37,115 bases of DNA, from the NCBI GenBank assembly GCA_015665315.1, contig JADFAK010000078.1, positions 1-37,115 on the forward strand, read 5' to 3'. Origin of the DNA: Flavobacteriales bacterium. GTDB lineage: Bacteria; Bacteroidota; Bacteroidia; Flavobacteriales_D; Sanyastnellaceae. The stretch's first letter is position 1, and each line of letters opens with the position of its first letter. This document shows positions 1-37,115 of this stretch, in pieces. The notes under the pieces were generated by a model. That model did not search any database and was not told the DNA's origin. It was given only the letters and a program-made list of their open reading frames with translations. Both the position numbers and the translations under genes were made by a program.

Positions 1-1040
1 TCTCGTCACATCCCAAAGTAATTCAAGCCGCAAAAGACACCTTGGACACCCATGGCTTTGGCATGTCGTCGGTTCGATTTATTTGTGGGACACAGGATAT
101 TCACAAAGAATTGGAGGGTAAGATTTCAGATTTTCTGCATACCGAAGATACTATACTATACGCTGCTGCCTTTGATGCCAACGGTGGTGTTTTCGAGCCA
201 ATCTTAACAAAGGATGATGCGATAATTAGCGATTCATTAAATCATGCGTCAATAATTGATGGGGTACGTCTCTGTAAAGCGGCACGCTACAGGTATCAGA
301 ACAATGATATGGCCGATCTTGAAGAACAACTCAAGTCTGCACAGGCTCAGCGTTTTCGAATTATCGTTACAGATGGCGTATTCTCAATGGATGGATATGT
401 CGCGCAACTAGATAAGATTTGTGAGCTAGCAGCCAAATATGATGCCCTAGTGATGGTCGATGAATGTCATGCTACCGGTTTCATTGGGAAGACAGGTAGA
501 GGTGCGATTGAATTGAAAAATGTGCTCGGTAAAGTCGACATTATTACTGGTACACTCGGCAAGGCTCTTGGCGGTGCTATGGGTGGTTTTACATCAGGTA
601 GAAAGGAGATTATCGAATTGCTTCGTCAGCGTTCACGACCCTATTTATTCTCGAATTCCTTGGCACCTTCGATAGTTGGAGCTAGCATCGCAGTCTTTGA
701 TATTCTTAGCGAGTCGACCGATCTTCGAGATAAACTTGAAGCCAACGTCAACTATTTTAAAGAGGGAATTAAAACAAAAGGATTTGACATCAAGGACGGT
801 GATTCGGCTATCGTTCCAATTATGTTGTACGATGCACCTCTGGCGCAAAAATTCGCCGATAAATTACTAGATGAAGGAATTTATGTCATTGGTTTCTTTT
901 ACCCAGTTGTACCGAAGGATCAAGCTCGAATAAGAGTCCAGCTTTCTGCGGCTCACGAAAAAGAGCATCTGGACAAAGCAATTGCCGCTTTTGCAAAAGT
1001 CGGAATGGAACTAGGGGTTATTCAAGGTCCAACATCTTAG
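1..1040 (+). CDS. kbl: Glycine C-acetyltransferase (2-amino-3-ketobutyrate CoA ligase), 5'-truncated by the window
   Basis: PLP enzyme of the alpha-oxoamine synthase family that interconverts 2-amino-3-ketobutyrate plus CoA with glycine plus acetyl-CoA in threonine breakdown. The reading frame is open from the first bases: codons from position 3 read [20 protein letters not shown], the expected Kbl N-terminal region, so the true start lies left of the window and the TTG at 42 is internal. Visible hallmarks are [15 protein letters not shown], the cofactor aspartate in [11 protein letters not shown], and the Schiff-base lysine in [14 protein letters not shown]. The C-terminus is complete (stop TAG 1038-1040). 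The stop shares its last base with the GTG of the next gene, so the two are probably translationally coupled. Family assignment is strong; Kbl is favoured over BioF or HemA by the overall match to Kbl sequences. Confidence 0.95.
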
Positions 1041-2095
1041 TGAAGCGTTACGATTATTTTATCCTCGGACAGGGGATCGCTGGTTCTCTACTCGCCTGGA
1101 AACTATTGCAAAATGGCAAGTCTGTTTTGGTAATCGATGACGTCAAAGGACCTGGTGCATCGCAAGTCGCAGCGGGAATGTTCAATCCTATCGTTTTTAA
1201 ACGCCTGAATTTTTCATGGAATGCCCACTCTTTTCTTCCAATTGCAAAGAAGTTGTATGAGGAATTAGAATTTAGCCTAGCCGGCAAATGGTGGTTCGAG
1301 ATGCCTTTGGCGAGATTTTTTGGCGATCAATTCACAGCCGATCAATTTGAGCGCGAGCAACACAAGGCTCCTATGGGTGATTACCTCTCCATGGAGCCCG
1401 ACGAAGAATTGGACCAAATTAGATCTGGATTCGGTTATGGTATCGTAAAACATGCAGGATATGTGGACGTATCCTCAATGCTGGGTTCGATTCGAAAGTA
1501 CCTAACCGAACATGAAGCTTTTGTCGACGCTTTGGCCAATGAATCCGATTTTGATTTTTCTAATGAAGGAGTCGTTTTTAAAGGATTTCATGCGGCAGAA
1601 TTAATTTGTTGCAATGGGTTTGGAGTCAAGAAATGGCATGCATGGAAGCATGTGCCAGTCGTTGGGGCGAAAGGAGAAGTTCTTCACCTCACTGGTCAGG
1701 GCTACGTCCAAAAGTATATCCTCAACAATGGAAAATTTATTTTGCCTATTGGAAAAAATGAATTTCGAGCTGGGTCAACATACGAATGGCGGGATTTGTC
1801 GCTTGCGCCAACAGAGGGAGCGAAAAATGAGATTCTCAAGAAGCTCAAAAATCTAATGTCCGAAGATCTAAAAGTGACGGATGTAAAAGTTGGTATAAGG
1901 CCGACTTCCAAAGACAGGCGACCAATTCTTGGAAATCACCCCAACAATCCGAAACTCAAGATTTTCAATGGGCTCGGAACGAGAGGCGTCATCATAGCGC
2001 CAGCCATGGTAGACTGGTATTGTGACAACCTGCTTCATGGAACTCCATTGCCCTCTGAAGTGGATGTATGTCGATTCAATAAATACTTTCAATAA
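1040..2095 (+). CDS. FAD-dependent oxidoreductase, D-amino-acid/glycine oxidase (DAO) fold
   Basis: 351-residue flavoprotein. The N-terminus holds a dinucleotide-binding beta-alpha-beta unit with GQGIAG at residues 10-15 and an acidic end of strand 2 (VIDD, about 31-34). The C-terminal part has the DAO-like GIRPTSKDRRPILG followed by a GLGTRG segment that normally contacts FAD. There is no signal peptide, so it should be cytoplasmic. It begins with GTG at 1040, overlapping the kbl stop by one base, which suggests co-expression and possibly a role in glycine or imino-acid metabolism; that link is inference. The substrate cannot be read from the sequence. The end of the gene overlaps the palindromic operator of the next gene. 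Confidence 0.85.
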   Translation: MKRYDYFILGQGIAGSLLAWKLLQNGKSVLVIDDVKGPGASQVAAGMFNPIVFKRLNFSWNAHSFLPIAKKLYEELEFSLAGKWWFEMPLARFFGDQFTADQFEREQHKAPMGDYLSMEPDEELDQIRSGFGYGIVKHAGYVDVSSMLGSIRKYLTEHEAFVDALANESDFDFSNEGVVFKGFHAAELICCNGFGVKKWHAWKHVPVVGAKGEVLHLTGQGYVQKYILNNGKFILPIGKNEFRAGSTYEWRDLSLAPTEGAKNEILKKLKNLMSEDLKVTDVKVGIRPTSKDRRPILGNHPNNPKLKIFNGLGTRGVIIAPAMVDWYCDNLLHGTPLPSEVDVCRFNKYFQ

Positions 2096-2128
2096 TTATT
2101 GAAAGTATTGAAATATTGCCTATCTTGG
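2074..2128 (+). promoter_or_regulatory. Palindromic operator and promoter of the GbsR/MarR-type regulator
   Basis: A perfect 28-bp palindrome spans 2082-2109 (12-nt arms AATACTTTCAAT / ATTGAAAGTATT around AATT). It is built from TATTGAAA half-sites at 2097-2104 and 2106-2113, the inverse TTTCAATA at 2087-2094, and a near copy TTCAATA at 2075-2081. A promoter can be read across it: TTG at 2099-2101, 19 nt, then TATCTTGG at 2121-2128 (close to TAnnTTTG). The palindrome therefore covers the -33 element, the layout of an autorepressed regulator gene. It also covers the stop codon of the upstream gene. It is AT-rich without a T-tract, so a terminator is less likely. Confidence 0.7.
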
Positions 2129-2132
2129 CCAT

Positions 2133-2642
2133 ATGAAGCTCAAAGAGGCACAAGATAGTTTTATTCAAAGTTGGGGCACACTCGGTTCAAACTGGGGAAT
2201 CAATAAAACCATGGCCCAAATCCACGCGCTATTGCTTATTTCTAGTGAGGCCCTTTCTGCAGATGATGTTATGGACAGATTGGATATTTCTAGAGGAAAT
2301 GCCAACATGAATCTACGCGCTCTCATTGACTGGGCGCTTGTCGATAAAGTCCATAAAAAAGGGGAGCGCCGCGAATTTTTCAAAGCTGAAAAAGACATGT
2401 GGAAAGTCGCCAGTCGGATAGCGAGTGAACGTCGTAAACGAGAAATCCAGCCGATTCTACGTGTTCTTGATGATCTTAAGCATGTGGAAACTCAAGATGA
2501 AAAACCAGAAGAAGTCCAAGAGTTTACCACAATGATGAAAAGTATTGAGACTTTCACCATCAAAGTCGACAGCTCCTTCGGTAAAATGATTGCGGCCGAT
2601 GAACATTGGTTCATGGGAACGCTCTTGAAATTGATGAAATAA
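2133..2642 (+). CDS. GbsR/MarR-family winged-helix transcriptional regulator
   Basis: 169-residue DNA-binding protein. The N-terminal SFIQSWGTLGSNWGINKTMAQ and the helix-turn-helix around residues 45-80 (ALSADDVMDRLDISRGNANM) are typical of the GbsR branch of MarR-like regulators. The wing contains KKGERREFF. The C-terminal helical part should serve dimerisation or ligand sensing. The upstream perfect palindrome over the -33 region suggests that it represses itself. The ligand is unknown; GbsR proper senses choline in Bacillus, but nothing nearby is a betaine gene, so no such function is claimed. The ATG at 2133 is only 4 nt past the putative -7 box, so the message may be leaderless. Confidence 0.85.
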   Translation: MKLKEAQDSFIQSWGTLGSNWGINKTMAQIHALLLISSEALSADDVMDRLDISRGNANMNLRALIDWALVDKVHKKGERREFFKAEKDMWKVASRIASERRKREIQPILRVLDDLKHVETQDEKPEEVQEFTTMMKSIETFTIKVDSSFGKMIAADEHWFMGTLLKLMK

Positions 2643-2889
2643 TTTTTTTCAGCAGAAGTTTCAAAAATATCTGAAAATAGTGAAATGATAGATGTCAGCA
2701 GATTTACGCCAATCGGGCAACTGAATGCCAAAGACCACAAAAGCCTAGTCTGCGTGGCATCTGCCTTTCTCAAGGTTGTTTGGAACAAATTGAAATACCC
2801 CCTGGATCAATTCATTTGGATCATCAGGTTCAAATGTGCGGCACGGAAGAGAGGATTCCTCCATCATATTAATAAATTCCTGTGAAGTC
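2643..2889. other. Intergenic region before the methyltransferase, no convincing gene
   Basis: About 247 bases without a recognisable gene. It holds an imperfect inverted repeat (GATGTCAGCAGA near 2691-2702 against TCTGCGTGGCATC near 2749-2761) and a direct repeat TGGATCA spaced by seven bases near 2812-2825. Short open frames exist on both strands but none resembles a known protein. Confidence 0.4.
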
Positions 2890-3756
2890 ATGGAAATCAT
2901 GAATACTATAATCGAGCCTCCAACGGCCAGTAAACGAATCAAAAGGTTTTATGAAAAGGCGACAGACGACTATTTGCACTGGAGCAAGGGTTTTAACATG
3001 CATTTTGGTTACTGGACTGCCGGCATTAATCCGTTTGACAGAGAAAAAATGTTGAACGCAATGAATGATACGATCATCCAAAAAGCGGGAGGTGGTATTC
3101 GCGCTGGTACTTTTCTGGATTTAGGTTGTGGGGTAGGTGCTACTGTTAATTATGGGACATCTCATTTCCCTCAACATAGATTCCAGGGAATTACACTTTC
3201 ACCTTACCAAGTGAAGTTAGGGCGCACTCTATTCGGAGGGAATGTTAAGATAAGTGAGGGTGATTTTTCAGCAACTACTCTCCCAAGTGCGACCTTTGAT
3301 GGAGCATGGTTTTTGGAAAGCTTGTGCCATGCTGTCGACAAAAACAAAACCATTCAAGAAGCCGCTCGTCTGCTCAAATCAAGTGGTAGATTAGTAATTG
3401 CAGATGGAATGTTGATGAAACAGGCCGAGAACCTCAGGTTTCCAGCAAAACAGCTGAATAAATCTGTTTCCGTCAATTGGGAGGTTCCCGAATTCACGCG
3501 GTATAAAGATCTGATTAGAATACTTCTTGAAAATGGATTTGAAATTGAAAAAATCGAAGATCGGTCTTACAATATCGCTCCTAGTGTGATTCATGCACCC
3601 TTCCTGTCCTTGAAGCACCTATTAATAAATGGTCTTTGGAAGAAGAATGTCGACCCCTGCCAAACAGCAAATCTCAAAGCATCCTTAGCAGCAATTTTTC
3701 TAGGAGCTTGCCGGCAAGCTTTTCGTTATTACATTATTACCGCCCGCAAGCGATAG
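2890..3756 (+). CDS. Class I SAM-dependent methyltransferase
   Basis: About 288 residues. Motif I, the SAM-binding loop, is FLDLGCGVGA (residues about 75-84), followed by a strand ending ITLSPYQ and a GDFSATTLP segment typical of motif II. The N-terminal YLHWSKGFNMHFGYW resembles the lead-in of small-molecule methyltransferases of the tocopherol/sterol/cyclopropane-synthase-like group. No membrane segment or signal peptide is seen. I start it at ATG 2890 (MEIMNTI); ATG 2899 is an alternative and the upstream GTG at 2836 is unlikely. The stop codon forms the loop of a small hairpin. It follows the regulator and could be its target, but it lacks an obvious copy of the TATTGAAA operator. The substrate is unknown. 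Confidence 0.8.
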   Translation: MEIMNTIIEPPTASKRIKRFYEKATDDYLHWSKGFNMHFGYWTAGINPFDREKMLNAMNDTIIQKAGGGIRAGTFLDLGCGVGATVNYGTSHFPQHRFQGITLSPYQVKLGRTLFGGNVKISEGDFSATTLPSATFDGAWFLESLCHAVDKNKTIQEAARLLKSSGRLVIADGMLMKQAENLRFPAKQLNKSVSVNWEVPEFTRYKDLIRILLENGFEIEKIEDRSYNIAPSVIHAPFLSLKHLLINGLWKKNVDPCQTANLKASLAAIFLGACRQAFRYYIITARKR

Positions 3757-3764
3757 TCGCTTTT
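3748..3764 (+). terminator. Short hairpin around the methyltransferase stop codon
   Basis: AAGCGA (3748-3753) pairs with TCGCTT (3757-3762), with the TAG stop as the loop, followed by a short T run to 3764. The stem is only six pairs, so this is at best a weak intrinsic terminator. Confidence 0.35.
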
Positions 3765-3826
3765 GTGGTGAACCAATTACATCGGGAATAATTGATGTCT
3801 CCCAGCAGATTCTATAATGCCATTTG

Positions 3827-3834
3827 TATATTTG
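3827..3834 (+). promoter_or_regulatory. Ferritin -7 promoter element
   Basis: TATATTTG matches the Bacteroidota -7 consensus TAnnTTTG exactly. No TTG stands at a suitable -33 distance (the nearest, at 3792-3794, is 32 nt away), so the promoter may need an activator. The in-frame ATG codons at 3842 and 3851 lie 8 and 17 nt downstream, giving a very short or absent leader. Confidence 0.5.
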
Positions 3835-3850
3835 TCTTAAAATGAAGTCT

Positions 3851-4360
3851 ATGCTTGTTGAAAGAATCGAAACAGCGCTTAACGCGCAAATAAAAATTGA
3901 AGCTGAATCCTCACAATTCTATCTAGCTATGGCCAGCTGGGCTGAATCCGAAGGCATGAACGGAACAGCAAAATTTCTATACCTACATAGCGATGAAGAA
4001 CGTGAACACATGCTCAAACTAGTGAAATTTGTCAATGAGCGAGGAGGACAAGCAATAATCCCAGCACTTTCTCAGCCAACTTCAAATTTCGATTCGTTAA
4101 ATCAAGTTTTCGAAAAACTTCTTTCGCATGAGGAGTTTGTCACTCAAAGTATCAACGAGTTGGTTCATATTTGCTTTGAAGAAAAAGACTACACAACTCA
4201 GAATTTTATGCAGTGGTACGTCTCAGAACAAATTGAGGAAGAAGCCTTGGCACGAACCATTCTGGATAAATTAAATATGATTGGAAACGACAAAGGGGGT
4301 CTGTATTTATTTGATAGAGACCTTGAAATGTTTGTTCCACACGAAGGAGATGAGGGATAA
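3851..4360 (+). CDS. ftnA: Non-haem ferritin (iron storage)
   Basis: 169-residue four-helix ferritin that should assemble into a cytoplasmic 24-mer, oxidise Fe(II) and store the ferric mineral. Ferroxidase ligands are visible: the glutamate in IKIEAESSQFYLAM, the E and H of SDEEREHM, and later acidic residues in CFEEKDYTTQNFMQWY and SEQIEEEA. Length matches prokaryotic FtnA. The family usually begins ML..KIE.ALN, which favours ATG 3851 (MLVERIETALN); ATG 3842 would add three residues. It lies alone between the methyltransferase and the YfiR operon and has its own -7 box just upstream. Confidence 0.93.
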   Translation: MLVERIETALNAQIKIEAESSQFYLAMASWAESEGMNGTAKFLYLHSDEEREHMLKLVKFVNERGGQAIIPALSQPTSNFDSLNQVFEKLLSHEEFVTQSINELVHICFEEKDYTTQNFMQWYVSEQIEEEALARTILDKLNMIGNDKGGLYLFDRDLEMFVPHEGDEG

Positions 4361-4486
4361 GTCGCTCCGTTTCTAAGTTTTTCTGTGCACAGTTGACCGT
4401 TGAAAATATCTTCTAAACGGTTCGATTTCAGTGCTTCGCCGACTACTTTTGTATACGGCCCATATTTTGCAGTGCTGTTCATCGCG

Positions 4487-5029
4487 ATGAGAAAAAGTAC
4501 CCTATTAGTTATTTTATTTGCATTGGTGAGTAGTTTCCAACTATTGGCCCAGAATTCAGGCGAGCCTGTGCTTGAAGAAGCAGACCCGAACGCCGCGTTT
4601 AAAGCGTCCTTTCTATTCATGTTTGCCAAAAGTTGTGATTGGCCTGATGCTAAAAAGGAAGGTGAGTTTGTCCTTTCTGTTGTCGGAAGCAAAAGAGTCT
4701 TTGACGAATTGTCATACACCTACGCGTCTAAGCCTGTGGGCTCCCAAGTGTTAGTAGTTGAACTGCTTTCTGATTTAAAGAATATTACCAAGTCACACAT
4801 AGTTTTTGTCTCAAGGTCTCAGAGTAAATTATTACCAGAAGTGGTGAAACTTTGCAAAGGGCTGCCTATTCTGATCGTTTCTGAAACCGAAGGAGGTCTC
4901 GGAAAAGGGGCGGCTCTGAATTTTATTGTGGTAGACAATGCCACCAGATATGAACTTAATCAGCAACATGCCAAGAATGTATTTATTGAAATTGGTGCCA
5001 AGCTGACTCAATTCGCAATCAAACCATGA
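4487..5029 (+). CDS. YfiR-like (DUF4154) periplasmic protein
   Basis: 180-residue exported protein. A signal peptide (MRKSTLLVILFALVSSFQLL, ending at AQ near residue 21-22) decides the start at ATG 4487; upstream in-frame ATG 4400 would bury it. The mature part carries the DUF4154 pattern: an N-terminal AAFKASFLFMFAKSCDWP segment, then LSVVGSKRVFDEL, the alternating strand/helix core and a C-terminal EIGAKLTQFAIKP. In Pseudomonas, YfiR is a periplasmic, redox-sensitive repressor of a membrane signalling partner (YfiN). Here the only membrane signalling protein in the operon is the HAMP/SpoIIE phosphatase two genes down, so a regulatory input to it is inferred. The ATGA overlap with the next gene shows coupling. 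Confidence 0.82.
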   Translation: MRKSTLLVILFALVSSFQLLAQNSGEPVLEEADPNAAFKASFLFMFAKSCDWPDAKKEGEFVLSVVGSKRVFDELSYTYASKPVGSQVLVVELLSDLKNITKSHIVFVSRSQSKLLPEVVKLCKGLPILIVSETEGGLGKGAALNFIVVDNATRYELNQQHAKNVFIEIGAKLTQFAIKP

Positions 5030-5946
5030 AAGGCTTTCAAATCATATTGTCTTTGGTCATCCTGGTTACCGCCTTCACTGCAAGCGCGCAAGATATTCCT
5101 TTGACCAACAAAGCAGCGAGCCTCTGCCAATCAGGTGATCTTATTGGAGCAAGAGAAGTATCAGACCAAGCTTTGGCTGGAGAAGAAGCCGCTCATCCAT
5201 ATGCATGGTATGTTAAAGGATATATCCACAAAGAAATTTACAAGCTCATCGAAAAGCAGAGCCTTCATTCGTCAAATCGAGTTGATGCTGTAAACGCTAT
5301 TAAAAAATCTCTTTCCATAGATACCGATGGGGTATATCGAGAGTTTAATTCCAAGGCCTTAGATTTTTTGGGCGTTTCGTACTACAATGATGCCCTTTTA
5401 CTTATCGAATCATTTGACGCAGATGATAACGAGTTAATTTTTAGTTACTATGACACCTTCAAAGAACTTATGGTTCTTTCAGATCCTTTCTACGATTTCA
5501 CACAATTCGATCTAGATTTCAATAAGGCTATCGCAGGTTCCTATGAAAAGCTATTCTATGCCGATGTTCAACAAAAGGAACTTGTGCAGCAAGCAATTCA
5601 TTACTACGGCTTAGCACTTCAAATTAATCCAAAGGACTATACATCTAATTTTAACACGGCTATTGACCTGTATAATCAAGGTGTTTACAAGGTAAGATTG
5701 ATCGACTATGATACCGAAATAGTTGAATTATTGATGATCCAAGATGAGTGTATTAAACTATTCAAACAAGCTTTGCCCTTCATGCTCAAGGCACATGAAC
5801 AAACACCCGAGAGAAGAGAAACCCTGGTCGCATTGATGGCGATATATCGAGCATTAAATGACTACGAGAGATCTGAGTATTTCCAAGAAACGCTTGCCAA
5901 TTTGATCAAATCTGGAAAAATATCTCCTTCACCCAAAATGAATTAA
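5026..5946 (+). CDS. Exported TPR-like protein of the YfiR/SpoIIE operon
   Basis: 306 residues. The signal peptide MKGFQIILSLVILVTAFTAS ends at AQ (about residue 22). The rest is helical with TPR-like units: ASLCQSGDLIGAREVSDQAL followed by PYAWYVKGYIHKEI, and later ALQINPKDYTSNFNTAIDLY and PFMLKAHEQTPERRETLVAL. No catalytic motif was seen. The start overlaps the YfiR-like gene by four bases (ATGA) and the stop is 7 nt before the phosphatase start, so it belongs to the same operon. A periplasmic scaffold or adaptor between the YfiR-like protein and the sensor is plausible but inferred. Confidence 0.7.
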   Translation: MKGFQIILSLVILVTAFTASAQDIPLTNKAASLCQSGDLIGAREVSDQALAGEEAAHPYAWYVKGYIHKEIYKLIEKQSLHSSNRVDAVNAIKKSLSIDTDGVYREFNSKALDFLGVSYYNDALLLIESFDADDNELIFSYYDTFKELMVLSDPFYDFTQFDLDFNKAIAGSYEKLFYADVQQKELVQQAIHYYGLALQINPKDYTSNFNTAIDLYNQGVYKVRLIDYDTEIVELLMIQDECIKLFKQALPFMLKAHEQTPERRETLVALMAIYRALNDYERSEYFQETLANLIKSGKISPSPKMN

Positions 5947-5953
5947 TGATAGG

Positions 5954-7732
5954 ATGGGGTTGAGATTTACCATATCCCGAAAAATAGCCCTTGGGTTTGG
6001 GTTGTTCATTGTAGGAGTGGCTGTGCTCACATTTATTGTGAATCAAACTCTCAAAGATGGCTTAAATACGAACGATCAAATTTCTCTTGTTTACGCTCCT
6101 TCCCAACGCGCTCTTGAACGACTGGATAATCTTGTACTACGGTCCTACCAGTTAATGACACAATGGATCCATGTCCAATCGCGTGATGATGAAAAGTTTA
6201 AGTCCGAATTACGTCAGATTCTTGCTTCTTCCCTTCCCGAGAGCATGGAATTGGTCGATTCCCTATCACAAGCATGGACAGAAGATGATCACCTTACCAA
6301 AGACCGTCTTTTCCGTAATATTCAGCACCTTTCTTTGGCGTTTGACCAAACGATGAAAACTTTGCCAGATTTTTCATCCTATACCGATCCCTTTGCTAGT
6401 ATGTCAGCCGAACAAGCGCTGCTCCCTGGCGAGGTAATTGACGCTCCTTTTCAGAAAATTAGAGAAGACTTAGATACACTATTGTCTCACCAAGAAGCGC
6501 TCTTAAACGAGGCCACTGCCAAGGAAAATGCGTCATATCAGTCCATGTTCAATGTGTCATATTGGTTGATGACAATAATGATCCTTGTCGGCGTGGTGAT
6601 CGCACTGGTTGTGATTCGAAGTATTGTAAAACCAGTAAACGAATTGAAAAAAACCTTGCTCTACCTAGGAAAGGGTATTTATCCGAAGACGGAATTTAGA
6701 GTAGCCAACGATGAAATAGGAGACATGACTTTTGCGGTTAATCGCTTGGTAGATGGACTCAAAAAAACACGTGAATTCTCGCTGCAAGTGGGCGCCGGAA
6801 ATTTCAATGCGGGCTATACTCCATTGTCAGATGAAGACGAGCTTGGAGGAGCATTGTTAAAAATGCGCGATGATCTGGCCGAAAACGAGAGGCTACTAGA
6901 AAAAAAGGTTGAGGAAAGAACCAATGAGGTTGTTCGGCAAAAAGAACAAATTGAAAACCAAAAGGAAAGAGTAACCCTCCTTTATAAAGATTTAACCGAT
7001 AGTATTAATTACGCCAAGCGAATCCAACAAACAATCTTACCAACTGATGAGCAAGTACATTCACTTTTTGATGAGTGTTTTGTGCTCTATCGACCGAAGG
7101 ATATCGTCTCGGGCGATTTTTATTGGTTCAAAGCAAGCGGTAAAAAAAGCATTTTCGCGGCGGTTGATTGCACAGGTCATGGTGTCCCAGGAGCATTTAT
7201 GAGCCTTGTTGGCCACAATGTGCTCAATCAAGTAACCAAAGTGTTCACTAGACCATCTCAAATTCTGAATAATCTGAATCGGATGGCAATGGAAGTGCTA
7301 GATGGTGATGGAACCAGTCAAATCAAGGACGGCATGGATATCGCCTTGTGCACTTTTGACAAAGAAACGCTCGAGCTAGAATTCGCTGGAGCATATAATC
7401 CACTGTGGATAGTCCGTAAGGGAGAACTCATAGAGCAAAAGGCAGATAAATTTAGTATTGGTTCTTTCTCACACGGTGAGAATCAATTTACCAACCATGT
7501 CTACCAGTTGGAAAAGGGTGATTGCATTTACATCTTCTCTGATGGATATGCCGATCAATTCGGCGGACCCAAAAACAAGAAATTCATGCGCAAGCAATTT
7601 CGTGAACTAGTGGTGAATTCTAGTCCACTGCACATGGAAGAACAAAAGAACTTGTTAGAACAAGCCTTGGTCAAATGGAAAGGTTCGCAAGATCAAGTTG
7701 ACGATATCCTGGTGATTGGAATACGTGTTTAG
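5954..7732 (+). CDS. Membrane sensor with HAMP domain(s) and SpoIIE-type PP2C phosphatase output
   Basis: 592 residues. TM1 is at about 11-30, a periplasmic sensor region at 31-200, TM2 at about 202-222, HAMP at 223-273, a second HAMP-like or linker unit at about 274-316, a coiled coil rich in E/K/R at 305-350, and a PP2C-like SpoIIE phosphatase at about 365-592. Metal-binding motifs are intact: VSGDFYWF (385-392), AAVDCTGHGVPGAFMS (402-417), DGMDIALC (459-466), FSDGYADQFGG (528-538) and QVDDILVIG (581-589). It should dephosphorylate a serine/threonine phosphoprotein, classically an anti-anti-sigma factor, in response to a periplasmic signal. No STAS or anti-sigma kinase gene is visible here. 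Its stop overlaps the convergent universal stress gene. Confidence 0.9.
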   Translation: MGLRFTISRKIALGFGLFIVGVAVLTFIVNQTLKDGLNTNDQISLVYAPSQRALERLDNLVLRSYQLMTQWIHVQSRDDEKFKSELRQILASSLPESMELVDSLSQAWTEDDHLTKDRLFRNIQHLSLAFDQTMKTLPDFSSYTDPFASMSAEQALLPGEVIDAPFQKIREDLDTLLSHQEALLNEATAKENASYQSMFNVSYWLMTIMILVGVVIALVVIRSIVKPVNELKKTLLYLGKGIYPKTEFRVANDEIGDMTFAVNRLVDGLKKTREFSLQVGAGNFNAGYTPLSDEDELGGALLKMRDDLAENERLLEKKVEERTNEVVRQKEQIENQKERVTLLYKDLTDSINYAKRIQQTILPTDEQVHSLFDECFVLYRPKDIVSGDFYWFKASGKKSIFAAVDCTGHGVPGAFMSLVGHNVLNQVTKVFTRPSQILNNLNRMAMEVLDGDGTSQIKDGMDIALCTFDKETLELEFAGAYNPLWIVRKGELIEQKADKFSIGSFSHGENQFTNHVYQLEKGDCIYIFSDGYADQFGGPKNKKFMRKQFRELVVNSSPLHMEEQKNLLEQALVKWKGSQDQVDDILVIGIRV

Positions 7733-8559
7733 CTTTCAAATACAGAAGACTCGAGTACGTAGTTGTCTTTTGGATTTATACAGAGTACGGGTATTTGAGC
7801 CTCATTGGCAATTATTTGAGTCTCATAACTCCCGCCAATAATGTGCATCAAACTGCTCTCGTAAAAGTTCATTATGCACATTAAATCAGCGTCAACCGAG
7901 GCTGCATATTTCAACAGACTCTTCACGAAATTCCCCGACTTAGTTTCGGTGATCTCTACTTCCGTCTCAATTTCTCGCTCAGCCATAAATCGGCGTGCAT
8001 AATTCAAATTTCGCTCTAGCTGGTTCTTCAAGAATTCATCAGTTTCACCTGGAGAAACGAGGTAGACTTTTGAATTGAAGTACAAGGCCATATCAGCCAC
8101 AAGCTTCAACTTTTGTTTAGTCTCTCGATGCAAATCCAAAGGAACTACAATCTTGTCGTATCCTGATTCGCGGATTCCTCTCTCCTGAACAATAATAAAC
8201 GGAATTGAAGATTCGGTAACTATTTTAAGCGCTCGGCTACCCGTAATGAATTGCATTCCGCGCATTCCATGAGTACCCATGATAATCAAGTTAGCATCAA
8301 CTTCAGTCGCAACTTTATCGATGTCTTCGAAAATACTGCCTATACGGACAATAGTTTGAATCTGAACATTATGATCCTTCTGAATGCGAGCTTGAAGTGT
8401 TTCGAGCTTCAGCTTAGCTTCGGAAATATCATGCTTGTTATTGATGACATGTAGAATAAATATGGTCGCTTGAATAGCATGACCGACTACGATGGCGTGA
8501 TTTATCGCAGCGTCACCAACTTTTGTGAAGTCTGTAGGGACTAAAATCTTATTGTTCAT
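7729..8559 (-). CDS. Universal stress protein with two UspA domains
   Basis: 276 residues. Domain 1 (about 1-145) begins NKILVPTDFTKVGDAAINHA and contains GTHGMRGMQFITGSRA, the nucleotide-binding G..G...GS loop with one fewer spacer residue than the textbook spacing. Domain 2 (about 150-265) begins DKIVVPLDLHRETKQKLKL, but its equivalent loop reads NFYESSLMHIIGGSYE, without the G-x-x-G pair, so it probably does not bind ATP in the same way. No membrane segments. It has its own promoter on the minus strand and converges on the SpoIIE gene with overlapping stops (7729-7732). Tandem UspA proteins are common stress-survival factors; the exact role is not deducible. Confidence 0.9.
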   Translation of the reverse strand: MNNKILVPTDFTKVGDAAINHAIVVGHAIQATIFILHVINNKHDISEAKLKLETLQARIQKDHNVQIQTIVRIGSIFEDIDKVATEVDANLIIMGTHGMRGMQFITGSRALKIVTESSIPFIIVQERGIRESGYDKIVVPLDLHRETKQKLKLVADMALYFNSKVYLVSPGETDEFLKNQLERNLNYARRFMAEREIETEVEITETKSGNFVKSLLKYAASVDADLMCIMNFYESSLMHIIGGSYETQIIANEAQIPVLCINPKDNYVLESSVFES

Positions 8560-8581
8560 GGTTACAGGCTGTTTTCGAGCG

Positions 8582-8614
8582 CAAATGTAATATTTATCTA
8601 CATTGATTTGCCAA
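8582..8614 (-). promoter_or_regulatory. Promoter of the universal stress gene
   Basis: Read on the minus strand: TTG (8614-8612), 22 nt, then TACATTTG (8589-8582), an exact TAnnTTTG. Transcription would start near 8575, giving a leader of roughly 16 nt before the ATG at 8559. Confidence 0.65.
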
Positions 8615-8802
8615 TTTTAGCATGGCTTCTTGCCTCAGAGAGCTCATATCAGGGTCAAAGTGGAGGGAAGAACCCTTCGAGTTATGGAATTTAGGTTCGC
8701 TCCAGGTTCTCTTTTGTTGTACAAGTATTGGTAAGCCCATGTGACCCAATTATATCGGGTAACTAAGAAGATCTTATTAATCTGGATTTCACGGGATGTC
8801 GT

Positions 8803-8846
8803 ACTCTTTTCCCGTTGTAGGAAATTTCCTACAGCGGGAAAAGAGT
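8803..8846. repeat. 44-bp zero-spacer palindrome, possible + strand terminator
   Basis: Arms of 22 nt meet with no loop at GGAAATTTCC. The only non-complementary position is a T/G that forms a wobble pair in RNA. The + strand copy is followed by GTTTTTCTT, so it could terminate + strand transcription, yet no + gene precedes it. It could also extrude as a cruciform or bind a dimeric protein. Confidence 0.75.
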
Positions 8847-8885
8847 TTTTCTTACAGAGGTTGGCTAGCTCCGGATATACTTTTG

Positions 8886-8996
8886 TCTCGGTTGAATAAA
8901 CAGTACACCAGGTACTAATAAGTTAATTGAAATCAATTGAAGATTGCACCTTTCAATTAACTCTGAACTAAAGGAGGGTCAAAGGACCCTCCTTTG
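8886..8996 (+). ncRNA. Candidate small RNA or transcribed leader with three hairpins
   Basis: Downstream of TACTTTTG (8878-8885, an exact -7 box) lie: a hairpin AGTAC/GTACT with loop ACCAG (8902-8916); a 12-bp inverted repeat AGTTAATTGAAA / TTTCAATTAACT (8921-8932, 8951-8962); and an intrinsic-terminator-like hairpin (8970-8995). AATTGAA occurs twice (8925-8931, 8935-8941), so the right arm has two possible partners. No good -33 TTG is present (nearest 14 nt away). It does not match the fluoride riboswitch or any other class I know. Confidence 0.4.
8970..8995 (+). terminator. Strong hairpin upstream of the ClC gene
   Basis: Perfect 11-bp GC-rich stem AAAGGAGGGTC / GACCCTCCTTT with a 4-nt loop. 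The T stretch directly after it is short (TTTG), with CTTTTTT about 13 nt later. It would end a transcript from the preceding candidate sRNA promoter, or attenuate read-through into ClC. Confidence 0.6.
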
Positions 8997-9011
8997 TTAT
9001 TGCTACCTTTT

Positions 9012-9043
9012 TTGAAATTTGCCAGCAAGACTTACGATCTTTG
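9012..9043 (+). promoter_or_regulatory. Candidate ClC promoter
   Basis: TTG (9012-9014), 21 nt, then GATCTTTG (9036-9043), one mismatch from TAnnTTTG. The ATG at 9053 lies 10 nt after the box, so the leader would be a few bases at most. Confidence 0.4.
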
Positions 9044-9052
9044 TCACTTAGA

Positions 9053-10831
9053 ATGATTCGAAAGATTGTCAACAAGGCATATAGTTATGCCTACTCACTT
9101 AAGCTTAGTCACAAGCAAATCACAATGGCATTGGCAATTGCTGTAGGGTTTGTCTCTGGCTTGGTTTCTGTGGTGCTTAAGAATGGAGTGTTTTGGATTC
9201 AATGGCTTCTGGCTGAAGGGATTACCCAGGATAGCTACAACTTGTTGTACGTCTTGTACCCCCTCGTTGGGATTGTGGCAACTGTTTGGATCGTCAAGAA
9301 ATGGATAAAAAAAGATCCAGGTCCAGGTATCCCAAGCACGCTCTATGCGATAAGCAAAAGGAAAAGCACCCTCAGAAAGCACAATATCTACTCAGCTACC
9401 TTGACAAGTATATTTACTGTTGGTTTCGGTGGTAGTGCGGGTCTTGAGGCTCCAGCGGTTCAAACTAGTGCAGCAATAGGATCCAATTTGGGCGATGCTT
9501 TTAAGCTGAATTATAAAACAAAGACCTTGTTAATTGGTTGTGCCGCAGCTGGGTCATTGGCTTCGATTTTCAAAGCCCCTGTTGCCGCCATTATATTCGC
9601 GGTGGAGGTGTTCATGATCGATCTTACGACAGTAAGCTTGATCCCCCTATTGCTTGCGTCGATTTCTGCACTTTTGACGGCCAATCTATTCTTAGGCGAA
9701 GATTCATTGCTCCGCTTTCAACTCCGCTCGTCATTCGAGTTAGTTAACCTGCCTTTCTTTATCCTGCTTGGGGCTTTTACTGGGATCTGTTCTATTTATT
9801 TCTCCAAACTATATATGGGTATTACTCGAACTTTGGAGAAAGTTCGAAAAGTGTATGTCCGTGCAATAATTGGTGGCTTACTGCTGGGAATCATCGTTTT
9901 TGTTTTTCCTCCTCTTTATGGTGAAGGTTATGAAACGATCAATTCTTTATTGAATGATAATCTTGCTGGCGTCGCTAAAAACAGTGTTTTTTATGATTAT
10001 CGGTCCAGCGTGACGATGATGCTTATCTTCATGATGGGACTCGTGATTTTTAAAGTTGTCGCCACCGGACTCACCATTGGATCTGGTGGAGTTGGGGGGA
10101 TTTTTGCCCCTACACTTTTCATGGGTAGCACACTTGGATTTTTGTTTGCAAGGGTTTTTAAATACTTCAATATCACCGAACTTCCCGCGAGTCAGTTTAC
10201 TTTGGTGGGTATGGCGGGTCTAATGGCTGGTGTGCTTCATGCCCCTTTAACAGCAATTTTTATGATCGCGGAGATAACAGGGGGATATGAGTTATTTCTA
10301 CCTCTAATGGTCACTTCTGCTATTTCTTATTCAACTAGTCGCGCGCTTTCTCCCCATACTATCTATACCCAAGAATTGGCTAGCCGGGGTGAATTGATTA
10401 CCCATGATAAAGACAAGGCAGTCCTCACTTTAATGAACCTCAAAGAGGAAATTGAAACGGGATTCGTGGTAGTTCGAGACACATGTACTTTGGGGGACAT
10501 GGTAGGGGCCGTTAGGAAAAGCAAGAGGAATGTGTTCCCAATTACCGACGAAAAGAAGAGATTGGTGGGCATCATAACATTGGACGATATCCGAGAAGTG
10601 ATGTTTGACAAAAGCCTGTACAGTGAAATTAAAGTTAGTGATTTAATGGCCGCACCCCCTGAGCTGATTTACACCACCGACAGTATGGAGGATGTAATGC
10701 GCAAATTTGAAGATTCTGAAGCTTGGAATTTGCCGGTATTGGAAGGACAAGCGTACGTGGGATTCGTCTCGAAGGCAAGATTGTTTAATGCTTACCGAAA
10801 GTTATTGAAGGAAGCTTATGATACCGAATGA
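9053..10831 (+). CDS. ClC-family chloride channel/transporter with C-terminal CBS pair
   Basis: 592-residue polytopic membrane protein. ClC selectivity-filter segments are present: GPGIP (about 90-94, for GSGIP), GGSAGLEAP (gating glutamate at about 132, for GREGP) and GGIFAPTL (for GxFxP). The proton/gating glutamate is kept, but the usual R of GREGP is replaced and an L is inserted, as in a bacterial ClC subgroup. The last 130 residues hold two CBS motifs (FVVVRDTCTLGDMVGAV..., then KVSDLMAAPPELIYTTDSME...) that usually bind adenine nucleotides. The start is ATG 9053; TTG 9041 overlaps the candidate -7 box. The gene stands alone after a strong terminator and ends in a bidirectional terminator. 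Cl- channel versus Cl-/H+ exchanger cannot be settled from this alone. Confidence 0.92.
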   Translation: MIRKIVNKAYSYAYSLKLSHKQITMALAIAVGFVSGLVSVVLKNGVFWIQWLLAEGITQDSYNLLYVLYPLVGIVATVWIVKKWIKKDPGPGIPSTLYAISKRKSTLRKHNIYSATLTSIFTVGFGGSAGLEAPAVQTSAAIGSNLGDAFKLNYKTKTLLIGCAAAGSLASIFKAPVAAIIFAVEVFMIDLTTVSLIPLLLASISALLTANLFLGEDSLLRFQLRSSFELVNLPFFILLGAFTGICSIYFSKLYMGITRTLEKVRKVYVRAIIGGLLLGIIVFVFPPLYGEGYETINSLLNDNLAGVAKNSVFYDYRSSVTMMLIFMMGLVIFKVVATGLTIGSGGVGGIFAPTLFMGSTLGFLFARVFKYFNITELPASQFTLVGMAGLMAGVLHAPLTAIFMIAEITGGYELFLPLMVTSAISYSTSRALSPHTIYTQELASRGELITHDKDKAVLTLMNLKEEIETGFVVVRDTCTLGDMVGAVRKSKRNVFPITDEKKRLVGIITLDDIREVMFDKSLYSEIKVSDLMAAPPELIYTTDSMEDVMRKFEDSEAWNLPVLEGQAYVGFVSKARLFNAYRKLLKEAYDTE

Positions 10832-10842
10832 TCGGATTGCAA

Positions 10843-10880
10843 CAATAAAAAAAGGGCTCCTACGAGCCCTTTTTTTATTG
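10843..10880. terminator. Bidirectional intrinsic terminator between ClC and the peroxidase gene
   Basis: Perfect 17-bp arms (10843-10859 and 10864-10880) with loop CTAC. The GC core is GGGCTC/GAGCCC, flanked by seven A on the left and seven T on the right, so it works on both strands and serves the convergent genes on each side. Confidence 0.92.
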
Positions 10881-10897
10881 TATTGTAATGTGTAGTT

Positions 10898-12271
10898 TTA
10901 TTGAACACATCCCTGATCGATCTGAGAAATTGGATCGGCATTCGGGAAACAGTTTCCACTTGGTAATTCTTGTGGATTGTAGCGTAATAAATCATCATCG
11001 TACAATGCGTTTTCCAAGAAATTCACCAAATCTGTAATCTCTGCATCTGTTAACTCAAGAGTATGGAATCCTTCTGCAAGTTGAGAAGAAGGAACGTTAC
11101 CGTTGTCCGAAACCGCAGCATTCTTATACTCTACAACTTCGCGCACTGAAGTATACGTGCCTCCATGGCCAAAAAACGGAGAGTCTTTCATGTTGTACAA
11201 CTGCGGAGTTTTGAATTTGTAGTTGTCCGCTGCATCACCCGTGAAACTTCCACGACCGAGATTGGCAGTATTGTCAGTAGATGAACCGTAAGTACCATTT
11301 CCATCCATGTCTGTCATACCCAGTGCATAAAATGTCATTGAGTTGAGGGCTGGACCATTGTGGCAACTGCTACATTCAGCTTTACCAAAGAAGAGTGCCG
11401 CCCCTCTTTTCTCTGAATTAGTCATAGCTCCATTGTCGCCGCGTAACCATTCTTGGAAAGGAGCTTTGTTCGACAGAATAGTGCGCTCATAAGCGCCTAT
11501 AGCCATTCCACCAGTACGGACACTGTACCGAGTTGCTTCAGGCCATTCCGAGAAGGCGATATCAAACAAATCTTCGTACAAACTAAATTCCTGACAAATT
11601 TCTTCGTCCACTTCCATACGGTGAACTGAAAGTCCCGCGATCGCTTGGGTTTCGAGTCCTTCATGCCCAAATTGGTTATTCCAAACGGGCGAAGCTGGAT
11701 CCCAAAGGGCTTCAGTTCCTTCGTTCGGCCCAGTAGCACCAAATTGTCCATTCCAAAGCATGACTTTCTGGTATGCACCATTCATCGCCGACGGTGTACG
11801 TAGTGGCTGAACATCTATGCTATCAACATGATAAATTGGATTGAGCTCACGGCCTTCTCCCGCAATGCCAAATCCCATACCACCTTCACCAATTCCTTGT
11901 TGCATGTTGGCCTGAAAACCTGCCCGGGCATGATGACAACTTGAACAAGAATACGTTCCTACTCCCTCATCTTCCAACTTCGGATTTTTAGCCAAACCTG
12001 TTTCGTGAAACAGTAATTTTCCTAGTTGAACTTTTGCATTCGACAATGGATTAAGGGGGTCTTGAGGTATTGAAGCAAAGTCATTGCTTTCCGGAAGAAT
12101 GAGCATGTCAACTCCGACACCATCAGTTGCCGCATTGATGGCATTCAGCAGCGCTTTGTCATAATCAGTGGGAGTTGAAGAGATTTCTTCAACAGGATCT
12201 TTGCGACAAGATTGAATCGAAAGAGCCCCCACCATGAGGACGATTAGTCCCCATGAAAAGTGTCTTCTCAT
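10898..12271 (-). CDS. Di-haem cytochrome c peroxidase family lipoprotein
   Basis: 457 residues. The N-terminal signal ends in a lipobox-like SIQSC, so Cys22 is probably lipidated and the protein anchored in the envelope. Two CxxCH haem c sites are at residues 109-113 (CSSCHH) and 300-304 (CSSCHN), the spacing of the bacterial di-haem CCP/MauG superfamily. Other family segments are LGKLLFHE, LRTPSAMNGAYQ, FKTPQLYN and the C-terminal LTDAEITDLVNFLENAL. The canonical activity is reduction of H2O2 with electrons from periplasmic carriers; MauG-like oxidation of another partner is possible. It lies 80 nt downstream of the alpha/beta hydrolase, with its own -7 box and a perfect palindrome upstream. 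It ends at the bidirectional terminator. Confidence 0.92.
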   Translation of the reverse strand: MRRHFSWGLIVLMVGALSIQSCRKDPVEEISSTPTDYDKALLNAINAATDGVGVDMLILPESNDFASIPQDPLNPLSNAKVQLGKLLFHETGLAKNPKLEDEGVGTYSCSSCHHARAGFQANMQQGIGEGGMGFGIAGEGRELNPIYHVDSIDVQPLRTPSAMNGAYQKVMLWNGQFGATGPNEGTEALWDPASPVWNNQFGHEGLETQAIAGLSVHRMEVDEEICQEFSLYEDLFDIAFSEWPEATRYSVRTGGMAIGAYERTILSNKAPFQEWLRGDNGAMTNSEKRGAALFFGKAECSSCHNGPALNSMTFYALGMTDMDGNGTYGSSTDNTANLGRGSFTGDAADNYKFKTPQLYNMKDSPFFGHGGTYTSVREVVEYKNAAVSDNGNVPSSQLAEGFHTLELTDAEITDLVNFLENALYDDDLLRYNPQELPSGNCFPNADPISQIDQGCVQ

Positions 12272-12307
12272 AAAAAAAGGGTTAAGTGATAAAAACTGTT
12301 AGTTATT

Positions 12308-12343
12308 CAAAAATACGGATTCTACGGAAAATGTTACATTTTC
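12308..12343 (-). promoter_or_regulatory. Peroxidase promoter with palindrome over the -33 position
   Basis: On the minus strand the -7 box is TATTTTTG (12315-12308), an exact TAnnTTTG. No TTG lies 17-23 nt upstream; the perfect palindrome GAAAATGT-T-ACATTTTC (12327-12343) occupies that place. This layout suggests an activator-dependent promoter. Confidence 0.5.
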
Positions 12344-12351
12344 GTGACAAT

Positions 12352-13116
12352 TTAAAATCCTTCTAAGAAGCGTGCCGTCGACTTAAAAAAATCTTCTGGC
12401 GCCTCTGCATGAAGCCAATGACCGGCATTTTTGATGGTGTCAAAGTGTACCCGTGGTATGGTTGACTGAATTTCGGCAAAATCATCATCCAACACATAAT
12501 TCGACATCTGTCCTCTGATAAACAGCGTTTCGGCCTCTATCTTTTCTTGTGGCAGGGCAGAAAGTATAGCGGGCATGGAACGCTCGAGAACCTTGACATT
12601 CATTCGCCAACGCAAGTCTCCTTTTTCATACCAATAAAGGTTCTTCATTAGGAACTGTCGAATGCCAGGTTCCGGAACATACTTTTGAAGAATTTTCTCC
12701 GCTTGTTTACGCGATGAAATAAGTTGATCGTCGATTTCAAGCAATGCTGCCAATATCTTTTCGTGATGAGGGGGATATGCTTTCATTCCCATGTCAGCAA
12801 CAATAAGTTTCTCCACGAATTCTGGCCACCGCTGGGCATAGCGCATAACCGCCTTTCCCCCCATGGAATGTCCCAGAAAATGCGCAAACATAATCTGTTC
12901 GTCCAATATAAGCTCATGCAGATCTTCAGCCATAAGATTATAGCTGAAGTCTTCAGAGTGCGGCGAATGTCCATGATTTCTTAAATCAACCAAGTACACC
13001 GAATACGTCTCTGAATATTGTTTAGCCAGCGTTTGCCAGTTGTCAGCTGAACCAAATAACCCGTGGACGATGATCAATGGTTCTCCTTCACCAATTTTTC
13101 GAAAATTCAACTTCAT
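12352..13116 (-). CDS. Alpha/beta hydrolase (YbfF-like esterase family)
   Basis: 254-residue cytoplasmic hydrolase. The oxyanion-hole segment is IIVHGLFGSADNW (15-27), the nucleophile elbow GHSMGG has Ser84, the YLVDLRNHGHS strand is typical of the YbfF-like group, and the catalytic His is in NAGHWLHAEAP near the C-terminus. There is no signal peptide. Its ATG overlaps the pdxJ stop by four bases (ATGA), so it is co-translated with pdxJ. The substrate is unknown; proximity to vitamin B6 synthesis does not by itself imply a role there. Confidence 0.9.
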   Translation of the reverse strand: MKLNFRKIGEGEPLIIVHGLFGSADNWQTLAKQYSETYSVYLVDLRNHGHSPHSEDFSYNLMAEDLHELILDEQIMFAHFLGHSMGGKAVMRYAQRWPEFVEKLIVADMGMKAYPPHHEKILAALLEIDDQLISSRKQAEKILQKYVPEPGIRQFLMKNLYWYEKGDLRWRMNVKVLERSMPAILSALPQEKIEAETLFIRGQMSNYVLDDDFAEIQSTIPRVHFDTIKNAGHWLHAEAPEDFFKSTARFLEGF

Positions 13117-13829
13117 TTATTCAATGCTCTTTGGTACAGATTGACGGTGTTCTCCAAGCCGAAATACAATGCATCGCTGATTAATGCATGACCAATTGAC
13201 ACCTCGGCCAATCCTTCGATGTTTCGATGAAAGAAATTCAAATTGTCAAGGTTTAGATCATGCCCGGCGTTTACTCCCAAACCACATTTGCGCGCAGCGC
13301 TAGCCGCCTTCCTAAACGATGAAATCGCCATTTCTGGATCTTTGGGATAAAGCGTGGCATAGTCCTCTGTGTACAACTCAACTCGGTCTGCTCCTACTTT
13401 GGCCGCCAATTCAATTTCCTTTTCGTCGGTTTCCATAAAGATTGAAGTACGGATGCCTGCCGATTTAAATGTGAGAATGACCTGTTGGAGGAAATCAAAA
13501 TGTTCGGAAACTTTCCATCCAGCGTTGGACGTAATTGCATCTGGAGCATCTGGCACCAAAGTTACTTGGTCTGGAATAATACCCAACACCAGTTCTATAA
13601 AATCTTGTGTGGGATTTCCCTCGATGTTTAGCTCTGTCTGCACAATATGTTTTAGATCGCGGGCATCCTGATAGCGAATATGACGCTCATCTGGTCGAGG
13701 ATGAATCGTAATTCCATCGGCTCCAAATTGCTCGATATCACGCGCGGCTTTCAATAAATCGGGTGTGTTGCCTCCGCGGGCATTTCGAATGGTGGCGATC
13801 TTGTTAATATTTACACTTAGCTTGGTCAT
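13113..13829 (-). CDS. pdxJ: Pyridoxine 5'-phosphate synthase
   Basis: 238-residue TIM-barrel enzyme that condenses 1-amino-3-hydroxyacetone phosphate with deoxyxylulose 5-phosphate to give pyridoxine 5'-phosphate, the last ring-forming step of the DXP-dependent B6 pathway. Recognisable segments are LSVNINKIATIRNARGG, GADGITIHPRPDERHI, FIELVLGIIPDQVTLVPDAP, RVELYTEDYA, GLGVNAGHDLNL and EVSIGHALISDAL. The start is ATG 13829 (MTKLSVN); an in-frame upstream ATG at 13850 is less typical. pdxA, encoding the preceding enzyme, is at 33583-34638 in the same window. It is divergent from the CBS gene. Confidence 0.96.
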   Translation of the reverse strand: MTKLSVNINKIATIRNARGGNTPDLLKAARDIEQFGADGITIHPRPDERHIRYQDARDLKHIVQTELNIEGNPTQDFIELVLGIIPDQVTLVPDAPDAITSNAGWKVSEHFDFLQQVILTFKSAGIRTSIFMETDEKEIELAAKVGADRVELYTEDYATLYPKDPEMAISSFRKAASAARKCGLGVNAGHDLNLDNLNFFHRNIEGLAEVSIGHALISDALYFGLENTVNLYQRALNK

Positions 13830-13876
13830 CGTAGGACTATTACCAATCAAAACAAAGTTGTTTGTCTGACGTCGTG

Positions 13877-13884
13877 CAAAATTA
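13877..13884 (-). promoter_or_regulatory. pdxJ -7 element
   Basis: TAATTTTG on the minus strand, an exact TAnnTTTG, about 48 nt upstream of the pdxJ ATG. No good -33 TTG was found at the right distance. Confidence 0.35.
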
Positions 13885-13975
13885 TTTTATCCATCTTGGA
13901 TTTCGACTAGAAATATTCGAATTAATTTGCCAACGTTAAGTGGGTTTTTATTTCGTTAACTGTATTAAGCATAGA

Positions 13976-14638
13976 ATGACCGTAAAGGACTATATATCAC
14001 ACGACTGCCCTGAGCTCACATGCTTGGATAGCCCCGTCAATGCTCTGAATCTTATGGACGAGTATCAGGTTTCACATCTTCCAGTAGTGGAAAATGGAAA
14101 ATATTTGGGACTTGTTTCAGAGGACGAATTGGAAGTATTGGACACTCCAACTACAGGACTTGTTTGTGGTAAACACGGATTGTTGGCCTTAAAAATTGGT
14201 GCCCATCAACATATTTATGACGCTCTACACCTTGCCGCTGAAAACCACATTACTATAATTCCAGTGGTGAGTGAAGACAATGATTATTTGGGTTGTATCA
14301 CGCGCACGGCATTGCTCGATGGCTTGGCAAAATCTCACAGTGTGAGAGACCCTGGTGGAATTATCGTGCTAGAAATGCAGGCCAACGATTATTCTTTGAG
14401 GGAAATTGCGGACATAGTCGAAGGTAATGATGCCAAAATCCTAAGTGTTACCCTAAGTAATCCTTCGGAATCAATTCTGCTCGAAGTGACTTTGAAAATC
14501 AATCAAACAGATTTAAATGGCATTCTTCAAACGTTCAATCGCTACGACTATGTGGTTAAAGCCCATTTTCAGGCACCCATTTTTGAGGAGAACTTGCGCA
14601 ATCGATACGATGAATTCATGAAGTATCTGAATATCTAA
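13976..14638 (+). CDS. CBS-domain protein upstream of NAD kinase
   Basis: About 220 residues. Two CBS repeats fill the N-terminal 125 residues (MTVKDYISHDCPELTCLD, QVSHLPVVENGKYLGLVSED, then AAENHITIIPVVSEDNDYLG). The remainder (about 130-220) resembles a small ACT-like regulatory unit: GIIVLEMQANDYSLREIADI followed by NDAKILSVTLSNPSES. Such proteins usually sense adenine nucleotides. The start is ATG 13976, because upstream in-frame residues are not CBS-like. The position directly before nadK is conserved in Bacteroidota and hints at a link to nucleotide status, which is inference. Confidence 0.85.
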   Translation: MTVKDYISHDCPELTCLDSPVNALNLMDEYQVSHLPVVENGKYLGLVSEDELEVLDTPTTGLVCGKHGLLALKIGAHQHIYDALHLAAENHITIIPVVSEDNDYLGCITRTALLDGLAKSHSVRDPGGIIVLEMQANDYSLREIADIVEGNDAKILSVTLSNPSESILLEVTLKINQTDLNGILQTFNRYDYVVKAHFQAPIFEENLRNRYDEFMKYLNI

Positions 14639-14702
14639 GCTTGTATTTCCTAGGAAGTGCCCGTAGGGTTTTAATATCTTCGCTTAACTCAACTCTCAAG
14701 GC

Positions 14703-15575
14703 ATGATAATCGGCGTTTACGGAAGGCAATTTGATACTCGGTTTGCCAAGCCCATTGAAATTTTTTTATCTAGCCTATCGGCAAATGGATTTGATCTTAG
14801 GATTCATTCCAGCTTTGTCCGTTTTCTCGGAGAGACCATTAATCTTGATGCTTCATTAGCCACGTTCGAAAGCTTTCAGGAGGTTGAGGACATGAGTTTT
14901 GTGATCAGTATTGGTGGAGATGGGACTATTTTGGATACAGTAACTTTTGTACAGGATTCAGGAGTGCCAATTCTAGGTATAAACGCAGGCCGATTGGGCT
15001 TTTTGTCAAATGTATCATTAGATGCCATTGAATTCACAACACAGTGCTTGGTTAAAGGAGATTATTCAATCGACAAGAGATCGCTCATAGAAGTTGAAGG
15101 CATCCATGGAAAGGACCATTGTCCATTCGCGTTAAACGAAGTCACAGTCCACAAAAAAGACACTTCGAATATGATCACCGTGAAAGCGTGGGTCGACGGT
15201 GTGTACATGAACAGTTACTGGGCTGATGGATTGATCATATCAACTCCTACTGGTTCGACGGCTTATAATTTGAGCTGCGGAGGCCCTATCGTCATGCCTG
15301 GATCGGACAATGTGATTTTAACCCCGATTGCGCCTCATAACCTGAATGTGAGACCAGTGGTTATACCCTCTGAATATGAAGTGGAACTTGAGGCTCAAAC
15401 TAGAGATCAGGAGATATTGTTGACCTTGGACTCAAGGTCTTACTCACTGCCAAATGGTAGTAGAATAAAACTTCGAAAGGCATCATTTGAGATCAATCTG
15501 ATTTCTCTTCCTAACCAAGACTTTTTTAGCACCATTCGTTCTAAGATGATGTGGGGCATTGATAAGCGTAACTAG
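14703..15575 (+). CDS. nadK: NAD kinase
   Basis: 290-residue enzyme that phosphorylates NAD to NADP. The diagnostic GGDGTILD is at residues 71-78, followed by GINAGRLGFLSN and TPTGSTAYNLSCGGPIV, which bind NAD and the phosphate donor; the C-terminal strands include LTPIAPHNLNVRPVV. Length and motif order fit the family. It starts 64 nt after the CBS gene and precedes the DUF6089-uppS-bamA block. Confidence 0.97.
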   Translation: MIIGVYGRQFDTRFAKPIEIFLSSLSANGFDLRIHSSFVRFLGETINLDASLATFESFQEVEDMSFVISIGGDGTILDTVTFVQDSGVPILGINAGRLGFLSNVSLDAIEFTTQCLVKGDYSIDKRSLIEVEGIHGKDHCPFALNEVTVHKKDTSNMITVKAWVDGVYMNSYWADGLIISTPTGSTAYNLSCGGPIVMPGSDNVILTPIAPHNLNVRPVVIPSEYEVELEAQTRDQEILLTLDSRSYSLPNGSRIKLRKASFEINLISLPNQDFFSTIRSKMMWGIDKRN

Positions 15576-15597
15576 TTAATAGACTCAGAATTATAAT

Positions 15598-15605
15598 TAG
15601 ATTTG
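15598..15605 (+). promoter_or_regulatory. Possible -7 element before the DUF6089 gene
   Basis: TAGATTTG fits TAnnTTTG, about 80 nt before the start codon. No -33 TTG is at the right distance, so this is only a candidate. Confidence 0.3.
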
Positions 15606-15686
15606 CGCTTCGGAAATGTTGCTTGAGATTCCTTTGATTCAGAAACTTTCGGGCAATATTCACGTATTAACTGCATTATGTTGGAG

Positions 15687-16538
15687 ATGAAGACACGTAT
15701 ATTGTTTTTATGCATGCTATTGCTTCCACTCTTGAGCGTAGGTCAAAAAAAGTTTGACCGAAGTAAGGAGATGGGTTTAATGGCCGGTACAGCGTATTAC
15801 ATAGGTGATATAAATCCTAGAAAACATTTTGGTGGAAATTTACGCCTGGCAGGTGGGTTGTTTTACAGACATAACCCGAACCGACGAATTTCGATCAAGG
15901 GTTCTTTCTTGTATGGAAGAATCGAGGCAAGCGACGCCAACAGCAAAGATCAATGGCAGGTGAACCGAAACCTGTCTTTTCGCAACGATGTCTTTGAAGG
16001 AGCTATTCAAGCGGAAATAAACTATTTCAATTACCAAATCGGTGATAAAAGAGACTTCTTTTCTCCCTATTTGTTTGCAGGCCTCGCCTACTACAGCATG
16101 AAGCCCCAAGCCGAATACAAAGGCGTGTATTACGAACTTCAACCCTTGGGTACCGAAGGTCAAGGCACCACTGAGGGAGGAGAACGCTATAAGACTGGTG
16201 GGCTCTCCGTTCCATTTGGCCTTGGATTCAAGGTGAATGTGTTTAGCATTATCGCCATTAATTTGGAGTGGGGGATGAGAAAGACATGGACCGATTACTT
16301 TGATGATGTTAGTGGAAGCTATGTTGATCCAAGTGTCCTCCTAGTAGAAAACGGACGACTCAGCGCCGAATTGGCGGATCAAAGTCTAGAACCTGTCCTC
16401 GACAACGGCACCAATTCCGGCCTTCAGCGCGGCGATCCAGGTCGTAAGGACTGGTATTCCTTCGCTACATTAGCCATTTCTTTTCGCCTCGGAAAATCTC
16501 CGACCAACTGTTGGAACAACATCGACTTCGGTCGATAG
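15687..16538 (+). CDS. DUF6089 family outer-membrane beta-barrel protein
   Basis: About 283 residues. The signal peptide KTRILFLCMLLLPLLSVGQ is followed by amphipathic strands typical of an outer-membrane barrel (MGLMAGTAYYIGDINPRKHF, ISIKGSFLYGRIEA, YLFAGLAYYSM, VPFGLGFKVNV, NLEWGMRKTWTDYFDDVSGSY). The segment GDINPRKHFGGNLRLAGGLFYR and the position between nadK and uppS are characteristic of DUF6089 proteins in Bacteroidota. The start is ATG 15687 (MKTRIL); ATG 15678 adds three residues. The function is not known; location beside bamA suggests envelope work. Confidence 0.85.
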   Translation: MKTRILFLCMLLLPLLSVGQKKFDRSKEMGLMAGTAYYIGDINPRKHFGGNLRLAGGLFYRHNPNRRISIKGSFLYGRIEASDANSKDQWQVNRNLSFRNDVFEGAIQAEINYFNYQIGDKRDFFSPYLFAGLAYYSMKPQAEYKGVYYELQPLGTEGQGTTEGGERYKTGGLSVPFGLGFKVNVFSIIAINLEWGMRKTWTDYFDDVSGSYVDPSVLLVENGRLSAELADQSLEPVLDNGTNSGLQRGDPGRKDWYSFATLAISFRLGKSPTNCWNNIDFGR

Positions 16539-16567
16539 TGATAATCTTCCAATACTAGTTTAATTCT

Positions 16568-16601
16568 TTGTTTCATTAACGGTCCAAGGACTCTATATTT
16601 G
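16568..16601 (+). promoter_or_regulatory. Promoter of uppS-bamA
   Basis: TTG (16568-16570), 23 nt, then TATATTTG (16594-16601), an exact TAnnTTTG. It gives a leader of about 70-75 nt before the ATG at 16682 and separates uppS transcription from DUF6089. Confidence 0.6.
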
Positions 16602-16681
16602 CAGCTTGAACTTCAATTAATGTTAATTTACTTCCTGGGCAGACTTGGGTGTAGATTTTAGCGTTGGGTTCAGGATGAACT

Positions 16682-17413
16682 ATGGATTGGCAGGAAAAAA
16701 TCGATCGAAATAATGTGCCCAAACATGTTGCCGTCATTATGGACGGGAACGGCCGCTGGGCTCGCCAACAGGGCGAAGAGCGTATATTTGGCCACTTCAG
16801 TGGGGTTGATGCTGTGCGCGCTACGCTGAAAGCTGCTCGAAATATTGGTGTAAAGTTTTTGACCCTTTATGCGTTCTCTACAGAGAACTGGAACCGGCCT
16901 TTGGAAGAAGTGCAGGCATTAATGGATCTTTTGGTGAAAACAATAATTCGGGAATTAGATGAACTTGATGACAATGGCGTGCGTTTGCAGGCCATTGGAG
17001 ACATGCAAATGTTGCCCGAGGATTGTCGGTCGGAACTTCAAGCCGCCATGGATCGCACTGCCAAAAATGATGAAATTAGCCTCATTCTAGCATTGAGCTA
17101 TAGCGCTCGTTGGGAAATGACAGAGGCCGTGAAGAAAATAGTTCAAGAAGATATCAAAGCAGAGAATATTACCGCAGATACAGTGTCAAACCATTTACAA
17201 ACTGCTAATTTTCCTGATCCAGAATTAATGATTAGGACAAGTGGGGAACAACGAATTAGCAACTTCCTTTTGTGGCAGTTAGCCTATTCTGAACTCTATT
17301 TCACAGATGTACTGTGGCCAGATTTTAACGAATCTGAATTTTACAAAGCTATATGCGATTATCAAAACCGCGAACGCAGGTTCGGTAAAACGAGCGACCA
17401 GATAATCGCATAA
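16682..17413 (+). CDS. uppS: Isoprenyl transferase (undecaprenyl diphosphate synthase)
   Basis: 243-residue cis-prenyltransferase that makes the C55 lipid carrier for peptidoglycan and O-antigen. Motifs: HVAVIMDGNGRWARQ with the catalytic Asp at residue 21, LTLYAFSTENWNRP, and near the C-terminus ELMIRTSGEQRISNFLLWQ and ELYFTDVLWPDF. Full length. Only 10 nt separate it from bamA, so they are one transcription unit driven by the promoter at 16568-16601. Confidence 0.97.
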   Translation: MDWQEKIDRNNVPKHVAVIMDGNGRWARQQGEERIFGHFSGVDAVRATLKAARNIGVKFLTLYAFSTENWNRPLEEVQALMDLLVKTIIRELDELDDNGVRLQAIGDMQMLPEDCRSELQAAMDRTAKNDEISLILALSYSARWEMTEAVKKIVQEDIKAENITADTVSNHLQTANFPDPELMIRTSGEQRISNFLLWQLAYSELYFTDVLWPDFNESEFYKAICDYQNRERRFGKTSDQIIA

Positions 17414-17423
17414 TCGAGACTAT

Positions 17424-19976
17424 ATGAAACACATTTGCCTAGGCCTTTTGGCGCTGAGCCTTTTTATCCCTTTTGTTGCTAAGGCGCAACCCACCCAAAT
17501 CGGCTCAGGAATCGATTATTTGGTTCCGCAAACGTATACCATCGCAGGATTGGTTGTGAGTGGTGCCGAGCATACTGATGTAAATGCTATTAAGCTACTG
17601 TCGGGTTTGCAAATTGGCGACGAAATCCTCATTCCAGGTGAAGATGTGTCACAAGCGATTAAAAAACTCTGGCGCCAGCACCTCTTTGCCGATGTCTCCA
17701 TCTACGCCGCAGAAATTCGTGGAAATGATATTTATCTGAACATAGAAGTTCAAGAGATGCCACGTTTGTCGCATTTCAGCTTCGACGGTATTCGGAAAAC
17801 CGAGGCAGACAACATTCGAGATGAAATTCACCTTATTTCTGGTGTTATTGTCAATGAAAATGTCAAGAATAGAGCAATCAATGGCATTAAAAACTATTTT
17901 ATTGACAAGGGTTTTCTCAACGTCAAAGTCAAGATAGTTGAGAAGGAGAATACGAGTATTGAGAATTCAGTTTCCCTCGCTTTTATCATCGACAAGGGTA
18001 AAAGAGTTAGAATTAAAAACATCAATTTCATTGGTGCGAATGAAGTAGCGAATTGGAAGCTTCGCCGGTCAATGAAGAATACGAAGAAGACCCGAATTTG
18101 GGGTGTTTTCAAAGCATCGAAGTATATTGAGAAGGAATACCAAACAGACAAGACTACCCTAATCGCTAAATACAACGAGCTGGGGTATAGAAATGCTCGA
18201 ATTGTGAGTGACTCAATCCGTCACATCAGCAGGCGGCGAGTCAATCTCGATATCACCTTGCACGAAGGTGAGAAATTCTATTTCAGAGACATCACCTTCG
18301 TTGGAAATAAAAAATACAGCACAGGAAGGTTAGATAGTATCCTGAATATTCAAGCGGGCGACATTTACGACGTGACAATGCTTGAAGCGCGTCTTTACAT
18401 GAATCCAAACGGTCAGGATATTACGTCTCTATACCAGGATGACGGATATCTTAACTTCCAAGCCTACCCGATTGAAACACTAGTAGAGAATGATTCTATT
18501 GACATTGAGATTCGAATTAGTGAAGGCAAGAAATTTAGAATAGGAACTGTTACAGTTGTTGGAAATACGAAAACCAACGATCATGTTATTTATCGGGAAA
18601 TACGCACGAAACAAGGCGATCTCTTCCGAAGAAACGATGTGATCCGAACGCAGCGAGAATTGGCCCAACTTGGATATTTTGATCCACAGAAATTTCAAAT
18701 CAACCCAACGCAGAACCCAGATAAAGGGACAGTTGATATTGAGTATGTAGTTGAAGAAAAACCAAGTGACCAGGTAGAACTTTCTGGAGGTTGGGGAGCA
18801 GGACGTGTTGTTGGTTCACTTGGAGTGAGCTTCAATAATTTCTCTTTGAGGAGTGTCTTTAAAAAAGGCGCTTGGACGCCAGTTCCTTCTGGTGATGGTC
18901 AAAGATTGAGTCTGCGTGCCCAGTCCAATGGTCTGTTCTTTCAATCGTATAGCGCTTCCTTCGTCGAGCCTTGGCTTGGAGGAAAGAAACCAAATTCTTT
19001 GAGTGTTTCTGTTTGGCACTCCGTGCAAAGTAATGGCGAACGCCGAAAAGTGGGAGGGGAATTAAACCCGGAACGAAGATCGCTGAACATTACTGGTGCT
19101 TCTGTTGGTTTGGGTAAAAGGTTGGCCGTGCCAGATGACTGGTTCCAATTTTATCTTGGACTTTCTTACCAGCACTTCAACCTAAATCGATTTGGTTCGT
19201 TTTTCAGTTTTGATGATGGAATATCTAACAACCTTTCTATTACAGCTACTCTATCTCGAAACTCCGTGAGTGAACCAATTTATCCTTCTTGGGGATCAGA
19301 TGTTTCTCTCACTGGAAAATTCACTCCACCGTACTCAGCCATTGGCAGAATGTTTGGCGAAAAGCCGGACTATGCGACCATGACTGATCAGGAAAAATTT
19401 GATTGGGTAGAGTACTATAAAATTAAGTTTACGGCCAAGTGGTACACGACGCTTTTCAGTCATAAAGTTGGAGATGAGGGGAATCAACACAATCTTGTAT
19501 TGGCAACAAGCGCCGGGTTTGGATTCTTGGGCGCCTACAATCAACAGATTGGACTATCTCCGTTCGAGCGCTTCTATTTAGGAGGTGTTTATTTGTCAGG
19601 TTATGTGCTGGATGGTCGTGAAATCGTCAACCTACGTGGATATGATGAGTTGTCACTTACCTATCCTTCGCGATCGGTTGGTTCACCACTTATTTCTAAA
19701 TATAGCGCTGAGTTGAGGTATCCACTTTCTACGAACCCGAATGCTTATATCTATATGTTAGGTTTCTTAGAAGCTGGAAAAACGTGGTCGAAGTATACGG
19801 ATTACAACCCGCTAAACGTTATGCGTTCTGGAGGTGTCGGATTGCGGATATTCTTGCCCATGTTTGGACTACTTGGACTTGATTATGGATGGCGATTGGA
19901 TGATGTTCCTGAAAACCCTGCCATGCAAAAGGGACAATTTCACTTTAGCATTGGAATGAATCTAGGTGAACTCTAA
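17424..19976 (+). CDS. bamA: Outer-membrane protein assembly factor BamA
   Basis: 850-residue Omp85 protein. The signal peptide KHICLGLLALSLFIPFVAKA is followed by about five POTRA repeats (to about residue 430; examples YTIAGLVVSGAEHTDVNAIK and FYFRDITFVGNKKYSTGRLD) and a C-terminal 16-strand barrel. The lid-loop RGY motif is present as NLRGYDELSLTYP, and the last residues FHFSIGMNLGEL form a terminal beta strand. It folds and inserts outer-membrane proteins. It is followed by two Skp/OmpH chaperone genes, which deliver such clients, in the usual Bacteroidota order. Full length, no anomalies. Confidence 0.96.
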   Translation: MKHICLGLLALSLFIPFVAKAQPTQIGSGIDYLVPQTYTIAGLVVSGAEHTDVNAIKLLSGLQIGDEILIPGEDVSQAIKKLWRQHLFADVSIYAAEIRGNDIYLNIEVQEMPRLSHFSFDGIRKTEADNIRDEIHLISGVIVNENVKNRAINGIKNYFIDKGFLNVKVKIVEKENTSIENSVSLAFIIDKGKRVRIKNINFIGANEVANWKLRRSMKNTKKTRIWGVFKASKYIEKEYQTDKTTLIAKYNELGYRNARIVSDSIRHISRRRVNLDITLHEGEKFYFRDITFVGNKKYSTGRLDSILNIQAGDIYDVTMLEARLYMNPNGQDITSLYQDDGYLNFQAYPIETLVENDSIDIEIRISEGKKFRIGTVTVVGNTKTNDHVIYREIRTKQGDLFRRNDVIRTQRELAQLGYFDPQKFQINPTQNPDKGTVDIEYVVEEKPSDQVELSGGWGAGRVVGSLGVSFNNFSLRSVFKKGAWTPVPSGDGQRLSLRAQSNGLFFQSYSASFVEPWLGGKKPNSLSVSVWHSVQSNGERRKVGGELNPERRSLNITGASVGLGKRLAVPDDWFQFYLGLSYQHFNLNRFGSFFSFDDGISNNLSITATLSRNSVSEPIYPSWGSDVSLTGKFTPPYSAIGRMFGEKPDYATMTDQEKFDWVEYYKIKFTAKWYTTLFSHKVGDEGNQHNLVLATSAGFGFLGAYNQQIGLSPFERFYLGGVYLSGYVLDGREIVNLRGYDELSLTYPSRSVGSPLISKYSAELRYPLSTNPNAYIYMLGFLEAGKTWSKYTDYNPLNVMRSGGVGLRIFLPMFGLLGLDYGWRLDDVPENPAMQKGQFHFSIGMNLGEL

Positions 19977-20093
19977 AAAACTTAATTTAAATTCGCGTCG
20001 TTCATGCTTGGAATGGAAATTGCATAGCTCAATGAAATGATGTTAATGAGGGGAATCACACACGCCGTGTTGACGATCCGAAAAATTGAACTC

Positions 20094-20732
20094 ATGAAGA
20101 ATATTTTTATCACGCTTGCCCTGATGTTTGTTTTTACTGTGGCCAATGCTCAGAAATTTGGTTACGTGGATACCGACTATATTTTAATGCATGTTCCTGA
20201 ATATGCAGAAGCACAGTCTGAACTCAACAAATTCTCTGCCGATTGGCAAGCTGAAATAGAGACTAAGTACGAAACGGTACAAAGATTGCAAGAAGCATAT
20301 GATGCCGAGAAAGTATTGCTTACCGAAGAGATGAAAAAGAAGAGGGAGGCAGAGATTCAAAAGCGGCGACAAGAAGCGATGGAAATGCAAAAACAGAAAT
20401 TTGGTGTTGGAGGAGAGCTTTTCAATAAGAGAGAAGAACTGATCAAACCAATTCAAGATCAAATCTATGATGCGATCAAAGATGTGGCCAACTCAAAAGG
20501 ATTAATGGTAATCTTCGATAAAGCTAAACAAAGCAATATTCTGTACAGCAATCCGAAACATGATGTAAGTGACAACGTGATCAAGAAGATGGGGCTTAAA
20601 CCAGGAGAGACGATTGAGGCGGAAGAAGCTGCAGGGAAGGATCAAGGAAAACAAAATACGAATACAAATAAAGATCAAGGAAGATCAGGTGGCGCTAAAA
20701 CCGATAGAGGAGGGAATGCCCCAAAAAAATAA
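20094..20732 (+). CDS. OmpH/Skp-family periplasmic chaperone, first copy, with charged tail
   Basis: About 212 residues. The signal peptide MKNIFITLALMFVFTVANA, then QKFGYVDTDYILMHVPEYAE, the OmpH start, and a long coiled-coil arm rich in E/K/Q (about 40-140) that forms the Skp tentacle. The C-terminal 35 residues after GETIEAEEAAGKDQGKQNTN are low-complexity G/N/K and probably disordered, absent from the second copy. The start is ATG 20094, set by the signal peptide; the upstream in-frame ATGs are not supported. It should hold unfolded outer-membrane proteins for BamA. Confidence 0.9.
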   Translation: MKNIFITLALMFVFTVANAQKFGYVDTDYILMHVPEYAEAQSELNKFSADWQAEIETKYETVQRLQEAYDAEKVLLTEEMKKKREAEIQKRRQEAMEMQKQKFGVGGELFNKREELIKPIQDQIYDAIKDVANSKGLMVIFDKAKQSNILYSNPKHDVSDNVIKKMGLKPGETIEAEEAAGKDQGKQNTNTNKDQGRSGGAKTDRGGNAPKK

Positions 20733-20765
20733 CTCACGCTTAATTGCTCTATTAAAACTACTTCA

Positions 20766-21260
20766 ATGAAGAAAATTATCATCATCGCAATCGTGTGTAT
20801 CGGTGCAGTGTTCACTGGAAATGCACAAAAACTAGGACATATTGATTCTCAGGAATTATTGTTGTCTATGCCTGAACGTGCTGCTATTGAAACAGAGTTG
20901 CAAGAATATGCTTCTGTGTTAGAGACGCATTTGAACAGCATGAAAAAAGACTATGAGGCTAAGGTCCTAGAAATTCAAAGCAATCCGAATTTGCCTGAAG
21001 CAATCTACAATGACAAAGTTAGAAAGCTGCAAGAACTGGAACAAAGCATGCAAGAATTTCAGCAGACTGCCAATCAAGATTTGGCTAAAAAGGAGTCTGA
21101 ATTGCTTCAACCAATGATTGACAAGGCGCAAGCTGCAATTACAGCAGTTGCCGAAGAAAATGGATTTACGTACATCCTCGATGCCTCTACTGGTGTTACT
21201 TTGTACAACGGTGGTGAAGATGTTTTGCCGCTCGTAAAAGCGAAATTGGGCCTCAAATAA
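20766..21260 (+). CDS. OmpH/Skp-family periplasmic chaperone, second copy
   Basis: 164 residues. The signal peptide MKKIIIIAIVCIGAVFTGNA, then QKLGHIDSQELLLSMPERAA, a coiled-coil arm (about 45-125, for example VRKLQELEQSMQEFQQTAN) and a C-terminal ITAVAEENGFTYILDASTGV. Typical full-length Skp-like protein without the tail of the first copy. It lies 33 nt after the first copy; tandem duplicates here are common in Bacteroidota. Confidence 0.92.
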   Translation: MKKIIIIAIVCIGAVFTGNAQKLGHIDSQELLLSMPERAAIETELQEYASVLETHLNSMKKDYEAKVLEIQSNPNLPEAIYNDKVRKLQELEQSMQEFQQTANQDLAKKESELLQPMIDKAQAAITAVAEENGFTYILDASTGVTLYNGGEDVLPLVKAKLGLK

Positions 21261-21300
21261 TTGAAAAGAGCCTCGTTTAAAAAAAATTACTGCACTTTTG

Positions 21301-21329
21301 AAATCCGGTTGATCCAACCGGATTTTTTT
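21301..21329 (+). terminator. Terminator-like hairpin abutting the murI start codon
   Basis: AAATCCGGTTG (21301-21311) pairs perfectly with CAACCGGATTT (21315-21325) around a 3-nt loop, then T to 21329; the murI ATG begins at 21330. It probably ends the bamA-ompH transcript, though it could also be a regulatory leader for murI. Confidence 0.75.
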
Positions 21330-22136
21330 ATGAAGAAAAACGCACCCATAGGCATATTCGATTCGGGAATAGGTGGCTTAACCGTTGCCAAGGCGATCAA
21401 TGATTTGCTTCCGAAAGAGTCTCTGATATATTTCGGAGACACAGCCCATTTGCCGTATGGCGATAAATCTGCTGCAAGTGTGCGTGGTTATTCTCTTCGA
21501 ATTGCAGCCTTCCTCAAGGAACACGGATGTAAAGCAATCGTAATAGCCTGCAATACGGCCAGCGCTCGCGCAACGAAGTCGGTCATTGATTTAATGGGAG
21601 TCGATATACCGGTGATCAATGTAATCGACCCTGTTGCGGAATACATTGGCAAAACCTTCAAGAATCAAAAAGTTGGAGTTATTGCCACTAAAGGAACTAT
21701 TAGTTCTAGGGTCTATCCCAAACGAATCCATCAGTTTTCTCCAGATGTGAAAGTCGCTACGAAAGCGACCCCGTTGCTAGCGCCCATGATAGAAGAGGGA
21801 TTCTACAATAACAACATTAGTAAGGCTGTTATTCACTCGTATCTAAGCCATCCTAATTTGCGCAAACTCGATGCCCTCGTTTTGGGTTGTACGCATTATC
21901 CGCTGATTAAAAGCGAGGTGGAAGATTTCTATTCTGAAGCTGTCGAGGTATTGGACTCATCACAATTCTTGGCCAAAAATCTTGAAGTTGTTCTCGAGCA
22001 GAAAAATTTGGTGAGCAACAATCGACGTCCAACGAAGGAGTTTTTCGTTTCAGATTTTACGGAGTCCTTCAAGCATTGTACTCGGCTGTTTTTTGGAGAG
22101 GAAATCTCTTTGAAAGAGGCTCGAATTTGGGATTAA
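21330..22136 (+). CDS. murI: Glutamate racemase
   Basis: 268-residue cofactor-independent racemase supplying D-glutamate for peptidoglycan. The start IGIFDSGIGGLTVAKAI, YFGDTAHLPYG, the first catalytic cysteine in IACNTASARA, and the second in LGCTHYPLIKSEV are all present. The start ATG 21330 is set by conservation; a TTG at 21261 would add an unconserved 23 residues that span the terminator-like hairpin. The stop (22134-22136) overlaps the stop of the convergent gene. Confidence 0.96.
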   Translation: MKKNAPIGIFDSGIGGLTVAKAINDLLPKESLIYFGDTAHLPYGDKSAASVRGYSLRIAAFLKEHGCKAIVIACNTASARATKSVIDLMGVDIPVINVIDPVAEYIGKTFKNQKVGVIATKGTISSRVYPKRIHQFSPDVKVATKATPLLAPMIEEGFYNNNISKAVIHSYLSHPNLRKLDALVLGCTHYPLIKSEVEDFYSEAVEVLDSSQFLAKNLEVVLEQKNLVSNNRRPTKEFFVSDFTESFKHCTRLFFGEEISLKEARIWD

Positions 22137-22645
22137 CGGTACCAATCAGCATACATGACGTAGTTCTTGGCTGTGGTGCTTATCAGGCCGCTTATCTTCT
22201 CTTCGTCCAATGTCTTTCTCATCTTGGCCGGTACTCCAGCCCACAAGGTGCCAGTCGGAATTCTAGTTCCTTCGAGAACTACCGCGCCGGCGGCAACAAT
22301 TGAGTTGCTTTCAACCACCACCCCATCCATAAGAATCGCACCCATTCCTATTAGTACGTTGTCTTGAACCTCGCATCCATGGACTATAGCCCTGTGTCCT
22401 ATAGAGACATTGTTTCCTATGGACGTGCCAAATTTCTTATACGTGCAATGGATCATGGCGTGGTCTTGAATATTGACTGCATTTCCAATGCGAATGGAGT
22501 TTACATCGCCACGTATAACTGCATGGTACCAAACAGTACAATCATCACCCATTACAACGTCTCCAACGATTACTGCATTTTCAGCTAGCCAGGTAGATTT
22601 CCCTATTTCTGGTGTTTTTTCAAGCAAAGTTTTAATAAGCGCCAT
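22133..22645 (-). CDS. Gamma-carbonic-anhydrase-like hexapeptide protein (YrdA/CaiE family)
   Basis: 170-residue left-handed beta-helix protein. Hexapeptide repeats run from about residue 20 to 130 (AVIVGDVVMGDDCTVWYHAV, IRIGNAVNIQDHAMIH, VSIGHRAIVHGCEVQDNVLI). The three metal-ligand histidines of gamma carbonic anhydrases are in QDHAMIH, IGHRAIVHG. The YrdA-type C-terminus GVPAKMRKTL is present. Start ATG 22645; the upstream in-frame ATG 22699 adds an uncharacteristic stretch. It converges on murI with a shared TTAA at the stops. Many homologues show no measured anhydrase activity, so enzyme function is uncertain. Confidence 0.88.
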   Translation of the reverse strand: MALIKTLLEKTPEIGKSTWLAENAVIVGDVVMGDDCTVWYHAVIRGDVNSIRIGNAVNIQDHAMIHCTYKKFGTSIGNNVSIGHRAIVHGCEVQDNVLIGMGAILMDGVVVESNSIVAAGAVVLEGTRIPTGTLWAGVPAKMRKTLDEEKISGLISTTAKNYVMYADWYR

Positions 22646-22783
22646 TCGATCCAATTTTTTGTCAAAGGCTAAACTAAACGATTCGGTAGCTCTTTTCAAA
22701 GCGGACGTGTTGATACTTTGATCAGAGTTTCAAGCTGTTAGATGCGGATATGGGTAACTTCAACAAATACAAGAAGATTCTCC

Positions 22784-23848
22784 ATGAAGCCTTTATTTAT
22801 TTTCATTTTTAGCCTTACAGTAAGCTTGTGCGCTGCCCAGGCCCCCCCTCAAGGCATCAGTTATCAAGCTGTTGCTCGTGATGTTGACGGCATTGTACTT
22901 GCAGATGCTCCACTCGGGGTTGAGATTACTATTCGCTTGAACGATGCCAACGGTGTCATTTGGTGGCAAGAGGAGCACGACGTTGTTACGAATACGCTTG
23001 GATTGTTTGCTCTGATTATTGGGCAAGGAACTTCGACAGGTTTGGGGAATAACCCATCTTTTGAAACGATTAACTGGGGCGCAGCATCGTATTTTCTGCA
23101 GGTAGCCATTGATCCCGGTGATGGGGTGTATGAATTGATGGGGACCTCTCAGTTTCTGTCGGTGCCTTATGCCTTCTATGCCGAGACAAGTGGCGACTCG
23201 AACGATGATGATCCCGATCCGAGCAATGAGCTGATTACAAACATGTTTGTCGAAAATGACTCCATTGTGATTGTCGAAGGAGGCATTCAACATTTCTTGG
23301 ACATTGGCTCGATTGCAGGAGAAGCTTCATTGACAGACGAGTGTATCAGTATTGCTCAGCTTCAAGGAACGGATTTGAATATAGTGGAGTGTGGTCAAGC
23401 CTTTGTCATTCCGCTGGAATCATTAGTAGACGACGGAGATTGGACTGTGGATGAAGGTGTGATGTACAACGATCAATTGGATGTAGGAATCGGCACCAAC
23501 AGTCCGACCAGCAGTCTTGATGTGAACGGCTCTCTTGCCTTAGAAGTTAGCTCGGTACAAGGACCAATAAATGTCAATGTTGATGAGAATAATTGCATAC
23601 TCATTGCGAATGTCACAAATGGTGATGTAACAGTTAACCTACCTTCAGCGACTACTTGTTTGGGTAGGATGTACACGTTCAAAATATTCGCTTCTTCTGG
23701 AGTCAATGATTTTAACCTCGTGACATTTGGCTCTGAAACAGTGGATGGAGTGGATAATCCTGTAGTGTCCAGTGCCGACAATAAAGTATTTGCTATCGTA
23801 TCGGATGGCAGCGCCTGGTGGGTAATAAATGGCAGTATTGCTCCCTAA
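22784..23848 (+). CDS. Exported surface/fibre-like protein of the T9SS module
   Basis: 354 residues. The signal peptide MKPLFIFIFSLTVSLCAA is followed by QAPPQGISYQAVARD and, near residue 130, QFLSVPYAFYAE, an N-terminal module common to many Bacteroidota secreted proteins. A low-complexity acidic linker (SGDSNDDDPDPSNE) follows. The C-terminal half reads DVGIGTNSPTSSLDVNGSLA, a tail-fibre-like signature, then a small beta domain. No T9SS C-terminal signal is visible. The next gene starts inside its stop (TAATG), so they are coupled. Function unknown; an adhesin or fibre is a guess. Confidence 0.7.
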   Translation: MKPLFIFIFSLTVSLCAAQAPPQGISYQAVARDVDGIVLADAPLGVEITIRLNDANGVIWWQEEHDVVTNTLGLFALIIGQGTSTGLGNNPSFETINWGAASYFLQVAIDPGDGVYELMGTSQFLSVPYAFYAETSGDSNDDDPDPSNELITNMFVENDSIVIVEGGIQHFLDIGSIAGEASLTDECISIAQLQGTDLNIVECGQAFVIPLESLVDDGDWTVDEGVMYNDQLDVGIGTNSPTSSLDVNGSLALEVSSVQGPINVNVDENNCILIANVTNGDVTVNLPSATTCLGRMYTFKIFASSGVNDFNLVTFGSETVDGVDNPVVSSADNKVFAIVSDGSAWWVINGSIAP

Positions 23849-24561
23849 TGGAAAGACTTTTATTCATATTGATTTTAATGGTGCCTAGTGTGGTTTTTGG
23901 GCAGGTGACATTGGACCGACAAGTCATAGGATCGGCTGCGATTAGTGGGTCTGGGAGCTTGTTGATTTCTTCCACGGCTGGTCAGCCTGAATACACCACG
24001 GAGTCAAACAGTTCAGGGATCATTTCGCAAGGCTTTCAACAGCCCCCAAATGAATTTATAGAACCTGCCGTTTCGCTTGAACTACCTCTGTGCATTGGCG
24101 ATGACCTGGCAGTGTTATCCATTAATTTGGAACAATGTCCAAATGCCATGATTTATGTTGATGGACAGGAATTAGGAGGCACCTCAACAACCCTAGATGA
24201 GGGGCAGTATGACCTGGTGGTGATTGGAGATGGGTGTTATCTCAACGACAGCATAGTCGTGAGTTATGACGACATACCAATATGTGATGTGGTTTTCTTT
24301 TCTGGATTCTCTCCCAATGGTGATGACGTTAATGACGAATGGATCATCGAGAATATTGAGTTCAGTACCCATGCGACAAATAAAGTGATGATCTACACGA
24401 GATGGGGAGATAAGGCTTGGCAAGGTGTTGACTACGACAATACTGAAAGCGTATTTAGGGGAGTTTCCAATGATGGTGTTCTCCTACCCGCTGGCGTGTA
24501 TTATTACGTATTTGAATCAGGAGATTATTCGAAGAATGGATTTATCGAATTATTGCGATGA
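23848..24561 (+). CDS. Small T9SS cargo with gliding-motility-type (type B) C-terminal domain
   Basis: 237 residues. The signal peptide ERLLFILILMVPSVVFGQ is followed by SAAISGSGSLLISSTAGQPE and GIISQGFQQP, a repeat segment common in secreted Bacteroidota proteins. The C-terminal 80 residues carry the CHU_C / type B sorting domain: FFSGFSPNGDDVNDEW, then IYTRWGDKAW and LLPAGVYYYVF. Such domains direct export through the T9SS and depend on SprF-type proteins, and a PorP/SprF homologue follows directly with an ATGA overlap. Start ATG 23848 overlaps the previous stop by one base. Confidence 0.88.
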   Translation: MERLLFILILMVPSVVFGQVTLDRQVIGSAAISGSGSLLISSTAGQPEYTTESNSSGIISQGFQQPPNEFIEPAVSLELPLCIGDDLAVLSINLEQCPNAMIYVDGQELGGTSTTLDEGQYDLVVIGDGCYLNDSIVVSYDDIPICDVVFFSGFSPNGDDVNDEWIIENIEFSTHATNKVMIYTRWGDKAWQGVDYDNTESVFRGVSNDGVLLPAGVYYYVFESGDYSKNGFIELLR

Positions 24562-25511
24562 AATTATCAGTGAATAGATATACAAGACTGCGCGATCTGT
24601 TTCTACATGGTTGGATTCAGATGTGCGCATGCTTGGTGATGCTATTTATGACCAGTGTGGTGCATTCTCAGCAAGATTGGATTTATACGCAAGGGCATTT
24701 CGATATTTTTGGCTCGAACGATGCGTTTGCTGGACATTCTGGAGGGGTGAATGCTACTCTACGTCTCCGCGAACAATGGGTAGGATTTGAAGGGCGACCG
24801 TCTACTCAGTTTCTAAGTGTACACTCCCCTGTTTTTAAAAAGATAAGCCTTGGCGGCAAATTCATGTATGATCGGTTAGGTGCTCAGCAGCGACTATTCA
24901 TTAAGGTGGCAGCATCTTATAACTTAGCGATTGGGGATGGTAGCTTGCGATTTGGCCTTGGAGCTAGTTGGTTAAATCAAAGGATTAGAGTAGACAGAAT
25001 TACAACACAACAAGAAGAAGCTGGCTTGGATTATGTTGGGACCAATGGAAATGCACTTAGTTTTTCCGGGGGTCTATTTTTCATCAATGACACCTGGTAC
25101 GTGGGTGTGCAGGGGGACAATCTCAATACTCCAACTTTGTACAATGATTCAGAGTATAACTTGCGACCAGTTTTCACAGTAATGGGTGGGGTGGTTTTTG
25201 AGATAAGCGAGAATCTAGCGATTAAACCATCTGTCGTTTGGAGAGAGGCTGTCAATGGAGTTTCCGATGGCGATCTTGGTTTGGCTCTGCTAATTAAGAA
25301 TAAGATTTGGGTCGGAGGAGGATATCGCTACAATTCTGCAGCTTATGGTTTGCTGCAATTTCGGTTTTCAGAATCCTTTCAAGCCGGTTATTCATACGAT
25401 TTCTCGACTTCGCTTATCGCGACCTACGAATCGGGCAGCCATGAATTGTTTCTATCCTACATTTTTGGTAAATCGACCGTGAAAAATAAGTCGATTAGGT
25501 ACTTCCGATGA
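24558..25511 (+). CDS. PorP/SprF family type IX secretion membrane protein
   Basis: 317-residue outer-membrane barrel. After an unusually long N-region, the signal-like stretch CACLVMLFMTSVVHSQ (residues about 23-38) leads to QDWIYTQGHFDIFGSNDAFAG, the PorP/SprF opening (more usual: QYMFNP...NPAYAG). Strands such as ISLGGKFMYDRLG, LRFGLGASWLN, LSFSGGLFFIND and GGGYRYNSAAYG follow. A shorter start at ATG 24621 would give a normal signal peptide but would break the ATGA overlap. SprF proteins help type B cargo reach the surface; the cargo here is most likely the preceding gene. Confidence 0.87.
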   Translation: MKLSVNRYTRLRDLFLHGWIQMCACLVMLFMTSVVHSQQDWIYTQGHFDIFGSNDAFAGHSGGVNATLRLREQWVGFEGRPSTQFLSVHSPVFKKISLGGKFMYDRLGAQQRLFIKVAASYNLAIGDGSLRFGLGASWLNQRIRVDRITTQQEEAGLDYVGTNGNALSFSGGLFFINDTWYVGVQGDNLNTPTLYNDSEYNLRPVFTVMGGVVFEISENLAIKPSVVWREAVNGVSDGDLGLALLIKNKIWVGGGYRYNSAAYGLLQFRFSESFQAGYSYDFSTSLIATYESGSHELFLSYIFGKSTVKNKSIRYFR

Positions 25512-27409
25512 TGCGCTGGACCACCATATTATTTGCCCTTGTGGCTTATCAATGTCATGCACAATCCACTTTTGTTGTTGACTCAATGAGGCAATGCAAT
25601 GACGAAAACAACCAGATGGTGTGTTCAATGGTTCAGGGTCGAATAGTCCTTGCTCACGAAGTTTTTTCTTCTGCCTATGATGATCGGGGGCGAACTGATC
25701 ATGCGCACTACGAATTGACATTTGCCCGCATGGGCTCATCATTTAATACACTTGAAATAGAAGAGTACTTTCCATTTAACGACACAAAATTTGATGATGG
25801 GACCTGTTGTTATTCTGATCGAGACTCAACTTTGTATTTCTCTTCCACGGCTGATTATGGGCAAAACCCAAATCATTTAGTGCAGCTTTACGCTTCGAAA
25901 TATGTTGAGGGAACTTGGACACGGCCAACAGGGTTTAAGGCCAATTTAGTCAATTACAACTCGGCTCACCCATGGGTTAACAGCAAAGGAGATGTATTCG
26001 TGTTTTCTTCCGATAGGCCAGGAGGGATGGGGAAAATGGACTTGTGGTATTGCAATTGGTTGGGTCAAGATTGGAGTGATCCTGTTTGGCTTGGAGAGGG
26101 TGTTAATTCTGTGGATAATGAGATTTTTCCGACATTTTTGGGCAATGACATTTATTTTTCAAGTGATCGAGTTCCTTCCCAGGGGCATGACTTATATGTG
26201 ACTACAAAGCAAAGTCAGTGGAGAACAATTGAGAAACTCCCCGCTCCATTCAACAGTGATGCGGATGATATTCAATGTGTTTTTCTGGATGAGGAAACCG
26301 CGTTCTTGACCAGCTCTCGAAAAGGAGGTTTAGGGGGTGATGATGTATATCTTTTACGCGCAAAAATCGAAATCATAGAGGACTATGTGGCGAGTGTTGA
26401 ATGTCTTGGGGAGCCATTGCGAGATGTACAATTGCGCTTTGTCAACACATTGAAGGAAGTTGTTTTTGAGGGCGTTTCCGATGATGGAGGAGACATGGAA
26501 CTTGTGAACTTGAGTTTTGAAAGGCGCTATATGGTGGAAGTTGAAGGTATTGCCGATGATGTGTTGTCAAGATCTGTGATTTATGTGAAGAATGGAAGAG
26601 GGGAGATAGTGAAAACATATCGTCCAGGAAAAGATGGACAGTTCTACTTTGAATTGCTTCAGGGGGATAATGTTGGCGGACTGACGAAGTTGGAGAACCG
26701 GGATGAAAGTATTTTGAAAGTCCAAGTCACGGGTCAGATATTTGAACAAGAGCCAGGAGACATTGGTGAGGGTGAACTTATCTATGTTACGAATGATGTT
26801 GGCGAATTGCTGGCGCTCACATATACCTCCAAAGAGGGAAGGTTTCGATTTGAAGAATTGAGACCTTTACGCAACTATCAATTCAAAATCAATGAAGACG
26901 GGAAGACCGTGCGCATGATGATTGATGATGGAGAAGAACAAGTTGAGATTCCATTTATCAACGGGAGAGCGGAGTACCATAAATTAAGTGAAGAGAACTC
27001 GATTCAATTGATAGACGAGCACCATCGACCGATCTTTATTTCTAACGATGAGGTCTTTATTATTCGGAATATTTATTATCAGTTTGACAGTGTTGCAATT
27101 AATTCGGTGGCCCAAGGTCAGCTTAGTCAAATGGCCTCGATTTTAAAGAATAATCCACTTATAAGCATCGAACTTACGAGTCATACCGATAGCCGTGGGG
27201 AGGTGAATTACAATTTGGAACTTTCAAAAAGGCGAGCGCTACGCGCAAAAGAGTATTTGCAGTCAATAGGAGTGCTGGGAAACCGAATAAAAGCGTTGGG
27301 GCATGGAGAATCGATGCTACTGAACGAGTGCGGGGATGAAGTGGATTGCCCAGAGGAAATGCATGCTTTAAATCGACGAACGGAGATAAAGATTCACTTG
27401 GAGGAATGA
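25508..27409 (+). CDS. PorE-like protein: PD40 beta-propeller plus OmpA domain
   Basis: 633 residues. Signal peptide to HAQ (about 19). Residues about 40-290 form PD40/WD40-like repeats (VFVFSSDRPGGMGKMDLWYC, DIYFSSDRVPSQGHDLYV, FLTSSRKGGLGGDDVYLL). Residues about 295-500 look like two beta-sandwich units. The OmpA-like domain lies at about 520-633 (IYYQFDSVAINSVAQGQL, SHTDSRGEVNYNLELSKRRA, ALNRRTEIKI) with the TD...R peptidoglycan-binding pattern. In Bacteroidota, PorE of the T9SS has propeller plus OmpA parts and anchors the machine to peptidoglycan. It overlaps the PorP/SprF gene by four bases. Confidence 0.87.
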   Translation: MMRWTTILFALVAYQCHAQSTFVVDSMRQCNDENNQMVCSMVQGRIVLAHEVFSSAYDDRGRTDHAHYELTFARMGSSFNTLEIEEYFPFNDTKFDDGTCCYSDRDSTLYFSSTADYGQNPNHLVQLYASKYVEGTWTRPTGFKANLVNYNSAHPWVNSKGDVFVFSSDRPGGMGKMDLWYCNWLGQDWSDPVWLGEGVNSVDNEIFPTFLGNDIYFSSDRVPSQGHDLYVTTKQSQWRTIEKLPAPFNSDADDIQCVFLDEETAFLTSSRKGGLGGDDVYLLRAKIEIIEDYVASVECLGEPLRDVQLRFVNTLKEVVFEGVSDDGGDMELVNLSFERRYMVEVEGIADDVLSRSVIYVKNGRGEIVKTYRPGKDGQFYFELLQGDNVGGLTKLENRDESILKVQVTGQIFEQEPGDIGEGELIYVTNDVGELLALTYTSKEGRFRFEELRPLRNYQFKINEDGKTVRMMIDDGEEQVEIPFINGRAEYHKLSEENSIQLIDEHHRPIFISNDEVFIIRNIYYQFDSVAINSVAQGQLSQMASILKNNPLISIELTSHTDSRGEVNYNLELSKRRALRAKEYLQSIGVLGNRIKALGHGESMLLNECGDEVDCPEEMHALNRRTEIKIHLEE

Positions 27410-27431
27410 TGGCTTGATCTTTGCCCCTTAA

Positions 27432-27465
27432 TTGGCCGAACTATAACTTCAAAAGATTAATTTTG
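27432..27465 (+). promoter_or_regulatory. panD promoter
   Basis: TTG (27432-27434), 23 nt, then TAATTTTG (27458-27465), an exact TAnnTTTG. The panD ATG at 27470 is only 4 nt past the box, so the start codon lies at or next to the expected transcription start. Confidence 0.55.
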
Positions 27466-27469
27466 CGCC

Positions 27470-27820
27470 ATGTTTGTAGAGGTAATGAAAAGTAAGATCC
27501 ATCAAGTGAAAGTCACAGAAGCTGACTTGCACTATATTGGAAGCATCACAATAGATCCTATTTTGATGGAAGCTGCAAATATTATCGAAGGTGAAAAGAT
27601 TCAAATCGTCAACATCAACAATGGAGAGAGATTGGAAACTTACACTATCTGCGGGAAAAGAGGTGCTGGCGAAATATGCTTGAACGGCCCCGCGGCCCGT
27701 AAAGTAGCGGTTGGCGATGTAGTAATTTTGATTACGTATGCCACAATGGAATTTGAGGAAGCCAAAACATTTAAGCCCACGGTTATTTTCCCTGACACAG
27801 AAACTAACACATTACGCTAG
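27470..27820 (+). CDS. panD: Aspartate 1-decarboxylase (pyruvoyl enzyme)
   Basis: 116 residues. It converts L-aspartate to beta-alanine for pantothenate and CoA. The proenzyme self-cleaves in HYIGSITID between Gly24 and Ser25 to make the pyruvoyl group. Conserved segments are [39 protein letters not shown] and [16 protein letters not shown]. Length is normal for the Bacteroidota form. The start at 27470 is conserved in length; ATG 27485 is an alternative. It begins a three-gene operon with a flippase-like protein and rfaE2. Confidence 0.96.
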
Positions 27821-27823
27821 TAA

Positions 27824-29122
27824 TTGAATCAGAAAATCAAGAATACAGTCAAATACATCGTGTTCCTCGGGATAGGTGTAGGTCTCTTTTATTTAGCGAC
27901 TCTCGATATAACGCGTGGCACCATGAGTGCGGATACGCGAGAAGTTGAGTTTATTGTAGGTAGTGGTTTATCGGAATGTGATTCAGGCGGCTTGATTGAA
28001 ATCTCGGTGGCGGATGGAACGGGAAAAGCACCTTCTTGTGATTTATCGTCGTTGGATAAGTCCCAATCATTTCCGCTTGTTCTTTCCAATGAGCGAAAAG
28101 AAAATCAATCGAACTATTCTGTTTGTTTACCTGAAGGGACTTATACGTTAACCATTGATTCTTCATCGGAAGACCTGAGTATCGCGATCAAGGGAGTTGA
28201 TAGGACGGAAGAATTGATGCGCGATATGTCTCGAGCAAACTGGTGGGGTATTTTGATCTCGATAATCTTGGGTTATCTAGCCATAGCCTCAAGAGGAATG
28301 CGGTGGTTGTTGATGTTGGAGCCCATGGGATACAAACCAAAGATGTGGAACAGTATTCATGCTGTAGCATTTGCCTATTTTGCCAATACATTTGTTCCTC
28401 GTTCAGGGGAGATTGCACGGTGTGGGGCATTGAATCAGACAGACAATATTCCGGTAGATAAGTTATTTGGAACGGTCATAAGTGAGCGGGTAATTGATTT
28501 TGTCATGCTTTTCGTCTTCACCACCTTGGCCATTGCAACGAATTTGGAGGCTTTTGAGCACATAATGGACGAGCTCTTTGGTCAGAGTCAAGGAGGAGAT
28601 TCAGGAAGTTCGTGGATATGGTACATTGGGTTGGCTGTTGTCGTTGTCCTTGTGATTGTCATACTTCTTAGAAAGAGAATTCAGTCGACGGGGCTTTACA
28701 AGAAAGTAGTTCAGTTTCTACTGGGTGTCGCTGAAGGATTGAAGTCGGTCATGAAAATGAAGCGAAGGGCACTATTCGTATTTCATACCTTCTTCATTTG
28801 GACCATGTATTTTCTGATGGCTTTTGTTATTTACAAAAGCATCGATGCGACTAGTTCAATGTCGGTTTTTGATGCGCTTTTTGTCATGGTTGCCGGAGGG
28901 TTTGGTATGGTCTTACCAGCTCCAGGGGGTATCGGGTCGTATCATTGGGCCGTAAAACTTGGGTTTATTGCGCTGGGCTTATCTGGAACATTAGGTTTTG
29001 CCGTTGCAAATGTTATTTGGTTGACTCAAACGGGGATGATCATTGTTGGTGGCGGAATTGGCTACTTATTTTTAGTTGCTTATCAGTTGAAGCGAGATAG
29101 AGCCTTAGAAAGCAAAGAATGA
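27824..29122 (+). CDS. Lysylphosphatidylglycerol-synthase/flippase-like membrane protein with soluble insertion
   Basis: 432 residues of the LPG synthase transmembrane (AglD/UPF0104) family. TM1 is at about 9-26. Then comes a hydrophilic stretch at about 30-125, with cysteines at 52, 72 and 101, that I do not expect in the family. The membrane core starts at WWGILISIILGYLAIASRGMRW (about 140-161), with more segments such as FAYFANTFVPRSGEIARCGA, IGLAVVVVLVIVILL, and LPAPGGIGSYHWAVK. No lysyl-transferase domain is seen, so lipid-linked substrate transport is more likely than aminoacylation; this is inference. It starts with TTG 3 nt after panD and overlaps rfaE2 by four bases. Confidence 0.8.
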   Translation: MNQKIKNTVKYIVFLGIGVGLFYLATLDITRGTMSADTREVEFIVGSGLSECDSGGLIEISVADGTGKAPSCDLSSLDKSQSFPLVLSNERKENQSNYSVCLPEGTYTLTIDSSSEDLSIAIKGVDRTEELMRDMSRANWWGILISIILGYLAIASRGMRWLLMLEPMGYKPKMWNSIHAVAFAYFANTFVPRSGEIARCGALNQTDNIPVDKLFGTVISERVIDFVMLFVFTTLAIATNLEAFEHIMDELFGQSQGGDSGSSWIWYIGLAVVVVLVIVILLRKRIQSTGLYKKVVQFLLGVAEGLKSVMKMKRRALFVFHTFFIWTMYFLMAFVIYKSIDATSSMSVFDALFVMVAGGFGMVLPAPGGIGSYHWAVKLGFIALGLSGTLGFAVANVIWLTQTGMIIVGGGIGYLFLVAYQLKRDRALESKE

Positions 29123-29619
29123 AATCTTACCAGTATACTGATATAGAAGATGAGATTGCTCGATGGAAGTCCAACGGTGAAACCATCGTGTTTACGAATG
29201 GTGTGTTTGATATATTGCATGTCGGGCACGTCGATTACCTGACTCGAGCAAAAAGTCTAGGGGATAGGTTGGTCGTTGGGGTAAATGACGATGCTTCTGT
29301 GAGAAGATTGAACAAATCGCCTGAGCGCCCTATTAATCCTGAAGCAGCACGTTGTCAGATAATTAATTCTTTGAAGCCAGTAGATGCTGTAGTTATGTTT
29401 GGTGAAGACACCCCCCTTCAAATTATCAAGCAACTATTGCCAAGTGTTCTCGTCAAAGGTGGAGACTATGACGCAGAAGCCATGGACCCAGAAGATCCGA
29501 AGTATATAGTTGGGTCAAAGGAAGTAAGAGAATTGGGTGGAAGAGTAGAAGCCCTCTCGCTTGTAGACGGCTTCTCAACTACCAATATTGTTTCGAAATT
29601 GAAGGCAGGAAAATCCTGA
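29119..29619 (+). CDS. rfaE2: D-glycero-beta-D-manno-heptose 1-phosphate adenylyltransferase
   Basis: 166-residue nucleotidyltransferase that makes ADP-heptose for lipopolysaccharide core. Signatures are VFTNGVFDILHVGHVDYL with the HxGH at residues 34-37, VVGVNDDASVRRL, SPERPINPEAARCQII, and the C-terminal VDGFSTTNIVSKLK. It is the stand-alone transferase half, without the HldE kinase domain. Its stop is one base from the stop of accC on the other strand. Confidence 0.93.
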   Translation: MKSYQYTDIEDEIARWKSNGETIVFTNGVFDILHVGHVDYLTRAKSLGDRLVVGVNDDASVRRLNKSPERPINPEAARCQIINSLKPVDAVVMFGEDTPLQIIKQLLPSVLVKGGDYDAEAMDPEDPKYIVGSKEVRELGGRVEALSLVDGFSTTNIVSKLKAGKS

Positions 29620-29620
29620 T

Positions 29621-30955
29621 TTACATTTCGAAAGTTTCCATAAACTTCGTGGTGAAATTTCCCTTTCTAAAATTCTCATCCTTCATCAGTTTCTGATGAA
29701 ATGGAATTGTTGTTTTAATTCCTTCAATGATATATTCGTCTAGCGCCCTCTGCATTTTGGTTATTGCTTCCTCCCGTGTCTGAGCAACTGTAATCAGCTT
29801 AGAAATCATAGAGTCGTAGAAGGGTGGAATAGTATAACCCGCATAGACATGCGTATCTATTCTAATTCCGTGCCCTCCTGGAGCGTGATAGTCTGTAATA
29901 CGTCCTGGACTTGGGATGAAATTCTTGTATGGATCCTCTGCGTTGATTCGGCATTGGATAGCATGCATTTTTGGGTAATAATTACGACCAGAAATGTCGT
30001 GTCCTGCAGCTAATTTGATCTGTTCTTTGATCAAATCATAATTGATTACTTCCTCCGTAATGGTATGCTCCACTTGAATACGTGTATTCATTTCCATGAA
30101 GTAAAAATTACGGTGCTTGTCGACTAAAAATTCAATTGTTCCAACACCTTCATACTTCACAGATTCGGCAGCTAGGATAGCCGCTTGACCCATTTTCTCT
30201 CTCAGTTCATCAGTCATGAATGGAGAAGGGGTTTCTTCAACTAGTTTTTGATGTCTACGTTGAATACTGCAGTCACGTTCGGCCAAGTGGCAAGCATTTC
30301 CTTTTTTATCACCGGCAATTTGAATTTCAATATGTCGAGGTTCCTCAATGAACTTCTCCATGTACATTCCATCATTTCCGAATGCAGCTCCAGCTTCACG
30401 TCGGGTAGATTCCCAACCATCGATAAGTTCTTCGTCATTGCGGCACATTTGCATACCCTTACCACCACCGCCGGCGGTAGCTTTTAGCATGATAGGATAC
30501 CCAATCTCGTGGGCGGTTTTCTTGGCGTCTTCAAAATCCACTAAAATACCTTCAGAACCAGGTATTGTAGGTACTCCAGCGGCAGCCATAGTAGCCTTTG
30601 CTGAAGCTTTGTCTCCCATGGCGTTGATCATATCTGGATCGGCGCCAATGAATTTTATTTTATTCTCACCACAGACTTTAGAGAACTGAGCATTTTCAGA
30701 AAGAAAACCGTAACCAGGGTGAATTGCGTCAGCATTGGTAATCTCGGCAGCTGCTATAATATTAGGTATGCTCAAATACGACAGGGCACTAGATGGAGGT
30801 CCGATACAAACGGCTTCATCTGCAAATCTGACGTGCAGACTATCTGCGTCGGCGGTCGAATAGACCGCAACAGTTGCGATGCCCATTTCTTTGCATGTGC
30901 GGATAACGCGTAGAGCGATTTCTCCTCGATTAGCAATCAGGATCTTTTTAAACAT
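29621..30955 (-). CDS. accC: Acetyl-CoA carboxylase, biotin carboxylase subunit
   Basis: 444-residue ATP-grasp enzyme that carboxylates the biotin on AccB. Features: [18 protein letters not shown] at the start, [13 protein letters not shown], the glycine loop [28 protein letters not shown], and the catalytic [17 protein letters not shown]. Length matches bacterial AccC. It follows accB by 26 nt in the fatty-acid operon. accA and accD are not in the window. Confidence 0.97.
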
Positions 30956-30981
30956 GGTAGGTGCTTCTGGTTAAACTTTGA

Positions 30982-31494
30982 TTACGAAGGATCGACCAAA
31001 AAGAGTGGCTGATCGTATTCAACAGGTGAATTGTCATCAACAAGGATTTTGACAATTTTACCAGATACTTCAGACTCAATTTCGTTGAAAAGCTTCATCG
31101 CTTCGATGATGCACACAACGTCACCTTGTTTGATTTGATCACCTACTTCAGCAAACACTGGTTTGTCAGGTGAAGGGGATCGATAGAAGGTTCCGATCAT
31201 TGGAGACTTAACCTCAATGTAGTTATTAGTCTCTTCAGCAGGTGGGGGAGCCGGAGCAGCGACGGCTGGAGCTGCTGGTGCAGGAGCAGGAGCTGCTACC
31301 TGTTGAACAGGCATTTGCTGTTGCATCGCTTGAACAGGCACATGTTGAACGAACACCTCTTCTGAGGGTTTGTTTTTGCGTTTTGGGCCGTCGGATTTAA
31401 TGATGATTTTAAAATCCTTTTGCTCTATTTCTACCTCGTTGACTCCAGATCTGGAGACAAACTTTATTAGGTCTTGTATTTCAACCAGCTTCAT
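30982..31494 (-). CDS. accB: Biotin carboxyl carrier protein of acetyl-CoA carboxylase
   Basis: 170 residues. An N-terminal folded part is followed by a proline/alanine-rich flexible linker (about 55-90), which gives the swinging arm its length, and the C-terminal biotinyl domain with EAMKLFNEIES; the biotinylated lysine is Lys134. It carries CO2 from AccC to the carboxyltransferase. It lies 43 nt after fabH and before accC. Confidence 0.96.
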   Translation of the reverse strand: MKLVEIQDLIKFVSRSGVNEVEIEQKDFKIIIKSDGPKRKNKPSEEVFVQHVPVQAMQQQMPVQQVAAPAPAPAAPAVAAPAPPPAEETNNYIEVKSPMIGTFYRSPSPDKPVFAEVGDQIKQGDVVCIIEAMKLFNEIESEVSGKIVKILVDDNSPVEYDQPLFLVDPS

Positions 31495-31537
31495 AAGTCT
31501 GTTTGTTTGTTCTTCTTAAAAGTGTAAATATAGGACA

Positions 31538-32539
31538 CTAACTTTTACTATCGTAAGCCCATTTAACATAAACTGCACCCCAGGTGAATCCACCACCGAA
31601 TGCAGATAGTACAAGGTTATCTCCTTTTTTCAATTGTTTTTCCCAGTCGTGCAGACAAAGTGGAATAGTACCAGCAGTAGTATTGCCATAGCGATGGATA
31701 TTCATCATGACCTTGTCCTCTGAGACGCCCATTCTGCTTGCTGTAGCGTCAATAATTCGTTTGTTGGCCTGATGTGGAACGAGCCATGTAATATCTTCAG
31801 AAGTCAAATTGTTTCTTTCCATTATTTCGACAGAAACATCGGCCATATTAACAACGGCATATTTGAAGACAGTTTTACCATCTTGATATACGGAATGTTC
31901 ACGTGCATCAACCGTTGCATGTGATGCAGGCTTCACTGATCCTCCGGCTTTTTGGTGCAAGAAGGCACGGCCAGAACCGTCTGATTTCATCACTGAGTCA
32001 ATAATTCCTAACCCTTCATTATTGGCTTCAAGCAAAACGGCTCCAGCACCATCACCAAAGATGATACAAGTCGCTCGATCGCTGTAGTCTATTATCGATG
32101 ACATCTTATCGGCACCAACGACAACAACTTTCTTGTATTTGCCAGTTTCAATGAACTGCGCTCCCACTGAAAGTGCATAAATAAAGCCTGAGCAAGCCGC
32201 AATAATATCGAAGCCCCATGCATTGGTAGCCCCAACTTTATCAGTAATTACATTGGCCGTTGCTGGAAAAGTAAAGTCGGGAGTGACTGTCGCGCATATG
32301 AGCAGATCGATGTCAGTAGGATCTATTCCACGTTTTTCGCAGAGTCCGCGAACGGCTTCCACAGCCATATCGGAAGTCCCCTTCCCTTCGCCTTTGAGAA
32401 TATGACGTTGTTCAATGCCGGTGCGAGTGCGAATCCACTCGTCATTTGTATCGACCAGTTTTTCCAAATCGTGGTTGGTCATGATATCTTCAGGCACATA
32501 TCCGTGAACCGCGGTAATTGCCGCCTTCATTTGAGTCAT
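31538..32539 (-). CDS. fabH: Beta-ketoacyl-ACP synthase III
   Basis: 333-residue thiolase-fold enzyme that starts fatty-acid synthesis by condensing acetyl-CoA with malonyl-ACP. The triad is visible: Cys116 in IIAACSGFIYAL, His in LVPHQANKRIID, and Asn in RYGNTTAGTIPL. The start is ATG 32539; ATG 32530 would be three residues shorter. The leader has a palindrome (32560-32572), and an intrinsic terminator separates it from rpmF, so it may have its own promoter. Confidence 0.96.
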   Translation of the reverse strand: MTQMKAAITAVHGYVPEDIMTNHDLEKLVDTNDEWIRTRTGIEQRHILKGEGKGTSDMAVEAVRGLCEKRGIDPTDIDLLICATVTPDFTFPATANVITDKVGATNAWGFDIIAACSGFIYALSVGAQFIETGKYKKVVVVGADKMSSIIDYSDRATCIIFGDGAGAVLLEANNEGLGIIDSVMKSDGSGRAFLHQKAGGSVKPASHATVDAREHSVYQDGKTVFKYAVVNMADVSVEIMERNNLTSEDITWLVPHQANKRIIDATASRMGVSEDKVMMNIHRYGNTTAGTIPLCLHDWEKQLKKGDNLVLSAFGGGFTWGAVYVKWAYDSKS

Positions 32540-32559
32540 GTGTATTGCAGGTTAAAGTT

Positions 32560-32572
32560 TTGTCTGAGACAA
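32560..32572. promoter_or_regulatory. Possible operator upstream of fabH
   Basis: TTGTCT-G-AGACAA, a perfect 13-nt inverted repeat, starts 20 nt above the fabH ATG on the minus strand. It does not match the FapR or FadR sites I know. The closest -7 candidate beyond it is imperfect (TATCTTAG on the minus strand). Confidence 0.35.
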
Positions 32573-32719
32573 GGTGCTAAGATACATTTTCTGTTCGCCT
32601 AGGTGCCCAAATAAATATCATAATTCAGGAATTTATGGGTCAAATGCATTATTCCTGCTTTGTTCTCGAAAATGGAACACCAAATTATGGGGTGTAGAGC
32701 TTAGGAATTGACCTGAATG

Positions 32720-32746
32720 AAAAAGGCCGTCTTTAAAAAGACAGCC
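32720..32746 (-). terminator. Intrinsic terminator after rpmF
   Basis: Read on the minus strand, GGCTGTCTTT pairs with AAAGACGGCC (one G-U pair) and is followed by five T. The stop of rpmF is about 28 nt upstream. Confidence 0.8.
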
Positions 32747-32773
32747 TCGACTAAATATTCTTGCGCAATAGAA

Positions 32774-32968
32774 TTAATTCTCTGCGGATTCTTTTTCCAT
32801 AACTACGCGACCGCGGTAGTACAATTTGCCTTCGAACCAATGAGCTCTGTGCATTAAGTGAGGCTGTCCTGTTGTAGGGCATGTAGCAATAGTTGGAACT
32901 TCAGCTTTATAGTGAGTTCTTCTCTTTCTACCTCTTGTTTTCGAGATCTTTCTCTTAGGATGCGCCAT
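32774..32968 (-). CDS. rpmF: Ribosomal protein L32
   Basis: 64 residues, [20 protein letters not shown] at the N-terminus. Of the four zinc cysteines of typical L32, only one remains ([17 protein letters not shown]), the form usual in Bacteroidota, so it is probably zinc-free. It is preceded by the DUF177 gene, an association widespread in bacteria, and followed by a terminator. Confidence 0.95.
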
Positions 32969-33002
32969 TTTTATCCGTTTTACTTAATTCTTTATTCTAA
33001 AC

Positions 33003-33512
33003 TTATATTTCTTTGAGAGCTGCCCACCTAGGGTCAATATCATCGTCATCTTCTGAACCATAATTCATCGTCCGGAGTATCGCTATCACATCTTGATTGC
33101 ATTCATCAATCGATTCGTGCGCACGTTTTGAAGGTAATGCGAGATGAGAATATTCATAAAGGTATTGCGTGAGGTTGATATCGATTTCATTGGGACCAAG
33201 AACGACGATTTCATCGTTTTCAGTTTCTGTAAAATCGCCAAATTTGACTATTAGTTTGTACTCACTGGCAAACTCAACTTCCACTGACTCCTGACACCTG
33301 TCACAAGTAGTTTCAATGACTCCCTCAAATTCAAAATTCAAGATCATCATATTCATTTGCTTCTCAAGTACAATGTCTACATAGACATCTCCTTCACTAA
33401 TTTCTGAATATTCAAACTGCTCAAAGAACGCTTTCCCTAGCTTATATTCGTACGTGTGCTTTCCGATCTTCAAACCTGTAAAAGGGATCGTATAATCACT
33501 GGTCAGCTTCAC
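33003..33512 (-). CDS. DUF177 (YceD) protein
   Basis: 169 residues. A CxxC pair in ETTCDRCQESVEV, an acidic segment, and the C-terminal IDPRWAALKEI are diagnostic. The family is found upstream of rpmF and is implicated in 23S rRNA/ribosome assembly in other bacteria; here the activity is inferred. It is the first gene after a good promoter and lies 34 nt before rpmF. Confidence 0.9.
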   Translation of the reverse strand: MKLTSDYTIPFTGLKIGKHTYEYKLGKAFFEQFEYSEISEGDVYVDIVLEKQMNMMILNFEFEGVIETTCDRCQESVEVEFASEYKLIVKFGDFTETENDEIVVLGPNEIDINLTQYLYEYSHLALPSKRAHESIDECNQDVIAILRTMNYGSEDDDDIDPRWAALKEI

Positions 33513-33534
33513 GTATGTGTTTTTTAAGGGACGG

Positions 33535-33567
33535 CAAATTTACAAAACTTATTGATATTACGAACAA
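33535..33567 (-). promoter_or_regulatory. Promoter of the DUF177-rpmF (fabH-acc) operon
   Basis: On the minus strand: TTG (33567-33565), 22 nt, then TAAATTTG (33542-33535), an exact TAnnTTTG. Expected start near 33528, giving a leader of about 16 nt. Confidence 0.68.
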
Positions 33568-33582
33568 TATCTAGTGAATTCT

Positions 33583-34638
33583 TCACTCTTTGGTCCTTAC
33601 TCTGATTTGAAGAGGGTTCGCAGTCATTTCTTTGTAGTTCCTCCTTTGTTCGTAAATGTCGATAGCCGCAAAAATGGCTTGTCGCATGCTATGTGGGTTT
33701 GCCTGGCCGGTACCAGCGAGATCATAGGCCGTTCCATGATCTGGAGACGTACGCACAATTGGCAGACCGGCAGTGAAATTAACGCCAGTGTTGAACGCCA
33801 ATGCTTTGAAAGGGACCAATCCTTGGTCGTGATACATGGCAAGTACACCATCAAAAGATTTATAGGCGGCCGATCCAAAAAATCCGTCGGCTCCAAAAGG
33901 ACCGTAGACATACATGTTTTTTTCTTCAGCCATTCGAATAGCAGGAATGATAATTTCTTTTTCCTCCTCTCCTAACAAACCATTGTCACCCGCATGAGGG
34001 TTCAGTCCGAGAACGGCTATTTTTGGATGGTTAAGACCAAAATCTCTTTGCAGACTGTCATGAAGAATTTGGATTTTACTGAGAATTTTTTCTTTCGAAA
34101 GTGCTGCGCTTACTTCTTTGAGTGCTACATGTCCCGTGACAACACCAACACGAAGGTCTTCTGAAACCAAAAGCATAAGATGATCTTCAACATTGGCCAT
34201 GTTGGCCAAGAACTCAGTATGTCCAGGAAATTTGAAATCGTCACTTTGAATAAGATCTTTATTGATCGGGCCTGTCACGAGGACATCCAGTTTGTTCGAA
34301 GCAAGATCTTCGACAGCGGCCTTGAGGGCTAAATAAGCACCATGACCAGCTTCAGGAGAAAGTTCTCCAGGCTTCATTTCAATAGGCGTCGACCATACGT
34401 TGATGATGTTGAATTTCTTCTTAGCACAGTCTTCCGCATCCTGAATAGTCGAATATTGAAATTCCGTCAAGCCCAAATTTGCTTTGGTCTTTTTAATGAC
34501 ATCAACATGGCCATAGATTATCGGAGTGACACGGTCATACATGCGCTTGTCCTGAAATGTCTTGACTATAACTTCTGGAGAGATACCATTAATATCGCCA
34601 ATGCTGATTCCTACTCTTAATATTTCTCTATTTTCCAT
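33583..34638 (-). CDS. pdxA: 4-hydroxythreonine-4-phosphate dehydrogenase
   Basis: 351-residue NAD(P)-dependent dehydrogenase that supplies the amino-ketone phosphate used by PdxJ. Features: VGISIGDINGISPEVIVKTF, VTGPINKDLIQ, KFPGHTEFLANM, the metal-binding His segments, LGLNPHAGDNGLLGEEE, GPFGADGFFG and AMYHDQGLVPFKALAF. The gene sits directly upstream of the DUF177-rpmF-fabH operon. The PdxJ gene is 20 kb away on the same strand. Confidence 0.96.
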   Translation of the reverse strand: MENREILRVGISIGDINGISPEVIVKTFQDKRMYDRVTPIIYGHVDVIKKTKANLGLTEFQYSTIQDAEDCAKKKFNIINVWSTPIEMKPGELSPEAGHGAYLALKAAVEDLASNKLDVLVTGPINKDLIQSDDFKFPGHTEFLANMANVEDHLMLLVSEDLRVGVVTGHVALKEVSAALSKEKILSKIQILHDSLQRDFGLNHPKIAVLGLNPHAGDNGLLGEEEKEIIIPAIRMAEEKNMYVYGPFGADGFFGSAAYKSFDGVLAMYHDQGLVPFKALAFNTGVNFTAGLPIVRTSPDHGTAYDLAGTGQANPHSMRQAIFAAIDIYEQRRNYKEMTANPLQIRVRTKE

Positions 34639-34707
34639 CGACCCAATCTAGATTATTCCCAAAATTCTCAGCGGTTAAAAATAATCACACTTCCTTTTTA
34701 GGTAACG

Positions 34708-34715
34708 CAAAATTA
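34708..34715 (-). promoter_or_regulatory. pdxA -7 element
   Basis: TAATTTTG on the minus strand, an exact TAnnTTTG, about 70 nt upstream of the pdxA ATG. No TTG at the expected -33 distance. Confidence 0.38.
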
Positions 34716-34827
34716 GTTTTTTCACGTAGCTATGTGCGGATGAATCCGTTTAAATGCAACAATTCGGGTTTTCTTGATGTTTATTGTATCCGAAACGGGA
34801 TATAAATTAGTATCTTTATCTGTCCAA

Positions 34828-37115
34828 ATGCATTTGATTCAAAGACTGTACGGAGGTTTTTTATTGCTCATTTTTTTGGGCTTGGGATTCCAGTCAACCG
34901 CAACCCACAACAGAGCTGGTGAGGTTACCTATACCCACATAAGTGGTTTTACTTACGAAATCAAGATAGTTACTTGCACAAAGTCCACCGTTATTGCCGA
35001 TCGTGAATGGTTGTCCATTGACTGGGGGGATAATCCAAATGCGCTTGTGCTTGATTCTTTGCAGCGTAATTCAATCGAATCAATGCCCGAAATACAATCG
35101 CAGATCAATACCTACATTGGTCGGCATACCTATCCAGGGGCTGGCGCTTATTCAATGTCGGTACTCGATCCAAATAGAAATAGTGGAGTACAAAATATTC
35201 CAATTTCTGTTTCGACTCCGTTTTGTATTGTATCTGAGTTGATTATTAGCCCTAATACCGGGCACAATAACTCAGTAATTCTTCTGAATCCTCCTAAAGA
35301 GCAGGCTTGCCTTAATAAATTATGGATTCACAATCCAGCCGCATTTGATCCCGATGGAGATTTACTTACGTTCAAACTAGTCACCTGTTTGGGGGAGTTG
35401 TGCGAGCCTATCCCAGGCTATGAAATGCCGGATGTTGTAACACCAGATGGGAGTGATACATTCACGATTGATTCACAAACGGGTGATGTCGTTTGGGAAT
35501 ACCCAACGATGGCCGGGGAATATAATATTGCCATTCTCGTGGAAGAGTGGAGGGAAGTGAATGGAACACTGTTTAAAGTTGGATCTGTCATTCGCGATAT
35601 GCAAATTGACGTGAGCAACTGCGACAATGATCCTCCGATAATTGAACCGTTGCTAGATACATGTATCGTGCTGGGAGAACAATTGACTTACGAGTTGATT
35701 GCCTCCGACCCCAATGGAGACAACATCATATTAAGCGCTATCGGCGCTCCACTTGAGTCTGTAGAAAACACGGCTACTTTCAATCCATCAACTGGCTTGT
35801 TCTCTTGGATTCCAGGATGTGAAGAAGTGCGAGTCCAGCCATACTATGTCCACTTCAAGGCAGAAGACACCAACTGGCAAGTTCAATTGGTAGACCTTGA
35901 AACGGTAGGAATTCGGGTTGTGGCCCCTTCAGTTGAAAATGTCGAAGCAGAGCCATCAGGTAATTCGATTGTGCTTACCTGGGATCCTCATGATTGTTTA
36001 AGCGCATTTCCCACTGTAGAGTACCACAAATTTACCTACAAAATTTACAGGCGAAATGGCTTTTATGGCTTTGAACCTGACCATTGTGAAACGGGGGTTC
36101 CTTCGTATACTGGGTACCAATTAGTTGGAGAGGTTGAAGGGTTCGACTCCAATACATTTGTCGATGACTTCGGCGTTGGTTTCGGAGGAGAGTATTGCTA
36201 TATGATAGTCACATGCTGGCCCGATGGGGCGGAAAGTCTAGCATCCGAGGAGGTGTGTGCCAAGCTTATTAAAGATCAACCCGTTCCAACCAATGTGAGC
36301 GTCGAAATTTCAGATGATACGAATGGAGAAATCTACGTGGCCTGGTCACCGCCGTCTGAAATGGACACGATAAATTTCACCCCACCCTACACGTATCGAT
36401 TATTTCACGGTGAAGGATTCGCTGGCGCAAATGATCTAATCTGGACTTCGCCTCCAGGCAATATCTTAATGTTTGGGGACACAACTTTTACCCATACCAA
36501 TATAGATACGGAGAACACAGCGCATAACTATAGTTTGGAATTTTGGTCGGGCGATATTTTGGTCGCGAAAAGCCAGGAAGCATCGTCTGTGTGGATATCT
36601 ACGACCCCCAATGACAATCAACTCACGATAAATATTGATCATACGGTTCCATGGCAGAACTACGAATATGACGTCTTTAGATTCGATGATCAATTGGGCG
36701 ACTTTGTCTTTGTTGGGCTTTCTGAAGAACAGTCCTTTACGGATACAGGTCTCGTGAATAACGTTGAATATTGTTATCGGGTCCAAAGCAGAGGCACTTA
36801 CAATGTGTCCAGTATTATCGACCCGATTTTAAATTGGTCGCAAGAGGTGTGCGGTATTCCGTATGACCTCACCCCTCCTTGTCCGCCAGAATTAACAGTT
36901 GACAACGATTGTGAACTAATCCTAGACAATGTTTCTTGGACTAATCCAAACGATTTTTGTGCGGACGATGTAGTGTCTTATGAGCTGTTTTATACGCCGA
37001 TATTGAATGGCGAGTACGAGTCATTGGGGCTGATAAACTCAGCCGAAAACACATCGTATATCTTCAATGAATTTATGGAGTCCAACTCCATTGCAGGGTG
37101 TTTTTATATTGTGGC
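34828..37115 (+). CDS. Large secreted surface protein (T9SS cargo-like), 3'-truncated by the window
   Basis: An open frame of at least 762 codons runs from ATG 34828 to the end without a stop. The signal peptide contains GGFLLLIFLGLGFQSTA, followed directly by THNRAGEVTYTHISGFTYEI, a start shared by many giant Bacteroidota proteins that end in a gliding-motility (type B) sorting domain. The body has cadherin/Ig-like segments (FDPDGDLLTFKLV, ASDPNGDNIILSAI) and then fibronectin-III-like units (NVEAEPSGNSIVLTWDPHD, PVPTNVSVEI). Many cysteines occur. The C-terminal sorting domain lies beyond the window, so T9SS export is expected but not shown. A -7-like TATCTTTA is at 34811-34818. Confidence 0.85.
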   Translation, partial: MHLIQRLYGGFLLLIFLGLGFQSTATHNRAGEVTYTHISGFTYEIKIVTCTKSTVIADREWLSIDWGDNPNALVLDSLQRNSIESMPEIQSQINTYIGRHTYPGAGAYSMSVLDPNRNSGVQNIPISVSTPFCIVSELIISPNTGHNNSVILLNPPKEQACLNKLWIHNPAAFDPDGDLLTFKLVTCLGELCEPIPGYEMPDVVTPDGSDTFTIDSQTGDVVWEYPTMAGEYNIAILVEEWREVNGTLFKVGSVIRDMQIDVSNCDNDPPIIEPLLDTCIVLGEQLTYELIASDPNGDNIILSAIGAPLESVENTATFNPSTGLFSWIPGCEEVRVQPYYVHFKAEDTNWQVQLVDLETVGIRVVAPSVENVEAEPSGNSIVLTWDPHDCLSAFPTVEYHKFTYKIYRRNGFYGFEPDHCETGVPSYTGYQLVGEVEGFDSNTFVDDFGVGFGGEYCYMIVTCWPDGAESLASEEVCAKLIKDQPVPTNVSVEISDDTNGEIYVAWSPPSEMDTINFTPPYTYRLFHGEGFAGANDLIWTSPPGNILMFGDTTFTHTNIDTENTAHNYSLEFWSGDILVAKSQEASSVWISTTPNDNQLTINIDHTVPWQNYEYDVFRFDDQLGDFVFVGLSEEQSFTDTGLVNNVEYCYRVQSRGTYNVSSIIDPILNWSQEVCGIPYDLTPPCPPELTVDNDCELILDNVSWTNPNDFCADDVVSYELFYTPILNGEYESLGLINSAENTSYIFNEFMESNSIAGCFYIV

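Follow-up and report, generated by a model that had tools for sequence, protein, structure and literature searches.

A candidate response-regulator-controlled small RNA upstream of a ClC gene in the Flavobacteriales, probably one output of a multi-sRNA regulon

Analysis of the window (the whole 37,115-nucleotide stretch of DNA, contig C39 of the 4.6-Mb draft genome G000) suggests, with a probability of roughly 0.72, that positions 8890-8998 of the forward strand encode a free RNA (sRNA-1) that acts in trans and is activated by a response regulator which also controls the gene of the regulator RR2 and further small RNAs of a second family. The carriers are a group of uncultured Flavobacteriales. 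Judged from sequence, the window RNA probably belongs to a regulon in which a response regulator governs several sRNAs. In the mechanism proposed, a GacA-like response regulator of the NarL/FixJ family, probably RR1 or RR2, whose genes adjoin each other beside a hybrid kinase gene on contig C13, would bind a three-half-site array (GTAGGAnnnnTCCTAC, then TCCTAC 23-25 bp on; approximately -73 to -35) and activate the sRNA-1 promoter, and the same regulator would also control the RR2 gene and the second sRNA family. The product at 8890-8998 would be a free-standing, non-coding, terminator-ended regulatory RNA, and the RNAs of the regulon would act in trans on mRNAs, either pairing with them through conserved unpaired segments or titrating an RNA-binding protein. 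Little has been charted of small-RNA regulation in Bacteroidota, and since the operator, a candidate regulator and the set of RNAs can all be read from sequence, binding and regulon are directly testable.

The predicted promoter of sRNA-1 contains an exact -7 box, TACTTTTG (8878-8885, + strand), matching the Bacteroidota consensus TAnnTTTG given in the accessible text of PMC6847099; the spacing reported there, with the G of the box at -5, places the predicted +1 at 8890. No good -33 box was visible by eye upstream of it. The gene (approximately 109 nt, 8890-8998, + strand) contains no ATG and is predicted to fold into a 5′ hairpin, AGTAC-ACCAG-GTACT (8902-8916; arms 8902-8906 and 8912-8916), a 12-bp stem (8921-8962; arms 8921-8932 and 8951-8962) with GAAGATTGCACC in its loop, and an intrinsic terminator identified by terminator scan (8969-8996), all on the + strand. 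The exact -7 box, the three hairpins ending in a terminator-like stem and the repeat of AATTGAA (8925-8931 and 8935-8941) reported in a preliminary description of this DNA were therefore all recovered. Folding of 8889-8998 yielded -35 kcal/mol (z = -4.80; none of 200 shuffles reached this value); as z falls to -1.95 without the terminator (11 of 200 shuffles as good), the excess stability is mostly the terminator's. A possible 4-bp pairing of the 5′ end (GGTT, 8890-8893) with AACT (8966-8969) is uninformative because it is unchanged in both species of the genus. Taken alone, TACTTTTG is within chance, as TAnnTTTG occurs 29 times on the two strands of the window, and terminator-like sites in 7500-10800 show little excess (4 found, 2.7 expected). 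What places the RNA gene beyond chance is its conservation in a relative from position 8890 onwards, together with an upstream operator array at a conserved distance. The Rfam search that had been proposed earlier gave no match reaching a gathering score, either for the window or for 17 related loci covering both RNA families, and the 12 matches below threshold in 8560-9100 included no riboswitch.

Conservation was evaluated by BLASTN against 60 genomes. The only strong relative of the window RNA was found in G001, a member of the same genus (g1), with 85% identity over 72 nt (E = 6 × 10−16) and the same synteny. Identity starts at 8890, the predicted start of transcription, and the first 27 nt, the 5′ hairpin and the loop motif GAAGATTGCACC are identical. 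Some match at E ≤ 1 was obtained in 39 of the 60 genomes; the next best (E = 2.5 × 10−4 over 44 nt) was unrelated by eye, and the matches read besides that of G001, in G032, G015 and G011, were all unrelated by eye. In G001 the terminator has been replaced by a different one with all 11 core pairs kept, six of them by two-sided changes (6/11), and the 12-bp stem retains 11 of 12 pairs, with a two-sided change in one (1/12) and a one-sided change in another. The preliminary description had called for covariance analysis, and these changes lend the structure support, two sequences making for no strong test. It is also worth noting that 24 bases of G001 (C18:4958-4981) match, at 92% identity and in antisense, the stretch 8884-8907, where the RNA begins and its promoter ends; with E = 0.011, this may be a target site or a coincidence.

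Downstream of the RNA lies a gene for a ClC chloride channel/exchanger with CBS domains (9053-10831, + strand; Pfam PF00654, E = 3.7 × 10−83; PF00571, E = 5.5 × 10−13), and the preliminary description had left open whether the transcript is a free sRNA of about 100 nt or a leader that switches between conformations to control this gene. A cis-acting attenuator or riboswitch, in which transcription from 8890 stops at 8996 and reads into ClC upon re-pairing of the stem, is highly unlikely. The end of the terminator is 56 nt from the ClC start in the window, the two copies of AATTGAA could compete for one 3′ arm, and the RNA adjoins ClC in the carriers found (although ClC was the route to finding them). 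However, the second AATTGAA is lost in G001, and the near pairing is worse than the far pairing by 5.3 kcal/mol in G000 when the fold is forced (-9.7 against -15.0 kcal/mol) and by 4.2 kcal/mol in G001 (-10.9 against -15.1 kcal/mol), so the alternative-pairing stem previously suggested did not hold up. Neither the minimum free energy fold nor the centroid fold contains any pairing that would break the terminator. No Rfam covariance model matched at its cut-off, including the fluoride riboswitch, whose conserved sequence the preliminary description had noted as lacking. An attenuator would also need its sole promoter upstream of the terminator, whereas ClC has a box of its own downstream. In G000 this is GATCTTTG (9036-9043, + strand), a -7-like box with one mismatch that is the same in G001, and in seven of the nine sRNA-1 carriers an exact TAnnTTTG lies between terminator and ClC start (the end of the searched stretch being set by eye for G016 and G033). 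In G012 and G031 (genus g12) the ClC start is 240 nt past the terminator, behind its own -7 box. The separate ClC promoter of the preliminary description thus stands, and its conformation-switching leader does not. With this box of its own for ClC beyond the terminator, the locus is better explained by a free small RNA than by an attenuator, in line with the conserved start, fold, terminator and synteny and with the lack of an ATG.

The feature that carries most of the meaning of the locus lies upstream of the coordinates covered by the preliminary description, which did not mention it. This is a putative palindromic operator, TGTAGGAAATTTCCTACA (8816-8833; centre approximately -65 from the RNA start), followed by a third half-site, TCTTAC (8850-8855, + strand; approximately -40 to -35), 23 bp after the TCCTAC at 8827-8832. 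The operator position and the missing -33 box together suggest that the regulator activates the promoter. Within G000, TGTAGGAAATTTCCTACA was found at 13 places with ≤3 mismatches (two of which are probably one site on overlapping contig ends), compared to one for the backward control, and one of these sites precedes a NarL-family regulator gene. The operator is centred at -61 to -65 in seven of eight sRNA-1 loci, and at -48 in G002, where the array is approximately 13 bp closer. Across 114 genomes of the family, the composite pattern TAGGANNNNTCCTA-N36-60-TANNTTTG occurs at 25 places, 23 of them in genomes carrying RR2 (backward control: 9 places, 1 in RR2 carriers); although gaps of 36-60 were allowed, the gap is exactly 46-47 in 16 of the 25, with other gaps in the remaining 9. 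A looser pattern of two half-sites yielded 21 places in the 12 RR2 carriers against 10 for the control, located before RR2 (10), sRNA-1 (4), the second sRNA family (2) and a lipoprotein-like gene (3), with 2 unexplained. Alignment of 31 hand-chosen promoters (a 32nd ran off its contig, and six of the second family that lacked a clear -7 box were left out) showed GTAGGAA..TTCCTAC, then TCCTA (not in every promoter), then TAnnTTTG, with no visible -33 consensus; in it the palindrome is centred near -65 and the third half-site falls at approximately -40 to -36. A more permissive palindrome search (3 mismatches plus 4 N) was dropped, controls giving about as many hits or more in seven genomes. Around the operator, 8803-8846 forms an inverted repeat of 20 bp that includes a run of T and of which the core alone is kept in G001; this repeat may double as a terminator for transcripts from 8560-8800, where no gene is listed.

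On the other side of the array is a divergent gene for a universal stress protein (Usp) with two Usp stretches (7729-8559, - strand; Pfam PF00582, E = 1.4 × 10−28), and a SpoIIE-type phosphatase (5954-7732) is also near the RNA. By tblastn, Usp was found beside the RNA in all eight other carriers (66-80% identity) and beside ClC in G081, where no sRNA-1 was seen, and it was not found in the fetched ClC stretch of G015 or G034. That the operator serves Usp, with the RNA a mere by-product or a transcriptional insulator, seems very improbable: the palindrome TGTAGGAAATTTCCTACA was seen by eye before a Usp-like gene in G061, but at the present locus the array faces the RNA, separated from the -7 box by the 46-47 bp also seen before RR2, and is approximately 260 bp from the Usp start. 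Moreover, G081 keeps Usp beside ClC with no array seen there, and conservation extends to the RNA itself, both within g1 and among g2/g6/g12. Like palindromes with another spacing were also noted before the Usp-like gene of G061 (L086, C240) and before a small globin-like gene of G016 (L087, C86), both genes being named by eye. In a duplex scan of the RNA against 30 gene starts of the window, neither ClC nor Usp was among the best eight.

To follow the locus into other genera, ClC proteins were located in 76 of the 114 family genomes, and the stretches upstream of ClC were read at 30 retrieved loci (12 + 13 + 5). An RNA-like stretch with array and terminator stands between Usp and ClC in nine genomes from five genera, with an exact -7 box in seven of the nine. 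The full set of array, -7 box, terminator and an RNA 111-126 nt long was found in G002, G006, G012 (whose -7 box has one mismatch), G031, G016 and G033, and the G025 locus was found through R1, a covariance model built from the G031 and G012 RNAs. R1 matched G002 (E = 2.9 × 10−7), G025 (E = 3.9 × 10−6) and G006 (E = 1.0 × 10−4), with seven more matches at E = 0.30-0.94, and gave no significant match when extended to g1, g16 and g18. The RNAs of G031, G012, G002, G025 and G006 share ACTTTTAGCAAA, and those of g16 carry CACTTTAGCAAG. Local alignment related the G016 RNA to those of G002 (p = 0.007) and G031 (p = 0.008), with p = 0.12 for G006. Comparisons of the window RNA and its same-genus relative with other genera were not significant (shuffle p = 0.10 for G000-G016, 0.84 for G000-G002 and 0.47 for G001-G016); beyond the genus its tie is therefore positional, by position, promoter and terminator. 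In total, sRNA-1 with an array before it was found at the ClC locus in nine of the 12 RR2 carriers. It was not found in the other 102 family genomes by R1, operator pattern, loci read or BLASTN (the last for 60 genomes), a search that would miss a diverged RNA, as R1 misses even the g1 and g16 forms. The three remaining RR2 carriers (G015, G081 and G034), in which no sRNA-1 was seen at ClC, may hold it elsewhere. A degenerate-pattern search of wider genome contigs gave 12 places: four were the g2, g6 (two) and g12 loci, on contigs of metagenome-assembled genomes labelled Flavobacteriales or Cryomorphaceae, two (L139 and L140) were coding-like by eye, and the other six were in unrelated organisms.

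Two further stretches were observed near these loci. In g12 (L035 and L033), a second operator-like array with an imperfect -7 box and a terminator-ended stretch lies between the RNA terminator and ClC and may represent another sRNA in tandem with the first; its likeness to the g1 RNA was unsupported (local alignment p = 0.40-0.43). In G034 (L085, C40, 1501-1640), a palindrome and an exact -7 box with a gap of 37 and no third half-site precede a hairpin-rich stretch without a long frame, a possible sRNA of g18, for which the R1 score was not significant (4.6 bits, E = 1).

A second sRNA family was recognized in G000 and G001 from terminator-ended stretches downstream of arrays that contain TAGTAGTTAA...ATTTGGTTAAG. 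This pattern occurs at 15 places in 10 of the 114 genomes, all of them RR2 carriers, and at none in the 102 others; its backward control gave 0. Four copies are in G000 (C24, L186/L197; C35/C22, L069/L204; C50, L067/L206; C68, L208) and three in G001 (C87, C230 and C246), and an array precedes six of these seven (imperfect at G001 C246, none at G000 C68). Over all 15 copies, two half-sites 23-25 bp apart were found before 13, counting some degenerate half-sites in forms chosen after looking, and every copy is followed by a hairpin (-16 to -21 kcal/mol). Nine copies have an upstream -7 box, TAnnTTTG or TAnnCTTG; in five of the other six, a box with one mismatch stands at the usual distance, and the last, in G015, has none. 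The core repeats GUUAA two to four times, and in several genomes further copies stand in tandem by eye.

The candidate regulator RR2 is a 215-aa protein with Response_reg and GerE domains, for which the closest solved chains are VraR, NarL and DevR. Its best NCBIfam model was UvrY/SirA/GacA at 163.7 bits, below the equivalog cut-off of 280. In G000 its cluster (contig C13) comprises, in order, a receiver, a receiver-PAS-HisKA_3 hybrid kinase, RR1, an array, RR2 and a receiver-SpoIIE phosphatase. Of the 114 family genomes, 12 have an RR2 orthologue (≥80% identity), in every case with an RR1-like second match beside it and an array before RR2, degenerate in G031, G012, G016, G033, G015 and G034. 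Sixteen genomes of genus g10 have one response regulator match at 60-65%, and a search of 299 genomes of the order gave matches at 1e-85 in 13, all of this family (the 12 plus G118, at 65%). If genomes were independent, the probability that all carriers would fall among the 12 by chance would be 3.4 × 10−11 for sRNA-1 and 9.7 × 10−13 for the second family; as they are not, the values by genus (1.0 × 10−3 and 1.3 × 10−4, respectively) are fairer, and because the carriers are related, the co-occurrence is partly descent. It is unlikely that the array is read by another NarL-family protein and not by RR1 or RR2. Each genome offers many candidates (up to 66 in one at a first look) and the site before RR2 could reflect cross-regulation, but RR2 and the arrays largely coincide over the 114 genomes and no RR2 carrier lacks the array before that gene.

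Several sRNAs under one response regulator are familiar from LuxO/Qrr and CiaR/csRNA. The wiring proposed here is known from other phyla, and no description of it was found in Bacteroidota: titles and abstract starts of the open literature, outside which most subscription papers lie, yielded no response-regulator-driven sRNA set from this phylum. Among the closest parallels is Gac/Rsm of Pseudomonas (GacA, RsmX/Y/Z), likewise combining a NarL-family regulator, an 18-bp palindromic upstream site and several sRNAs. The GacA site in the accessible text of PMC4950607, TGTAAG-N6-CTTACA, agrees with TGTAGG-N6-CCTACA here in 10 of 12 bases, with one symmetrical change per half; in contrast, the window promoter has an extra half-site near -38. 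CsrA (PF02599) was detected in none of the 114 family genomes, against 3 of 14 control genomes, Escherichia coli among them, and 8890-8998 has no repeated unpaired GGA, with GGA only in the terminator hairpin. Together with the RR2 score below the GacA cut-off, this indicates that the system is not a member of Gac/Rsm. That Bacteroidota possess their own Gac/Rsm-like switch without CsrA, in which a NarL-type phosphorelay (clustered as in G000) would drive at least two sRNA families, one of them multicopy and partly in tandem, that titrate an RNA-binding protein, is a tentative and on balance doubtful reading. Three further systems were compared by description, from the accessible text of the papers. 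LisR/LhrC1-5 of Listeria (PMC4132741 and PMC5880928) also has several related sRNAs under one response regulator, though in another phylum. FopS/GibS and RbpB of Bacteroides (PMC11697453) share the phylum and paralogous small RNAs (14 copies); unlike here, their promoters are called canonical sigmaABfr, and the text leaves any further regulator of the multicopy FopS sRNAs open. Rfp18 of Flavobacterium psychrophilum (PMC9723704) is a structured sRNA from the same order that affects mRNA levels, described in that text with no mention of a response regulator.

The operator was also observed before protein-coding genes. By eye, two half-sites and a -7 box precede a lipoprotein-like gene in G015, G002 and G006 (L176, L179 and L189), the leaders of which share GTATAACTTT, making this gene a possible protein member of the regulon. 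Operators also stand before receiver-like genes at L066 (G000:C40, minus strand), L089 (G001:C33) and L065 (G000:C106); the first two genes are receiver-like by eye and the L065 gene was identified as Response_reg by Pfam.
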